Under the pieces are notes generated by a model that did no database searches, was not told the DNA's origin, and saw nothing but the letters and a program-made list of their open reading frames with translations. A program made the translations under genes and the position numbers. 64,000 bases of DNA from positions 124,001 to 188,000 of the forward strand of contig NGFI01000013.1 in assembly GCA_002215645.1 (NCBI GenBank), in the 5' to 3' direction. Source of the DNA: Gemmatimonadetes bacterium 2013_60CM_65_52 (GTDB taxonomy: Bacteria; Gemmatimonadota; Gemmatimonadetes; Gemmatimonadales; Gemmatimonadaceae). The stretch's first letter is position 1, and each line of letters opens with the position of its first letter. Positions 1 to 64,000 of the stretch are shown here, piece by piece.

Positions 1-1
1 C

Positions 2-469
2 GTGGTGATTTACGTCGTTGCCGACATCGGTTCGGTCTATGGCGGATACCTGTCCGGCGCGATCATCAAACGAGGCTCGACGATCAACCGCGGACGGAAG
101 ACGGCGATGCTCATCGCCGCGTGCCTCATCGTCCCGACGATGATGGCGCCGTACATGGCGAGCATGTGGGGGGCGGTAGCATTGGTCAGTATCGCAGCCG
201 CATCGCACCAGTGGTGGTCGGCCAACATCTTCACGACGGCGAGTGACATGTTTCCCCGGCGCGCCGTCGCATCCATTGTCGGCTTCGGCGGCTTCGCTGG
301 CGCGATGGGCGGCGTAATCTTTCAGCGCACCGTCGGCTATCTGCTGCAACACGACCCGACGGCGTATCGCTACATCTTCATCTACTGCGGCTCGATCTAC
401 GTGATCGCACTGGGGCTCATTCACCTCATCGTGCCGCGTATGACGCCCGCGAAGCTCGACGGCGCGTGA
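2..469 (+). CDS. MFS transporter, hexuronate/anion:cation symporter-like (5'-truncated)
   Basis: This is the C-terminal 155 residues of a major facilitator superfamily permease; the beginning lies before the window. Hydrophobic segments around residues 2-24, 34-70, 88-110 and 123-146 fit the last helices of a 12-helix carrier. Between them is the charged loop typical of the family (RGSTINRGRKT), and the segment SHQWWSANIFTTASDMFPR resembles the conserved stretch of the ACS family (ExuT/GudP-type uronate and aldarate transporters). The next gene starts inside its stop codon (GTGA), and KduD and KduI follow, so uptake of a uronate or oligo-uronate product is the likely role. The substrate is inferred from neighbours. 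Confidence 0.85.
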   Translation: MVIYVVADIGSVYGGYLSGAIIKRGSTINRGRKTAMLIAACLIVPTMMAPYMASMWGAVALVSIAAASHQWWSANIFTTASDMFPRRAVASIVGFGGFAGAMGGVIFQRTVGYLLQHDPTAYRYIFIYCGSIYVIALGLIHLIVPRMTPAKLDGA

Positions 470-1227
470 GCGGCAATCTCTTCTCGCTCGCGGGAGCACG
501 CGCCCTCGTCACGGGCGCAAGCCGCGGCCTCGGCAAGGCGATGGCCGTGGCACTAGCCGATGCCGGCGCCGACGTCGTGTGCGCGAGCTCGCGAGCCGGT
601 GGAGCTCTGGCAACCACCAAGGCGATCTCCTCGCGCGGACGCAAAGCGTGGGAGGTGGTCGGCGACGTGGGTGATCGCACCGCTCTCGCAGAGATGATGG
701 CCGAGGTCGATCGAACAGGCCACGTCGACATCCTCGTCAACAACGCGGGGACCATTCGTCGTGCTCCGGCGGCCGAATACTCGCTTGGCGACTGGGACGC
801 CGTTCTCCGAACGAACCTCGATGCCGCGTTCATCCTCTCACAGCACTTCGGCCGAGCGATGATTGCGCGCGGAGCGGGAAAGATCATCAACGTCGCGTCG
901 CTCCTGTCCTTCAGCGGCGGAATCACCGTTCCCGCCTACACCGCGAGCAAACATGCGGTCGCGGGACTGACCAAGGCGCTCGCCAACGAGTGGGGCGCGA
1001 AAGGCGTGCAGGTCAACGCAATCGCACCTGGATATTTCCGCACGGACAACACCGAGGCGCTCCAGAACGACCCCGTGCGGTCGGAGCAGATCGGCGTGCG
1101 CATTCCCGCGAACCGTTGGGGCGAGCCGTCGGACATGGCCGGCGCGGTCGTCTTCCTTGCCTCACGCGCGAGCGACTACGTGAATGGACACGTTCTCGTC
1201 GTGGACGGCGGCTGGATGGCTCGCTGA
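466..1227 (+). CDS. kduD: 2-dehydro-3-deoxy-D-gluconate 5-dehydrogenase (KduD), SDR family
   Basis: Short-chain dehydrogenase of 253 residues, the normal KduD length. Visible motifs are the cofactor loop TGASRGLG (16-23), NNAG (92-95), the catalytic Ser in NVASLLSFSGG (about 142-152) and YTASK with Tyr158 and Lys162. KduD reduces 2,5-diketo-3-deoxygluconate to 2-keto-3-deoxygluconate after KduI in breakdown of unsaturated galacturonate from pectin. The start is a GTG that overlaps the stop of the transporter by four bases, indicating translational coupling. Many SDRs look alike, but the run ASLLSFSGGI and the adjacent kduI make this assignment firm. Expected to be cytosolic, using NAD(P)H. 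Confidence 0.88.
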   Translation: MSGNLFSLAGARALVTGASRGLGKAMAVALADAGADVVCASSRAGGALATTKAISSRGRKAWEVVGDVGDRTALAEMMAEVDRTGHVDILVNNAGTIRRAPAAEYSLGDWDAVLRTNLDAAFILSQHFGRAMIARGAGKIINVASLLSFSGGITVPAYTASKHAVAGLTKALANEWGAKGVQVNAIAPGYFRTDNTEALQNDPVRSEQIGVRIPANRWGEPSDMAGAVVFLASRASDYVNGHVLVVDGGWMAR

Positions 1228-1262
1228 ACTGATCCAACGACGAACTCTGAATCAACAGGATC

Positions 1263-2087
1263 ATGCACTTTCTCCCCGACGCCCACCGCACGAAGTCGAT
1301 GTCGACCGAGGAGCTCCGCGCGAGCTTCCTCGTGCAGGGTCTCTTCGTGCCTGGAGAGATCAACCTGCGACAAATCGATCTCGACCGCGTGGTGCTTGGT
1401 GGCGTCGTTCCCACGTCCGCTCCGCTCGATCTTCCGAACCCCGCCGAGCTTCTCGCGCAGTTCTTTTGTGAGCGGCGCGAGCTGGGTGTATTGAACATCG
1501 GCGGTGCAGGAACCGTGACGGTGGACGGTGCCAGCTACGCGCTGGGTAACAAGGATCTCGTCTACGTGTCGCGCGGAAGTCGCGCTGTCTCGTTCGCCAG
1601 CGACGACGCGTCGGCACCAGCGCGCTTCTACCTGGTGAGCTATCCCGCGCACGCGGCGCATCCGACCGCGAGAGTGACCAGCGCGGACGTGCAGGCCGGC
1701 GAGATCGGATCGGCAGAGCAGGCCAACCGCCGGCGCATCGCGCGCTACGTCCACTCCGGCGGCGTGAAGAGCGCGCAGCTCGTCATGGGCGTGACTGTGC
1801 TGGCAACCGGCAGCGTATGGAACACCATGCCTGCGCACACGCACGACCGGCGCACCGAAGTCTATCTGTATTTCGATCTCCCGCGGGACGCCATCATATT
1901 CCACCAGCTCGGTGAGCCGACCGAGACGCGCCATCTCATCGTGCGGGATGGCGAAGTCGCCCTCTCTCCCGGCTGGTCGATTCACGCCGGCTGCGGCACC
2001 ACGAACTACTCCTTCTGCTGGGCCATGGGCGGCGAGAATCAGGATTACGCCGACATTCAGCCCGTGAACATGAACACTCTTCGCTGA
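1263..2087 (+). CDS. kduI: 5-dehydro-4-deoxy-D-glucuronate isomerase (KduI)
   Basis: Cupin-fold isomerase of 274 residues (E. coli KduI is 278). It converts 4-deoxy-5-ketouronate to 2,5-diketo-3-deoxygluconate, the substrate of KduD. The zinc site is complete: His192 and His194 in MPAHTHDRRTE, Glu199 in the same motif, and His241 in GWSIHAGCG. The C-terminal stretch MGGENQDYADIQPV is typical of the family. It begins 35 bases after kduD and is followed three bases later by the DUF4861 gene, so all four genes probably share one transcript. ATG start. Confidence 0.95.
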   Translation: MHFLPDAHRTKSMSTEELRASFLVQGLFVPGEINLRQIDLDRVVLGGVVPTSAPLDLPNPAELLAQFFCERRELGVLNIGGAGTVTVDGASYALGNKDLVYVSRGSRAVSFASDDASAPARFYLVSYPAHAAHPTARVTSADVQAGEIGSAEQANRRRIARYVHSGGVKSAQLVMGVTVLATGSVWNTMPAHTHDRRTEVYLYFDLPRDAIIFHQLGEPTETRHLIVRDGEVALSPGWSIHAGCGTTNYSFCWAMGGENQDYADIQPVNMNTLR

Positions 2088-2090
2088 CCG

Positions 2091-3263
2091 GTGATGCGTC
2101 TCTCCCGTCTCCTCGCCGCTCTTGCCGTGACGCTCGCGGCCCGGCCCACGCCGGCTCAAGCGCCGGCCCATGTGACGCTGCGCGTCGAGAATCCACTCGC
2201 GATCACGAGGCGCGACGAAACAGTATCGGTGCCATGGACCGAGGTGATGTCTCGACTCGCCGGTGTCACTCCGACGACTGTTCGTGTGCGGGATGCGGAG
2301 GGTCGAGAGATTCCTTCGCAGGTAGTGGACAACGAGGGCGTCGGTACACCGGACGCACTCATCTTCCAGGGCGACTTCCGTGAGAAGGAAGCGCGCCGCT
2401 TCACGGTGGAAGCCGCGGCGCCGTCGACGCCCTACGAGCCGAAAGTCGCGGTTCGCCACGATGATCCGCGCGACGACATGGCCTGGGAGAGCGATCGCGT
2501 CGCGTTCCGCATCTACGGCGAGGGACTGAAGAAGACACCGAACGCGATGTCGAGCAACGGCATCGACGTCTGGAACAAGCGCACGCGCAGTCTCATCGTC
2601 GAGAAGTGGTACACGACGGGTCACGACAACTATCACATCGACCGCGGCGAGGGCGCTGACTTCTACGACGTCGGCGAAACGCTCGGCAATGGCGGCGTGG
2701 CCGGGTGGGCGCGTGACACCATCTGGCGCGGCGACAACTTCAAGCATTGGCGCATCATCGCCACTGGTCCCATTCGCGCCGTGTTCGAGCTGAAGTACGA
2801 CCCGTGGAACGTGAACGGGAAGCAGATGGCCGAGGTGAAGCGCGTGTCCATCGACGCGGGATCAAACGTTTACAAAGCGACCAGCGTCTTCACGTCACCC
2901 TCGGGCGGCGAGCTTCCATACGTGATCGGCACCGTGAAGCGTAAGGGGATGGTTGGCGTGTTCAGCAACAACAATGCGTGGGCGTGGCTGACAGGCTGGG
3001 GCATTGTCGACCCGAAAAACGGAGGGCACGGCGAGATGGGGACCGCGGTGCTGCTCCCACGCGGCGCAGTGAGTGATTGGAAGGAGGCCTTCAATCACTA
3101 TTTCGCCGTCACCAAGGCGACATCGGGCAAACCTGTGGTCCACTACATCGGCGCAGGATGGACGGACAGCGGCGACTTCCCCACGCCGCAGTCCTGGTGG
3201 ACGTACCTCGACGCGGTCGCGCAGCGCATCGACCAGCCTGTACGGGTCACGATCCAGCGCTAA
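2091..3263 (+). CDS. DUF4861 family secreted protein
   Basis: A 390-residue protein with an N-terminal signal peptide (hydrophobic residues 4-20, then TPAQA before the likely cleavage site). The rest matches the general look of DUF4861 proteins, which in Bacteroidota and related bacteria sit in pectin and uronate clusters; recognisable runs include WYTTGHDNYH, DFYDVGETLGNGG and GEMGTAVLLP. GTG (2091) and ATG (2094) are both possible starts. No catalytic residues are assigned for this family, so the biochemical role is unknown. Its place directly after kduI suggests a periplasmic role in handling uronate-containing oligosaccharides. Its stop codon overlaps the stop of the converging GGDEF-EAL gene. 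Confidence 0.85.
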   Translation: MMRLSRLLAALAVTLAARPTPAQAPAHVTLRVENPLAITRRDETVSVPWTEVMSRLAGVTPTTVRVRDAEGREIPSQVVDNEGVGTPDALIFQGDFREKEARRFTVEAAAPSTPYEPKVAVRHDDPRDDMAWESDRVAFRIYGEGLKKTPNAMSSNGIDVWNKRTRSLIVEKWYTTGHDNYHIDRGEGADFYDVGETLGNGGVAGWARDTIWRGDNFKHWRIIATGPIRAVFELKYDPWNVNGKQMAEVKRVSIDAGSNVYKATSVFTSPSGGELPYVIGTVKRKGMVGVFSNNNAWAWLTGWGIVDPKNGGHGEMGTAVLLPRGAVSDWKEAFNHYFAVTKATSGKPVVHYIGAGWTDSGDFPTPQSWWTYLDAVAQRIDQPVRVTIQR

Positions 3264-5059
3264 CGGCGCGGTGTGACAGATGGAACGTGGCCGTTGGTAC
3301 GTCCCGGAGCTCGTGTCGTCTCCGCGAGAAGTGCACGGGCTGCCCCATTCGTATTTGGCATCCCGAAGTGGTTGCCCTGCACGTAACTGAGGTTCTCCAT
3401 CGTCGCGAGCACCTCCGCCTGCTCGCGTGTCTCCACACCCTCGGCCACGACACCAAGGCCGAGCGCTCTGGCAAATGCGCCGATCGTGCTGACCATGGCG
3501 CGCGATTCCTCGTCCGCCGTCACACCGGCGATGTACGAACGATCGATCTTGATTGCCGTCAGCGGCATGCGTCGCAACACACTGAGCGACGTATAGCCCC
3601 GCCCGAACCCGTCCATCTGAATCTGCACGCCGAGCTCACGGAGCCTGCGCAGCGCCGGAATCGCGTGCTCGGCGTTGGCCGTCATCGCCGCCTCGCTCAT
3701 CTCGATCACGAGACACGCCGGCGGTAAATCATGGCGCTTCAGCGCCTCTTCCACGGACGCGGTAAATCCCGGATCGACGATCTCCCGATCCGTGAGATTG
3801 ATGGACACGCAGACCGGCATTGCGTCGGGATAATCGCGCCGCCACTCCGCGAGCTGCGCGCACACCTCGTTCAGCATCCAGCGTCCGACGAGGACGATCA
3901 GCCCCGATTCGTCCGCGTCGTCCACGAACTCGGCCGCCGACAACACGCCCCGAACGGGATGATGCCAGCGCACGAGTGCCTCGAACCCGCGGAGACGCTT
4001 CTCCTTCACGTCGAAGATTGGCTGATACGCCACGTGCAGCTCACCGCGCCGCAGCGCGTACGCGAGCTCGGACTGTACGCGCAGGCGGTCCACGGCCTTC
4101 CGATGAAACCGCTCGTCGTACACCACCGTGCGGGCGCCGCCCTGCCGCTTCGCGTCGTACATGGCCGCATCCGCGTCGTTGAGCAGCTCGCCCGCCTTCG
4201 CGAGCTCGTCGCCGTAGACGCGCACGCCGATGCTGAGCGAGGTGAACACGTCACGCCCTGTGAGCGGCACCAGCGCGCGCATGACCTCGTGCATCGCTTC
4301 GGCGAGACGCATCACCTCATCTTCATCCAGAATGGAGTCCAGCAGGATCACGAACTCGTCGCCGCCGACGCGCGCGAGGAGGTCGTCGTCGCCCAACACG
4401 GCTTTGATGCGCTCGACGCTCGCGCGGAGCAATGCATCGCCAGTCGCATGACCGAGGCGGTCGTTTACCTGCTTGAAGCGGTCCAGGTCGACGAACAGCA
4501 CTGCGAAACGCGGCAGCGGCCTCTTCACGGCACGCGCGATCCTCGCCGTCAGCCGCTCGGCCAGGGCGAGACGATTGGGAAGAGACGTCAACGCATCGCG
4601 GCGCGCATCATCGCGGAGCTGGAGCTCATTGCGCTTCCGCTCGTCCACGTCCGCCAACGACCCGCCGAGCAGCGAGAGCGTGCCGTCGGGCTCCCGTCGC
4701 GCGCGCATGCGAACGAGCGTCCACCGAATGGCGCCGCTCACGGTGACGACACGCAGCTCCACTTCCGCGTGCGTCAGCGTGCCGCGAACGACCTGCGCAA
4801 CGGCGCGCTGCAGCGATGCGACGTCGGCGGAATGCACGTGCCGCTGCACGAGCGTGCCATCGACGGGGACGTCACCCTGGCCGTAACCGAGCAGCTCCAG
4901 TGCGCGCGGTGAGAGGCACACTTCGTCCGTCGCGATGTCGAAGTACCAGAGCGCCTCGATGGAAGCGGACGCTGCCACCTCCCACGCCTCGTGCTCACCC
5001 GAGGTGCGTACCGTTGAAACCGGTGTCGAATACGGCCGCAGTGTCGGCTCTGCGAGCAT
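3260..5059 (-). CDS. PAS-GGDEF-EAL cyclic-di-GMP protein with altered EAL site
   Basis: A 599-residue cytosolic protein with no membrane segment: PAS-like domain (about 30-145), GGDEF (about 150-315) and EAL (about 330-580). The cyclase signature is intact (RVGGDEF, 230-236), but the usual RxxD inhibitory site upstream reads GDDD, so product inhibition may be lost. In the phosphodiesterase half, EAL (360-362), the Asn in SINLT, IEMSE, Lys504 in IKID and AEGVE are present, yet the metal-binding DDFG motif reads DGFG at 483-486. Loss of the second Asp should weaken or abolish hydrolysis. Net activity may therefore be synthesis of c-di-GMP. It lies 25 bases downstream of the aldehyde dehydrogenase gene on the same strand, probably co-transcribed. 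Confidence 0.93.
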   Translation of the reverse strand: MLAEPTLRPYSTPVSTVRTSGEHEAWEVAASASIEALWYFDIATDEVCLSPRALELLGYGQGDVPVDGTLVQRHVHSADVASLQRAVAQVVRGTLTHAEVELRVVTVSGAIRWTLVRMRARREPDGTLSLLGGSLADVDERKRNELQLRDDARRDALTSLPNRLALAERLTARIARAVKRPLPRFAVLFVDLDRFKQVNDRLGHATGDALLRASVERIKAVLGDDDLLARVGGDEFVILLDSILDEDEVMRLAEAMHEVMRALVPLTGRDVFTSLSIGVRVYGDELAKAGELLNDADAAMYDAKRQGGARTVVYDERFHRKAVDRLRVQSELAYALRRGELHVAYQPIFDVKEKRLRGFEALVRWHHPVRGVLSAAEFVDDADESGLIVLVGRWMLNEVCAQLAEWRRDYPDAMPVCVSINLTDREIVDPGFTASVEEALKRHDLPPACLVIEMSEAAMTANAEHAIPALRRLRELGVQIQMDGFGRGYTSLSVLRRMPLTAIKIDRSYIAGVTADEESRAMVSTIGAFARALGLGVVAEGVETREQAEVLATMENLSYVQGNHFGMPNTNGAARALLAETTRAPGRTNGHVPSVTPRR

Positions 5060-5084
5060 TCCGAGTGGTGGGCGGGAAGCGATG

Positions 5085-7466
5085 CTACTCCCCGTAAGGA
5101 ATCCAGATATTCTTCACTTGAGTGGCTTCGCGCAGGAACTCACGGCCTTCACCGTCGTCGCGGGAGAACCAGTCCTTCGGTTCCCACGTCGCCCACGTCC
5201 GTTTCATGTTCCCCGCGCTCGCAAGCTCCACCGCACGCACGCCGTCGCGCGTGCCGAAGTACCACACCGCGTCCACGTCGTCGTGGTCCGCGAGCGTCGC
5301 CACGAGTATGTCGCGCGCACCCGTGACGATGTTGATCACGCCGGCCGGGACGTCCGACGTCTCCAGCACCTGATAGAAGTCTGTCGCCGCGAGCGGCGCT
5401 GTCGGTGACGGCACAACGACGACCGTATTCCCCGTCGCGATTGCCGGTCCAACGAGCGACACGAGCCCCAGCAGCGGCGCGTCATCCGGGCATGCGAGCC
5501 CCATCACGCCGATCGGCTCGTTCATCGCGAGCGCGACACCCCGCAGCGGCACCTGATGCACCAGCCCGTCGTACTTGTCAGCCCACGCGCCGTAGGTGAA
5601 CAGGCGCGACACCGCCGCATCCACTTCTGCCTGGCCGTCGGCGCCGGTCATTGCCCGGATCCGCTCGGCGAATTCGTCGCTGCGCGCGGCAAGATTCTCG
5701 GCGATGAAATAGAGCACCTGTGCGCGTGCATGGCCTGTAGCCCTGGACCAGCCGGCGAGTGCGGCGTGCGCCGCCTCCACTGCGTTCCGGATGTCCTTGC
5801 GGTTTCCCTCGCCCACCTCGCCGATCGTCGTGCCATCGGGCGCGGTGACCTTGAGAGAATAGCCCGAATCGGGACGCGACTGCTTGCCGCCGACGTACAG
5901 CTTCGGGGTGCGGTCGATGAATGGCGCAGCGAACGCACCGGTCGAGCCGCGCGCTCGCGACGACGTCCGCTTCGGTCGCTCACTCGTGCGCCGCGCCGCT
6001 GCGCGATCCTTCTTGAGATATTCCCACATTCCTTCGCGGCCACCCTCTCGCCCAAACCCCGACTCGCGATAGCCGCCGAATCCCGCCGCGGCGTCGAAGA
6101 GATTCGTGGAATTGATCCATACCACGCCGGCCTTGATCTTCGGCGCAATGTCGAGCGCGAGGTTGATGCTCTCGCTCCACACACTGGCCGCGAGACCATA
6201 CGGCGTATTGTTCGCGAGAGCCACGGCCTCGCTGGGCGTGCGGAAGGTCATCGTCACCAGTACGGGGCCGAAAATCTCGATCTGCGCGATGGTGGACGAC
6301 GGCTGAACGTTCGTGAACAGCGTGGGTGGATAGAAGCAGCCGTCGCGAGGCACCGCCCAACTGGGCTGCCACATCTCCGCGCCCTCTTCCTTCCCCTTCT
6401 CGACGAGCGAGCGAATGCGCTCGAGCTGCACCGGCGCAACGATGGCGCCCATGTCCACCGCTTTGTCGAGCGGTGAACCGAGTCGCAGTGTCTCCATGCG
6501 CGCGCGCAGCTTGGCGATGAGCCGGTCCGCGATGCCTTCCTGCACGAGCAGACGCGAACCGGCGCAGCACACCTGTCCCTGATTGAACCAGATCGCGTCC
6601 ACGACGCCTTCGACCACCGAATCGAGATCAGCGTCCTCGAACACCACGAACGGAGACTTTCCTCCCAGCTCGAGCGACAACTTCTTGCCGGAGCCGGCCG
6701 TCGCCTTTCGAATGATGCGCCCGACCTCGGTGGACCCCGTGAACGCGATCTTGTCGATGTCGGGATGCTCGACGATCAGCTTTCCCGTTTCGCCGTCGCC
6801 AGTGAGGATGTTGAGCACCCCGGCAGGCAGACCGGCCGACGCGACAAGCTCGCCAAAGGCGATCGCCGTGAGCGGCGTGAATTCAGCAGGCTTGATGACG
6901 ATGGTGCAGCCCGCCGCCAGCGCAGGGGCAACTTTCCACGCCATCATGAGGAGCGGGAAATTCCACGGAATGATCTGTCCTACGACGCCCGCTCCGTGAT
7001 GACCCGCGAATTCACTCTCCATCAACTGCGCCCACCCGGCATGATGGTAGAGATGCCGCGCCACGAGCGGGACGTCGATGTCGCGCGTCTCGCGAATGGA
7101 TTTGCCGTTGTCCATCGACTCCAGTACGGCGAGCAGGCGCGCGTTGCGCTGCACCGCGCGAGCGAGCGCGTAGAGATGGCGCGCGCGTCCATGTCCGCCG
7201 AGTGCCTGCCATGGCTCCAGGGCGGCACGTGCGGCCTCTACCGCGGCATCCACGTCCTCCTTCGAGCCCTGCGACACGCGCGCGATGCGCTTGCCCGTCG
7301 CCGGATTCATTATCTCGAACGTCGACGCCGGCTTCGTCCACGTGCCATTGATGAAGTGCCCGAACGCCGACTCGTGCGCCTCGAGCCACTCCCGCACCGG
7401 ACGGTCCGCCTCCGGTGCTGGGCCATACTCCATCGTCTCGAATGCGTCTCTGACGGTGGTCGTCAT
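5085..7466 (-). CDS. ALDH16-like two-domain aldehyde dehydrogenase
   Basis: 793 residues made of two aldehyde-dehydrogenase domains. Domain 1 (about 35-490) has everything needed: IIPWNFP (165-171), Glu266 in ELGGK, and the catalytic Cys300 in NQGQVCCAGSR. Domain 2 (about 523-793) aligns with the ALDH fold at its start (LYVGGKQSRP, then PIGVMGLACPDDAPL) but has neither the ELGGK glutamate nor a catalytic cysteine and is shorter, so it is a pseudo-domain. This arrangement is that of the ALDH16 family, in which bacterial members keep an active first domain. The start is three bases after the stop of deoC, so the acetaldehyde or glyceraldehyde 3-phosphate released by DeoC is a plausible substrate source. 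The oxidised substrate itself is not shown by the sequence. Confidence 0.9.
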   Translation of the reverse strand: MTTTVRDAFETMEYGPAPEADRPVREWLEAHESAFGHFINGTWTKPASTFEIMNPATGKRIARVSQGSKEDVDAAVEAARAALEPWQALGGHGRARHLYALARAVQRNARLLAVLESMDNGKSIRETRDIDVPLVARHLYHHAGWAQLMESEFAGHHGAGVVGQIIPWNFPLLMMAWKVAPALAAGCTIVIKPAEFTPLTAIAFGELVASAGLPAGVLNILTGDGETGKLIVEHPDIDKIAFTGSTEVGRIIRKATAGSGKKLSLELGGKSPFVVFEDADLDSVVEGVVDAIWFNQGQVCCAGSRLLVQEGIADRLIAKLRARMETLRLGSPLDKAVDMGAIVAPVQLERIRSLVEKGKEEGAEMWQPSWAVPRDGCFYPPTLFTNVQPSSTIAQIEIFGPVLVTMTFRTPSEAVALANNTPYGLAASVWSESINLALDIAPKIKAGVVWINSTNLFDAAAGFGGYRESGFGREGGREGMWEYLKKDRAAARRTSERPKRTSSRARGSTGAFAAPFIDRTPKLYVGGKQSRPDSGYSLKVTAPDGTTIGEVGEGNRKDIRNAVEAAHAALAGWSRATGHARAQVLYFIAENLAARSDEFAERIRAMTGADGQAEVDAAVSRLFTYGAWADKYDGLVHQVPLRGVALAMNEPIGVMGLACPDDAPLLGLVSLVGPAIATGNTVVVVPSPTAPLAATDFYQVLETSDVPAGVINIVTGARDILVATLADHDDVDAVWYFGTRDGVRAVELASAGNMKRTWATWEPKDWFSRDDGEGREFLREATQVKNIWIPYGE

Positions 7467-7469
7467 GCG

Positions 7470-8513
7470 CTATACCATGGGATGACGGTGGGCTGCGGAG
7501 TAGCGCCCCGTGACGTAGTGCTCGAGCTGCCGTTCGATGTCGGTGAGCAGCGCGCTGGCGCCGAAACGGAAAAGGTCGGGTCTGAGCCACCGGTTCCCGA
7601 GCTCCTCCTTCATGAGATACAGATACTCGAGCGCGCTCTTGGCACTGCGAATGCCGCCCGCGGGCTTGTAGCCCACCGCATAACCCGTCTGCTCGAAGTA
7701 CTCGCGGATCATGCGCGCCATCACGAGGGAGAAGGGAAGGGTGGCGTTCACGCTCTCCTTCCCCGTACTCGTCTTGATGAAGTCCGTGCCCGCCATCATC
7801 GCCACCATGCTGGCCCGTGCCACGTTGCCGAGTGTGGCGAGCTCGCCAGTGGCGAGAATGGCCTTCATGTGCGCATCGCCGCAGGCGTTGCGGAACAATC
7901 GAACCTCATCATACAGCGCCTGCCAATTTCCGGTGAGCACGTGCGCGCGCGTGATGACGATGTCGATCTCGCGTGCGCCTGCCGCGACGGAGGCCCGGAT
8001 CTCTCGCACGCGCTCCTCGAGCGGACTCAACCCCGCCGGAAAGCCGGTCGAAACCGCGGCGACGGGAATCCCGGTGCCCGCGAGTGCCTCCACAGCGGTA
8101 GGCACAAGCGCGTGATAGACGCACACCGCACCCGTCGTGAGCCCCAGATCAGCCACACCGAGCGCCTCGGCGAGATCGGGCCGCAGCGGATGCGCGGCTT
8201 TTGCGCAGAGACGTTTGACGTTGCCGGGCGTGTCGTCGCCGGCCAGCGTCGTGAGGTCGATCAGTGTGATGGCACGTAGCAGCCAGCCGGCCTGCCACTG
8301 TTTCTTTACCGTCCGGCGGGTCGGAATCGTAGCCGCCCGGCGCTCCACCGCCGAACGGTTCACTCTCAGCCCGCGCACGATGTCGAGATCGAGCGGCGTG
8401 CCAGGATTCCGCTCGACATCGATGTCGGTGAGGTGCGTCGTGCGTCCGGAAGGAGCCGACGCCGGTGTGTCACTCCGCGCCAGCCGAAGCGCGGGTTCGG
8501 ATTTGGCCTGCAT
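7470..8513 (-). CDS. deoC: Deoxyribose-phosphate aldolase (DeoC)
   Basis: Class I aldolase that cleaves 2-deoxyribose 5-phosphate to acetaldehyde and glyceraldehyde 3-phosphate. Using the ATG at 8513 the protein has 347 residues, longer than E. coli DeoC (259) because of an N-terminal extension of about 80 residues. Catalytic residues are visible: Schiff-base Lys247 in FIKTSTGK, the second lysine Lys283 in VGYKPAGGIR, and Asp184 in EIDIVI. The reading frame stays open upstream to a codon at 8615, but that part looks unlike protein. The aldehyde dehydrogenase follows after three bases. Together they suggest use of deoxyribonucleosides or DNA as carbon source. Confidence 0.93.
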   Translation of the reverse strand: MQAKSEPALRLARSDTPASAPSGRTTHLTDIDVERNPGTPLDLDIVRGLRVNRSAVERRAATIPTRRTVKKQWQAGWLLRAITLIDLTTLAGDDTPGNVKRLCAKAAHPLRPDLAEALGVADLGLTTGAVCVYHALVPTAVEALAGTGIPVAAVSTGFPAGLSPLEERVREIRASVAAGAREIDIVITRAHVLTGNWQALYDEVRLFRNACGDAHMKAILATGELATLGNVARASMVAMMAGTDFIKTSTGKESVNATLPFSLVMARMIREYFEQTGYAVGYKPAGGIRSAKSALEYLYLMKEELGNRWLRPDLFRFGASALLTDIERQLEHYVTGRYSAAHRHPMV

Positions 8514-8668
8514 GGGATGCCTGACTGGGAAGCGCCTGCGGTGTACGTCGCCGCACCGGCAATCTATGGTAGGCGGGCGCAGGGGACCATGAGGCTCATG
8601 CCCCTCGCGCACCATGCCGACACTCTTTACCGTAGTTCGGCCCTCCCCTGCGCCGTCGTCCGTCCCCC

Positions 8669-10564
8669 ATGAGCGGCTCCCTGGTGCTTCCCGATTACCA
8701 CGCGCTCTTCGAGCACGCCGCCGACGGCATGGTCGTCGTGGATGCGTCGATGCGCATCATGGAGACGAATGCGGCATTCGCGAACCTGATCGGCCTCGAA
8801 CCCGATGACGTGATCGGCCGGACTCCCGGGGAGTTTCTTACGCCCGAGGAGCAGCGCACCGTGCCCGCGCAGATCGACGTGCTGGAGCGCGACGGGCAGG
8901 TCTTCACCGTGCGACGCCTGCAGCGCGCCGACGGCACTCTCGTCCCCGTCGAGATTCTCGCATGCAGGCTGCCGGATGGGACGTCGCTGGGCATCGTGCG
9001 CGACCTTCGCCGCAGGCCAAGCGCGGACTCCACATTGATTGCGGAGACGCGCCTGCATGCCATCGGAAGAACCCTTCGCGTGGCGCTCATCCTCGCCGAT
9101 AAGTCCGGCCGCGGCGTGTACGCCAACGAGTACGTGGAAACGCTGACGGGATACCGTCCGGACGAGATTGTCGGCTGCGACCTGATGACCACGCTGGTCG
9201 CCGAGCACGATCACGCGGCGTTACAGGCGCGGGCAGGGGCCCAACATGGTTCACAGACCGATCATTACGAGGTCGCGTTTCGCCACAAGAACGGTCGGCA
9301 GTTCACGGTTTCCGTCACGTCCTCACCGACCTTCGACAGCAGCGGCTCGTGCATCGGCTCCGTTTCCGTCGTCGAGGACGTGACGGAACAGCTCCACCTG
9401 CGTGAGGGGCAGCGTGTGATGCAGGAGCAGTTGCTGCTCGCGCAGAAGATGGAGGCGGTCGGGAGCCTTGCGGGCGGCGTCGCCCACGACGTCAACAACC
9501 TCCTCAGCGTCATCCTGGGCGCCGCGGAATCGATCGAGCGCGAGCTCAGCGCTGACAGCCCGCTGCGCGATGACGTGAAGGACATCCGCGATGCCACCGA
9601 GCGCGGAGCGGCGCTCACACGGCAGCTGCTGTCACTCGGCCGGCGTGAGGTTCGCACGCCGACGCTGCTGGACGTGAACCAGGTCGTGACGAACGTGACG
9701 CGGCTGTTGCTGCGGGCCCTTGGTCCGCAAGTGAGCATCGATGTCCGGCGCGGCGAGGGCCCGCTCTCAATCGTCGCCGACGCCAGTCAGCTCGAGCAGG
9801 TGCTCGTGAATCTTGCGATCAACGCGCGCGACGCGATGCCGGATGGCGGCGTCCTCTCGCTCGCCACCGAGCGGCGGGAGCTCTCGGCGGCCGCGGCTGA
9901 CACCATAGGCTTGTCCGCGGGTCTTCATGTCGTTCTTGTCGTGAGCGACACGGGCATCGGTATGGACGCGACGACGCGAGTGCGTGCGTTCGAGCCATTC
10001 TACACGACGAAGGGACCAACCGTGGGCACGGGCCTCGGACTGTCCACCGTTTACGCCATCGTGCGCCAGAGCGGCGGCGGCATCATGCTTGAAACCTCGC
10101 CCGGTGCAGGTACGCGATTCACGCTTCACTTCCCGATGGCAACGGAGAGCGCTCCCGAGACTGAGCTTTCGTCCCTCACCGGCGAACATGCGATTCGATC
10201 GCGGCGCGGACGCGTACTCCTCGTCGAGGACGAGCCGCGCGTCCGGTCACAGACACGTCGCCTCCTCGAACGCGCCGGCTATCAGGTCACCGACGCGCCG
10301 GATGGCGCCGAAGGGCTCTTTCAGTTCCGCGCGCGAGATGGCGCAGTCGATGTCGTCGTCAGCGACGTCATGATGCCCGTCATGGGTGGCGTCGAGATGA
10401 TCGGTCGCCTGCGCGCTCTTAAGCCTGACGTGCCGGTCGTGCTCGTCTCGGGCTACACGGCGGACGATCGCGACCTGCCCCTCGACCAGAACACGCTGTA
10501 CGTTCCCAAACCGTATACTATCGAGAAGCTCTGCGAAGCAATCGATCGGTTATTGGCCCGCTAG
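8669..10564 (+). CDS. Hybrid histidine kinase, PAS-PAS-HisKA-HATPase-REC
   Basis: 631 residues, soluble. Two PAS domains (about 10-115 and 125-240) precede an NtrB-like kinase core: phospho-acceptor His273 in GGVAHDVNN, N-box NLAINARDAM (381-390), DTGIG (427-431) and GTGLGLS (453-459). A receiver domain (about 514-631) carries the acidic pair in LLVEDEP (517-523), the phospho-acceptor Asp566 in VVSDVMMP, and a conserved Lys near the end (VPKPY). It would sense a cytosolic signal through PAS and pass phosphate to its own receiver. It is divergently placed from deoC with 155 bases between the starts. No dedicated response regulator follows; the next gene is a hypothetical protein ten bases on. 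Confidence 0.93.
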   Translation: MSGSLVLPDYHALFEHAADGMVVVDASMRIMETNAAFANLIGLEPDDVIGRTPGEFLTPEEQRTVPAQIDVLERDGQVFTVRRLQRADGTLVPVEILACRLPDGTSLGIVRDLRRRPSADSTLIAETRLHAIGRTLRVALILADKSGRGVYANEYVETLTGYRPDEIVGCDLMTTLVAEHDHAALQARAGAQHGSQTDHYEVAFRHKNGRQFTVSVTSSPTFDSSGSCIGSVSVVEDVTEQLHLREGQRVMQEQLLLAQKMEAVGSLAGGVAHDVNNLLSVILGAAESIERELSADSPLRDDVKDIRDATERGAALTRQLLSLGRREVRTPTLLDVNQVVTNVTRLLLRALGPQVSIDVRRGEGPLSIVADASQLEQVLVNLAINARDAMPDGGVLSLATERRELSAAAADTIGLSAGLHVVLVVSDTGIGMDATTRVRAFEPFYTTKGPTVGTGLGLSTVYAIVRQSGGGIMLETSPGAGTRFTLHFPMATESAPETELSSLTGEHAIRSRRGRVLLVEDEPRVRSQTRRLLERAGYQVTDAPDGAEGLFQFRARDGAVDVVVSDVMMPVMGGVEMIGRLRALKPDVPVVLVSGYTADDRDLPLDQNTLYVPKPYTIEKLCEAIDRLLAR

Positions 10565-10573
10565 CTCCTCCGC

Positions 10574-11176
10574 ATGCGCTTTACCCGCGACAATCCCCTC
10601 ACGTTCATCGTACCGCAGCCGTTGCTCCTCCGCGTCGAGCGGATCGAGCGCCCTGGAGCGGCGCCCGGCGAACAACCGGTGGCGTTCACCCGCGCGGGGC
10701 CCCGCGATGCGCTGCTCGCGGTGAACGCTTACCCGTCGCAGCTCGTCGAGGCCTTCTTCGCAAGCGACGCGTTCGGCGAGCCCGTCATCCTCGTGGGCGC
10801 CGCATGGGAAGAGGAGGGCGGCGTGCGCGGAGAGTTGAGCGCGCTCCTCTCCGAACGCGCCATGCAGGACATTCAGGACAGTGTCTCCTCGGAGGACGAC
10901 GCGCTCGATCCATGGGCCGCGTCCGCCTCACTGACCGGAACCTCGTACGAGGACGACCTGAGCGCCGAAGAGGATGATGAGGACGAGGAAGCCGGAGACG
11001 AAGAGGGCAAGGCGCATTTCCCGCTCGTCATCGGCGCGGTGATCAGATTTCCGGAGAACCGGAAATATCCCCACGACTTCGAGCTCGAGGTGGACGATCT
11101 CATGCGGTCTATTCTCGAGGGTCGAGCCACTGACGCCGGCGAGAAGCGCATCGACAACCTCCTCGGCGGACTCTGA
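10574..11176 (+). CDS. Hypothetical acidic protein
   Basis: A 200-residue protein I do not recognise. The N-terminal half (1-115) is compact and mixed; residues 126-165 are almost entirely Asp, Glu, Ser and Ala, with the run EEDDEDEEAGDEEG, giving a flexible acidic linker; the C-terminal 35 residues look folded and helical (VDDLMRSILEG). There is no signal peptide or membrane segment, so it should be cytosolic. It starts nine bases after the stop of the hybrid kinase and on the same strand, so the two are probably co-transcribed. Codon use is normal for the region, supporting a real gene. Confidence 0.75.
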   Translation: MRFTRDNPLTFIVPQPLLLRVERIERPGAAPGEQPVAFTRAGPRDALLAVNAYPSQLVEAFFASDAFGEPVILVGAAWEEEGGVRGELSALLSERAMQDIQDSVSSEDDALDPWAASASLTGTSYEDDLSAEEDDEDEEAGDEEGKAHFPLVIGAVIRFPENRKYPHDFELEVDDLMRSILEGRATDAGEKRIDNLLGGL

Positions 11177-11311
11177 CCCCGTCCGCTCCGGTCGCGCACG
11201 CCTCACCGAGCCGATCGTCAGCGTCGGGCACGAACCTTCCAGATACGTCCAGTGCACGCGATCCCGGCGGACATGCTGCCGGGATCTCCCCGGTGCAGCC
11301 GTAGGTGACCT

Positions 11312-11572
11312 GTGTCCTGGAGTGTTGACCGTAACGGCCACGTGTTCCCATCGCAGGGGACGCCGGCCAGAGAGCAATACCCCCATGTAGTGGTCGATCG
11401 TGCCGGCGTGGAGTGGACCGTCCGGGAGGTGGCGACCCCCCAACAGTGGGCGAAAGGAGCGACCTGCCTCGTTCTCAACTCCAGAGAGTGTGTCCGGCGG
11501 CTCTGGCACTATCCGAGTCACTGGCGCACGTTGGATGCGGATACGCTCCTCAGAGTGGACACCGCGGACTAG
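11312..11572 (+). CDS. Small conserved-looking protein (86 aa)
   Basis: A small frame starting with GTG. The C-terminal two thirds look like genuine protein: an aromatic-rich core VDRAGVEWTVREV, then CLVLNSRECVRRLWHYP and a final HWRTLDADTLL. This pattern (a short beta part, then a CLVF-type strand, VRR.RHYP and a closing W..L helix) resembles a family of small proteins I associate with Gemmatimonadota, but I cannot confirm it here. The first 25 residues look less convincing, so the true start may be the GTG near 11387. No function can be given. It stands alone between two plus-strand genes. Confidence 0.5.
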   Translation: MSWSVDRNGHVFPSQGTPAREQYPHVVVDRAGVEWTVREVATPQQWAKGATCLVLNSRECVRRLWHYPSHWRTLDADTLLRVDTAD

Positions 11573-11959
11573 CCCGCTGCACCTGCGGCAACGTCTCCCG
11601 TACTGGTCTCCAATCGTTCCCCGGCCTCATGATCATCGATCGCGCAATGGCATCAGACGACATCTCCGGCTCTGAGTCGCCTTTGTGGAACGACCAGTCC
11701 GTCGTGCTTCCACACCAGCCAGAGGCCTTGCCGACAGAATGGGAGGTCGAGCTCGGCGGCGACACGCAATACGGGCTGTCGAAGGCGGGCGGCCCGCTCG
11801 GGATCACGCCTCCTGAGTATTGAGAGAGCTTCTCGGCGTGGCGACCGCGCCGAGGCGTATTCGAGGCAAGGGTACGAGGCGCGCGAGGAGTCTTTCCAAG
11901 TGCGGGGTATCAGCCAGATTGAGCCCCTCTCACTTCCCGTCCGCCCGCGCACTCCTCCG
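11573..11959 (+). other. Intergenic stretch of 387 bases
   Basis: No gene I would defend. An ATG frame at 11629-11823 (64 codons) has no recognisable motif and no clear ribosome site. A 7-bp hairpin, CTCGGCG at 11832-11838 pairing with CGCCGAG at 11848-11854, could end transcription from the small gene upstream, but no T-run follows. The last 100 bases should hold the promoter of the YncE-like lipoprotein gene; I see no convincing -35/-10 pair. Confidence 0.4.
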
Positions 11960-13138
11960 ATGACCACGCTCCGTTCTGCCGCTCTCCTCGCTCTCCTCGC
12001 TCTCGCGCTTGCCGCTGGCTGCGCCTCCTCGGGAAACCAACCGCCGGAAGGCACGCAGACGCAGCCGCGGACCGGCGGACGCGGCCGCTTTCCGGGCGAC
12101 TCGGCGCGCTTCGGCGGCGTCAACAAGGTCATCGAGAACTCACGCCCCGACGCGCCCGCGCGGGCGGGTGTGATCGTCGTCGCGAACCAGCAAGGCGCCA
12201 GCGCCACGGTGGTAGATGCGGCAACGATGAAGACCATCGCGACCCTTCCCGTTGGGAACGGGCCGCACGAGGTGGCTATCTCGCCCGACGGCCGCTGGGC
12301 GGTCGTCACGCTGTACGGTGATCGCGCCACGCCGGGACATGAGCTGGCCGTCATCGATCTGGCCGCGGCGGCTCCCGCCGTTGTTCGCACGATCGATCTC
12401 GGTGAATACCACCGTCCGCACGGCGCTGCGTTCGTGCAGGATGGCCGCACGATCGTCGTCACCAGTGAGACGTCGCAACGGCTCGTGCTCGTGAATTTCG
12501 CGAGCGGAAAGGTGGACACGGCGCTGGCGACGAACGCGCGCGGATCGCACATGGTGGCCGTGCGCCGCGACGGCAAGCGCGCCTGGACCTCCAACATCGG
12601 TGACGGGAACGTGACGGAGTTCGATCTGCAGTCGCGTCGGACGGTCCGTCAGCTTCCGGCGGCGCCGAATGACGAAGGCATCGCGACCACACCCGGTGGA
12701 ATCCTGGTCTGGGTGGGAAGCAACAGCGCCAGGACCGTGACCATCATCGACACCGAGCGCGGAGAGAGCGTCGCAACACTCACTGGATTCGGCACCCCGT
12801 ATCGCATCGGCATCTCGCGCACCGGGCGGGTCGCGGTGGTGAACGATCCTGACAACAACAAGGTCTGGCTGTACGAGGTCGGCTCCAATCGCGAGCTCGC
12901 CCAGATCGATCTCGGCAAAGTGGACGGCGTTACGCCTCCAGCGGCCGGCGAAGACGGCAAGACGGGCGCGGGACCGGAGGGCGTGACGTTCGATCCGATC
13001 TCCGACATTGCCTATGTCACCCTCCACCGGAGCAATCAGGTCGTCGCCGTGGACCTCACCACCCACAAGGTGGTCGGCGTGGGATCAGTCGGTGCCGGGC
13101 CGGACGGAATCGCCTTCTCCTCACTGGTGCGGCGCTAG
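11960..13138 (+). CDS. YncE-like beta-propeller lipoprotein
   Basis: 392 residues from the ATG at 11960. The start is followed by a lipoprotein signal (LLALLALALAAGC), so the mature protein should be anchored in the cell envelope. From about residue 55 it is built of repeated blades of the YVTN/YncE type: VVANQQGASATVVDAATMK, VGNGPHEVAISPDGRWA and the closing GVGSVGAGPDGIAFSS. Such seven-blade propellers often bind ligands or partner proteins. No catalytic signature is visible. The reading frame extends upstream to 11900, but the lipoprotein signal fixes the start. Its stop lies one base from the end of the converging minus-strand gene. Confidence 0.85.
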   Translation: MTTLRSAALLALLALALAAGCASSGNQPPEGTQTQPRTGGRGRFPGDSARFGGVNKVIENSRPDAPARAGVIVVANQQGASATVVDAATMKTIATLPVGNGPHEVAISPDGRWAVVTLYGDRATPGHELAVIDLAAAAPAVVRTIDLGEYHRPHGAAFVQDGRTIVVTSETSQRLVLVNFASGKVDTALATNARGSHMVAVRRDGKRAWTSNIGDGNVTEFDLQSRRTVRQLPAAPNDEGIATTPGGILVWVGSNSARTVTIIDTERGESVATLTGFGTPYRIGISRTGRVAVVNDPDNNKVWLYEVGSNRELAQIDLGKVDGVTPPAAGEDGKTGAGPEGVTFDPISDIAYVTLHRSNQVVAVDLTTHKVVGVGSVGAGPDGIAFSSLVRR

Positions 13139-13139
13139 G

Positions 13140-13688
13140 TCATTCCGCGTGCGCGGCGAGCCATGGTTGCACGCCGGACCAGGTTGCCGCGTCCTGTAGC
13201 AGCAGTGTGAGGAAGTAGGTCACCACCTCGTCCAGCGGATAGCGCGCCGCGAGTGCGTCCGCGGCGTGGGCTACCGCCGCGTCGTCCTGAGGCGGGACCT
13301 GGGTCTTCTCCGAGTCGATCCGCCCATCGTCGTTCTCGATGGCCAGCCCATCGAGGAACGCCTTCATCATCGGCCGCCGGTGTCCGAGATGCAGGTCCAC
13401 GAGAAATCCACCAAGCAGCTGTGCGTCGTCGATCGGAAGACGTGCGGCTTCGCTCACGAGCTTGGATTTCGGGAATTGGGCCACTGTCTGAGCCCGGAAC
13501 CGCAGGGCGGTGGCTACTGCAGCGCGGGTTGCGGTCTTTACCCAACCCTCGGGGTCGTCGTTCAAGGAGGCGGTGATGCCAGCCGTCCGCTCGTCGGGCG
13601 TCATCGCCTTCCACAGGCGACGCACCGTCACGGCGCCGGGGTCCGCGGCCAGCGGTTGGAGCGCGGGCCGAATTGGTTGCGAAAGCAT
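13140..13688 (-). CDS. Hypothetical protein, 182 aa
   Basis: Start placed at the ATG of MLSQPIRPAL (13688). The protein is mainly helical, with the segments VTVRRLWKAMTPDERTAGI, VATALRFRAQTVAQFP and LLGGFLVDLHLGHRRPMMKAF, and has no signal peptide or membrane segment. I do not recognise a family. The phrase HLGHRRPMMKAFLD followed by GLAIENDDGRI gives it a distinctive middle. It is divergent from the DUF5916 gene, whose ATG lies 92 bases away, so the two promoters share this short gap. It converges with the propeller lipoprotein gene. Confidence 0.7.
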   Translation of the reverse strand: MLSQPIRPALQPLAADPGAVTVRRLWKAMTPDERTAGITASLNDDPEGWVKTATRAAVATALRFRAQTVAQFPKSKLVSEAARLPIDDAQLLGGFLVDLHLGHRRPMMKAFLDGLAIENDDGRIDSEKTQVPPQDDAAVAHAADALAARYPLDEVVTYFLTLLLQDAATWSGVQPWLAAHAE

Positions 13689-13780
13689 GTGCCGAAAGTA
13701 ATCGCCGGATGGTTGTGGTGATTTTTCAACCTTTCCCGGTAGGAGGTTGTCACACACGCATCCTCCCACATGGACGCTCG

Positions 13781-16423
13781 ATGCAACGCCGTTTCGTTCT
13801 TCTGGCCGCGCTGGTGTTTCAGGGTGCACCGGCCCTCGCGCAGACCGCTCAGGGGATCCCCTCCTCGAACACCACGAGCGCAGCGAAGGCTGGCAGCCCT
13901 GTGGCGCCCCGGGCGACGGCAACAGCGGCCGTTGCCAGCCGCGCTGAGCAGACGCCGTCGCTCGATGCGAATCCCGACGATCCCGCCTGGAAGACTGCCC
14001 AGGTCATCGATCAGTTCCTCGAGTACGACCCCGATGAAGGAAAGGAATCGCGGTTCCGCACGGAGGTGCGCGTCCTCTATGACGACCACTACCTCCACGT
14101 GTTGGCGAGGATGTTCGACCCGGCACCGGACAGCATCATCTCGCTCCTGTCGCGGCGCGACGTCCGCACGGCGTCGGAACAGATCAAGATCGTCATCGAC
14201 TCCTATCACGACAAAAAGACCGCCTTCCAGTTCGCGGTGAACCCGGCTGGGGTGAAGAGGGACTATTACGTCTCGAACGATCAGAACGAAGACGCCTCGT
14301 GGGATGCGGTATGGGATGTCGCCACGCGGATCGACTCATTGGGCTGGGTCGCGGAGTTCCGTATTCCGTTCAGCCAGATCCGCTTCGCACCGGGCAGCGA
14401 CCATACCTTCGGCTTCATCGTCGTACGGGACATCGCGCGCACGGGTCAGCGTCTCTCGTGGCCGCTGATCCGGCGAAAGGTGCAGGGCTACATCTCGCAG
14501 GAAGGAGAGCTGTCCGGCATCGGCGAGCTGCCGTCGCCCCGCCGCCTCGAGATCATGCCCTACGCCGTCGCGAAGAACGAAACGCGCGACTTCGGTGGCA
14601 ATCGCGCGCTCGGCCGGTACGATCACCCCAACCACATCACCGGTGGCGCCGACATCAAGTACGGCCTCTCCTCGAATCTCACGCTCGACGCCACGGTCAA
14701 TCCTGATTTCGGTCAGGTTGAAGCAGATCCGGCGCAGCTCAACCTCACGGCGTTCGAGTCCTTCTTCGACGAGCGGCGGCCGTTCTTCCTCGAGGGAGCG
14801 GGCATCTTCTCGTTCAACACCAGTTGCGGCGACATCGACAGCGGCTGCACGGGTCTCTTCTACTCACGTCGCATCGGCCGGCAGCCACAGCTCGCGGGCA
14901 GATATGGCGACGCCACGAGCCCGACTGCCACGCCAATCGCCACAGCCGGCAAGCTCACCGGCCGCCTCGCGAACGGCATCTCCATCGGCGTGCTCGATGC
15001 GGTGACGCAGCGCGTGGATGGCATCTCGCGCGTCAACGGCGACCTGTCTTCCATTGAGCCGCGCACGAACTACGGTGTGCTGCGCCTCCAGCGCGACCAC
15101 ACGGACGGCCAGGGCGACATGGGGTTCATGCTCACCACCGTCAACCGCGCGCTCGACGCCGGGTCGTCCCCCTATCTGCGCAGCTCGGCGTACGTGGGAG
15201 GCACCGATTTCCGCCGCCGGTTCTGGAGCGGCAATTACGAGGTGCGCGCCTTTGCCGCCCTGAGCGACGTGCGGGGCTCCGCGGCCTCCATTGCGGCTCT
15301 TCAGACCAACAGCGTGCACGGCTACCAGCGTCCGGATGCGGCGCTCGACTACGACTCCACGCGCACCACGCTGCGCGGCGACGCCGAGCGAGTGTCGTTC
15401 AGCAAGTTCGGGGGCGGCATGACGCGCTTTCAGACCGTGTACGAGCGCTTCTCGCCCGGCTTCGAATCAAACGATCTTGGCTACCAGCAGCGCGCCGACC
15501 AGCAGATGTTCCGCAACTGGTTCGCGCTGCAGTTCCAGACGCCGACGCGTCTCTATCAACGCGCCTTCTTCAACTTCAACGGCGTGGGCGTGTGGTCCAC
15601 TCAGGGACTCATGCTGGGCAACGGCTGGAACCAGAACTCCCACATCCAGTGGAAGAACTTCATGTGGTCGCACCTGGGCTTCAACCTCAACCAATATTCG
15701 TCTGCGTACGACGATCGCGCGGCGCGCGGCGGACCCGCCGTGCGGATCTCTCCCAGCCAGAGTTTCTGGGGCGGTGTCGCGAGCGACGACCGCAAGCCGA
15801 TCACCGCGGGCCTGTGGTTCGGCGGCTTTCGCGGTGACGAGGGGCGCTCGTTCAGTGGATGGCTCACGCCCAACCTCGACTTCCGCGTCTCCAGCCGCTT
15901 CTCGAGCTCGCTCGGAGTCAACTACAATCGCAACGGCTCCGACTGGCAGTTCTACAGCCGGGCCGGCAGCGTCGGCAGCGATACGACGCACTACACCTTT
16001 GCGCGCCTCGACCAGACGACCTTCAGCTTCAATACACGCTTCAACTTCACGGCGACTCCCAACCTCTCGTTGCAGTTCTACGGAGAGCCGTTCGTTTCCA
16101 GCGGCACCTATGCCGACCGCAGGGAACTGGCGAATCCGCGCGCCAGCTCGTACGTGGACCGCTTCAGGCCGTACGGCAGCGCTCGGGGTGTCTTCGACGG
16201 CTTCAACTATCGGCAGTTCAACTCCAACGCCGTCGTCCGGTACGAGTACCGGCCCGGCAGCACGCTGTTCGTGGTGTGGCAGCAGGGGAGGAACAACTAT
16301 CTCTCGCCGAGCGACGCCGGGTACAATCCGCGGTACGACCTGAGCCGCGACTACAGCTCCGCGTTCCGGGACCATCCCAACAACACGTTCCTCATCAAGT
16401 GGTCCTACTGGATGAATCCCTAG
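13781..16423 (+). CDS. DUF5916 outer-membrane protein with CBM9-like N-terminal domain
   Basis: 880 residues with signal peptide (1-21, ending in APALAQ). Residues about 50-215 match a carbohydrate-binding family 9-like domain (LDANPDDPAWKTA, then RVLYDDHYLHVLARM). The remainder is of the DUF5916 type: FGQVEADPAQLNLTAFE and FFDERRPFFLEGAGIF are hallmark runs, followed by many alternating aromatic strands and a C-terminal WSYWMNP ending like an outer-membrane beta-barrel. DUF5916 proteins are common in Bacteroidota and Gemmatimonadota; their substrate is unknown. The ATG at 13781 is chosen because the signal peptide begins there. A strong terminator hairpin follows the stop. Confidence 0.9.
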   Translation: MQRRFVLLAALVFQGAPALAQTAQGIPSSNTTSAAKAGSPVAPRATATAAVASRAEQTPSLDANPDDPAWKTAQVIDQFLEYDPDEGKESRFRTEVRVLYDDHYLHVLARMFDPAPDSIISLLSRRDVRTASEQIKIVIDSYHDKKTAFQFAVNPAGVKRDYYVSNDQNEDASWDAVWDVATRIDSLGWVAEFRIPFSQIRFAPGSDHTFGFIVVRDIARTGQRLSWPLIRRKVQGYISQEGELSGIGELPSPRRLEIMPYAVAKNETRDFGGNRALGRYDHPNHITGGADIKYGLSSNLTLDATVNPDFGQVEADPAQLNLTAFESFFDERRPFFLEGAGIFSFNTSCGDIDSGCTGLFYSRRIGRQPQLAGRYGDATSPTATPIATAGKLTGRLANGISIGVLDAVTQRVDGISRVNGDLSSIEPRTNYGVLRLQRDHTDGQGDMGFMLTTVNRALDAGSSPYLRSSAYVGGTDFRRRFWSGNYEVRAFAALSDVRGSAASIAALQTNSVHGYQRPDAALDYDSTRTTLRGDAERVSFSKFGGGMTRFQTVYERFSPGFESNDLGYQQRADQQMFRNWFALQFQTPTRLYQRAFFNFNGVGVWSTQGLMLGNGWNQNSHIQWKNFMWSHLGFNLNQYSSAYDDRAARGGPAVRISPSQSFWGGVASDDRKPITAGLWFGGFRGDEGRSFSGWLTPNLDFRVSSRFSSSLGVNYNRNGSDWQFYSRAGSVGSDTTHYTFARLDQTTFSFNTRFNFTATPNLSLQFYGEPFVSSGTYADRRELANPRASSYVDRFRPYGSARGVFDGFNYRQFNSNAVVRYEYRPGSTLFVVWQQGRNNYLSPSDAGYNPRYDLSRDYSSAFRDHPNNTFLIKWSYWMNP

Positions 16424-16444
16424 TTGGCCGCCGGATCGAGAACG

Positions 16445-16482
16445 TGAAGAAGGCACACCGGCTTGCCAGTGTGCCTTCTTCA
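16445..16482. terminator. Strong bidirectional terminator hairpin
   Basis: A perfect 14-bp stem: TGAAGAAGGCACAC at 16445-16458 pairs with GTGTGCCTTCTTCA at 16469-16482 around a ten-base loop. It sits between two converging genes (stop at 16423 on plus, stop at 16503 on minus). The TTCTTC end on the plus strand and the same sequence on the minus strand provide a pyrimidine-rich tail in both directions. Confidence 0.85.
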
Positions 16483-16502
16483 TGCGAGTCCAATCGGCGG
16501 AA

Positions 16503-16736
16503 TCAGGCGGCCAGCTTGCCCTCGGGCACCCAGATCGGCCGACTTCTGATGGCACCCACGCACTGGTAGCGAGCGGGCGGAAAGCCGGTGACGCCGATTT
16601 CCAGGGAATCTCCCGCCTGCACGGGGACGCGCTCGCTCAGCAGGGTCACCGCTTCGTCGAACGACGGGCTTTCCACGACTCCCGCCTGACGCACCGCGTC
16701 AGGGCCGGAGCTGATCGCAAACTGATACTTGGACAT
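16503..16736 (-). CDS. Small hypothetical protein, 77 aa
   Basis: Starts at the ATG at 16736, which has a near-perfect ribosome site AAGGAGG six bases upstream; this fixes the start rather than a codon seven residues earlier. The protein runs MSKYQFAIS, then FDEAVTLLSERVPVQAGDSL and a C-terminal RPIWVPEGKLAA. It has no membrane segment. I do not recognise a family. Its strong ribosome site suggests high expression. It lies on the same strand as, and downstream of, the DUF4097 gene with an 80-base gap. Confidence 0.8.
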   Translation of the reverse strand: MSKYQFAISSGPDAVRQAGVVESPSFDEAVTLLSERVPVQAGDSLEIGVTGFPPARYQCVGAIRSRPIWVPEGKLAA

Positions 16737-16816
16737 GGGGCCTCCTTGAAGTTCCATGGAGTAATACCCCGACCGGCGGAAAAGATCGCGGAGTCCCGTT
16801 TCCGAGGCTTGCTCCG

Positions 16817-17722
16817 CTACCCTTTCTTTCTGATCTCGAGCCGCCCATTCCCCGTGCTGAGCCGAAGCCTCGGCCCACCGTCGCCGATAGTGGCACGGAC
16901 GCGGCGCGGATTCATGCGGCCCTGCACCTTGAGCTCGAAGTCCGACTCAATATGTCCGTTCCCCGTGGAGGCGTCCAGCTCACCGCTGTAGCCGGCCGGC
17001 AGCGTGACGCGAACGTCGCCGCTGCCCGTGCTGAACGTCATGTCTTCGGCGGCGCGGAGCTTCGTCATCGTCACCTCGATGTCGCCGTTCCCTGTTCGCG
17101 CATCCACCGGGCCTTCGTTGGTTCCCACGGTGACGCGGCCATTGCCCGTCGTCACATGCACCGATGCGTGCGCGTCTCGGACATCCACGTCGCCATTGCC
17201 CGTGCTGACGCGTACCGTGCCTTCCGACGCACCAACGTGCACACGTCCGTTTCCGCTGGTCGCCGACACGTCGCCGTGGACGTTCTCCACAGTCAGGTCC
17301 CCGTTGCCCGTGACAGCCCTCACGCGCGCGCCGCGAGGCACCGTAATCCGCATCGCCACCGTCACCCACCGACGATATCCATTGTCGTCATCGTGATCGC
17401 GCCACCGGTCGCAGGGATTGTTGCCCCGGAAGACCGCGCAGATGGTGACGTCGCCGCTGCCATCTTCCTGAATGTCGAATGCGACGTCCTCGATCGCGCC
17501 GCCGCCGCGCTCCGTCCGCTTTTCGGCCCGGAATTCCACCTGCGCCGCATCCCCTCCGCGCAGCTCGATGGGGCCGTTGAAGTTTTTCACCGTGAGCTGC
17601 GCGCCCGCGCGGAGCGCCCCCCGCCAGGTGAAGACCGCGTCGGAGCGGCCAACGAGCGCCTGGGAGCGCGCCGTGCCAAGCGGAAGGAGAAGGAGAAATG
17701 TGAGGTGGGCGAATGAGCGCAT
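16817..17722 (-). CDS. DUF4097 family secreted beta-repeat protein
   Basis: 301 residues with a signal peptide (MRSFAHLTFLLLLPLG, then TARSQA). The body is a right-handed parallel beta-like repeat in which a STGNG or TGNG turn recurs: VRAVTGNGDLTVEN, VSATSGNGRVHVG, VRVSTGNGDVDV, VHVTTGNGRVTV, DARTGNGDIEV and so on up to RLSTGNGRLEIRKKG. This is the pattern of DUF4097 (DUF4098/LiaG-like) proteins, whose molecular role is unclear; some are linked to cell-envelope stress. A Cys pair (TICAVFRGNNPCDRW) could form a disulphide after export. The start at 17722 is chosen for the signal peptide. Confidence 0.85.
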   Translation of the reverse strand: MRSFAHLTFLLLLPLGTARSQALVGRSDAVFTWRGALRAGAQLTVKNFNGPIELRGGDAAQVEFRAEKRTERGGGAIEDVAFDIQEDGSGDVTICAVFRGNNPCDRWRDHDDDNGYRRWVTVAMRITVPRGARVRAVTGNGDLTVENVHGDVSATSGNGRVHVGASEGTVRVSTGNGDVDVRDAHASVHVTTGNGRVTVGTNEGPVDARTGNGDIEVTMTKLRAAEDMTFSTGSGDVRVTLPAGYSGELDASTGNGHIESDFELKVQGRMNPRRVRATIGDGGPRLRLSTGNGRLEIRKKG

Positions 17723-17888
17723 GCGGCTGGCCGTTTTGCTGGGGGAGTGTGCGGCACCGTACATGGGACATCATGGCCGTGACCACGGTTTGAATCGTCG
17801 GCACATGAAGGGTTTTCACCTCTGGCGCGAGTGCCTCTGCGACTTATGTTCCACGAACCTCCGCACGCTCAGCCGGAGGTCCCCCGAG

Positions 17889-19244
17889 ATGTCCCAGGAA
17901 AACGGTCAACCCCGCCGCGCCAGTGGCTCATGGTCACTGCCGCCAAACGCGCGTTCCACCACGCGTGTCGCGCTTGTAGCGTGCACGTTGCTCGCGACGG
18001 TCGCCGCGCTGCTCATCGTGACGCTGCAGACGCGAAGCGCCGTGCAGGCCCTCGAGGAAGCGGGGTCGCACACGCTTCGCGATTACACGGGCTACGCGGG
18101 CCGCATGATGGGCGCCGAAATGCTTCGCCGCTTCTCCGAGCAGCGCGCGGGAATCCTCGCGCCGGTGGCCGGAAGCGCCCACCGCAACGTTCCCGCCCCG
18201 ACCCTCCAGGAGCTCGCATCGCTCGGCGCACAGTTCCTGGACGACAGCCTGCCAGCAACGGATCCCCACTTCGGCTACTTCCGCCTCGATCCGCGAAGCG
18301 GCGCCATATGGGGTATCGGGCACGTGAGCGGTCCGTTCGCCGCCCAGATTGCCGACACGCTCCGTGCCCTCAGACTGGCATCGGCCATCACGGCCGTGCA
18401 GGGAATCCTCGCGGTGCCGTGCGACGGCGTTCCCTGTAGCGTCGCGTACGTTCCGCTCGTGAGTCGTGACGGCCGAGTGGCGGCGATTTACGGATACACG
18501 TACACACGTTCGCGGGGCATGGCCGCGGTTGCGAAGCGCGTCTTTCGGGAGACGCCGCTCCTGCCGATCTCGTTTTCCGGCACACGGTGGAACTACGACA
18601 CCACGCAGGTGCGGAGCGGCGAGGTCACCAACGATTCCCTGCTGGCCATTCGCATCAAGGACCGTGGGGAACGTCTGCTTTGGGAAACTCCCGGTGCCGC
18701 CAGGGTGTTCGCGCAGTCGCCCTATACAGGACGGGCGGTGTTCAGCACCCTCACGGGCGGCTTCGTCATCGAGTCCGCGCTGGAGCCGGTCAGCGAGACG
18801 TCGCTCATCCCCGGCATGGTGCGCCGCGCACAGCGGTGGTCCATGCGGTCGCTCATCGCGTTCACCGTGCTGCTGGCGATCCTTTCGCTCATTGCGCTGC
18901 GCGGCGAGCGCATCGGCGCCAAAGCGCGCCGCGTCGAGGCCATGCAGCAGCTTGCGCTCGGCCTGCGACACGAAGTGAACAATGCCCTCGCAAGCGTCCT
19001 GCTCAATGCGGAGCTCCTCTCGGAAGAGCGCCTCAACGAAGGCCAGCTCGAGCACGTCGAAGCCATTGTCGAGCAGGCGGACCGCATGCGAAAGGTGCTT
19101 CGTCGCCTGGAGCAGGTCGATCGTCTGGATGTCCTCGTGCCCTATCTCAACGAGGGCTTGATGGTCGATCTGTCGCTCACCTCCGCCGATCGCGACGTCC
19201 GGCCGGCGGCGGAAGAAGATCCCGTGAACTCTTCGGCCGGATAG
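17889..19244 (+). CDS. Membrane sensor with histidine-kinase dimerisation domain but no ATPase domain
   Basis: 451 residues from ATG 17889. Two membrane helices (about 26-46 and 322-338) enclose a periplasmic domain of about 275 residues with a Cys pair (PCDGVPC). After the second helix comes a clear H-box: QQLALGLRHEVNNALASV with His361, followed by the second DHp helix up to about 415. The protein then ends after some 35 low-complexity residues. The N, G1, F and G2 boxes of the catalytic ATPase domain are absent, and the next 300 bases do not encode them in any frame. It may be phosphorylated by another kinase, act as a dimerisation partner, or be a 3'-truncated kinase. The longer upstream frame to 17472 overlaps the DUF4097 gene and is not used. 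Confidence 0.8.
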   Translation: MSQENGQPRRASGSWSLPPNARSTTRVALVACTLLATVAALLIVTLQTRSAVQALEEAGSHTLRDYTGYAGRMMGAEMLRRFSEQRAGILAPVAGSAHRNVPAPTLQELASLGAQFLDDSLPATDPHFGYFRLDPRSGAIWGIGHVSGPFAAQIADTLRALRLASAITAVQGILAVPCDGVPCSVAYVPLVSRDGRVAAIYGYTYTRSRGMAAVAKRVFRETPLLPISFSGTRWNYDTTQVRSGEVTNDSLLAIRIKDRGERLLWETPGAARVFAQSPYTGRAVFSTLTGGFVIESALEPVSETSLIPGMVRRAQRWSMRSLIAFTVLLAILSLIALRGERIGAKARRVEAMQQLALGLRHEVNNALASVLLNAELLSEERLNEGQLEHVEAIVEQADRMRKVLRRLEQVDRLDVLVPYLNEGLMVDLSLTSADRDVRPAAEEDPVNSSAG

Positions 19245-19294
19245 CGCCGCAGTTCACGCCGCCGGCGACGTCGATCGTCAGCCGCGCGAGCGAC

Positions 19295-19684
19295 TCACGG
19301 CGGAATGATGAGGATTACCTCATCGCCCGGACTCACGTTGATCTCCTGCGACACCGGCTGACGCGTCCCGCCTATGGGATCCGCCTGAAAGCGGAGCGGC
19401 GTGGGACCAAAGAGCAGGTTCGACGGAATCCTCATGCGCGTCGTGCTGTTGCCCGTCGCCATTCCCAGGCGAATTCGCTGCGAGCTGCGAATCACGTAGA
19501 CGTTCATGTCGAGAAACTGCTGGTTGTCGACCTTGAGGAACGTGTCGGGAACTGGCTCCGCAGCCGGATCCTCCTTGCTGTTGCGACTGCAGGCAATTGC
19601 CAAACAGCACACCATCGCGGTGAGCATGAGCGCACGGCCCCACACAGTACCCGCAAAGACTCGGACATCGTCTTTCACGCTCAT
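19295..19684 (-). CDS. Small lipoprotein, 129 aa
   Basis: Start at ATG 19684 with a GAGAGGA ribosome site. The N-terminus has a membrane-crossing stretch ending in a lipobox-like LAIACS, so the mature protein probably begins at that Cys and carries a lipid anchor. The mature part is mostly beta: FLKVDNQQFLDMNVYVIR, RIRLGMATGNSTTRMRIP and a closing VSPGDEVILIIPP. This resembles small lipoproteins with an Ig-like strand arrangement, but I cannot name a family. It lies tail to tail with the sensor gene at 17889-19244. Confidence 0.75.
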   Translation of the reverse strand: MSVKDDVRVFAGTVWGRALMLTAMVCCLAIACSRNSKEDPAAEPVPDTFLKVDNQQFLDMNVYVIRSSQRIRLGMATGNSTTRMRIPSNLLFGPTPLRFQADPIGGTRQPVSQEINVSPGDEVILIIPP

Positions 19685-19914
19685 GGTTCCTCTCCCGCCA
19701 GGTCGGCTCGCGGCGAAGGTGCACGCGAGATTCACACCGTGTCCCCGCGAAACTGATGAGCCCGCGATAGACTGTCCAGCCATCGAACACATGTTTGTCG
19801 CCAAAATTGGACGCAATCCGGCGGCGCCTTCCGTGCAAAACAACGTAAGTACTTGAGCGACAAACGGTTGGAACGGGCGGGGCGGCTGGCGTCGTCCATG
19901 CCTCTCCATCGGGC

Positions 19915-20541
19915 ATGAAGTCGGTCGTCTCACGCTTCCGTCTCACGCCGTTCGGGGTCGTCCTCGTGACGAGCTGCACCCAAGGCACGCTCAATCGCTC
20001 CGCCGCCGATGTCCTCTCATCGGTGATTCTGGCTGGCAGTCCAGGTGGTTCCACGTCGACGACTGTCTCCAGCACGCGCGTCATCAACACGGCCGAGGGT
20101 TACCTGGGTGTTCCGTATCGGTGGGGTGGCACGTCGCCTGAGACGGGCTTCGACTGCTCGGGGTACGTGCGTTACGTGTACGGGCGGCAAGGCATTCGTC
20201 TGCCACGGACCTCGCGCGAGCAGGCCGACGCCGGCGCGGCGGTATCGCCTCGCACGGGCCAACTGCACCAGGGCGACATCGTCCTCTTTGCCGAATCGAG
20301 TCATCCCATCTCGCACGTGGCCATCTACGCGGGAGACGGACGCATCATCCACTCCTCGTCGAGTGGAGGCGGTGTGCGCTACGACGCGTTGAGCTCACAT
20401 CGGGGGCAGTGGTACGCTCGGCACATGGTGGCCGCACGCCGGCTGACGGCGGACGGGCGAAGCCTCGTGCAGGCACTGGAGCTCCTTACGCGGCCCGGTA
20501 CGCCGCTCGACCCACCGGACAAGGCTCCACCGCCGCGCTGA
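19915..20541 (+). CDS. NlpC/P60 family cell-wall endopeptidase
   Basis: 208 residues. The catalytic domain (about 55-175) has the NlpC/P60 triad: Cys in GFDCSGYV, His in ISHVAIYAG, and a third polar residue in GRIIHSS. The family hydrolyses D-gamma-glutamyl-meso-diaminopimelate or related bonds in peptidoglycan. The N-terminus has a basic stretch and a hydrophobic run ending in VTSCTQG, which could be a lipobox, so it may be a lipoprotein. A 30-residue Ser/Thr/Gly linker separates it from the catalytic domain. ATG start at 19915. It precedes a secreted repeat protein on the same strand. Confidence 0.9.
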   Translation: MKSVVSRFRLTPFGVVLVTSCTQGTLNRSAADVLSSVILAGSPGGSTSTTVSSTRVINTAEGYLGVPYRWGGTSPETGFDCSGYVRYVYGRQGIRLPRTSREQADAGAAVSPRTGQLHQGDIVLFAESSHPISHVAIYAGDGRIIHSSSSGGGVRYDALSSHRGQWYARHMVAARRLTADGRSLVQALELLTRPGTPLDPPDKAPPPR

Positions 20542-20604
20542 TGCGCTTCGGCGGAAGGATTCTCGAATGCATGTGTATCACATGACCAACGGAGGTACCT
20601 CACC

Positions 20605-21111
20605 ATGACTCGAATCAAGTTCGCGTTCGCGATCGGTAGTGCGCTCCTGCTTGCGGCATCGTCTGCCAGCGCGCAGTCGCGCTCATCGCACGATCCGCGC
20701 TACCCGCAGGGGAATGGGACGTACGATCCACGCTATCCCAATCGCGCCGGCACGTACGATCCGCGCTATCCCAACCGCAACGGGTCCTACGACCCCCGCT
20801 ATCCGAACAGCAACGGCCCCTACGATCCGCGGTATCCGAATGGATCGTATGACCCTCGGCGCGACCGGAACAGCCGCCAGTACGATCCGCGTCTCGATCC
20901 CTCGAGCCGGTACTACGATCCGCGCTACGCGCGCTCAGTCTACGGTGCGCAGAACGGCGCGTGGGCCAACGGCGACGAGGACGACGACGATGACGACGAC
21001 GATCGCGGCGGATCGTGGAACGGTCGCGGAAACAACGGCCAGCACGGGCAACGCGGGCATCATGGTGAGCGCGGCAAGCATCGCGGCCGTGGCGAGCACG
21101 ACGACGGGTGA
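20605..21111 (+). CDS. Secreted YDPRYPN-repeat protein with acidic and His/Gly tail
   Basis: 168 residues preceded by a good ribosome site (GGAGG, 11 bases before ATG 20605). A signal peptide (1-23, ASSASA) is followed by tandem copies of a roughly 12-residue unit, TYDPRYPNRNG, five in good form (residues about 28-80) and then degenerate YDPR copies up to about 110. The tail has a run of eight Asp (DEDDDDDDDD) and then a Gly/His/Arg-rich segment (GQHGQRGHHGERGKHRG). The composition suggests a disordered, possibly metal- or polymer-binding cell-surface protein; that is inference. No known family is recognised. A 14-bp hairpin follows the stop. Confidence 0.75.
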   Translation: MTRIKFAFAIGSALLLAASSASAQSRSSHDPRYPQGNGTYDPRYPNRAGTYDPRYPNRNGSYDPRYPNSNGPYDPRYPNGSYDPRRDRNSRQYDPRLDPSSRYYDPRYARSVYGAQNGAWANGDEDDDDDDDDRGGSWNGRGNNGQHGQRGHHGERGKHRGRGEHDDG

Positions 21112-21131
21112 TGTCGGACGGTGAACGAGGA

Positions 21132-21167
21132 GAACGGTGAACGGTGAAACGATACCGTTCACCGTTC
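21132..21167. terminator. Terminator-like palindromic element built of GGTGAAC repeats
   Basis: Perfect 14-bp stem: GAACGGTGAACGGT at 21132-21145 pairs with ACCGTTCACCGTTC at 21154-21167 around an eight-base loop, followed by TATTTT. It lies between two converging genes (ends 21111 and 21175). The same GGTGAA/TTCACC words make a hairpin at 50409-50429, so it may also be a dispersed repeat. Confidence 0.75.
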
Positions 21168-21174
21168 ACTATTT

Positions 21175-21666
21175 TCAGCGAGGAAGGGCTCGCTCCGCGG
21201 CGTCCTGGTTCTGCAGCTTCGCCATGAAGCGCTGTGACTCCGAGATGCGCTCGATCTCGATGGCCATGGTGTCCACGGCCTGCTCGATGCGCTGGAGCTG
21301 CTCGGTGATCTGCGCACTGACTTGAGCGGGCTCCGCGCTGCGTCGCTCGATGCGCTTGCCGAACGCGCGCGCGAGCGGCCATCCGATCACCACGACGGCG
21401 CACATCACGAAGAAGGCGATCGAGATGTCCACGGCCTGTGGCGGGATGTCCGAGTTCGCGTTCGGTTGAATCGTGAACGTGTTGGGCCGCTGCGGCGGAA
21501 ACTCGCCCTGAAAGCCCCCGAGCGTCCGCGCGTCCCTGCGGGCAAGCGCCGCGTCCCGCTGCGCCTGCGCGGCATCCCGCGCGGCATTCGCGATGTCCTG
21601 AATGCTCTGCTTGAGCTGCGCCTTGGCCAGAGCAGGATCGGTGGCTTGACTAAAAACTTCCGTCAT
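21175..21666 (-). CDS. Membrane protein with flanking coiled-coil segments
   Basis: 163 residues. The first 45 are a charged helix rich in Ala, Arg and Gln (AARDAAQAQRDAALARRDA); a Pro/Asn-rich linker follows; one membrane helix lies at about 81-100 (ISIAFFVMCAVVVIGWPLA); the last 55 residues form a second amphipathic helix (ITEQLQRIEQAVDTMAIEIERI) with coiled-coil character. There is no signal peptide. I do not recognise a family; the layout is that of a small anchored scaffold or a membrane-bound coiled-coil protein. It is followed by the GGTGAAC-type hairpin. Confidence 0.7.
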   Translation of the reverse strand: MTEVFSQATDPALAKAQLKQSIQDIANAARDAAQAQRDAALARRDARTLGGFQGEFPPQRPNTFTIQPNANSDIPPQAVDISIAFFVMCAVVVIGWPLARAFGKRIERRSAEPAQVSAQITEQLQRIEQAVDTMAIEIERISESQRFMAKLQNQDAAERALPR

Positions 21667-21729
21667 GTGCGTCGCCTCGTGTCTCGTCGTATCGCGAATG
21701 TAGACACTACGCGGCGACCATGCGAGGAG

Positions 21730-22587
21730 TTACGCCGTCCGTTCGCCTGCCTCTCGCGCCAACAGCGCCGCCTTTCGTGCGATTCCCCAGCGGTACCCTC
21801 CCAAGCCGCCATCGCCGCGCACCACACGGTGGCAGGGGATGAGGACGGCCACCCGATTGGTCGCGCACGCGCGAGCCACGGCGCGTGCCGCGGCGGGACG
21901 CCCCAACTCGTCCGCGATCGCCTGATAGCTGCGTGTCGCCCCCTCGGGAATCCGCTGCAGCGCGCGCCACACCTGCCACTGAAACGCTGTCGCCCGCACG
22001 TCCAGCGGAAGCGTCTCGCCGGAAGCACGCCCTTCCACGTGCGCGATGACAGCGTCGATGAGTCGATCGCGCGCATCGGTTGCACGCTCGAGAGCCGCAC
22101 CGGGATACTCGTGCTGTAACGCCGTCACCAGCGTCGGTTCGTCGTCGCCGAGTGAAACACCACAGATGCCGCGCTCCGTGACTGCCACGAGGAGCAGGCC
22201 GAGTGATGTGGGTACGGCCGTGTAGTGGATGGTGACGCCCGTGCCGCGACGACGATATGCGCCTGGCGTCATCCCGAGTGCGTCATCCGCGGCCTCGTAG
22301 ACGCGACGGCTCGTGTTGAACCCGGCCTCGTAGGTCGCGCTGCTCACCGTCCGTCCTTCGCGCAGCGCTTCCTTCAACGCGCCGACGCGCCGCCGTTCCT
22401 GATATTGCTTCGGCGAGAGCCCGACCACGCGCGTGAACGTTCGTTGCAGATGCGCGGGGCTCACTCCGCTCGCGCGCGCGAGCCGCACGAGTGGGAGGGG
22501 CTCCTCCGCGTGCGTATCGATGTAGGTGCGAACGCGCTCGGCGAGCGCGAGATGGGTGTCGGTTCGACGCGGCGTCATCGTTTCCAT
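21730..22587 (-). CDS. AraC-type regulator fused to O6-methylguanine-DNA methyltransferase (Ada-like)
   Basis: 285 residues. The N-terminal 100 form an AraC helix-turn-helix pair (LVRLARASGVSPAHLQRTFTRVVGLSPKQY, split here as one domain, then SATYEAGFNTSRRVYE). The C-terminal 165 are an alkyltransferase with the active-site motif IPCHRVV, whose Cys accepts the alkyl group. Compared with E. coli Ada the Cys-rich zinc domain that senses methyl phosphotriesters is missing, so the protein should repair O6-alkylguanine but cannot use the usual phosphotriester switch. The ATG at 22587 has GAGG seven bases upstream. It is a single gene. Confidence 0.93.
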   Translation of the reverse strand: METMTPRRTDTHLALAERVRTYIDTHAEEPLPLVRLARASGVSPAHLQRTFTRVVGLSPKQYQERRRVGALKEALREGRTVSSATYEAGFNTSRRVYEAADDALGMTPGAYRRRGTGVTIHYTAVPTSLGLLLVAVTERGICGVSLGDDEPTLVTALQHEYPGAALERATDARDRLIDAVIAHVEGRASGETLPLDVRATAFQWQVWRALQRIPEGATRSYQAIADELGRPAAARAVARACATNRVAVLIPCHRVVRGDGGLGGYRWGIARKAALLAREAGERTA

Positions 22588-22756
22588 GGGAATCCTCGCA
22601 GGGTATGCGATGATTCTGTCGGGTGCGCGTCTCGCATGCTATCCGAATGTTGCTCGGTGGCGTCTTCCCTCGATTCCATGACGACGTCGATCACACGACT
22701 GAAAGAAAGAACCTCGGTCGAATCCCAAGGGATCTGTTCCTCACCGAGCCTCCGTT

Positions 22757-22960
22757 CTATCGAGCGTTCTTGATTGAATCCGCCACGTACACCGATCTAC
22801 CGATCGTGTCCAGAAGAGGGATGTCGTACGGTCGCTTTATGGCGAGCCCACATGCGAGCATTTCTTCGTAAAACAGTCGGAGCTCGAGAAACTCGACATC
22901 GGACTCCAACTCTTCCGCCCGCTTCTCGGCCTCGGTTTCCACCTGTTCCACCAAGCGCAT
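22757..22960 (-). CDS. Small coiled-coil protein downstream of Clp-fold protease
   Basis: 67 residues. The first 35 form a strongly charged heptad-like helix (VEQVETEAEKRAEELESDVEFLE), then a short tail containing RPYDIPLLDTIGRSVYVAD. No family is recognised. It begins 11 bases after the stop of the Clp-fold protease gene on the same strand and shares its low G+C content, so the two look like one transferred unit. A role as adaptor or regulator of the protease is a reasonable guess from linkage only. Confidence 0.65.
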   Translation of the reverse strand: MRLVEQVETEAEKRAEELESDVEFLELRLFYEEMLACGLAIKRPYDIPLLDTIGRSVYVADSIKNAR

Positions 22961-22971
22961 CGTCTGATCTG

Positions 22972-23835
22972 TCAGAAGTGGTTGCGGCTATGCATGAAGA
23001 GCGGATAGCTGCTGCGAAGGATGTATTCGATGAGGAGGTCGTTATAGGATCTCACAAGCTGCCGCAACTTAGCATCGGTGGAGTAGTCGTCAATCTTGAG
23101 ACGAAGTCTCGCATGAAGCGTGGTCGCGCTGATCATTCGACCGTGCGAGTGCCATAGCTTGTTGTCACCCAGGTCCTTGGCGATCTCCTCGGCGCGCCTC
23201 TGTTTGTCTTCCTGGGTCACGCGGTGTCCCCGTGTCACAGGCGTGGTTCCGTGAATCTCCCAGTCCTTGAACTTGTACTGCACCAGCCATTTCTTCAGCA
23301 ACGTGACGGTCAGATCCCGTGCCTGCTCATAGCGACTGAGCATCGCAAGATCCAGGCTCTGAAATACCAGGAACTCGGCCCGCGTGATTGTGCCGTCTCG
23401 AGCCTTCGCGAGGAGCTGCTCCACCTTGTCGAGATAGCCGAGAGCCGGAACCCACTCCTTTCCATTATGAACCTGCGGATCGATTGGACCGAGTGACGAG
23501 GAGTAATCCATGAAGATCTTGTCCCCGGACATACACAAAATCGTGCCTGCCGACATGGCGAAGTCCGGAACGACGAAATAGACCTCGGTGTAGTGGAAGC
23601 GCATGATCTCAACCATCTTCTCGACGGTTTCCGCGCTGCCTCCCGGTGTGTTGAGGAATACAATCAGACGACTCGTTCTGGCTTCCTTGAGTTTTTCGAT
23701 GAAGTCTCGGAAGGCCTTTGTCACCCCTGGACTAATTTCACCATAGTAGGAAATGACATCGCCGTCGAAGTGCTGCTCAAGTGCACTTAGACGGTCGCTG
23801 AGCTGGTCTTTTATGGTCTGATCGAAGAGCCTCAT
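22972..23835 (-). CDS. Clp-fold serine protease, SDH (serine dehydrogenase proteinase) family
   Basis: 287 residues with no signal peptide or membrane helix. The ClpP/crotonase core is plain: IVFLNTPGGSAET (58-70), FAMSAGTILCMSGD (92-105) with the probable nucleophile Ser95, and YSSSLGPIDPQV (111-122). These three runs match the SDH_sah family of Clp-fold proteases (related to SppA and ClpP). The C-terminal half is helical and charged. The base composition is about half G+C over several stretches, clearly below its neighbours, which suggests recent acquisition. It is followed by a 67-residue coiled-coil gene. Substrate unknown. Confidence 0.82.
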   Translation of the reverse strand: MRLFDQTIKDQLSDRLSALEQHFDGDVISYYGEISPGVTKAFRDFIEKLKEARTSRLIVFLNTPGGSAETVEKMVEIMRFHYTEVYFVVPDFAMSAGTILCMSGDKIFMDYSSSLGPIDPQVHNGKEWVPALGYLDKVEQLLAKARDGTITRAEFLVFQSLDLAMLSRYEQARDLTVTLLKKWLVQYKFKDWEIHGTTPVTRGHRVTQEDKQRRAEEIAKDLGDNKLWHSHGRMISATTLHARLRLKIDDYSTDAKLRQLVRSYNDLLIEYILRSSYPLFMHSRNHF

Positions 23836-23922
23836 TGGCTGCTGATTAGCTGAGCGAGGAATGTCGTACGCTCGGGGTGCCGGATCGACACCCGATCAAC
23901 GCCAACGTTACCTGTATCTCGC

Positions 23923-23945
23923 AGCCCGTGTTGCGCTCACGGGCT
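23923..23945. terminator. Possible terminator downstream of pntB
   Basis: Eight-bp perfect stem, AGCCCGTG at 23923-23930 with CACGGGCT at 23938-23945, and a seven-base loop. It lies 46 bases past the end of pntB in the minus-strand direction. No T-run follows, so termination is uncertain. Confidence 0.45.
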
Positions 23946-23990
23946 CGGTGTTGTCGCAGCTACCAGAGGGAAGCGGCAACCCGTCGAGCC

Positions 23991-25382
<1,392 letters not shown>

Positions 25383-25385
25383 TCT

Positions 25386-25688
25386 CTATCCCTTCTTCGC
25401 GGGCGCCGCGTGGCTGTCCTTCGCGCGGAACATCTTCAGCATCCGGTCGGTGATGAGAAATCCACCGACGATGTTGGTCGTCGCACACACCACGGCGATG
25501 AAGCCCAATGCAGTGGCGAGCGAGCCGTGTCGCGAGCCGGCAGCGACCATGGAGCCCACGAGCGAGATACCGGAAATGGCGTTCGTCGCCGACATGAGCG
25601 GCGTGTGCAGCAATGGCGGCACCTTCGTGATCACCATGTACCCGACGAACGCGGCGAGCACGAAGACGTAGAGCTCGAGAATCAGCAT
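25386..25688 (-). CDS. pntAB: NAD(P) transhydrogenase alpha-2 subunit (PntAB, membrane part)
   Basis: 100 residues with three hydrophobic segments (about 5-22, 32-55, 58-80). The run VPPLLHTPLMSATNAISGI is the hallmark of this subunit. In E. coli this part is fused to the NAD-binding domain as PntA; here the subunit is separate, as in Rhodospirillum. It provides the first helices of the proton channel, partnering PntB. It starts four bases after the stop of pntAA and is followed at once by pntB. Confidence 0.95.
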   Translation of the reverse strand: MLILELYVFVLAAFVGYMVITKVPPLLHTPLMSATNAISGISLVGSMVAAGSRHGSLATALGFIAVVCATTNIVGGFLITDRMLKMFRAKDSHAAPAKKG

Positions 25689-25692
25689 CTGT

Positions 25693-26808
25693 TCAGGAGT
25701 CTGAGGAAACGAGGACCCGTCCGTCGCGGACGACGGTCATGGGGCCGGCGATCTCGTCGGCGGGGTCGATGACGAGCGCGCCATCCTTGGTGAGGTGCGC
25801 AATGAGCGTGTGGACGTTGCGGCTGAACATCTGGCTCGCGTGAAACGGCACCGTGGCGGGCAGATTCACCGGGCCGATGATGGTGACCAGGCCCGTGTGA
25901 ACGGTTTCCCCCGCTCGTGTCAGCTCGCAGTTGCCGCCCGATTCCGCGGCTAGGTCCACGACGACTGAACCCACGCGCATGGTCGCGACCATTGCACCGC
26001 TGATGAGCCTCGGCGCATCGCGCCCCGGCACCTGCGCGGTGGTGATCACGAGATCCACGGTTGGGAGGTGCGCGCCAATCGCCGCACGCGTGCGCGTCGC
26101 GGCGTCATCGCTTTGCGCCCTGGCGTATCCGCCAGACGTTTCCGCGCCCTCTGCGACGAGCTCGTCGGCGACGAACGTGGCGCCGAGTGAGAGCACCTGC
26201 TCCCGGGCTGCGGGGCGCACGTCGAATGCGGAGACGATGCCGCCGAGCCGCCGCGCGGTCGCGATCGCCTGAAGTCCGGCGACACCCGCGCCGATGACGA
26301 AGACCTTTGCCGGAGATACCGTGCCCGCCGCCGTGGTCAACATCGGAAGAAACTTCGGCAGCGCCGCCGCACCCACGAGCACGGCCTTGTAGCCGGCCAC
26401 GGTGCTCTGTGACGAGAGCACGTCCATGGACTGCGCCCGCGTGATGCGCGGAACGAGCTCGAGCGCGAGCGCCGTCACGTTCCGCGCCGCGAGCGCGGTG
26501 AGCAGCGACGCGTTGCGCGTGGGTGCCAACAGTGAAACGAGCGCCACGCCCTGGGGCAGTGCGTCGGCCTCCTCAAGCGAGGGCGGCTGCACGCGACACA
26601 CCAGATTTACGTCCGCATGTAGACGCGAGAGCGAGGTGATCGACGCCCCCACACCCTCGTAGGCGGAATCAGGAAAGCCGGCGCGTTCTCCCGCGCCGGC
26701 TTGAAGTCTCACCTCGTGACCGCCCTTCACCAGCCGCGCGACGCTGTCGGGGGTGAGGGCCACACGCTGTTCGCCGGGACTGCACTCGAGAGGGACCGCG
26801 ATTCGCAT
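25693..26808 (-). CDS. pntAA: NAD(P) transhydrogenase alpha-1 subunit (PntAA, NAD-binding part)
   Basis: 371 residues, soluble, related to alanine dehydrogenase. The N-terminus has VALTPDSVARLVKGGHEV, the catalytic region has QSTVAGYKAVL, and the NAD-binding Rossmann motif is VIGAGVAGLQA (about 174-184), followed by RPAAREQVLSLGA. It binds NAD(H) and docks on PntB domain III. First gene of the three-gene operon; the divergent lipoprotein starts 118 bases away. Codons about 36-45 contain an 11-bp inverted repeat (26675-26702). Confidence 0.95.
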   Translation of the reverse strand: MRIAVPLECSPGEQRVALTPDSVARLVKGGHEVRLQAGAGERAGFPDSAYEGVGASITSLSRLHADVNLVCRVQPPSLEEADALPQGVALVSLLAPTRNASLLTALAARNVTALALELVPRITRAQSMDVLSSQSTVAGYKAVLVGAAALPKFLPMLTTAAGTVSPAKVFVIGAGVAGLQAIATARRLGGIVSAFDVRPAAREQVLSLGATFVADELVAEGAETSGGYARAQSDDAATRTRAAIGAHLPTVDLVITTAQVPGRDAPRLISGAMVATMRVGSVVVDLAAESGGNCELTRAGETVHTGLVTIIGPVNLPATVPFHASQMFSRNVHTLIAHLTKDGALVIDPADEIAGPMTVVRDGRVLVSSDS

Positions 26809-26925
26809 GCGCTGAAAAATCAGACGCGCGATGAAGGAACGCCAGAGCCGCCCAACCGACGTTTCGGCCGAGGTCGTTGCACGACCGGATTGTCAGAAGG
26901 TCGAGAGAGCATCCATATTCCCGGC

Positions 26926-27408
26926 ATGTCGACCCGCCTCGTGCTCCTCGTGGTACTTGCTGGCTGCTCCGGATTGCGGGGCGGGCCGGTGTCACCCGCG
27001 GCGCCCGCACCCGTCGCACTGTCGGCGGCTACTCCGCCCGTGACGTTCGTCCGATCGACCGCGGAATCACGCGTCACGCGCACCATCGACGTGAGGGACG
27101 GGCTCACGCACGCCCAGGCGATGCGCACGCTCGTCGATGCGCTGGGACAGCGGTACACGGTGGACGTCGCCGATCCGCGCGCCGGTTTCGTGATGACCAC
27201 CTGGCAAGCGCCGCTCAGCGACGGAGTCCCGGATCTGCGATATCGCACACGGATCACCGCGCGTTTTCAGGGCGACGACTGGAAGAAGCTGCAGGTCCGG
27301 GGCGAAGCCAACTGGGTGCGCGGCGAGGAATGGGATGTTGGCTACGACGCCGCCCAGCTCGACAGCGCCGCGGGCGACCTTCGCGCGAAGCTCGGGAAAC
27401 GCCAGTAG
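26926..27408 (+). CDS. Lipoprotein, 160 aa
   Basis: Starts at ATG 26926; the N-terminus is a lipoprotein signal (LVLLVVLAGCSG). The mature part has a Pro/Ala-rich linker and a folded domain: RTIDVRDGLTHAQAMRTLVDAL, then a strand-rich part GFVMTTWQAPL and RTRITARFQGDDWKKLQVRGE. The arrangement, an alpha-beta-beta fold ending in a W-containing strand, resembles small outer-membrane lipoproteins of the BamC/DUF-type, but I do not assign it. It is tail to tail with the Ser/Thr kinase gene, ten bases apart. Confidence 0.78.
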   Translation: MSTRLVLLVVLAGCSGLRGGPVSPAAPAPVALSAATPPVTFVRSTAESRVTRTIDVRDGLTHAQAMRTLVDALGQRYTVDVADPRAGFVMTTWQAPLSDGVPDLRYRTRITARFQGDDWKKLQVRGEANWVRGEEWDVGYDAAQLDSAAGDLRAKLGKRQ

Positions 27409-27418
27409 CTCGTCCCGG

Positions 27419-29266
27419 CTACTGGAGCGATACGATCTGCCACGACTTTCCCTTGCGGGTCAGCTTCGCGCGCTGCCGCAGCGTCGTGTTCATCGTCTGC
27501 TTCTGTATCTTGTCGAAATAGCTCAGCGCCAGTGAAAAATCGGCGTCGGCCGAATCGCCGGTGACGTGCGTGGCCACGTTCCGGACGCGAGCCTCGATCT
27601 TGTCCGCGCGCGCAAAGACGGCCTTCTCCCAGTTGTCCTGCTGCCGCACGTTCATCGCGGGATAGGCTTCACGCATCGCGGCGATGTCCGCGCTCGCAAT
27701 GGCACGCGCGTAGCGGCTCAGCGCGGCGCGGGCGCCCAGGACGTCCGCATTGGCGATGCGCTCGGTGCTGTCGGCCTCCCGCTTTTTTCGAAGCCGAACC
27801 GTATCCACAGATACGACGGGCGGGGGCGCGGCATTCGCCGCGGCGGCAGCTGCCGTGTCGATCGCGTGCGCCGCGCTGTCCGTGGCGGCCACGACCACCG
27901 TGGCCGGCGGCACCGTGTCGCGAATCGGAGCCGCCTTCTCTGCGATCGGTGACGCTCCCGTTCCGCTTCGCATCACCAGCGCCACCGCGACGCCGGCGAC
28001 GGCCACTGCCGCGCCGGCCACCACCCGTGTGCGCCGCCTCACGGGCCGGTCCCGCGGCACCGGGGTGACCTCCGTCGTCGCCTGCGTCGCCTGGAGAAAC
28101 GCCACCGTCGGCGCGCTTCGGGGCGTATAGCGTGGATCGATGTGCGGCCGCGCCTCGACGCCGGAGCGCCGCGCAAGGTTGCCGGAGAGCGCATCACGCA
28201 GCTCAGCGGAAGATCCGTAGCGCTCCGCCGGCGTGCGTGCGAGAAGCCGCGCCACCACCTTCGCGATGGACGCCGGAATTCCGGGGTCGATCACCTGGAC
28301 GCTCGGCGCATCCTCCGACAGCCGGCGCTTGATCATCTGTTCGCGCGTCGATTCGCTGAACGGCGCCGCACCCGTGAGCATCAGATGCAGGATGCAGCCG
28401 AGCGAATACAGGTCGGTGCGCGCATCCACGGGATCGCCCACGAGCTGCTCGGGACTCATGAACTCCGGTGTGCCGATCACCTGCCCGGTGCGCGTGAGCC
28501 CCTCGCCGGCCCCCTCCTGAATGGCCTTGGCGATGCCGAAGTCCACCACCTTGGCGATCTCGCGTCCGGCGCGAGTCCGCATGATGAGAATGTTGTCCGG
28601 CTTGAGATCCCGGTGGACGATATCGATCTCGTGCGCGGCGCCGAGGCCGTCGGCGATCTGGCGCGTGAGGTCGATCGCACGCTCGAGCGACAGGGGCGCC
28701 TCGCGCGAGAGGAGCCGCGAGAGCGGCTCCCCGTCCACGAACTCCATCACGAGATAGACGAGGCCGTCGCTCTCGCCGAAGTCGAATACCGCTGCGACGT
28801 TCGGATGAATGATGCGCGCCGCGTTGGATGCCTCGCGCGCGAACCGGGCGGCCGACTCGGAGTCGTTCACCATCGCGGGGCTCATCACCTTGATGGCGCA
28901 CTGGCGGTTCATCTTCACATGCTCGCCGAGGTAGACGCGGCCCATGCCGCCCTCGCCGATACGCTTGAGGATGTGGTAGCGGTCGGCCAGCACGCGTCCA
29001 ACGAGAGAGTCCGATCCCTTCGGACGGAGTGCCGTGCCGTCGAGCGGGCAGAAGCGGGCGGCCGTCTCGTACTCCCTCCCGCACTGCGGACACACCTTGA
29101 GAACGGCGACGCTTTCGGCGTCCAGCGGCGCCGATTGCCGCGCGAGCAGTCCGGAGCCGAGTCCGCTTTCCGCCAGGGCACGTGCCTCCGCGTCGCGAAG
29201 AGCGCGCTCTTCCTCCGCCGCGGAGCGCGAAGGAGAGGCATTGTGTTTTTCGTCGTCGGCTGACAT
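27419..29266 (-). CDS. Zinc-ribbon Ser/Thr protein kinase with C-terminal extracytoplasmic domain
   Basis: 615 residues from ATG 29266. A short zinc-ribbon-like segment (CPQCG at 59-63, FCPLDG at 72-77) precedes a Hanks-type kinase (about 95-365): glycine loop GEGGMGRVYLGE, Lys126 in AIKV, HRDLKPDN (218-225), DFG (242-244) and SPEQ. A single membrane helix lies at about 415-432. The last 180 residues include an Ala-rich linker and a helical/beta domain (LSRYARAIASADIAAMREAYP to the end) of the nuclear-transport-factor-2-like kind, outside the cytoplasm. This layout is common in Gemmatimonadota and myxobacteria. Substrates are unknown. Confidence 0.93.
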   Translation of the reverse strand: MSADDEKHNASPSRSAAEEERALRDAEARALAESGLGSGLLARQSAPLDAESVAVLKVCPQCGREYETAARFCPLDGTALRPKGSDSLVGRVLADRYHILKRIGEGGMGRVYLGEHVKMNRQCAIKVMSPAMVNDSESAARFAREASNAARIIHPNVAAVFDFGESDGLVYLVMEFVDGEPLSRLLSREAPLSLERAIDLTRQIADGLGAAHEIDIVHRDLKPDNILIMRTRAGREIAKVVDFGIAKAIQEGAGEGLTRTGQVIGTPEFMSPEQLVGDPVDARTDLYSLGCILHLMLTGAAPFSESTREQMIKRRLSEDAPSVQVIDPGIPASIAKVVARLLARTPAERYGSSAELRDALSGNLARRSGVEARPHIDPRYTPRSAPTVAFLQATQATTEVTPVPRDRPVRRRTRVVAGAAVAVAGVAVALVMRSGTGASPIAEKAAPIRDTVPPATVVVAATDSAAHAIDTAAAAAANAAPPPVVSVDTVRLRKKREADSTERIANADVLGARAALSRYARAIASADIAAMREAYPAMNVRQQDNWEKAVFARADKIEARVRNVATHVTGDSADADFSLALSYFDKIQKQTMNTTLRQRAKLTRKGKSWQIVSLQ

Positions 29267-29377
29267 CGCCCGTAGAGTACGCACGGGACGTATCACGACG
29301 TAAGAGCGATGGGCAAAAAGCGGCCGCGGTGCGCGGGTTCGGCTCCCCGTGCACCGCGGCACTCCCATCGCACGAAA

Positions 29378-29785
29378 TCAGGGCTTGCGATCCTTGCGGA
29401 GGTCGCGGCGGTCGGTGCGGACGTCGCGGTGATCGGCGCGGACGTCGCGGTGATCGGCGCGAAGGTCGCCCGCGTCCTTGCGCATGTCCTTCCGAATTGC
29501 GCGTGCGGCGGCCGTGTCATGTGATGCGACGGCACTCTTGAGCGCCACGGCGTCGCCGCGGGAATCGGTACGATCAGCGGCGATGTCCTTGTGGTCGGCG
29601 CGCAGGTCCGTCCGGTCCGTGCGTACTTCGCGGCGGTCGGCTCTCAGTCCGCGCCGATCCTGCCGCACATCCCGCCTATCCTGGCGGACGTCTCGGCTCG
29701 GCGCAGAGACGGCAGACTGTGCCGACAGTGTTCCGACAGCACTCAGAAGCATGACTCCAGCGAGAAACGATCTGAGGTTCAACAT
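29378..29785 (-). CDS. Secreted DRRD-repeat protein
   Basis: 135 residues with signal peptide (1-23, LSAQSA) and a ribosome site GGAGA before ATG 29785. The mature chain is almost entirely a charged repeat of seven residues: DVRQDRRDVRQDRRGLRADRREVRTDR and, near the end, DVRADHRDVRTDRRDLRKD. Arg and Asp alternate so that a helix would have matched charges on each face. A central linker (AVALKSAVASHDTAAARAIRKD) interrupts the repeat. The sequence suggests a single long charged helix in the periplasm; role unknown. Confidence 0.75.
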   Translation of the reverse strand: MLNLRSFLAGVMLLSAVGTLSAQSAVSAPSRDVRQDRRDVRQDRRGLRADRREVRTDRTDLRADHKDIAADRTDSRGDAVALKSAVASHDTAAARAIRKDMRKDAGDLRADHRDVRADHRDVRTDRRDLRKDRKP

Positions 29786-29933
29786 GTCCGTCTCCTGGTT
29801 TCGAGGTACACCAGGAAGACGTCGCAGGAGTGCGCCCGTTAAGCCATTGATCTACAACGGGTTATGTGACCAGGATCACATGGCCGGCAGCCCTGCTCAA
29901 ACTGCAAGAGCACGAACGACAACTGCCAATAAA

Positions 29934-29999
29934 CACAGAGGTCACAGAGACACAGAGAACCGCGGCGGAGCAAGATCTCCGTGTCTCTGTGACTCTGTG
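29934..29999. repeat. Long inverted repeat of CACAGAG words (REP-like)
   Basis: Left arm 29934-29958 is made of CACAGAGG-T-CACAGAGA-CACAGAGA; right arm 29976-29999 is its near-perfect complement (one mismatch and one missing base), around a 17-base loop. It lies between a secreted-protein gene and a lipoprotein gene, outside coding sequence. Similar CACAGAG palindromes are scattered in intergenic regions of several bacterial phyla. It could fold strongly as RNA and end transcription. Confidence 0.75.
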
Positions 30000-30071
30000 G
30001 CTAATTCATGTTTTTCCGCTGTTCTCTTCAGCTCTGTCGCTCTGAACCGGCAGCGCCGACTCTCAGCCCCC

Positions 30072-30971
30072 TCAGATAGAACTTCTTCGCACCACCACGT
30101 CGCGCGATAGCGTGAGACGCATCGCGCTTCCCTCGGGGAGGCACGCTTCCGACGATTGCGAGCGTTTTGCCGCCACGGTTCCAGCTGCCGCACCCGCCGC
30201 CGCGCCGATCACCGTGGCCTTGGTGCTTCCGCCGAAGATGCGGCCGAGTACAGCGCCGGCCACCGCACCGCCGACGACCTTCTGCCGGTCGTTCCCCGAG
30301 GACTGCTGCACTCGCTCCAGCGACGCGAGTGTGGCGACATCACCGGAGACGGGCACCGCCTCACCATTGACGTCCACCGAGCGGACGCGGAACTCGATGC
30401 GGCTCGCCTCGATCGGATCTGCGCGATCCACTGATGCAACCTCGAGCACGACAGTGGACCCGACCGGAATAGCTGCTCCGTTCGTCCCGGTGATGCCGCT
30501 CGTGACGGTGGCGCTGAACTTGTCACCCGGCAGCAGGTTCGCCGTGCACACTTTGCCATTCGTCGCCATGCCGACGCGTGAGCCGGAACCAATCACGCCA
30601 GCGGCAGCGGCGGGAGTTGGCGTCGGCGCGGGACTCTCCTCCACGCTCGTCGGCTGTGGCGGCGTGGGCCGCGGCGTGCGGGCTACCGGAGCCTGCTGGG
30701 CGTTCCGCTGCGCGGTCGCACGCGGCGATGTCGTACGGGCGCGCGGCGGTTCCGGACGCGGCGTTGGCGCGGCAGGCGCGCGCGCGGCCGGCGCGTTGCC
30801 GCCGATGGGCGCATCGTTGAACACCGTCGGCGCTGGTCCCGGACGCTGCGCCATGGCGAGATCCTGTGACAATGACGAATCCGGCGCGGGCGCACGCTCG
30901 CGACATCCGGAAAGGGCCGCGAGTGCGAGCAGTGCGGCAGCGGAGTGACAACGGAAGGATGTGCAAGGCAT
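30072..30971 (-). CDS. Glycine-zipper lipoprotein with Pro-rich linker
   Basis: 299 residues from ATG 30971. A lipobox (LALAALSGC) is followed by about 100 residues very rich in Pro, Ala, Arg and Thr, which would span the periplasm, then a folded domain with VGSTVVLEVASVDR and FRVRSVDVNGEAVPV. Near the C-terminus a glycine-zipper run, VVGGAVAGAVLGRIFGG followed by ATVIGAAAGAAAGTVAA, resembles the membrane-inserting part of SlyB/OmpA-like lipoproteins. Function unknown beyond an envelope role. The GTG three codons earlier is an alternative start. Confidence 0.8.
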   Translation of the reverse strand: MPCTSFRCHSAAALLALAALSGCRERAPAPDSSLSQDLAMAQRPGPAPTVFNDAPIGGNAPAARAPAAPTPRPEPPRARTTSPRATAQRNAQQAPVARTPRPTPPQPTSVEESPAPTPTPAAAAGVIGSGSRVGMATNGKVCTANLLPGDKFSATVTSGITGTNGAAIPVGSTVVLEVASVDRADPIEASRIEFRVRSVDVNGEAVPVSGDVATLASLERVQQSSGNDRQKVVGGAVAGAVLGRIFGGSTKATVIGAAAGAAAGTVAAKRSQSSEACLPEGSAMRLTLSRDVVVRRSSI

Positions 30972-31022
30972 GGTGTGCACGGTTCTGGGTACCAGTTCGT
31001 ACCCCCGCGGCTGCGGGAGGTT

Positions 31023-31700
31023 CTATGGTGAACCCACCAGGACAGCGGGAAAGAGATCCGTCTGCGGCAGCGAGGGCTCGAGCCGCTGCCGGACCCGATT
31101 CGCGATGTGCTCGATGGCCGAGGTGTCGCTCACGAGGTCGTAGCCGCGGACGTCGAGGCTCAGCACCGGACACGCCGTGAACGTGGCGATCCACCGCTCA
31201 TAGCGCGCGTGCAGCGCCGCCCAATAGCTCGCTGCGGTGTCCCGCTCGCTTGGCCGGCCGCGGGCCCGAATGCGCTGGACGACGATGTCCAACGGTGCGT
31301 GGAGATACACGAGCAGCTTCGGAGGGCGTGCCGCGGGCGAATGCAGCAGCTCCACGTAAAGGCGCCGGTACAGCGTCCACTCCTGCGCGGACATGAGGCC
31401 CTCCTCGAAGTGTCCGCGAGCAAAGATTTCAGCGTCCTCGTACCACGTGCGGTCCAGCACCCAACTGCCGCCCGATCCGCGCATACGGCGCATACTCTCG
31501 AATCGCGTGGCGAGAAAGTGGAGCTGCAGCGGAAGCGCGTATGCACGCATGTCCGCCTCACCGCCGCCATAGAACTTCTCGAGCCACGGATTGTCGCCCT
31601 CCACGCTCTCGAGCGCGAGCTGCAGCCCGAAGCGCGCGGCGAGCGCGCGCGTGAGCGTGCTCTTTCCCGAGCCCACCATGCCAGCGACGCCAATCAACAT
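31023..31700 (-). CDS. Deoxynucleoside kinase
   Basis: 225 residues of the dNK/dGK family, which phosphorylates deoxynucleosides with ATP. Visible are the P-loop GMVGSGKST (7-15), the acceptor-site motif DRTWYEDAEIFA containing the catalytic DR pair, and the arginine-rich lid RIRARGRPSERD. Cytosolic, with no signal. Together with deoC elsewhere in the window it suggests salvage of deoxynucleosides, although the two loci are far apart. ATG at 31700. It lies 45 bases from the end of the Rieske operon on the same strand, so read-through from that operon is possible. Confidence 0.9.
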   Translation of the reverse strand: MLIGVAGMVGSGKSTLTRALAARFGLQLALESVEGDNPWLEKFYGGGEADMRAYALPLQLHFLATRFESMRRMRGSGGSWVLDRTWYEDAEIFARGHFEEGLMSAQEWTLYRRLYVELLHSPAARPPKLLVYLHAPLDIVVQRIRARGRPSERDTAASYWAALHARYERWIATFTACPVLSLDVRGYDLVSDTSAIEHIANRVRQRLEPSLPQTDLFPAVLVGSP

Positions 31701-31746
31701 GCGCGCAAGATATCAGGCCTCGCGAAACCGCCATGCGGGCCCACGG

Positions 31747-32184
31747 CTAGCCGATCGTCAGCGTATCCGTTGCGGCGTCGTACCGCGCGGTCAGCGTGGG
31801 AAGGTTGGTTCCCGCGGGGCCGACGGTGACGCGGCCACCGTTGTCGAAGCGCGAGCCATGGCAGTCGCACTCGAACCGGTTGCTTCGAATGAAAGTCGGA
31901 CAGCCTTCGTGTGTACACACCATCGAGAGCGCGAGGAACGACGTCGGGCCGGTACGCTTGGCCGCCACGAACTGTGCCGGCGGACCGATCTGTACGAGCT
32001 GGCCCACGGTGCCGAGCGCGGGCACCGACGAAACGACGATCGAGAACGTGCCGCCCGCCGGCGTGACGGCCTGGGGACCGAACTGTCCGTCTCCGCAGCC
32101 AGCCGCAACCGCCGCGGCGCCCACGACCACCAGTGTGCTGCGCGTAAGAAACTCTCGGCGGCTGAGACAATCCTTGCAGGGCAT
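31747..32184 (-). CDS. Rieske [2Fe-2S] protein, Tat-exported
   Basis: 145 residues from ATG 32184. The N-terminus has a twin-arginine motif (SRREFLTRS) and a hydrophobic stretch ending in AAAVAAGC, which could serve as a lipobox. The cluster motif is complete: CTHEGC, then CDCHGSRFD 15 residues on, supplying two Cys and two His. A Rieske centre transfers single electrons at the membrane surface. It is the last gene of a four-gene operon with a second Rieske protein and two membrane proteins. The partner oxidoreductase is not evident. Confidence 0.9.
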   Translation of the reverse strand: MPCKDCLSRREFLTRSTLVVVGAAAVAAGCGDGQFGPQAVTPAGGTFSIVVSSVPALGTVGQLVQIGPPAQFVAAKRTGPTSFLALSMVCTHEGCPTFIRSNRFECDCHGSRFDNGGRVTVGPAGTNLPTLTARYDAATDTLTIG

Positions 32185-32210
32185 GATCGACGGGATGGAG
32201 GGACGAGCGC

Positions 32211-32750
32211 TCAGGGAAGCGTGATCACGGCCTGCTGCCAATGCGCGAGATCGAGGTCTTCCTGATACAGGGTGTCGATGTCCACGGAGACGTTCGTCCC
32301 CGCGAGCTTCACCGCGTAACGATCCATGCTGCGTGTTGCGCGCCCTTCGATGAAGGTGCCGTCAGGACGATACCTCGACTTGTGCTTCGGGCATTGGAAG
32401 CGATTGTCCCCGCCTTCCCAGCGCAACGCCGTGTTCTGATGCGGGCACGCCAGGGCGAACGCGTACACCGCCTTACCCACACGCGCGAGAATCACCTCGT
32501 TGTCCTTGTCGATCTGTACGCCGTCGCCACTCGGGACGGGATACAGCTTTTCCTGGCGCGTACCACCCCACGCGGAGATCCAGCGCAGTGGCGCGGCCTC
32601 GGCAGCGCCGGGAGCCACTCCCAGCGCCACGAGCGCGGCGACGCCGGCCTTGAAGGCGTCGAGCAGGAAGGCTCTGCGATCAGTGGCGACACATCCACCG
32701 CAGGGAGATCCCTCGATGGCACGCGGCGCCGGTGTATCGGTCACGGTCAC
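32211..32750 (-). CDS. Second Rieske [2Fe-2S] protein, Tat-type leader
   Basis: 179 residues starting at GTG 32750, which overlaps the previous stop (GTGA) and has AAGGAG five bases upstream. The leader contains a twin-arginine-like DRRAFLLDAFKAG and a hydrophobic run ending near AAEAAPLR. The cluster motif is CPHQNTALRW...FQCPKHKSRY, with CxH and CxxH about 17 residues apart, normal for a Rieske site. A segment CGGC near the N-terminus adds two Cys. It belongs to the same operon as the first Rieske gene and two membrane proteins, so it probably passes electrons to or from a membrane-bound carrier. Confidence 0.9.
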   Translation of the reverse strand: MTVTDTPAPRAIEGSPCGGCVATDRRAFLLDAFKAGVAALVALGVAPGAAEAAPLRWISAWGGTRQEKLYPVPSGDGVQIDKDNEVILARVGKAVYAFALACPHQNTALRWEGGDNRFQCPKHKSRYRPDGTFIEGRATRSMDRYAVKLAGTNVSVDIDTLYQEDLDLAHWQQAVITLP

Positions 32751-33262
32751 GAAAACTCCTTGAGCACGACGCCCGCGAGCGTCGTTGTCAGCCAGAGAAC
32801 GGCACTGAACATTGCAACGAGCCGAAGCCGCTCCCACAGCGCGTCGTCATTCTGCCGTCCGGAGAGTGCCTCCTCCGTGCGCAGCATCACGTAACCGTTC
32901 ACGAGCAGGAGCGTCACAAGACTGATCTTGATCCAGAACAGAATGGTGCCCAGGAACGTTTCGACGTCCGACAGGAACATCAGGACGCCGGAGACGAGCG
33001 ACAGCGTGAGCCCGGCGAGCACGGCCCGGTGAATGCCGGACAGCTCCACCAGGTGAGCGGCGCGCTCTTCGGCGCCGGCGCGAGACGCCCGGAGGGTCGC
33101 GCGATCCATCAGAAACGCGGCGCCGGCGCCGAAGACGAGCGGAGCGAGGTGAAGAAAGAGCACAGTAGCCGATACTACCTTCGAGTGGGCATATAGTTTC
33201 GCCCACGGATCGACCGCGTTGGCCAGCGCGTGCCCAAACCCACCTTCAGAGGCTGCTGTCAT
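32747..33262 (-). CDS. Membrane protein with His-containing helices
   Basis: 171 residues from ATG 33262, with four hydrophobic helices: VSATVLFLHLAPLVFGAGAAF, AVLAGLTLSLVSGVLMFLSD (first helices abbreviated here to their core), TILFWIKISLVTLLLVNGYV and LVAMFSAVLWLTTTLAGVVL. Histidines occur at helix ends (LYAHSK, LFLHLA, GIHRAV), as in b-type haem membrane proteins, but no named family is recognised. Its stop overlaps the GTG start of the second Rieske gene by four bases. It starts ten bases after the stop of the first membrane gene. Role in electron transfer is inferred from the operon. Confidence 0.8.
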   Translation of the reverse strand: MTAASEGGFGHALANAVDPWAKLYAHSKVVSATVLFLHLAPLVFGAGAAFLMDRATLRASRAGAEERAAHLVELSGIHRAVLAGLTLSLVSGVLMFLSDVETFLGTILFWIKISLVTLLLVNGYVMLRTEEALSGRQNDDALWERLRLVAMFSAVLWLTTTLAGVVLKEFS

Positions 33263-33272
33263 CGTCGTGGTC

Positions 33273-33863
33273 TCACTCCTCGTTCCAGAATGCCATGATC
33301 GCGATACCCGTGAGCGCCGTCGCCATCGAGGCGTACGCGAGATCGCGATGCTCCCGCCGCTTGCTCTCGCTCGTCTCGGCCTGCTCGGACAAGCGGGCTC
33401 CGGCGTAGGTGAAGCCGGCGTCCGACGCCAGCATGCACAACGCATGCAGGTATTGCTTCGTCCGGCCCTGTTCGACCGCGCGCGAGTCCCAGAGATTCCA
33501 GAGGCCGGTAACGGTATTCGAGGTGAATACGAGTGCCAGTGCGGTGGCGCCGGCGCGGTGGGTGGTCTTTGCCCATGCCGGCGCCACGCCGGGATCCTTG
33601 ATGATCTGATTTCCTGCGATGGCCTGCGCCGCGAACAGGGGATAGACCAGATACGAGCCGTATCGGTGAATCCGGAGTCGCCGCTCGTACCAGTCACTTA
33701 CCTCGATGGCCCTGCGCCGTCGGCGCACCGTGTCGTCCGGCACGCGCACGGCGACGGCAAGCCCCGTCACGGTTGGACCGACAGGCGTCTGAGCCGCCGG
33801 CTCCATGGTGGTATCAGGAGCGGCCAGTGCGAGGACGAGCGCGAGGACGGCGGAAGCGGGCAT
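33273..33863 (-). CDS. Membrane protein, cytochrome b561-like pattern
   Basis: 196 residues from ATG 33863, with an N-terminal signal-like helix and about four further hydrophobic segments. Histidines are spaced along it: RIHRYGSYLVYP, TTHRAGATALALV, QYLHALCMLASD and RREHRDLAYAS. Four His in membrane helices is the pattern seen in di-haem cytochrome b561-type proteins, so it may bind haem. That is an inference from spacing and needs spectroscopy. It is the first gene of the operon leading to the two Rieske proteins; its start is 105 bases from the divergent hybrid kinase. Confidence 0.75.
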   Translation of the reverse strand: MPASAVLALVLALAAPDTTMEPAAQTPVGPTVTGLAVAVRVPDDTVRRRRRAIEVSDWYERRLRIHRYGSYLVYPLFAAQAIAGNQIIKDPGVAPAWAKTTHRAGATALALVFTSNTVTGLWNLWDSRAVEQGRTKQYLHALCMLASDAGFTYAGARLSEQAETSESKRREHRDLAYASMATALTGIAIMAFWNEE

Positions 33864-33967
33864 GAAGGGTCGGGGCGAATGGCTGCACGCGTCAGACGTC
33901 CGGCGGCGCGACGAGCAAGCGAGCGCGAAACAATGTTTCCATACGGCACTCGGCGGTAGAGGGCACG

Positions 33968-36640
33968 TTGATACCATTCACCCCGAAGACGCCGACAACC
34001 CTCTACGACCCAGCTTCACCGCCGCGCGCCACGCGGCAGGGGCTGAGCATCCAGACACGCCTGCTCGCGCTGGTTGCGGCGGCGGCACTTCCGCTCATCA
34101 TCTTCGGGTTGGCGGAGATGCGACTCGCCAACCGCAAGGCGCGCGACGCGGCCCACCAGGCCTCCCTTCAGTTTGCGCGCCGAATCGCAGCGGGGGTCGA
34201 CGATCATGTGAGTGTCATCGATGCTTCGCTGTTGACCCTCACCCGGACACTGCGCATCGACCCGCGACGGCCGGCCGCGAATGATGCGATCATCGCGGCC
34301 GTGAGCAAGGAGCTGGGCGTACGATTCCGCGAAGTGTTCGTGGCGGACCCCGCAGGCCGAGTCATAGGACTCTCGTCGGGCTCAGCAGCGACGCTGAAGC
34401 TGAACATTGCCGACCGGAAGTACTTCAAGGATGCCATCGCATCCCCAGGCATCGCCGTCGGCGATCCCGTCATCGGACGCATCAGGCACGAATACACCAT
34501 CGGCCTCGCGCGGGCCATTCGCGATTCGTCCAACCGGGTGCGAGCCGTCGTGGCCACATCCACGTCGCTTGCACTCCTGTCCAGCATCCTCGTGCCGAAG
34601 GATCTGCCGCCCCGGGCGGTCGTCTCGTTGATGAACGAGCGCGGCGTGATCGTCCTGCGGACGCCCGATCAGGCCAATCTCACGGGAAAGAGCCTCGACT
34701 CGCTGCCGCAGATACGCGCGCTGCTTGCCCAGCGTGAAGGCGTAGAGGAGGGGAACAGCCTGAACGGGGTCCCTCGCGTGCTCGGATTCACGACGGCCAG
34801 GCGGGTTCCGTGGCACGTGTTCGTGAACATTCCCAGCGACGTCGCCATGAGCGGCGTGCGCGAGGAAACGAGAAACGCGCTGTTGCTGGTCACCGCGTCG
34901 CTGATCCTGAGCCTCGGGCTCGCGTGGTTCTTCTCTCGCCGAATCAGCGACCCCATCACCACGCTCACGAGAGATGCGGCAGCGTTCGGTGAAGGCGATC
35001 TCGGACATCGGACACCCACGCGGGCGACGGGCGAGCTCGGGCGCCTCTCCGAAACGTTCAATCGCATGGCGGCCGCGCTCGAGCGCCGCTCGGCCGAGCT
35101 CACGCAGAGCGAGCATCGGTATCGCGACCTCTTCGACAAGCTTCCGCTTCCGCTCTGGGTCTACGACGTCGACACGCTGCGATTCCTGGCGGTGAACGAG
35201 GCGGCGCTGACGCAGTACGGCTACTCGCGCGAGGAATTCCTGGGTGGCATGACGGTCGTGGACATCAGGCCGCACGAGGATCGGGAGCGGTTTCTGAGCG
35301 CCGTTCGCACGGTCAGCCGCGGGCCTGTCCAGGCACAGTCGTGGCACCACCGCACGAAGGACGGCGAGATTCGCGACGTCGAAATCAGCTCCGACGACAT
35401 CGTCGCCGACGGCGTGCGCGCCCGGCTGGTGGTCGCGATCGACGTGACCACCCGGAACCGGACCGAGGCCGCGTTGCATGCGTCCCAGGAGCAGTTGCGG
35501 CAGTCCCAGAAGATGGAAGCGGTCGGCAGCCTTGCCGGAGGCATCGCCCACGACTTCAACAACCTGTTGACCGCCATCCTCGGCTATTGCGACCTCGCGC
35601 TCGAGGGCGAGTCCGGTCAGGAGAGCATAACCGAGATTCGCCAGGCCGCGCTGCGCGCCTCGGAACTCACGAAACAACTGCTCGCGTTCAGCCGGCGGCA
35701 GATGCTCAAGCCCTCGGTGTTTCCGCTCAACGATGCCGTCGAATCTGCAGACCGCATCCTCCGTCGCCTTATTCCCGAGAGCATCGAGCTCGAGCTCGCG
35801 CTCGCCGCGACCGGATCGCGCATTCTGGCCGATCCGTCGCAGGTGGAGCAGGTGATCATCAATCTTGCGGTCAACGCGCGCGATGCCATGCCGCGGGGCG
35901 GCAACCTGATCATCGGCACCGCGGTCGCACAGCTCCCTGTGCCACTCGTCGTCGCGGGTGCTACGCTCCCTCCGGGGCGCTACGCGACGCTGACCGTGAC
36001 CGACACGGGCACCGGCATCGATCCGCAGATCAGCGATCGTCTGTTCGAGCCGTTCTTCACCACCAAGGAGCGCGGCCATGGCACCGGACTGGGACTTGCA
36101 ACGGTGTACGGCATCGTCAAACAGAGCGAGGGAGGTGTGAGCGTGAGATCCTCGCTCGGTCGTGGCTCGACGTTCACCGCGTACTTCCCTCTCGTGCAGT
36201 CCGTTGAAGAGGCGCATGTCGCTACCGGGGGCAGTGATGCCCCGTCACGTGGCGACGGCACCATTCTGCTGGCCGAGGATGACGACGCGGTGCGAGCGAT
36301 CGCGCAGGTCGTGCTCGAGCGCGCCGGCTATCGCGTCCTCGCGGCGCCGGACGGAGCGAGCGCGCTCGCACTTGCCGATGAGCACGAGGAACAGCTCGAC
36401 CTGCTGTTGACCGACGTCATCATGCCCGGGATGAACGGCCGAGAGCTGGCGGAAGCGCTCACATCGCGCCGGCCAGGCCTGCCCGTGCTGTTCGTGTCGG
36501 GATACACCGACAACGCGCTCAAGGGACTCGGGCTCCTCTCGAGTGAGCACGCCCTGCTCGACAAGCCCTTTACGCCAGCGTCGCTGACCGGTGCCGTGGC
36601 AGCGATCCTCCGCGGCACCGGCATCGCGGGTCGCGCATGA
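33968..36640 (+). CDS. Membrane hybrid histidine kinase: dCache-HAMP-PAS-HisKA-HATPase-REC
   Basis: 890 residues from a TTG at 33968; no ATG or GTG precedes the first membrane helix (31-50), so the start is less certain. A dCache-like sensor (about 55-300) lies outside the membrane, followed by a second helix (303-323), HAMP (324-376), PAS (380-495) and an NtrB-like kinase core with His528 in [10 protein letters not shown]-box [10 protein letters not shown] and GTGLGLAT. A receiver ends the protein ([20 protein letters not shown]). The extracellular ligand is probably a small organic molecule, as is usual for dCache. Its stop overlaps the start of the next gene (ATGA), which encodes a possible phosphotransfer protein. 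Confidence 0.93.
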
Positions 36641-37260
36641 ACGCCCCCGCGGGGTCACCGGACGGCGCTTGGGAGCTGCTGCTGGAAGAATTGCTGCGCA
36701 GCCTCGTGCATTCCATCAACAACCGCATCACGGCGATGAGCGCCTTTGCGGAACTCGCGGCACTCGACCATGAGCCGATCGACCTGATCCAGCTGCGTGC
36801 CGAGATCACAAAGCTGCACGCAATCGGCGCGTACGTCGGCCGGCTGGCGCAACGCACCGCAGTGGAAGAGGCCCTGGAGCTGAGCGCGGTGCTCGAGCTC
36901 GCACTCGGCATCCACGAGCATCACCCGCTGGGAAAGAGCATCCCGTGTCACGTGGAGCAGGTGGGGGCCGTGCACCCGGTACGCGTTTACCGTTGGGCGC
37001 TCCTGCGTGTCCTGCTGCTGATGGTGGACGCAGCGAGACGCGAGGCCGATGCGCGCCAGGATCCGGCGATCGTCGTTCGGTTAACCGGAGATGAGGATCA
37101 CGTCCGTACGCAGGTGCCGACGCACGAGCCTCCATCGCACGATCTCGCCACCTTCGCCGCGCTGCTCGGCGGGACGGTGACATCTGCAGCCGGGGAGCTT
37201 ACGCTGACGCTTCCGTCCCTGCCTGCCATCAGGCAGCGCGAGCGCGCCGCCATGGCGTGA
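36637..37260 (+). CDS. ChpT/Spo0B-like phosphotransfer protein candidate
   Basis: 207 residues starting in the stop of the hybrid kinase (ATGA). The first 60 residues form a kinase-type dimerisation helix pair with an H-box, LLRSLVHSINNRITAM, in which His25 sits exactly where kinases carry the phospho-acceptor. The rest has helix and strand segments of an ATPase-like fold (RWALLRVLLLMVDAAR, then DPAIVVRLTGDEDH and AGELTLTLPSLP) but lacks the N, D and G boxes needed to bind ATP. Length and layout match ChpT and Spo0B, which relay phosphate from a receiver to a response regulator. Homology is inferred from pattern only. Confidence 0.75.
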   Translation: MNAPAGSPDGAWELLLEELLRSLVHSINNRITAMSAFAELAALDHEPIDLIQLRAEITKLHAIGAYVGRLAQRTAVEEALELSAVLELALGIHEHHPLGKSIPCHVEQVGAVHPVRVYRWALLRVLLLMVDAARREADARQDPAIVVRLTGDEDHVRTQVPTHEPPSHDLATFAALLGGTVTSAAGELTLTLPSLPAIRQRERAAMA

Positions 37261-37271
37261 TGCACTTCCGG

Positions 37272-38087
37272 TCAGGCGGACGCGGCGAGTGGTATGAGAT
37301 ACTCGCGCAGCGTCGCCAGCGCCTTCGACCGGATCTGTGATACGCGCGACTCGCTGATGTGCATCACATCCGCGATCTCGCGCGCATTCAGCTCCTCGAA
37401 GTAGTACAGCGACAACACCGTCCGCTGCTGCTCCTTGAGCTGGAGAATCGCGTCACGCAGGGCGGCGACGCGCTCTTCGTGTTCGAGGCGGTCCGACGGC
37501 GAGTCGCCTTCCGCACGGAGGAACTCGAGCGGCGACGGACCGGCGTCGCTGTGATCGTTCTCGGTCGCGTCGAGCGGCACCTGCACGGTGCGCTCCATCT
37601 CCGCCTGCCAGCGCCACAGCGTGTCCGTGTCGATGCCCAGGCGAATTGCGAGCTCGCCGTCCGACGGGGCGCGTCCCATTGCCGACATGAGCGCCTCCCG
37701 CGCCTGCGACACGTCACGGCTCTTCCGGCGAATCGACCTCGGCACGTGATCCTGCCGGCGGATCTCGTCGAGAATCGACCCGCGGATGCGCGGCACCGCG
37801 TAGGTGCTGAACGCGAGACCGCGACGTACGTCGAAGGACTCCAGAGCGGCCATGAGGCCGAGGGTGCCGACGTTCACCATCTCGTCGGAGTCCATGTCGG
37901 CCGAGAGCCGGCGGCTCAGCTGCTTCGTCACGAAATGGACGAGGCTGAGATTGTCCCCCAGCAGCGCGTCGCGAGCTGCGACATCACCAGCGGCGCAGGC
38001 GGCCCAACGAGAGTCGTGATCCACGGAGTGCTCCGGCGGCGGAGGAGTCGGCAGGCGCCTGAGAGAGCAACGGCGCGCGTTCGCCAT
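37272..38087 (-). CDS. RNA polymerase sigma factor, FliA/WhiG/SigB-type sigma-70 family
   Basis: 271 residues, the length of FliA-class sigma factors. Region 2 has DEMVNVGTLGLMAALESFD and FSTYAVPRIRGSILDEIRR; the next segment DHVPRSIRRKSRDV is typical of FliA and WhiG. Region 4 ends with LSLYYFEELNAREIADVMHI and SESRVSQIRSKAL, the helix-turn-helix for the -35 element. Flagellar genes are not present in this window, so it may serve a non-flagellar regulon. The upstream 200 bases are A+T-rich and include an inverted repeat. An anti-sigma-like peptide (39911-40072) lies 1.8 kb away. Confidence 0.9.
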   Translation of the reverse strand: MANARRCSLRRLPTPPPPEHSVDHDSRWAACAAGDVAARDALLGDNLSLVHFVTKQLSRRLSADMDSDEMVNVGTLGLMAALESFDVRRGLAFSTYAVPRIRGSILDEIRRQDHVPRSIRRKSRDVSQAREALMSAMGRAPSDGELAIRLGIDTDTLWRWQAEMERTVQVPLDATENDHSDAGPSPLEFLRAEGDSPSDRLEHEERVAALRDAILQLKEQQRTVLSLYYFEELNAREIADVMHISESRVSQIRSKALATLREYLIPLAASA

Positions 38088-38203
38088 GTGCTATGGCACG
38101 CTGGGGGCCACACTCAAAGCGCTGCGATGCCGCGAGAAACGGCTCGCAATTCTTGGCCGTAACTGCAGTATTTATATATGGTTACAAGTTTACTATGAGC
38201 GGC

Positions 38204-38232
38204 TGTCCGCTACATCAGTTTACATGCGGACA
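38204..38232. promoter_or_regulatory. Inverted repeat upstream of the sigma factor gene
   Basis: TGTCCGC at 38204-38210 and GCGGACA at 38226-38232 are perfect complements separated by 15 bases, within an A+T-rich stretch 117-145 bases upstream of the sigma factor ATG. The size fits an operator for a dimeric regulator. It could also be part of a terminator for the NtrC-type gene that ends at 38287. Confidence 0.45.
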
Positions 38233-38286
38233 CTAGGCAAATGTCGCCGAGCGGCACATTTTGCCGAGCTGTTTGTGTTATGGAGC

Positions 38287-39702
38287 TCAGGTGTCGCCGT
38301 TCTGCTCCGCCGGCTTGTTGAGCTTTCCGCGCAACGAGCGGATGCTCATCCCCAGCAGCTCGGCTGCCCTGGTCCGGTTCCCTCCGGATCGCTCGAGCGC
38401 CCGCGCGATGAGCGTTTGTTCCGCCTGTTCGACGTTGAGAGACGTCAGCACCACCGCCCCTTCCGGAATCCTCTCGCCATCCAGTCCCGTGAGCGACGCT
38501 CTCGCCGCGGAGCGAGTGCTCGATGCTCTCGAGGGACCGAGTCGCACACGATCGAACGAATGCGACTGGATGATTCGATCGGTGGAGAGGATGACGGCGC
38601 GCTCCACCGCATGCTGGAGTTCACGCACGTTGCCGGGCCAATCGAACTCCTGGAGCATCGCCAGCGCCTCGGGTGCGATGCCGTCGATCTCCTTGCCGAG
38701 CTCCGAGGCCGTGCGCGCGGTGAAGCGCTGCGCGAGGAGCGGGATGTCCTGCCGCCGCTCGCGCAGCGGAGGAATCAGAATCGGCAGCACGCTGAGCCGA
38801 AAGTACAGATCCTGGCGGAAGTGCCCGCTCGCCGCGTGCTCGGCGAGGTCGCGGTTCGTCGTGGCGATGATGCGGACGTCCACCTTGATCGGCTGCGAGC
38901 CGCCGACGCGCTCGAACTCCTGCTCCTGGAGGACACGAAGCAGCTTCGCCTGGAGGTCCAGCCGCATCTCGCTCACTTCATCGAGGAGCAGCGTGCCGAG
39001 ATGCGCTCGCTCGAACGCTCCCTCGACGCGCTTGATGGCGCCGGTGAACGCACCTTTTTCATGTCCAAAGAGCGCGCTCTCGATGAGCCCCTCGGGGAGC
39101 GCGGCGCAATTGAGCATCACGAACGCATTGTCGCGGCGGTCACTGGCGTCGTGAATGGCTCGCGCGAAGAGCTCCTTGCCGGTTCCGGACTCGCCCTGGA
39201 GGAGCACCGTTGCGCGTGTGGGTGCGGCCGTGCGCACCGTCTCCAGCAGGCGGCGGATCTGCGGCGATTCGCCGATGATCGCGCGCTCGTTGCGGAAGCC
39301 GGTGAGCTCGCGACGGAGGAGGTCGTTTTCGCGCCGAAGGTTCACGACCTCGAGGGCCTGCGACACCGCGAGCTCGAGCTGCTCCGGGCTCACCGGCTTC
39401 GTGATGTAGTCGATCGCCCCTGCCTTGATCGACGCGACCGCATGCTCGATGGTCGCATAGCCGGTGAGCATGATCAGCGGAACAGAGATGCCTTCTTCGC
39501 GCAGCAGCTCGAGAAACTCGAGGCCCGTGAGCCCCGGCATCCGGTAGTCCGAGATGATGAGGTCGATGTCATGCTCGGCGAGCGCCCGAAGTGCTTCCGC
39601 GACCGTCGTCGATCCTACGACGGCATGCCCGGAGCGCTCGAGGGTGTCCTCGAGAATGAGGCCGATGGCGGGCTCGTCGTCGAGATAGAGAATGGTGGCC
39701 AT
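38287..39702 (-). CDS. NtrC-family sigma-54-dependent response regulator
   Basis: 471 residues in the standard order: receiver with Asp52 (IISDYRMPG), AAA+ domain with Walker A GESGTGKE (170-177) and the sigma-54-contact loop GAFTGA (217-222), then a Fis-type helix-turn-helix at the C-terminus (GGNRTRAAELLGMSIRSLRGKL). It would activate sigma-54 promoters when phosphorylated. The cognate kinase could be any hybrid kinase in the region; the nearest are at 33968 and 41645. The start is the ATG before ILYLDDE. It lies 200 bases upstream of the sigma factor gene, same strand. Confidence 0.96.
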   Translation of the reverse strand: MATILYLDDEPAIGLILEDTLERSGHAVVGSTTVAEALRALAEHDIDLIISDYRMPGLTGLEFLELLREEGISVPLIMLTGYATIEHAVASIKAGAIDYITKPVSPEQLELAVSQALEVVNLRRENDLLRRELTGFRNERAIIGESPQIRRLLETVRTAAPTRATVLLQGESGTGKELFARAIHDASDRRDNAFVMLNCAALPEGLIESALFGHEKGAFTGAIKRVEGAFERAHLGTLLLDEVSEMRLDLQAKLLRVLQEQEFERVGGSQPIKVDVRIIATTNRDLAEHAASGHFRQDLYFRLSVLPILIPPLRERRQDIPLLAQRFTARTASELGKEIDGIAPEALAMLQEFDWPGNVRELQHAVERAVILSTDRIIQSHSFDRVRLGPSRASSTRSAARASLTGLDGERIPEGAVVLTSLNVEQAEQTLIARALERSGGNRTRAAELLGMSIRSLRGKLNKPAEQNGDT

Positions 39703-39910
39703 GAGATCCGCCTGGGCGATTCCGGAAGATATTTCGCAAACCTCGCGAGCACACGCGTGCCGAGGCCCCCCGTACCACTGGACCTCGCCCCGACAAAATG
39801 GCTGCGGAGCCTAAAGTTGTCTCCCTCGGCTGCCGATATTGAGTGACATGGACGAGGCCAGACTGTCCGCATCAGCCGCGAAAAGTCGGAGAAACGATCC
39901 GGGAGACGTG

Positions 39911-40072
39911 ATGAACGATTCTACCGCGATTCACAGAACCATGGGTGCTCCGGAAAGACTCTCCGCCGAACGACTGTTGTCGCTTCGGCTCCGCGTGCAG
40001 TCCGGATGGTACGGCAGTCTGGTCGTGGCCGACGCGGTTGCGCGCCGGATCGTGCTCCGCGGCGACATCTGA
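39911..40072 (+). CDS. Small FlgM-like anti-sigma peptide candidate
   Basis: 53 residues starting at ATG 39911, which has GGGAG five to ten bases upstream (the upstream codon at 39839 is less likely). The second half, RLLSLRLRVQSGWYGSLVVAD followed by AVARRIVLRGDI, fits the C-terminal sigma-28-binding pattern of FlgM: a helix, then G.Y, then a second helix ending in a hydrophobic tail. Similar short proteins are found in several phyla without flagella. Its presence 1.8 kb from a FliA-class sigma gene is suggestive. The assignment rests on pattern alone. Confidence 0.55.
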   Translation: MNDSTAIHRTMGAPERLSAERLLSLRLRVQSGWYGSLVVADAVARRIVLRGDI

Positions 40073-40105
40073 CGCTCGGGGCGGTCTTCGCGCACGTTTG
40101 AGTGC

Positions 40106-41035
40106 GTGAGCCAGCCGGCACCCGCTCCATCGTCTTCGCTCACTGTCGCCGTTGGCGGCAGCAGCGGCATGATCGGCACCGCGCTCGTGGTGCGCCTCCG
40201 CGTCAATGGCCACACGGTGCGCCGTCTCGTACGCGCGTCACGGGATGCGCAGCCGGGGGACGTCGCCTGGGATCCGGTGCGCGGAGCGCTCGATGCGCGT
40301 CTGCTCGAGGGCTGCGATGCGATCGTGAATCTCGGAGGTGTGCAGATCGACCGCCGGTGGACTTCCACGCGAAAGCGGGAGATCCTGGACAGTCGAACGC
40401 AGAGCACCGCGACGCTGGCCCGCGCGATTCGCGCGATGAAGAGACCGCCGCGCGTGATGTTGAGTGGTTCCGCTATCGGGATCTATGGCGATCGCGGAGA
40501 CGAGCTGCTCGACGAGGAGTCCACTCTGGGAGATGACTTTCTCGCATCCGTGGCGCGCGCGTGGGAAGCCGCGGCTGCACCGATCCGCGAGGCAGGCGTG
40601 AGACTCGTTCTACTGCGCACGGGCGTCGTCTTGTCGCCCAACGGTGGGGCGCTCGCCCGTCTACTGCCGGTGTTTCGACTGGGCGCAGGCGGCGTGATCG
40701 GCGCCGGACGACAGTGGATGAGCTGGATCTCACTCCACGATCATGTGCGAGCGATGGAGCACGCCATCGTCACGCAATCACTTGCGGGCGCCGTCAACCT
40801 CGTGTCACCCGCGCCGGTGACCAATGTGGAATTCACCGAGGTGCTCGCGGGCGTGCTTCACCGGCCGGCGTTCATGCGTGTACCGCGTATCGCGATCGAG
40901 ATGCTGTTGGGCGAGATGGCGACTGGCACCGTGCTCGCGAGCCAGCGCGTTCAGCCGGTGGCGCTGACGGCCTCGGACTTTCGTTTTGTCGATGCTCGTC
41001 TGGAGGCCGCGCTCACGCGAGAGCTGGCAGGGTGA
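40106..41035 (+). CDS. TIGR01777-type NAD-dependent epimerase (YfcH-like)
   Basis: 309 residues from GTG 40106. It is an extended SDR with the nucleotide loop VGGSSGMIGTALV (near residue 14), the run DAIVNLGGVQIDRRW, and the substrate-region motifs LSGSAIGIYGDRGDE and WMSWISLHDHV, which together mark the TIGR01777 family (YfcH/SulA type). These are believed to bind NAD(P) and a sugar-nucleotide-like ligand, but no reaction is proven. The C-terminus overlaps the converging PAP2 gene by 23 bases. Cytosolic. Confidence 0.92.
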   Translation: MSQPAPAPSSSLTVAVGGSSGMIGTALVVRLRVNGHTVRRLVRASRDAQPGDVAWDPVRGALDARLLEGCDAIVNLGGVQIDRRWTSTRKREILDSRTQSTATLARAIRAMKRPPRVMLSGSAIGIYGDRGDELLDEESTLGDDFLASVARAWEAAAAPIREAGVRLVLLRTGVVLSPNGGALARLLPVFRLGAGGVIGAGRQWMSWISLHDHVRAMEHAIVTQSLAGAVNLVSPAPVTNVEFTEVLAGVLHRPAFMRVPRIAIEMLLGEMATGTVLASQRVQPVALTASDFRFVDARLEAALTRELAG

Positions 41036-41648
41036 GGTAGAGCGCAGACGCAAGCGCTGCCACGCACAGCCCGGTAAGCCATCCCCCGATCACATCGCTT
41101 GTCCAATGCCAGCCAAGCGCGACGCGGCTCATGCCGGTGCAGAGTGCTGCTACCGTCGCCATGGCAAATGCGACGACGGCTGGGAGGAGGCCATCATACG
41201 CGAAGAGAAACGCACCGGTCATCAGGACCGCGGTGGCAATGGTGGTATGTCCGCTTGGATAGGCGGGCTCGGTCTTGTTCCGCTCCAGCGCCACCACTGG
41301 GCGCGGGCGGCGATACACGAACTTCACGGCATGATGCGCCACGATGCCGCCGAGTGACGCGGCCGCCATCGGCAGGATGAAATGAAGGGTCGAGCCGCCG
41401 CGCACGAGATGCAGGACGATCACGGCCGTGGCGGCCAGCAGCGGATGGACGAACTTCTCCCCGAGCAGACTTGCCGCGAGCGCGGGCACGCGCAGGGCGG
41501 CGCGATGAGGGCCGACTCGCGCTTCGATGAGATCGTCGAGACGTTGCACGGCGCCGTGGCGCGTCGCGAGCGCGAGGACCAGCGAGAGTCCAGTGGTGGC
41601 GCCGGCGATCGCATATGACGTTTCGACCAGCGGAGGTGCGCTGGTCAA
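41013..41648 (-). CDS. PAP2-family membrane phosphatase
   Basis: 211 residues, starting at TTG 41648 where the codon overlaps the stop of the hybrid kinase (TTGA). About six hydrophobic helices carry the three signature motifs of the type 2 phosphatidic acid phosphatase family: KFVYRRPRP (KX6RP), PSGHTT, and SRVALGWHWTSD (SRX5HX3D). The active site would face the periplasm. Likely substrates are undecaprenyl pyrophosphate or phosphatidic acid; the sequence does not decide. The three-prime end overlaps the TIGR01777 gene. Confidence 0.85.
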   Translation of the reverse strand: MTSAPPLVETSYAIAGATTGLSLVLALATRHGAVQRLDDLIEARVGPHRAALRVPALAASLLGEKFVHPLLAATAVIVLHLVRGGSTLHFILPMAAASLGGIVAHHAVKFVYRRPRPVVALERNKTEPAYPSGHTTIATAVLMTGAFLFAYDGLLPAVVAFAMATVAALCTGMSRVALGWHWTSDVIGGWLTGLCVAALASALYLTLPALA

Positions 41649-43996
41649 TGTGCCACGGCGGCAGGCAACCAGCGGCGCACGAGATCGGCCACCTGTTCGC
41701 GCGAGACGGGCTTGTCGATGAATGCGGCAGCTCCCTGAAGCGCTCCCCGAGACTCGGTCGCCACGACGCTCACAATCGCCACGGGAATGGCCTTCAGGGA
41801 CTCGTCTTCCTGGAGAATGCGAAACACGTCGAAGCCGCTGATCTGCGGCAGTCGAAGGTCGAGGAAGATGATGGCGGGCCGCAGCTCGCGCGTCATGCGC
41901 AGTCCTTCGATGCCAGTGGCGGCATGCTCGACGCGGCATCCGGCGTCCTCCAGGATGTGGCCGAGCAGCACGCGGGCATCCATGTCGTCGTCCACGACGA
42001 GCGCGAGAGGCGCCGCCTCGATGGCAAGAGATGGCCGCGACGAGACGCTTGGCGAGGCCGCGGGCGTGGCGCGCCGCCACGAGCGCGACGGCACCCCGAG
42101 CCGAATTCGCATGGTGGTGCCTTTTCCCTCCGTGCTTTCGACCTCGAGATGGTGCCCCATGAGCTGGCAGAGCGAGCGCGAGATGGCGAGGCCGAGTCCC
42201 GTCCCGCCGAAACGACGAGACGTGGACGATTCCGCCTGCTCGAACACGTTGAAGATCGCGGCGAGGCGGTGCGCGGGAATGCCGATCCCGGTGTCTCGGA
42301 CCGTGAGGCGAAGCGGATTTCCTTGATCGTCGGTGTCGACGCTCACCACGACTTCACCCTCGGTGGTGAACTTGATGGCATTGCCGATGAGGTTGATCAG
42401 CACCTGCTTCATGCGAGCCACATCGGTCTCGATCGACCTGAGCTGCGGCGGAAGCTCGGCGCGCAGCGTGACCGGCGTGTCGCGCGTCTGGCTCTCGAGC
42501 TCCTCGATGGTCTCCCGGACGAGGGTGTCGAGCATGACGGTGTCCAGCTCGAGCGTCATGCGACCGGCTTCGATCTTCGAGAGGTCGAGGATGTCGTTGA
42601 TCAGGCCGAGCAAGTGCTTGCCGTTCGTCGCAATGCGGTTGAGGTAGGAGAGTTCGTCGTCCGCAAACGTGCCGCGCTTGTTCTTGAGCAGCACGTTGGC
42701 GAAACCGATGACGGAGTTGAGGGGCGTCCGCAGCTCGTGACTCATGCGTGCGAGAAAGTCGCTCTTTGCACGGCTGGCGGCCTGTGCTTCGTCGCGCGCA
42801 ACGATGAGCTCCAGCTCGACACGCTTGCGCGCGGTGATGTCGCGGAAGTTCACGACGGCACCCGTCAATCGGCCGGTCTCGCGCAGTGGAGATGCCGTGT
42901 ACTCGACCTGGAGCGACGTGCCATCCTTGCGCCACATCACCTCGTCATCCACGTGACACGGGACCCCCGCGATGATTGCCTTCTCCATCGGGCAGTCGCG
43001 CCGCGGATAGGGCGTACCGTCCCTTCGGGTGTGATGCGTGAGCTCGTGCATGGGCTTCCCCACGACCTCGGCGGGCTCGAACCCCAGAAGCTCCGCACCG
43101 CGGTTGTTCAAAAAGGTCACGTCGCCACGCAAGTCCAGACCGTAGATCCCTTCGCCGGATGAATCGAGCAGCTGCCGGATGTTTGCGGCCAGGCGCTTGC
43201 GCTCCTCGCGGGCAGCGCGCGATTCGGTGACGTCGCGGAGCGTGCCCATCGTTCCGGTGAGTGCGCCGTGGCTGTCGCGGATGGCGTGAATCGTGACTTC
43301 CGCCCAGCGGTAGCCACCTGCCTTGTGGAAGTAGCGCAGCTCGACGAGCGCGGAGTCCGTGGCGCCGTCGGCGATGGGTTGCATCGTGTCGGCGAGCGAG
43401 GTGCGGTCCGAAGGATGGAGGTACGCAAGGTGATGGGTACCGAGCGTGCCTTCCACGCTGTTGCCCGTCAGCGACGTCCATGCCTGATTGAGGAACGTCC
43501 AGCGGCCCTGCGCGTCGGTCCTGTAGAAGACATCCTTGATCTGCTCGACGACCGTTCGGTATTTCTGCTCGCTCTCGGCGACCGCCTGCGCCGCTGCCTC
43601 GCGCTCCGTGACGTCGTGGACGAGGGCCATGCGCGCCGGCCGGCCCGCGAATTCAAGTGGATAGGAGTAGACCTCGACGTGCATGAGCCGTCCGGCCTTG
43701 GTCCGGTGCGTGGCCGTCCACGTATGGCTCAGTGTCGGCGGCGTCAAAGCCCGTACCTCCTGGAGTCGCACGTGCTCGGAGGGCGGACGCACGTCCCAGA
43801 GCGTCATGCCGAGAAATTCCTCGCGCGTCCAGCCATAGAAGCGTACAGCCGCCTCATTGACCTCGAGGAATGCGAGCGTGTCGCGATCGTAGACCCACGC
43901 GGGCTCGGGCGACAGCACGAAGAGCGGACGATACTTCTCGTCCGCAGCCGCACCCGTATCGGGGGCCAGGTTCGTCGTCCTGCTATCGGCAGCCAT
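41645..43996 (-). CDS. Hybrid histidine kinase, three PAS-HisKA-HATPase-REC
   Basis: 783 residues, no membrane helix. Three PAS/PAC domains (about 22-135, 143-262, 272-392) lead to HisKA with His420 in [14 protein letters not shown], HATPase with N-box (INLIGNAIKFT), DTGIGIP and GTGLGLAIS, and a C-terminal receiver (ALVVDDDMDAR, FLDLRLPQ, the Lys in IDKPVSREQ). The third PAS begins SSGEGIYGLDLRG, typical of PAS_4. It is a soluble cytosolic sensor, probably redox or ligand responsive. It is followed at its stop by the PAP2 gene (TTGA overlap). The gene on the other side (44091) is divergent. Confidence 0.95.
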   Translation of the reverse strand: MAADSRTTNLAPDTGAAADEKYRPLFVLSPEPAWVYDRDTLAFLEVNEAAVRFYGWTREEFLGMTLWDVRPPSEHVRLQEVRALTPPTLSHTWTATHRTKAGRLMHVEVYSYPLEFAGRPARMALVHDVTEREAAAQAVAESEQKYRTVVEQIKDVFYRTDAQGRWTFLNQAWTSLTGNSVEGTLGTHHLAYLHPSDRTSLADTMQPIADGATDSALVELRYFHKAGGYRWAEVTIHAIRDSHGALTGTMGTLRDVTESRAAREERKRLAANIRQLLDSSGEGIYGLDLRGDVTFLNNRGAELLGFEPAEVVGKPMHELTHHTRRDGTPYPRRDCPMEKAIIAGVPCHVDDEVMWRKDGTSLQVEYTASPLRETGRLTGAVVNFRDITARKRVELELIVARDEAQAASRAKSDFLARMSHELRTPLNSVIGFANVLLKNKRGTFADDELSYLNRIATNGKHLLGLINDILDLSKIEAGRMTLELDTVMLDTLVRETIEELESQTRDTPVTLRAELPPQLRSIETDVARMKQVLINLIGNAIKFTTEGEVVVSVDTDDQGNPLRLTVRDTGIGIPAHRLAAIFNVFEQAESSTSRRFGGTGLGLAISRSLCQLMGHHLEVESTEGKGTTMRIRLGVPSRSWRRATPAASPSVSSRPSLAIEAAPLALVVDDDMDARVLLGHILEDAGCRVEHAATGIEGLRMTRELRPAIIFLDLRLPQISGFDVFRILQEDESLKAIPVAIVSVVATESRGALQGAAAFIDKPVSREQVADLVRRWLPAAVAH

Positions 43997-44090
43997 CGCT
44001 GGAGTGTGGGACCTTCTCGGAGGTATCTTGGTGGTGCACAGTGCGCTGCGCGAGAGGCGCGGCGGTTCCTTCCTTCAGCGTGTGACGCTC

Positions 44091-44582
44091 ATGCCGGTCG
44101 TCGCCTTCGAGTCCCTGCCAGATGCATCGCGCGTGTGGGTCTTCGCTTCAGACCCCGCGCTGCCCGCCGCCGCCGCGAAAACGATGCTCAGCGGTGTGGA
44201 TTCTCACCTCAAGGAATGGAAAGCGCATGGTGAGCCGCTCACCGTGTCGCGCGAGTGGATCGAGGACCGGTTCCTCGTGGTTGCGGTGGATCAAACCCAC
44301 ACCGGTGCGTCCGGCTGCTCCATCGACGGTTTGTTTCGGGTGCTTCAACAGCTCGAGAACAGCGTGCACGCCAGCCTGGTGGGAGGTGGGCGCGTCTACT
44401 ATCGCGATCATCACGGCGTCATTCAGGCAGTCGGTCGCGGCGACATCGACCGGCTCGTGCACGAGGGAGAGATCACGAAGGACACCGTGGTATTTGACAC
44501 GACGCTGTCGGACCTGGGCGACTGGCGACGCAAGTTCGAGCGCCCCGCCAGAGAAAGCTGGGTCGGTGAGCTGATCCACTAA
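44091..44582 (+). CDS. Conserved protein of unknown function with ASGCSID motif
   Basis: 163 residues from ATG 44091, which is preferred over an upstream ATG because MPVVAFESLPDASRVWVF is where the fold begins. The central motif DQTHTGASGCSIDGLFRVL, with Cys and His side by side, and the earlier KEWKAHGEPLTVS and DRFLVVAVDQ match a short protein family seen in Bacteroidota and relatives, which databases have sometimes labelled as an ABC transporter ATPase without a Walker motif being present. No Walker A is seen here either. Cytosolic, function unknown. Divergent from the kinase at 41645-43996. Confidence 0.75.
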   Translation: MPVVAFESLPDASRVWVFASDPALPAAAAKTMLSGVDSHLKEWKAHGEPLTVSREWIEDRFLVVAVDQTHTGASGCSIDGLFRVLQQLENSVHASLVGGGRVYYRDHHGVIQAVGRGDIDRLVHEGEITKDTVVFDTTLSDLGDWRRKFERPARESWVGELIH

Positions 44583-44590
44583 CCGCCCCG

Positions 44591-45628
44591 TCACGCCAGC
44601 CAGCGATCGAGATTCTCGCGGACGAAAGGATCGTCCGCCAGCTCGGGATAGTGTCGACAGACGCGATCGATCTCTTCGGTCTGGCCCGGCGAAAGCGTTT
44701 CCGCCGGGTCGAGGCACCAGGTGCCGCGCATCAGCCCCTGCCGCCGCAGGATTTCGTGAATGCCGGGAATACAGCCGGCAAATCCGTGCGCCGCGTCGAA
44801 GAGCGCGCCATTGGCGTCGGTGATAGCCGCGCCTTCGCGTAGCCAGGTCAGCGCCGGCGCCCCCGTATCGCGCTTCACGCGCTCGAGCAGATCTACCGCT
44901 CTCTGCGTCCAGACAGCCCATTGCCCCAACAAGCCGCCCACGATGCGGCGACTGGAACCGTCCGGTACTGGATACGGTGTCAAGAGGTCGGTGACGATGC
45001 TGTCGTCGTTGCCCGTGTACAACGCCAGGTCATCACGCCCGGACTCGGCCACCGCCTGCACGACGTCGAGGGTCTGATAGCGGTTGAAGGGCGCAATCTT
45101 TACCGCCCAGGCGTTCTCGATTTCGGCGAAGCGGCGCCAGAATGCACGGCTGAGTACGCGTCCTCCAACCGCTGGTTGCAGGTAGAAGCCGAATAGCGGC
45201 AGCACGTCGGCAACAGCACGACAGTGAGACAGCAGTTGGTCGTCATCAGCGCCCTGAAGGGCGCCGAGTGATAGGAGAATCATGTCGTAGCCCACGTCGT
45301 GCGCAACACGCGCCTCATCTACAGCCTGCGCTGTCTTACCGATGACTCCGGCAATCAGTACACATCGCGGACCAGTCGAGAACCATGAGCTCGCTGTTTG
45401 TGCGGCGAGTTCCAATACCGGCGCGTAGAGACCGTGCTGTCGGATGCCGAATTGCGTCGTGTGTACCCCGACGGCGATGCCCCCGGCGCCCGCATCCATG
45501 TAATACCGTGTCAGTGCACACTGGTGCCGTTCATCGAGCGTACGCCGCTCCGTAAGAGCGAGCGGATGAGCCGGAATTACCGTTCCGGCTTGAAGTCTCT
45601 CGCGAACCGTCGTCTCAGAAGCTGCCAT
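44591..45628 (-). CDS. DapA-family class I aldolase/lyase
   Basis: 345 residues with the TIM-barrel of the dihydrodipicolinate synthase/N-acetylneuraminate lyase family. The Schiff-base Lys177 lies in AWAVKIAPFNRYQ and the partner Tyr149 in FGFYLQPAVGG; AGVIGKTAQAVDEA matches the strand 3 region. True DapA is shorter (about 292) and has a conserved lysine-biosynthesis context, so this enzyme probably cleaves or condenses a 2-keto acid or sugar acid. It is the last gene of the PlsC-epimerase-lyase operon and overlaps the stop region of the epimerase by 14 bases. The ligand is not known. Confidence 0.88.
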   Translation of the reverse strand: MAASETTVRERLQAGTVIPAHPLALTERRTLDERHQCALTRYYMDAGAGGIAVGVHTTQFGIRQHGLYAPVLELAAQTASSWFSTGPRCVLIAGVIGKTAQAVDEARVAHDVGYDMILLSLGALQGADDDQLLSHCRAVADVLPLFGFYLQPAVGGRVLSRAFWRRFAEIENAWAVKIAPFNRYQTLDVVQAVAESGRDDLALYTGNDDSIVTDLLTPYPVPDGSSRRIVGGLLGQWAVWTQRAVDLLERVKRDTGAPALTWLREGAAITDANGALFDAAHGFAGCIPGIHEILRRQGLMRGTWCLDPAETLSPGQTEEIDRVCRHYPELADDPFVRENLDRWLA

Positions 45629-46643
45629 CGCGCTTCTCGAAGCCGGTCGGCTTGCCGAGCAGCCGCCCGCGCGAGGTGAGCCACTCCGCCACCCAGTCCA
45701 GCAGCGTGGAATGGTGCAACGGCTCGAGGTCGAGCATCGAGCCCATGCGCGTCGAATTGCTCAGCAGCGCGTCTGGCACCTCGTCGCCGACGAATGACGG
45801 CGTGCAGTCGAGTCGCGCGGCCAATTCCTCCGCGAGCGCCTTCACGCGCAGACATTCACGTCCGGCAACATTCACGACGAACGGCTCCGGAGCGGCAGCT
45901 CGCGACAGCGCGGCGATCGCGAACGCGTTCGCGTCACCCTGCCAGATGACGTTGACCCAGCTCATTCGAAGATCGATCGGCTGGTGCGACTGGATCTTCA
46001 CCCCGAGATCCGTCAGCACGCCATACCGGAGGTCGTGCGCATAGTTGAGCCGGACGATCGCCGTGGGTGTGTCATGTCCCGCAGCGGCGGCCGAGTAGAT
46101 CCGCTCGCGTGCGACGCATGACCAGGCGTACTCACCGACCGGCGCAAGCAAGTCTTCCTCGCGCGAGCCTCCCTGAGCAGCCAGTGTGAGCGCGTAGACG
46201 TTTCCGGTGCTGAACACCGCGATCCGTGCGCCGCGGAACCGCTCGGCCACGAGCGTCGGGAGGCCTGCGTTGAGCAGCCACGTCATGGCCGGATTTCCGG
46301 TCGTGCCAAACTTCTGACCAGCCATGTAGATGACGTTTTCCGTATCGGGAAGCGCCGCCAGGGCACGCGGATCGAGCAGATCAGCAGAGATCGTCTCGAC
46401 ACCGGCCGCACGGAGCATCAAGGCAGCCTGCTCGTCCGTCCACCGGGACACCGCAGTCACACGACGCCCGGACGCCGCGCGCTTCACCATTCGCCCAAGG
46501 GAAGGCCCCATTTTTCCGCCGGCGCCGAGAATGAGGAAATCGCCGGAGAGGGTGGACAGCAGCGAAACGAGCGAAGCCGGCGGGCGGGAGAGCAGCTCCT
46601 CGAGCTCGTCGTCGGAACGCGGTGCTGTCCGGAGGTCTTTCAC
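45615..46643 (-). CDS. NAD-dependent epimerase/dehydratase-like protein
   Basis: 342 residues from GTG 46643, which overlaps the stop of the acyltransferase (GTGA). It is an extended SDR-type protein: a first strand FLILGAGGKMGPSLG with a glycine-rich nucleotide loop, then VIYMAGQKFGTTG, a start of the catalytic region VFSTGNVYAL and GEYAWSCVARERI. The classical YxxxK of epimerases is not plain; AWSCVARE occupies its place, so activity may differ. A neighbouring DapA-like lyase suggests a sugar-acid pathway. The long upstream frame to 46826 overlaps the acyltransferase and is not used. Confidence 0.85.
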   Translation of the reverse strand: MKDLRTAPRSDDELEELLSRPPASLVSLLSTLSGDFLILGAGGKMGPSLGRMVKRAASGRRVTAVSRWTDEQAALMLRAAGVETISADLLDPRALAALPDTENVIYMAGQKFGTTGNPAMTWLLNAGLPTLVAERFRGARIAVFSTGNVYALTLAAQGGSREEDLLAPVGEYAWSCVARERIYSAAAAGHDTPTAIVRLNYAHDLRYGVLTDLGVKIQSHQPIDLRMSWVNVIWQGDANAFAIAALSRAAAPEPFVVNVAGRECLRVKALAEELAARLDCTPSFVGDEVPDALLSNSTRMGSMLDLEPLHHSTLLDWVAEWLTSRGRLLGKPTGFEKRDGSF

Positions 46644-47395
46644 ACGGACTTCGCCTCGGCGGCCAGTTCGCGCTGAAGCACTCGCCGCGCGCGGTCGATG
46701 GTGTCGTGCGTCTGATCGCGCAGTGCCGCGACATCCTTGGCAGTCAGGCCGGATGTCGGAATCGGCGCCAACACCCGTGCCTTCGCACGCGCGCGCCGAA
46801 AAGCGAAGCTTCCCTTGGCCATGCACGAGCGCGTTCCGGCCACAGCAATCGGGAGGATGGGCACTCCGGCATCGATGGCGATGCGAAACGCGCCATCCTT
46901 GAACGGGAGCATCTCGTCCGTCCTGGCGCGCGTTCCTTCAGGAAAGATCATGACGCTCACGCGCTTCGCGAGCCGGTCCCGGCATCCCGCAACCGCCGAG
47001 ACGATACTCTCACGCTTGCCGCGCTTGATGGGGATGTCGCTCGCCATCCGCATGAGCCAGCCATAGACGGGAATCTTGAACAGCGTGTCCTTCGACAGCC
47101 ACTTCATCTCCCACGGGAAATGGCTGATGAGGAAAATGTCGGCGTAAGACTCGTGATTTGATACCGCGACGTACGGGTTTCGCGGATTGGCTGGTGTGGG
47201 CCCATCGGTCTCGAAATGCCAGAGCGGATTCAAGGTCACCGTTGCCACAGCCAGCTGCCGGAACGCGCGCCCCGCGTGGTAGCGGCCTGGATCGAATGGG
47301 GCGGTAAACAGCCAAACCACGCCGACGTACAGGAGGCCGACGAGGACGACGAGCACCAACGTGATCCAGCCGATTGCGCTGAGGATTCGTTCCAT
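46640..47395 (-). CDS. 1-acyl-sn-glycerol-3-phosphate acyltransferase (PlsC-like)
   Basis: 251 residues from ATG 47395 (an ATG at 47437 is also possible and would overlap sufE). An N-terminal membrane helix (LVLVVLVGLLYVGVVWLF) precedes a catalytic domain with NHESYAD, the NHX4D motif, and FPEGTRART, the second acyl-CoA motif; GWLMRMASDIPIKRG is the usual intermediate segment. PlsC makes phosphatidic acid from lysophosphatidic acid and acyl donors, at the inner face of the membrane. It is the first of a three-gene overlapping set with the epimerase and the DapA-like lyase. An ornithine-lipid or other acyl transferase cannot be excluded. Confidence 0.88.
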   Translation of the reverse strand: MERILSAIGWITLVLVVLVGLLYVGVVWLFTAPFDPGRYHAGRAFRQLAVATVTLNPLWHFETDGPTPANPRNPYVAVSNHESYADIFLISHFPWEMKWLSKDTLFKIPVYGWLMRMASDIPIKRGKRESIVSAVAGCRDRLAKRVSVMIFPEGTRARTDEMLPFKDGAFRIAIDAGVPILPIAVAGTRSCMAKGSFAFRRARAKARVLAPIPTSGLTAKDVAALRDQTHDTIDRARRVLQRELAAEAKSV

Positions 47396-47411
47396 CAGAT
47401 GTCGTTCGGGT

Positions 47412-47858
47412 TCAGGCGGCGATTGCGTTACGGGCATGGCGCTTGACGCGCGAGATCATCGCGTTGAGACCGGCTTCGCGCCCCGCCAGACCGATTCCTT
47501 CCATCATCTGCCGCACGAAATCCGAGGGAATGGCGAGCGTCGTCTCCGGCGGCTGGCCGTTGACGGCGGAGAACAGGATCGCCAGGAAGGCGGCAATGGT
47601 CGGCGACTGCCGGGAGTTGAGATCCGCGTAGAAGTAGAGTTTGCCGTCGCGAACTTCCGGGAACAAATCCACGCGGGTCTGGCATTCAGGTACGTTGAAG
47701 GCGGCACGATCGAGAGCCGCGAGGCGATCAGGTACAGGCTCGAGCTGCTTCGCATAGTGCAGCAAGGCCTGCATCTTTTCCTCGCGTCCGAGGGCGCGGA
47801 ATCTGCTGAGCACTCGCGCCACCGACGGCGGGAGCGACGCGTCGTCGGGTTCCGTCAT
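47412..47858 (-). CDS. sufE: SufE family Fe-S assembly sulfur acceptor
   Basis: 148 residues from ATG 47858 (ATG at 47876 is also in frame). The family motif PECQTRVDLF contains the catalytic Cys that accepts sulfur from the SufS desulfurase. Further family features are KMQALLHYAKQLEPVP and FLAILFSAVNGQPP with the helix that follows (SDFVRQMMEGIGL). SufE transfers sulfide to the SufBCD scaffold. SufS and SufBCD are not in the window. It is upstream of the acyltransferase gene, same strand, with the junction overlapping or 16 bases apart depending on the start. Confidence 0.9.
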   Translation of the reverse strand: MTEPDDASLPPSVARVLSRFRALGREEKMQALLHYAKQLEPVPDRLAALDRAAFNVPECQTRVDLFPEVRDGKLYFYADLNSRQSPTIAAFLAILFSAVNGQPPETTLAIPSDFVRQMMEGIGLAGREAGLNAMISRVKRHARNAIAA

Positions 47859-47932
47859 GCTGGAGATAAAAACCATGGCGTGAACGCGTCAAGCGTTCTC
47901 GCCGCCCACTGCCCACCCAAGCACGAGAAACA

Positions 47933-48358
47933 ATGCCGACCAGAAAGGCGACAGCGAAGTGGACCGGAGGGCTCAAGAGCGGAAACGGCAGCTTCCGCTC
48001 CGAGACCGGCCTTACCGCGAACTACAGCTTTGGCACGCGATTCGGCGACCAGGCGGGCTCCAATCCCGAGGAGCTCCTCGCCGCCGCCGAGGCGGCCTGT
48101 TTCAGCATGGCGCTCAGCGCGGGGCTCGAAAAGGAGGGTTTCACGCTCACCAACATCGAGACGTCGGCGGCCTGCACCGTCGAGAAGGTGGGTGAAGGAT
48201 TCAAGATCACGCGCATGGATCTCACCGTCACCGCAAGCGTGCCCGGAGTCGACAACACGAAATTCCAGGCAATCGCGCTCGCCACGAAGGAAAGCTGCCC
48301 CGTCTCTACGGCGCTCAAAGGAAACGTGACGATCAGTCTTCAGGCGACGCTCGCCTGA
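47933..48358 (+). CDS. OsmC family peroxidase
   Basis: 141 residues with the two OsmC cysteines: AACFSMALS and ESCPVSTALK. The first 40 residues contain the family strand AKWTGGLKSGNGSF, and GSNPEELLAAAEAACF is the conserved entrance to the active site. The enzyme reduces organic hydroperoxides with thiol donors and is cytosolic. ATG at 47933, 75 bases from the divergent sufE. Its stop overlaps the 3' end of the converging glycosyltransferase gene by 19 bases. Confidence 0.93.
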   Translation: MPTRKATAKWTGGLKSGNGSFRSETGLTANYSFGTRFGDQAGSNPEELLAAAEAACFSMALSAGLEKEGFTLTNIETSAACTVEKVGEGFKITRMDLTVTASVPGVDNTKFQAIALATKESCPVSTALKGNVTISLQATLA

Positions 48359-49446
48359 TCGCTCACTGCCGCACGCCGCCAGAGTGAGCGCTGCACGGCG
48401 ATCCAGATCGCGAGCGTGGGAATCGCGAGCCGATAGAGCATGATCGTCTCGTCCCGCCAGATACGGCCGGGGACGAGCGTGCTGAGGAGTGGGATGCTGA
48501 CGAAGGCCACACCAAACAGCAGCGTGCGGAGTGGTGTCGGATCGTCCGCGAACCAGAGCGTCGCTCCGACGAACGCAATGAGGAAGCTGGCCCGCTCGGC
48601 CTGGTGGTTGAACAGCACCACGTAGAGCAGCACGGAACAAAGGTAAAGAAAGCGAAACGGCGTCTCATCCCATCGATTGCGGCGCACGGCGAGTGGCGCG
48701 AGAAGGACGATGGTGCCGCCGAGCTGTATGGGCCAGTTCGGCACTGCGAGCCCCGTCCACCGATGCACCAGCTCCATCACCGAGAACCATCGCTGGCCCG
48801 CATCGAATGACTCGACGGCCCGCCACGACGTGTACTGCGCGAGCAGGGTCGATGGCGACGTCACGAGCAGCGGCAGCGCGAAGGCCACAATCGCCGCTCC
48901 ACCGGCCAGCAATCCCGTACGAATGGCCCGACGGCGCGGAATGGCGAACGTGAGCGCGACGAGCGGAAAGATCTTCACCGAAGCGCCGAGCACCGTGGCC
49001 GCCGCGGCCTGCCAGAGCCGCAATTTTTCCAGCGCGGCGAACGTGAAGATGATCAACGCCGCAACCAGCGCGTTGCTCTGCGCGTTCTGCATGCCCCGGA
49101 GAACCTCGAGGAGCAGACAACTCTGCGCGATGAGCGCCGCGCGCGCCGAGAGCACCCGCTCGACCGCGAGAAAGAGAAGGACGGCGTTCAGCGAGTTCCA
49201 GAGGAACAGCGCGAGCGGCCAGGGGAGCCACGCGAACGGCTCGAACAGGAGCGCGAACGTCGGGCTGTACTTGAAGCGATCGGAGTGCTCGGCCGGATAC
49301 TCGGCGTAGAGGTCGTCTCCTGCCAGCAGGTGCCGGGACGCGAGCCGGAAGATCTCGAAGTTGCCCGATGGACGCGCGGCGCTTCGCAGCGATGCAGCGG
49401 CGTCGCCGCGCACGACCGCCGACGCGGCGCGCGAGAACGCAGGCAA
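48340..49446 (-). CDS. GT87-like membrane glycosyltransferase (DUF2029)
   Basis: At least 368 residues with about nine membrane helices. The large loop after the first helices, LYAEYPAEHSDRFKYSPTFALLF, has the Asp/Tyr-rich site typical of alpha-mannosyltransferases of family GT87 (DUF2029). The 49446 TTG start is uncertain: the same frame remains open upstream for about 25 residues that read like an N-terminal membrane helix (RRILLALFLIVAG), with only CTG or other rare starts available. The enzyme would transfer a sugar from a polyprenyl carrier. It overlaps the OsmC gene at its 3' end. Confidence 0.8.
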   Translation of the reverse strand: MPAFSRAASAVVRGDAAASLRSAARPSGNFEIFRLASRHLLAGDDLYAEYPAEHSDRFKYSPTFALLFEPFAWLPWPLALFLWNSLNAVLLFLAVERVLSARAALIAQSCLLLEVLRGMQNAQSNALVAALIIFTFAALEKLRLWQAAAATVLGASVKIFPLVALTFAIPRRRAIRTGLLAGGAAIVAFALPLLVTSPSTLLAQYTSWRAVESFDAGQRWFSVMELVHRWTGLAVPNWPIQLGGTIVLLAPLAVRRNRWDETPFRFLYLCSVLLYVVLFNHQAERASFLIAFVGATLWFADDPTPLRTLLFGVAFVSIPLLSTLVPGRIWRDETIMLYRLAIPTLAIWIAVQRSLWRRAAVSDQASVA

Positions 49447-49531
49447 CGTCGCGAGCCATTTCCCCGTCGCGTCCGTGCCCGCGACGATCAGGAAAAGCGC
49501 GAGCAGGATCCGCCGAGGACGAGCCAGACTT

Positions 49532-49840
49532 TCAGACGCTGTAGTATTCCTTGATGCACATCGTGACGACGCGCTGGAGCAGGCGTACCTGCTCCGCCGT
49601 GTCCGACATGGCCCGAACCTCGGGCAGGCTGCTCCAGAGGTCCTTGAGCGTAACGAGCAACTGCTCGGGAAGGATGTGCTTCTCGTGCGCCTCGCGCGCC
49701 ACGAGCATCAGCGCGGTCTGAAGCGGGCTCGGCGACTGGCCATCCGAGAGGTACCGGCGAAGGGCGTCCTTGAGGGCGGCAATCGTCTCGTCGGCCAAGG
49801 GACTCGGCGGCGGCGTCCCCGTGTCGTGCGCCATCATCAT
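49532..49840 (-). CDS. Hypothetical helical protein, 102 aa
   Basis: Start at one of three adjacent ATG codons (49834-49840). It is a soluble helical protein: ADETIAALKDALRRYLSD, LQTALMLVAREAHEKHILPEQLL and a final MSDTAEQVRLLQRVVTMCIKEYYSV. I do not recognise a family. It lies directly upstream of the GT87-like glycosyltransferase, and the transferase frame probably begins inside or just after its end, suggesting coupling. The upstream extension to 49939 is low complexity and not used. Confidence 0.7.
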   Translation of the reverse strand: MMMAHDTGTPPPSPLADETIAALKDALRRYLSDGQSPSPLQTALMLVAREAHEKHILPEQLLVTLKDLWSSLPEVRAMSDTAEQVRLLQRVVTMCIKEYYSV

Positions 49841-50044
49841 CGAATGAAGAGCCCGTTGAGGTGAAACCAGGGCAGCGGTGACGCGCTTCGAGCGGCCTCG
49901 TCGCTGAGCTCGCGACGAATGTTTATCCGGCGTAGGCATCCGTCAAGGGCAGCCGTCACCACTGTACTGTGTCAGGCGGCGCACTACTTGCATAACAGAG
50001 ACAGTTTTTCCTCCTACGGGCCACACTCCGCTGTTCCGAACGAC

Positions 50045-50404
50045 GTGAGCCGCCACGCCATACTCGTGTTCTCATCGGATGCACTGGCGGCCGCGCTACT
50101 CGCGGCTGCCGCCGAGTTGGCGGGTTATGCGCCGCATTTCGCTCGGACCGATGAGACTGCTCGCAGTGCAGTCCGCCGCGTGCGCCCGCGTCTCGTGCTC
50201 ATCGACGTCGATCACGACGAGACGTGCTCGGACGAGTTCATCGGTCCGGCGCTCATGATGCAGGCGCGCGTGCTGCTTGTCAGATCCAAGCGCAGCCACC
50301 GTGATGCAAGCGACCTGGTCGAGCGGCTTCGCGTGCGCGTCCTCGATCTGCCAATGGATTACGGGGCGCTCACGAGGACGCTCAAGGAGGAGCTGGAACG
50401 GTGA
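50045..50404 (+). CDS. Receiver-like (pseudo-receiver) domain protein
   Basis: 119 residues starting at GTG 50045. The order of strands and helices fits a response-regulator receiver: HAILVFSSDALAAALLAAAAELAG, then a strand LVLIDVDHDET that carries Asp residues at the phospho-acceptor position, then RVLLVRSKR. The usual DD pair in the first loop and the conserved Lys near the C-terminus (here LPMDYG) are missing, so normal phosphorylation is doubtful. No output domain follows. It may bind a partner by protein contact only. The longer upstream frame (49919) is not protein-like. Confidence 0.6.
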   Translation: MSRHAILVFSSDALAAALLAAAAELAGYAPHFARTDETARSAVRRVRPRLVLIDVDHDETCSDEFIGPALMMQARVLLVRSKRSHRDASDLVERLRVRVLDLPMDYGALTRTLKEELER

Positions 50405-50408
50405 CAAG

Positions 50409-50429
50409 ACGGTGAATGGCGTTCACCGT
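50409..50429. repeat. GGTGAA-type hairpin at the 3' ends of two converging genes
   Basis: ACGGTGAA at 50409-50416 pairs with TTCACCGT at 50422-50429; a third TTCACC copy follows at 50436-50441. The same words build the 14-bp hairpin at 21132-21167. Here the right part overlaps the last codons of recQ, so the repeat has become coding. Confidence 0.6.
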
Positions 50430-51997
50430 TGACCGTTCACCATTTCACGCCGCGCGAACCGGCGTTGCGCGTCGCAGGCGTCGCAGTTGCCGCAGGTCCA
50501 CTCATCGTCCACCGCCTCGCCGAAGTATTCCAGCAGATGGCGGGTGCGGCAGCGCGCAGACTGACAATACGCGACCATTGCGCGCAGCTTCGCGTGATCC
50601 TGCTCGCGCCGCGCCTCGTAATCCGTCAGATCCGCGCTGAGGTCGACCGAAGTCAGCCGGCTGGTCACCCGCTCCCACTGCGCGCCGCGATGCTCGCGCA
50701 CGAGCGCGTGCCGCTTGAGCAGCACGAGCACGATGCGCGCCTTGCGCCGCGCCACGTCCGACCGCTCCGCCAGGGTCGAGAGCTCGACGCGTTCGCCGAG
50801 CGGATATTGCTCCAGCATCAGTGCCACCTTGGCGGCCTCCTCGACGTCCGGATACTTGCCGCCGAGGAAGTACGATTGCACACGTGAATCCTCAACACGG
50901 TAGAGAATGATGCAGGATGCCGGCAGTCCATCCCGCCCCGCGCGCCCCGCCTCCTGATAGTAGGCCTCGACGGAGCCCGGAAAGTGGTAGTGGAGCACGT
51001 AGCGCAGGTCGCGTTTGTCGATGCCCAGACCGAAGGCGTTGGTGGCAATGATGGCCGCGTGATCGCCTGCCATGAATGCGTCTTGCGACGCTTTGCGTGC
51101 GGTCGGACTCATTTTTCCGTGATAGAGCCCCATGCCGAACCGGTCCTTCAGCCGCTCGAACAGCCGTTCGGCCTCGCGCACCGTGGCGGTGTAGATGATG
51201 CCGCTGCCGGACGACTCGGCCAGGACGCGTTCCACCTCCTCGTCCTTGCTCGAGGTGTTGACCGTGCGCCGTACCTCGAAGCGGAGATTCGGGCGCGCGA
51301 ATCCCGTGACGGTGACGCTCGGATCGTCCATGCCGAGCTGCCGCACGATGTCCGCACGGACGTCCGCGGTTGCGGTCGCCGTCAGGGCGAGGATGTTCGG
51401 CTCCCCGAGACGCGCGATGACGGAGCCGAGCGTGAGGTAGTCGGGACGGAAGTCGTGTCCCCACTGGCTTACGCAGTGCGCCTCGTCGACAACGATGAGA
51501 CTCACCGTGCGCGTCAACAGGCGGTCGAAGAACTCACGGTCCTTGAATCGCTCGGGCGTGAGGTACAGAATCTCGCCTTCTCCCTCGAGTACCCGGCGCG
51601 CGGTTTCACGCGCTTCTACCGTGTTGAGATGCGAATGCATGACGAGCGCGTCCACCCCGTGGGCGTGGAGCTTGTCCTGCTGGTCCTTCATGAGGGCGAT
51701 GAGTGGACTCACGACGATGGTGAGTCCGGGCAGGAGCAGCGCGGGCAATTGATAGACAATCGACTTTCCGGCGCCGGTGGGCATGACGACGAGGGCGTCA
51801 CGCCCTTCCAGCACGGCTTTGATCGGCTCCCATTGTCCCTTGCGAAAATCTGCATGCCCGAAGCGGTCGCGAAGCACATCGCGCGCACGGGCTCTCGAGG
51901 CGGCCTTCGGCACGGGCATACGAGAGGCACGAAGCGGGCCCGGTACGTCGGCGCCCAGCCTGCTTGGAATCGCACGAATGCGCGGGCGCGATGACAT
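50423..51997 (-). CDS. recQ: ATP-dependent DNA helicase RecQ
   Basis: 524 residues. All helicase motifs are visible: GHADFRKGQWEPI (motif 0), PTGAGKSIVYQLP (Walker A), VDEAHCVSQWGHDFRPDY (Walker B and aromatic loop), LALTATAT (motif III), GIIYTATVREA, then AIIATNAFGLGIDKRDLRYVLH and YYQEAGRAGRDG (motif VI). The zinc-binding domain is complete with four Cys (MVAYCQSARCRTR and TCGNCDACDA). It ends without an HRDC domain, which is absent in shorter RecQs. It unwinds DNA in recombination repair. The final codons come from a GGTGAAC-type palindromic element. Confidence 0.95.
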   Translation of the reverse strand: MSSRPRIRAIPSRLGADVPGPLRASRMPVPKAASRARARDVLRDRFGHADFRKGQWEPIKAVLEGRDALVVMPTGAGKSIVYQLPALLLPGLTIVVSPLIALMKDQQDKLHAHGVDALVMHSHLNTVEARETARRVLEGEGEILYLTPERFKDREFFDRLLTRTVSLIVVDEAHCVSQWGHDFRPDYLTLGSVIARLGEPNILALTATATADVRADIVRQLGMDDPSVTVTGFARPNLRFEVRRTVNTSSKDEEVERVLAESSGSGIIYTATVREAERLFERLKDRFGMGLYHGKMSPTARKASQDAFMAGDHAAIIATNAFGLGIDKRDLRYVLHYHFPGSVEAYYQEAGRAGRDGLPASCIILYRVEDSRVQSYFLGGKYPDVEEAAKVALMLEQYPLGERVELSTLAERSDVARRKARIVLVLLKRHALVREHRGAQWERVTSRLTSVDLSADLTDYEARREQDHAKLRAMVAYCQSARCRTRHLLEYFGEAVDDEWTCGNCDACDAQRRFARREMVNGQR

Positions 51998-52029
51998 GAC
52001 ATCTGTCGCGCGTGCATATTGCCGCGCGC

Positions 52030-52962
52030 ATGAGAGCCACCGTCGTCGTTCCCACCTATCGTCGATCTGCCGACCTGACCAGATGTCTGGCTGCGATTCG
52101 CCTGCAGACGCGAGCGCCGGACGCCGTCATCGTCACCGTGCGCGCCGATGACGCCGAATCCGCGGCCGTCGTCAGTGCCCTATCGCCATCGTGGCCTGCG
52201 TTGAAGAGCGTCACCGTCGCTCGGCCCGGTGTGGTCGCGGCGATGAATGCGGCCCTCGATGCAGCGGACGGCGACATCTTCGCCCTCACCGACGACGATG
52301 CCGAACCGGAGCCCGAGTGGCTCGAGCGTCTGCTCGCCGCTTTCGAGATGGATCCGCACATCGGCGGAGTGGGCGGTCGCGACGTTCAGGAGCGTGCGGA
52401 TGCGCGCGCGAGAGACGTTGGCCGCGTGCAATGGTTCGGGCGGACGATCGGCAATCACCACGCCGGCATCGGCGCCGCGCGCCACGTGGACGTCCTCAAG
52501 GGGGTCTGTTGTGCGTTCCGCCTGTCGCCGCTCCGCGACATCCGGTTCGACGAGCGGCTCCGCGGCACTGGTGCGCAGGTGCATTGGGAGCTCGCGCTCT
52601 GTCTGGCGATGCGAAAAAAGGGGTGGATCCTCGTGTACGATCCCGCGATTCGCGTCCGGCATCACATCGGCGTTCGTCATGACGCCGACCAACTGCATCG
52701 CGGACGGTTCGACGTCGAGCCGCACGAGAATGCCGTGTTCAACGAAACGCTGGCCATCGCGGAACATCTGCCGACGCTGCGCCGCGCCGTGTTTCGCGTC
52801 TGGGCACTGCTCGTGGGGACGGCCGCCGAGCCGGGCGTCCTTCAGGTGCCGCGCATTGCGCTGCGTGAGGGCCGGGCGTCGCTGACGCGTTTCGCCGCGA
52901 CACAGCGTGCCCGCGCGCAGGGATTTCGGGCTGCGCATCGCGATGAACGGCCCGACGAGTGA
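52030..52962 (+). CDS. Family 2 glycosyltransferase
   Basis: 310 residues from ATG 52030 (GTG 52012 is an alternative). GT2 motifs: VVVPTYRRSADLTRCL at the start, the nucleotide-binding FALTDDDAEPEPEWLERL, with the DDD motif, and the acceptor region ending at AQVHWELALCLAMRKKGWILVYDP. It transfers a sugar from a nucleotide donor to a glycan or lipid, perhaps a rhamnosyl or galactosyl chain. No membrane helix is seen. Its last bases overlap the start of the rRNA/tRNA methyltransferase gene (GTGA). Confidence 0.9.
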   Translation: MRATVVVPTYRRSADLTRCLAAIRLQTRAPDAVIVTVRADDAESAAVVSALSPSWPALKSVTVARPGVVAAMNAALDAADGDIFALTDDDAEPEPEWLERLLAAFEMDPHIGGVGGRDVQERADARARDVGRVQWFGRTIGNHHAGIGAARHVDVLKGVCCAFRLSPLRDIRFDERLRGTGAQVHWELALCLAMRKKGWILVYDPAIRVRHHIGVRHDADQLHRGRFDVEPHENAVFNETLAIAEHLPTLRRAVFRVWALLVGTAAEPGVLQVPRIALREGRASLTRFAATQRARAQGFRAAHRDERPDE

Positions 52963-54119
52963 AGCAACAAGGAGCCGAGACCGCCGCCGGATTCGACTGC
53001 TTCGCGATTGTCGCGCCGGGCCTCGAGCCATTCGCCCTGGCGGAGGCGCGCGAGCTCGGCCTCGACGTGCGCGCGGTGGATGGCGGATTCGAGTGGTCCG
53101 GGGATGCGCGCAGCGTCCTGGCCGCCAACATCGGGTTGCGCATCGCATCGCGTGTGCTGGTGCGGCTCGCGAGCTTCGATGCGCGGTCCTTTGCGGAGCT
53201 CGAGCGGCGCGGGCGACAGGTGCCGTGGCAGCGCGTCGTGCGGGAGGGCGCGGCGGTGCGATTTCGCGTCACGAGCAGGAAGTCGAAGCTGTATCACACG
53301 GGCGGCATCGCACAGCGGTTGAGCGACGCGGTGCGCCGCGCGCTTCCCGGCGTAAGCACGAGCGAGGCCGCGGATGAAGCCGAAGACCTGGATGCCGCGA
53401 CGTTGATCGTCGTGCGGTTTCTGCGCGATCACTGCACCATCAGCGCGGATACGTCCGGCGCGTTGCTGCATCGACGCGGATATCGCGAAGCGACGGCGAA
53501 AGCGCCTGTTCGAGAGACGATCGCGGCCGCGCTTCTGCGTGCGTCGGAATGGGACGCGACTGCGCCGCTGGTGGACCCGTTCTGCGGATCGGGCACCATT
53601 CCCATCGAGGCTGCGCTCGTGGCCCTCGGCCGCGCACCGGGAGTGCGGCGTCATTTCGCCGTGGAGCATTGGCCGGGCGTACGTGCGACGCTCGCGGCTG
53701 AGGTGCGGACTGAGCTCGCCGCGCGCGCGGTGGCGCGCGAGCACGCCGCGATCATCGGCAGCGATCGAGATGCGGGCGCGATTGCCGCCGCGACGGCGAA
53801 TGCAATGCGGGCAGGTGTGGCGGAGGCCGTGTCGTTCACCGAGCGGAGCATTTCTGCGGCGTCGTTTCCGGCTGGTGCGCGCGGCTGGGTCGTGACGAAT
53901 CCGCCGTATGGAGTGCGCGTTGGTGAGTCCTCGAAGGTGCGCGACCTTTGGGCCACGTTCGGCCGGGTGCTGCGAGAACGCGCGGGGGGATGGCGGATCG
54001 CGCTGCTGTCGCCGGACATGGCGCTCGAGCGTCAGCTCGGCTTTCCGGTGCAGGTGGTTGCGACGACGTCGAATGGCGGGATTCCGGTGCGGTTGGTGGT
54101 CGCCGACGTTCCTGCGTAG
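52959..54119 (+). CDS. THUMP-domain class I RNA methyltransferase
   Basis: 386 residues. The N-terminal part (1-160) is a THUMP/ferredoxin-like RNA-binding region; the catalytic domain (about 165-386) has VDPFCGSGTIPIEAAL, the AdoMet site, and NPPYGVRVGE, the NPPY motif of N2-guanine or N6-adenine methyltransferases. It resembles RlmL/TrmN-type enzymes that modify guanosine N2 in 23S rRNA or tRNA; which one is not clear from the sequence. GTG start overlapping the preceding gene. Cytosolic. Confidence 0.92.
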   Translation: MKQQGAETAAGFDCFAIVAPGLEPFALAEARELGLDVRAVDGGFEWSGDARSVLAANIGLRIASRVLVRLASFDARSFAELERRGRQVPWQRVVREGAAVRFRVTSRKSKLYHTGGIAQRLSDAVRRALPGVSTSEAADEAEDLDAATLIVVRFLRDHCTISADTSGALLHRRGYREATAKAPVRETIAAALLRASEWDATAPLVDPFCGSGTIPIEAALVALGRAPGVRRHFAVEHWPGVRATLAAEVRTELAARAVAREHAAIIGSDRDAGAIAAATANAMRAGVAEAVSFTERSISAASFPAGARGWVVTNPPYGVRVGESSKVRDLWATFGRVLRERAGGWRIALLSPDMALERQLGFPVQVVATTSNGGIPVRLVVADVPA

Positions 54120-54153
54120 GAGTATCCGCCGCTCGGATAGCTCTGATCCATCA

Positions 54154-54167
54154 ATATCAATTGATAT
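54154..54167. promoter_or_regulatory. Perfect 14-bp palindrome upstream of the poly-HAMP operon
   Basis: ATATCAATTGATAT at 54154-54167 is a perfect dyad in an otherwise G+C-rich region. It lies 190 bases before the start of the poly-HAMP kinase and 35 bases after the stop of the methyltransferase gene. It could be the operator of the operon. A chance match is unlikely but not excluded. Confidence 0.4.
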
Positions 54168-54356
54168 GGCCCGGAGTGTGCTTTTTGCATGCTGCTCCGG
54201 AGCCGAGCCGCGCAGTTCTGATACGCCAGAGGTCGGCACAATTATTGAACGCGTGCGGCGGCACGTGCGTCCGTCGTCCCGGGCCGACGCACGATCTGCC
54301 GTGCCGCGGAGGATCCCCGTGGCCCTTCCCATCCGTCTTCCCTGAAGGAGCTGACC

Positions 54357-60709
<6,353 letters not shown>

Positions 60710-60725
<16 letters not shown>

Positions 60726-61582
60726 ATGCGGAAGCGCCGCTTCCCGGCCCACCGTATGTCTACAACCCGGAGCTCGAGCGCATCGAGATCGAGCTCCTGC
60801 TGGAGGGAGTCTATCGCCACTACGGGTTCGACTTCCGGTCCTACGCGTATGCCTCGATTCGCCGCCGGCTGTGGAAGCGGGTGGAGGGCGAGGGATTGCG
60901 GTCTCTCTCCGAGCTGCAGGCGCGCATTCTTCACGACCCGGACGCGATGGAGCGACTGCTCCTCGATCTGTCCGTCAACGTCACGTCGATGTTCCGGGAC
61001 CCGTCGTTCTACCGCGAGTTCCGCGAGCTCGTGGTGCCGATGCTGCGCACATATCCCTTCGTCCGCATCTGGCACGCCGGCTGTTCGACGGGCGAGGAGG
61101 TATTCTCGATGGCCATCCTCCTCGAGGAGGAGGGGCTCTATGACCGGGCGCGGCTCTACGCGACGGACATCAACGACGTCGTCCTCTTGCGGGCACGGCA
61201 GGGCATCTTCCCGCTCGACCGCATGCAGGAATACACCGACAACTACATCCGCGCGGGCGGACGGCGTTCGTTCTCGGAGTATTACACGGCGAAATACGAC
61301 GGTGCGCTCTTCTCGCCGTCGCTGGTGCGGAACGTGGTCTTCTCCCAGCACAATCTGGCAACGGACCGGTCGTTCGCCGAGTTCCACGTGATCTTCTGCC
61401 GCAACGTGCTGATCTACTTCGACAAGACGCTGCAGAACCGCGTGCATCGGCTGTTCTATGATTCGCTCGTGATGTTCGGCGTGCTCGCGCTGGGGGGGAA
61501 GGAGTCGCTCAAGTTCTCGCAGTACGAGCCGTGTTACGAGAAGATCAGCCAGGCCGAAAAGCTCTACCGGAAAGTGCTCTGA
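60710..61582 (+). CDS. cheR: CheR protein-glutamate methyltransferase
   Basis: 290 residues, starting at ATG 60710 inside the end of the kinase gene (or at GTG 60722). The helical N-terminal domain ([17 protein letters not shown]) precedes the AdoMet domain: [17 protein letters not shown], then LYATDIND, and [11 protein letters not shown]. It transfers methyl groups to glutamates of chemoreceptor-like coiled coils. No chemoreceptor gene is in the window, so the substrate may be the poly-HAMP kinase or another partner. The stop TGA shares one base with the start of cheB. Confidence 0.94.
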
Positions 61583-62178
61583 TGCGGGCGAACGGAGTGG
61601 GATACGATGTGATGGTGGTGGGCACGTCCTGGGGCGGTCTCGACGCGGTGCGGACGCTGCTGTCGGGATTGCCTGGCACGTTCGGCATGGCGGTGACAGT
61701 GGTACAGCACCGCCACAAGGACTCGACTCACATACTTCGTTCGCTGCTGCAGGAGCGGACGCCGATGCCGGTACGGGAAGTGGAGGACAAGATGCCCATC
61801 GAGCACGGCTGCGTGTACGTGGCACCGTCCGACTACCATACGTTGATCGAGCCCGGGCATTTCTCGCTCAGCACGGAGGCACCCGTGCGCTACAGCCGTC
61901 CGTCGATCGACGTGACATTTCTCTCCGCGGCGGACAGCTACGGACATCGCGCCGTCGGCGTGGTCCTCACCGGTGCGAGCGTGGACGGCACCGAGGGGTT
62001 GAAGCGGATCTCCGAGCGGGGCGGCATGGTGGTGGTGCAGGATCCGGCGACAGCCGAAAGCTCGCTGATGCCGGCTGCCGCGGCGAAGGCCGTGCCTCGG
62101 GCGCGCGTGATGCCCCTCGAGGAGATGGTGAGGTTTCTCGCCATGCTTCCCGTGGCGGGCGCGGAGCGCGACGCGTGA
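61582..62178 (+). CDS. CheB methylesterase domain without receiver
   Basis: 198 residues from ATG 61582. Only the methylesterase domain is present. The catalytic triad is seen in GTSWGGLDAV (Ser), VVQHRHKDST (His) and LTGASVDGTEG (Asp). Classical CheB has an N-terminal receiver that controls activity; here it is missing. The downstream gene begins with a receiver domain and may supply it. CheR and CheB adjacent with a kinase on each side suggest reversible methylation of a target in this signalling unit. The stop overlaps the next start (GTGA). Confidence 0.92.
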   Translation: MRANGVGYDVMVVGTSWGGLDAVRTLLSGLPGTFGMAVTVVQHRHKDSTHILRSLLQERTPMPVREVEDKMPIEHGCVYVAPSDYHTLIEPGHFSLSTEAPVRYSRPSIDVTFLSAADSYGHRAVGVVLTGASVDGTEGLKRISERGGMVVVQDPATAESSLMPAAAAKAVPRARVMPLEEMVRFLAMLPVAGAERDA

Positions 62179-64000
62179 GCGAAGCTCCCGCACCGCCGAT
62201 CGCGGTGGCCGCCGACGCCGGAGGTGCGGGGACGCCATCGCGAGTGGCGCAACCTCCCGTCGAGATCCTGATCGTGGACGACCGGCCGGAGAATCTCCTC
62301 GCGCTCGAGGCGATCCTCGAGCCGCTCGGACAGACGTTGATCCGCGCGGGCTCCGGCGATGATGCCCTCCGCACGCTGCTGCGGCATGACGTCGCGGTGA
62401 TTCTGCTCGACGTGCAGATGCCCGTCCTCAGCGGGTTCGAGACGGCGCGATTGATCAAGTCACGCGAGCGAAGCCGGTACATCCCCATCATCTTCCTGAC
62501 GGCGATCAGCAAGGAAGAGGAGTACGTCTTCGAGGGGTACTCCGTCGGCGCGGTGGACTATCTCTTCAAGCCGTTCCAGCCGGACATCCTTCGCTCGAAG
62601 GTCAGCGTCTTCGTCGACCTGTACCAGAAACAGCGCCAGCTCTCGATTCAGCAGCAACGCCTGGTGGAGGCGGACCTGCGCGACCTCGAGACGCGGCACA
62701 TTCGCGAGCTGTACGAGTCGGAAGCGCGCTTCTCCGAGATCGTCAGGTCCGCCATGGATGCGATCGTCGTGTTCGACACCGATGCGATCGTGACGATCTT
62801 CAATACCGCTGCCGAGCACATGTTCGGCATGACGAGCGAGGAAGCCGTTGGCCGCGACGTGCGGCGACTCTTTCCCGAGGCGCTGCGCGAAGGATTCTTC
62901 GATACCGTGTGCGTCGACAACGCCGCGAGAACTCAGGCTGCCCGGAAGGAAGGTCAGCATGTCCTCTCGTTCGACGCGTTGCGCTCCGGCGGCGAACCGT
63001 TTCCGGTGGAAGCCACGGTGAGCTGCCTCACCGTACGCGGAAAACGCACATACACGCTGATCCTTCGCGACATCTCGGAGCGCAGACGCGCCGAGCAGGA
63101 GCTCCAGGAGCAGGCGAAGTCGCTGGCGACGGCAATGGGCGAGCTCAAAGGCCTGAACGCCGAACTTGCGGACCGGCAGGTGGAGCTCGAGCGCGCGATG
63201 GCGGCGCGCAGCCGATTCTACGCCTCCATGAGCCACGAGCTCCGTACGCCCATCAACGCCGTGCTCGGATACAGCACGCTGCTCCTGGAGAACATCTACG
63301 GACCACTGAACGAGAAGCAGGCGGAAGGCATCGCGCGCACGCACAAGGCCGCGAAGCATCTGCTCGAGCTGGTGAACGACGTGCTGGATCTCTCGAAGAT
63401 CGAGGCAGGGAAGATCGACCTGCGCCTGCAGCCCGTGGCATTCCCGGCGCTCATCGAGGATCTGTTCGTCACCGTGCGGCCGTTGGCCGACCAGTACGGC
63501 TCACCGCTGTCGCTCGAGCATGACGGGGACGCCATCAACGTGGTGAGTGATCCGCGCCGGCTGCGCCAGATCCTGTTGAACCTCCTCTCCAACGCCATCA
63601 AGTTCGGCCGCGGCAATCCCATCAGGGTCCGCTCCATTCCGATGAGCGAGGGGGGCGTTACGATCGAGGTCATCGATCAGGGCGAGGGCATCGCGCAGGC
63701 GGATCGCGAAAAGATCTTCGACGAGTTCGTTCAGCTCGGAAAGACGCAGCGCACGGAAGGGACAGGGCTCGGCCTGCCCATCTCGCGTCGCCTGGCGGAG
63801 ATGCTGAACGGCAGGCTGGAAATCGAGTCCGAGATCGGCGTGGGCAGCACGTTCCGGTTGGTCGTTCCGTCCGCGGCCACGATACAACCCGGCCGCATGT
63901 CGCGCCCCCTCGATCAGGATGCGATCATGCGCTCAATCGAAGAGCGAGACGGTCACCGGGACAACGGGAGCGTCGAGCGTCCGGCGGCGACGTCGACCGT
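62175..64000 (+). CDS. REC-PAS-histidine kinase (3'-truncated by window edge)
   Basis: An open frame of at least 608 codons from GTG 62175 (GTGA overlap with cheB) to the window end. A receiver (about 29-145; DDRPEN, Asp79 in ILLDVQMP, and Lys in LFKPF) is followed by a coiled linker, PAS (about 185-310), a second coiled helix, and a kinase core with His354 in [28 protein letters not shown] and GTGLGLPIS. The end lies outside the window. The receiver may be the target of the preceding kinase, making a relay. Confidence 0.93.
   Translation, partial: MSEAPAPPIAVAADAGGAGTPSRVAQPPVEILIVDDRPENLLALEAILEPLGQTLIRAGSGDDALRTLLRHDVAVILLDVQMPVLSGFETARLIKSRERSRYIPIIFLTAISKEEEYVFEGYSVGAVDYLFKPFQPDILRSKVSVFVDLYQKQRQLSIQQQRLVEADLRDLETRHIRELYESEARFSEIVRSAMDAIVVFDTDAIVTIFNTAAEHMFGMTSEEAVGRDVRRLFPEALREGFFDTVCVDNAARTQAARKEGQHVLSFDALRSGGEPFPVEATVSCLTVRGKRTYTLILRDISERRRAEQELQEQAKSLATAMGELKGLNAELADRQVELERAMAARSRFYASMSHELRTPINAVLGYSTLLLENIYGPLNEKQAEGIARTHKAAKHLLELVNDVLDLSKIEAGKIDLRLQPVAFPALIEDLFVTVRPLADQYGSPLSLEHDGDAINVVSDPRRLRQILLNLLSNAIKFGRGNPIRVRSIPMSEGGVTIEVIDQGEGIAQADREKIFDEFVQLGKTQRTEGTGLGLPISRRLAEMLNGRLEIESEIGVGSTFRLVVPSAATIQPGRMSRPLDQDAIMRSIEERDGHRDNGSVERPAATST

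Follow-up and report, generated by a model that had tools for sequence, protein, structure and literature searches.

A recurrent Gemmatimonadota gene cluster encoding two different Rieske proteins and two four-helix membrane proteins with conserved histidines

In a Gemmatimonadota bacterium of soil type, two different Rieske proteins with Tat-type leaders are encoded side by side with two four-helix membrane proteins bearing conserved histidines, and the recurrence of this gene set in relatives indicates that it is a functional unit. The reading favoured here, in which moderate confidence can be placed, is that of a small quinol-linked membrane cytochrome pair exchanging electrons with two periplasmic Rieske carriers. 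It builds on the observed gene set, sequence motifs, export signals, conservation and co-occurrence, as well as on four-helix structural models.

Gene organisation and neighbourhood

The cluster occupies positions 31747-33863 of the window, i.e. the whole stretch of 64,000 nucleotides that was analysed, as four back-to-back ORFs on the minus strand in the order A-B-C-D. Gene A (33273-33863, minus strand) encodes a 196-aa membrane protein with four transmembrane (TM) helices, predicted to be a b561-like di-haem protein, and gene B (32747-33262, minus strand) a 171-aa membrane protein, also with four TM helices and a putative distant relative of HemJ/DUF2214/DUF6644. They are followed by gene C (32211-32750, minus strand), which has a GTG start and encodes a 179-aa Tat Rieske protein, and by gene D (31747-32184, minus strand), encoding a 145-aa Tat Rieske protein with a lipobox. 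All the ORFs of the four-gene set described in the sequence-only reading, namely two different Rieske proteins and two histidine-containing membrane proteins, are found at these coordinates. With a gap of 10 bp between A and B, an overlap of 4 bp between B and C and a gap of 26 bp between C and D, the spacing is operon-like; a sigma-70 promoter and terminator scan of the cluster gave no signal above shuffled sequence.

Upstream, a sensor histidine kinase gene divergent from A begins at 33968. Downstream, a deoxynucleoside-kinase-like gene (31023-31700, minus strand) lies on the same strand 46 bp after D, and its homologues occur near an A-D-type cluster in 15 distinct loci, mostly of the nearest relatives; it is probably a neighbour and no part of the module, possibly co-transcribed with the cluster in these lineages. 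Further away in the window, a small exported-looking protein (29378-29785) consists almost wholly of charged repeats of the RxDRRDxRxDRR type, and a few related genomes encode a relative of it close to the cluster.

Linkage and distribution of the gene set

Among 60 related genomes, B was found in 31 and A in 30, while C and D homologues were present in 43 and 45 genomes, respectively, these two counts including other Rieske proteins. Across the phylum, A occurs in 90 of the 297 genomes sampled, belonging to at least six families, and further families of the same class carry ABC or ABCD. All 80 named A loci, which were fetched with the A profile in a scan driven by one peptide pattern and not strictly excluding other phyla, are of Gemmatimonadota type, including Longimicrobiaceae, one record being titled only 'bacterium'. 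No B homologue was found in plasmid records.

Gene make-up was counted in the 61 A loci uncut by a contig end, where ABCD dominates (30 loci), followed by ABC (9), ADBC (7), AD (7), AC (2) and A alone (2), with ACD, BACD, ABACD and ABCDA seen once each. That the genes might separate in relatives had been put forward in the sequence-only reading as a way to refute it; instead, a Rieske gene of the C or D family adjoins A in 59/61 loci and A, B and C stand together in 49/61. B is nearly always accompanied by C (the exceptions being loci L146 and L157), and B and C may both be missing where A and D are present. Since AD-only and ABC-only versions exist, two half-modules are suggested, one pairing A with D and the other B with C, which are usually combined. 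Cluster flanks are common only within lineages, and no conserved partner, electron donor or electron acceptor gene was seen in the flanks of relatives beyond lineage-specific neighbours. A gene order that varies, a set that stays constant and flanks that are lineage-bound point to a functional unit rather than to frozen synteny.

The Rieske proteins C and D

The sequence-only reading had noted intact Rieske motifs and Tat-type leaders in both proteins, and both observations hold. The [2Fe-2S] ligands are complete in C (boxes at 32382-32447, minus strand, C102-P-H104 and C120-P-K-H123, within CPH(QNT)...CPKH(KS)) as well as in D (31858-31917, minus strand, C90-T-H92 and C106-D-C-H109, within CTH(EGC)...CDCH(GS)), and the two proteins score 36.2 and 35.9 bits against PF00355, above its cut-off of 20.3. 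They stay below the bc1/b6f equivalogs, with 33.6 bits for C against Cytb6fFeSPetC (cut-off 250) and 48.5 bits for D against TIGR01416 (cut-off 97.4). Twin arginines (RR25-26 in C, RR9-10 in D) are invariant in the alignments of C and D homologues.

C lacks both disulfide cysteines typical of high-potential Rieske proteins, which the D of the window has. The second-sphere Ser and Tyr are kept in C (CPKH-[KH]-S-x-Y); in yeast, such residues raise the Rieske potential by 130 and 65 mV, as reported in a study of Kuenenia Rieske proteins including Kustd1480 (PMC12954380). Kustd1480 (9rk3) is also the nearest solved relative of C, the b6f Rieske protein being near as well. An A-x-A stretch follows the hydrophobic segment in 64/80 C sequences. 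A 580-aa 'C' in locus L236 looks like a fusion protein, but its ORF runs into a masked stretch and gives no evidence for one.

As for D, its nearest solved relatives in the PDB are AioB Rieske subunits. Its Tat signal and lipobox (cysteine C30, invariant in the D alignment) predict an exported lipoprotein, and in a count over 62 D homologues a lipobox-like cysteine is found in 60. The disulfide is missing from most D homologues, whose tuning positions are Ala/Phe (36/62), the window D showing a disulfide + Ser + Phe pattern; since D varies in this way, its potential may differ between homologues, and with it the C-to-D order. The long D (270-287 aa) of six loci constitutes a double-Rieske protein.

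Both leaders contain a CxxC just before the twin arginines (CGGC at 32691-32702 in C, CKDC at 32167-32178 in D), within the portion of the Tat leader expected to remain cytoplasmic. This feature was read in 62 of 91 Tat-like N-termini of the loci, and all 62 appear to belong to C/D-family Rieske proteins; perhaps it serves cluster insertion or proofreading. In the window genome, a 514-aa hydrolase-like exported protein (L283:636-2180, G000:C9) bears a D-like Tat/lipoprotein signal, the two leaders being 78% identical over 36 residues in otherwise unrelated proteins. Another genome (G030) encodes, apart from its ABC cluster, a 495-aa exported protein (L285:2448-3935) with two D-like Rieske domains and repeat domains between them.

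The membrane proteins A and B

In the AlphaFold2 model of A (pLDDT 84.9), four long helices span residues 57-89, 96-126, 134-162 and 166-192, each with one invariant or nearly invariant histidine near its N-terminus, namely H66, H102, H140 and H172. Orthologues without the histidines of A and B had been named in the sequence-only reading as a possible refutation, and none of the counts goes that way: in 100 A homologues, H66, H140 and H172 are His in 100/100 and H102 is His in 98/100 and Met in 2/100, and in B both H38 and H78 are kept in 78/78 homologues. Methionine is also a possible haem ligand. Conservation of these key histidines is far above chance.

The model of A places H66 and H140 on one side of the membrane and H102 and H172 on the other, and the charge bias of Arg/Lys-rich loops puts the N-terminal linker and loop 2-3 inside. 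All four histidines face the conserved side of their helix (offsets of -4, -2, -16 and -31 degrees, the histidine itself being left out of the calculation), as required for a buried cofactor. In b561-type cytochromes, bis-His haems are held across helices 1-3 and 2-4; the likeness of A to this arrangement is one of helix and histidine pattern.

B is likewise modelled as four long helices (AlphaFold2, pLDDT 94.1), with loops 1-2 and 3-4 placed inside by their Arg/Lys-rich charge bias. Besides H38 and H78, residues D53, K112, N122, S153 and W157 are invariant among the 78 homologues, the other histidines being variable. H38 and H78 lie at different depths judged by helix position and therefore probably do not ligate one common haem.

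Profile matches of both proteins are below the Pfam cut-offs. A scores 15.7 bits against DUF4079 (cut-off 31.4), and B 16.3-17.9 bits against cut-offs of about 34, including 16.3 bits for HemJ (UPF0093; cut-off 34.2). Scanned singly, members of the A family hit DUF4079 in 17/34 cases (E up to 0.1; best 1.2e-4) and Ni_hydr_CYTB in 2/34, and those of the B family hit DUF2214 in 21/31 (best 1.5e-5), UPF0093/HemJ in 17/31 (2e-5), DUF6644 in 11/31 (2.2e-6) and CopD in 4/31. That these weak matches arise by chance was rejected on the basis of controls in which residues were shuffled within 10-residue blocks, keeping hydropathy: none of ten copies of A matched DUF4079 or Ni_hydr_CYTB, and none of ten copies of B matched DUF2214, UPF0093/HemJ, DUF6644 or CopD. 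A weak profile alignment of B with the HemJ of Gemmatimonadota (single-pair P 0.018) brings the helices into register and sets H38 on the TM1 His and K112 on the TM3 Lys of HemJ. Foldseek searches against solved structures gave no significant match for A (best E 0.22) or B (best E 0.064), and neither did PDB profile searches with either protein; four-helix bundles, moreover, match many things in structure searches. Hence family membership is not claimed, and what is claimed is a likeness of A to di-haem proteins of DUF4079/b561 type and of B to HemJ/DUF2214/CopD-type families. The idea that A and B are mutual duplicates is unsupported (profile comparison, P 0.078).

Respiratory context of the genome

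A PF00033-type search, which gave positive matches in eight control genomes, revealed no homologue of cytochrome b, either among A-D or anywhere in the window genome. By inspection, proteins A-D have no CxxCH motif, and no recurrent c-type cytochrome gene was seen beside the cluster in relatives, so the earlier statement that this is not a bc1 operon stands on the missing cytochrome b and CxxCH. The window genome yields eight Rieske matches, and those read besides C and D, which are an oxygenase, flavoprotein- or FAD-linked enzymes and a Suf-linked ferredoxin-like protein, include nothing bc1-like. Elsewhere (G000:C9), the genome carries a complete alternative complex III-like cluster composed of a five-CxxCH cytochrome, a 1034-aa ActB-like protein, NrfD, an ActD-like protein, a mono-haem cytochrome c and a second membrane subunit. 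In the 60 relatives examined, 10 of the 31 B-bearing genomes also have bc1 and some genomes have neither; the negative association of B with bc1 (P 0.037) is lost once the genus of the window is left out (Fisher P 0.39). Given that the genome also encodes an ActA-F-like cluster and that no anticorrelation with bc1 is seen outside the genus, the A-D module is probably an addition to the respiratory chain rather than its complex III. Of note, neither HemJ nor HemY was found above cut-off in the window genome, where the protoporphyrinogen oxidase step is consequently not covered by these two families.

Proposed mechanism and alternative explanations

As we picture it, A would be a b561-like cytochrome with four helices, whose two b haems provide an electron wire through the membrane: H66 and H140, where helices 1 and 3 begin on what charge bias marks as the cytoplasmic side, would clamp one haem, and H102 and H172, where helices 2 and 4 begin on the periplasmic side, the other. 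B would act as a second four-helix subunit, of HemJ/DUF2214 type, in which H38 and K112 may form one haem or quinone site toward the periplasm. C, a Tat-exported and probably cleaved Rieske protein, and D, a Tat-exported Rieske lipoprotein, would both serve as periplasmic one-electron carriers. The likeliest flow would run from the quinol pool (menaquinol is assumed) to A/B, then to C, D and a periplasmic acceptor such as a cytochrome c. Haem, quinone, complex formation and the order and direction of electron flow are what we infer here. The sequence-only reading had proposed a small alternative electron-transfer complex, of which the conserved histidines and the gene linkage are confirmed, the haem, the complex and its partners remaining at the level of prediction.

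Electrons might instead flow the other way, from a periplasmic enzyme or compound through the Rieske proteins and A/B into the quinone pool, as with arsenite oxidase and similar dehydrogenases. The AioB subunits found as best solved relatives of D, the disulfide + Ser + Phe pattern of the window D and the fact that the direction of two-haem membrane cytochromes differs between enzymes (PMC4807273) all agree with it, but the flanks in relatives show no recurrent dehydrogenase, molybdenum-containing or other, and this direction appears unlikely. Another role, very unlikely in our estimation, would make A-D the complex III of the organism, an energy-conserving quinol:cytochrome c reductase in place of bc1. 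Such a role would fit a module of possible quinol-type membrane cytochromes with Rieske proteins in a genus where cytochrome b is absent, both from the window genome and from the ten genomes searched. As the main reading, a complex III substitute was nevertheless rejected, in view of the complete alternative complex III-like cluster that this genome also carries and of an anticorrelation with bc1 that does not extend beyond the genus, bc1 coexisting with the module in 10/31 relatives and some having neither; besides, no Q-cycle cytochrome is visible.

The membrane pair could also deal with tetrapyrroles or metals, B being a HemJ-like protoporphyrinogen oxidase or a CopD-like metal carrier for which the Rieske proteins would act as electron acceptors. 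This is quite unlikely: B is closest to the HemJ/DUF2214/DUF6644/CopD profiles, its TM1 His and TM3 Lys align, if weakly, with those of HemJ, and neither HemJ nor HemY scores above cut-off in the window genome, but B is present in just 31/60 relatives, though all presumably make haem, it coexists with HemJ in some genomes (G030, G012) and it misses the NE-P stretch of the last HemJ helix. Finally, the histidines of A and B might bind a non-haem ligand, such as iron, copper or quinone, in proteins acting as membrane oxidases, sensors or Rieske anchors. The matches of A and B to haem-protein families are indeed sub-threshold, and DUF4079 itself is named in one paper of the open-access literature searched, which gives it no function; against this, b561 cytochromes typically show one histidine per helix with pairs 1-3 and 2-4, and anchoring hardly accounts for near-invariant histidines. 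A non-haem role is very unlikely.

Novelty and relation to known systems

No description of such a gene cluster of Rieske and four-helix membrane proteins was found in the open-access literature searched; the Rieske, b561-like and HemJ-like families are known, and it is their fixed combination that is undescribed there. Rieske proteins that operate alongside membrane-bound haem have essentially been described only in cytochrome b complexes. Tentatively, the module may represent an undescribed kind of quinol-linked complex, so far seen only in Gemmatimonadota, where Rieske proteins would connect to four-helix cytochromes of b561 and HemJ type instead of cytochrome b. If true, it would offer quinones a separate link to Rieske carriers in the periplasm and assign functions to membrane families whose role is at present listed as unknown; there is a fair chance of its going beyond a fixed combination of known families if the haem and quinol chemistry are shown.

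Like bc1 and b6f complexes, the cluster places a Tat-exported Rieske protein beside membrane electron-transfer proteins, but it has neither cytochrome b (PF00033) nor c-type cytochrome, and contains two different Rieske proteins, one of them a lipoprotein, together with two 4-TM proteins of other families. With b561, DUF4079 and Ni_hydr_CYTB proteins, A has in common a four-helix core, one histidine per helix and the putative 1-3/2-4 arrangement, whereas it scores below the Pfam cut-offs and its partners are Rieske proteins, not ascorbate, DOMON domains or a hydrogenase or formate dehydrogenase. B is similar to HemJ (UPF0093)/DUF2214/DUF6644/CopD proteins in its size and its four helices, with the TM1 His and TM3 Lys perhaps corresponding as well; it differs by its sub-threshold scores, its own invariant H78, D53 and W157 and its fixed Rieske neighbour, and in some of these genomes HemJ has a separate gene. 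C and D share the Rieske domain and ligands with AioB of arsenite oxidase and with bc1/b6f Rieske proteins, yet they fall short of the equivalog cut-offs, and no AioA (the molybdenum subunit) lies beside the cluster in the window or recurs in relatives. Alternative complex III, encoded in the same genome, would be comparable for a quinol oxidation that does not involve bc1; its genes are entirely different, the ActA-F set being absent from A-D and present additionally at G000:C9.
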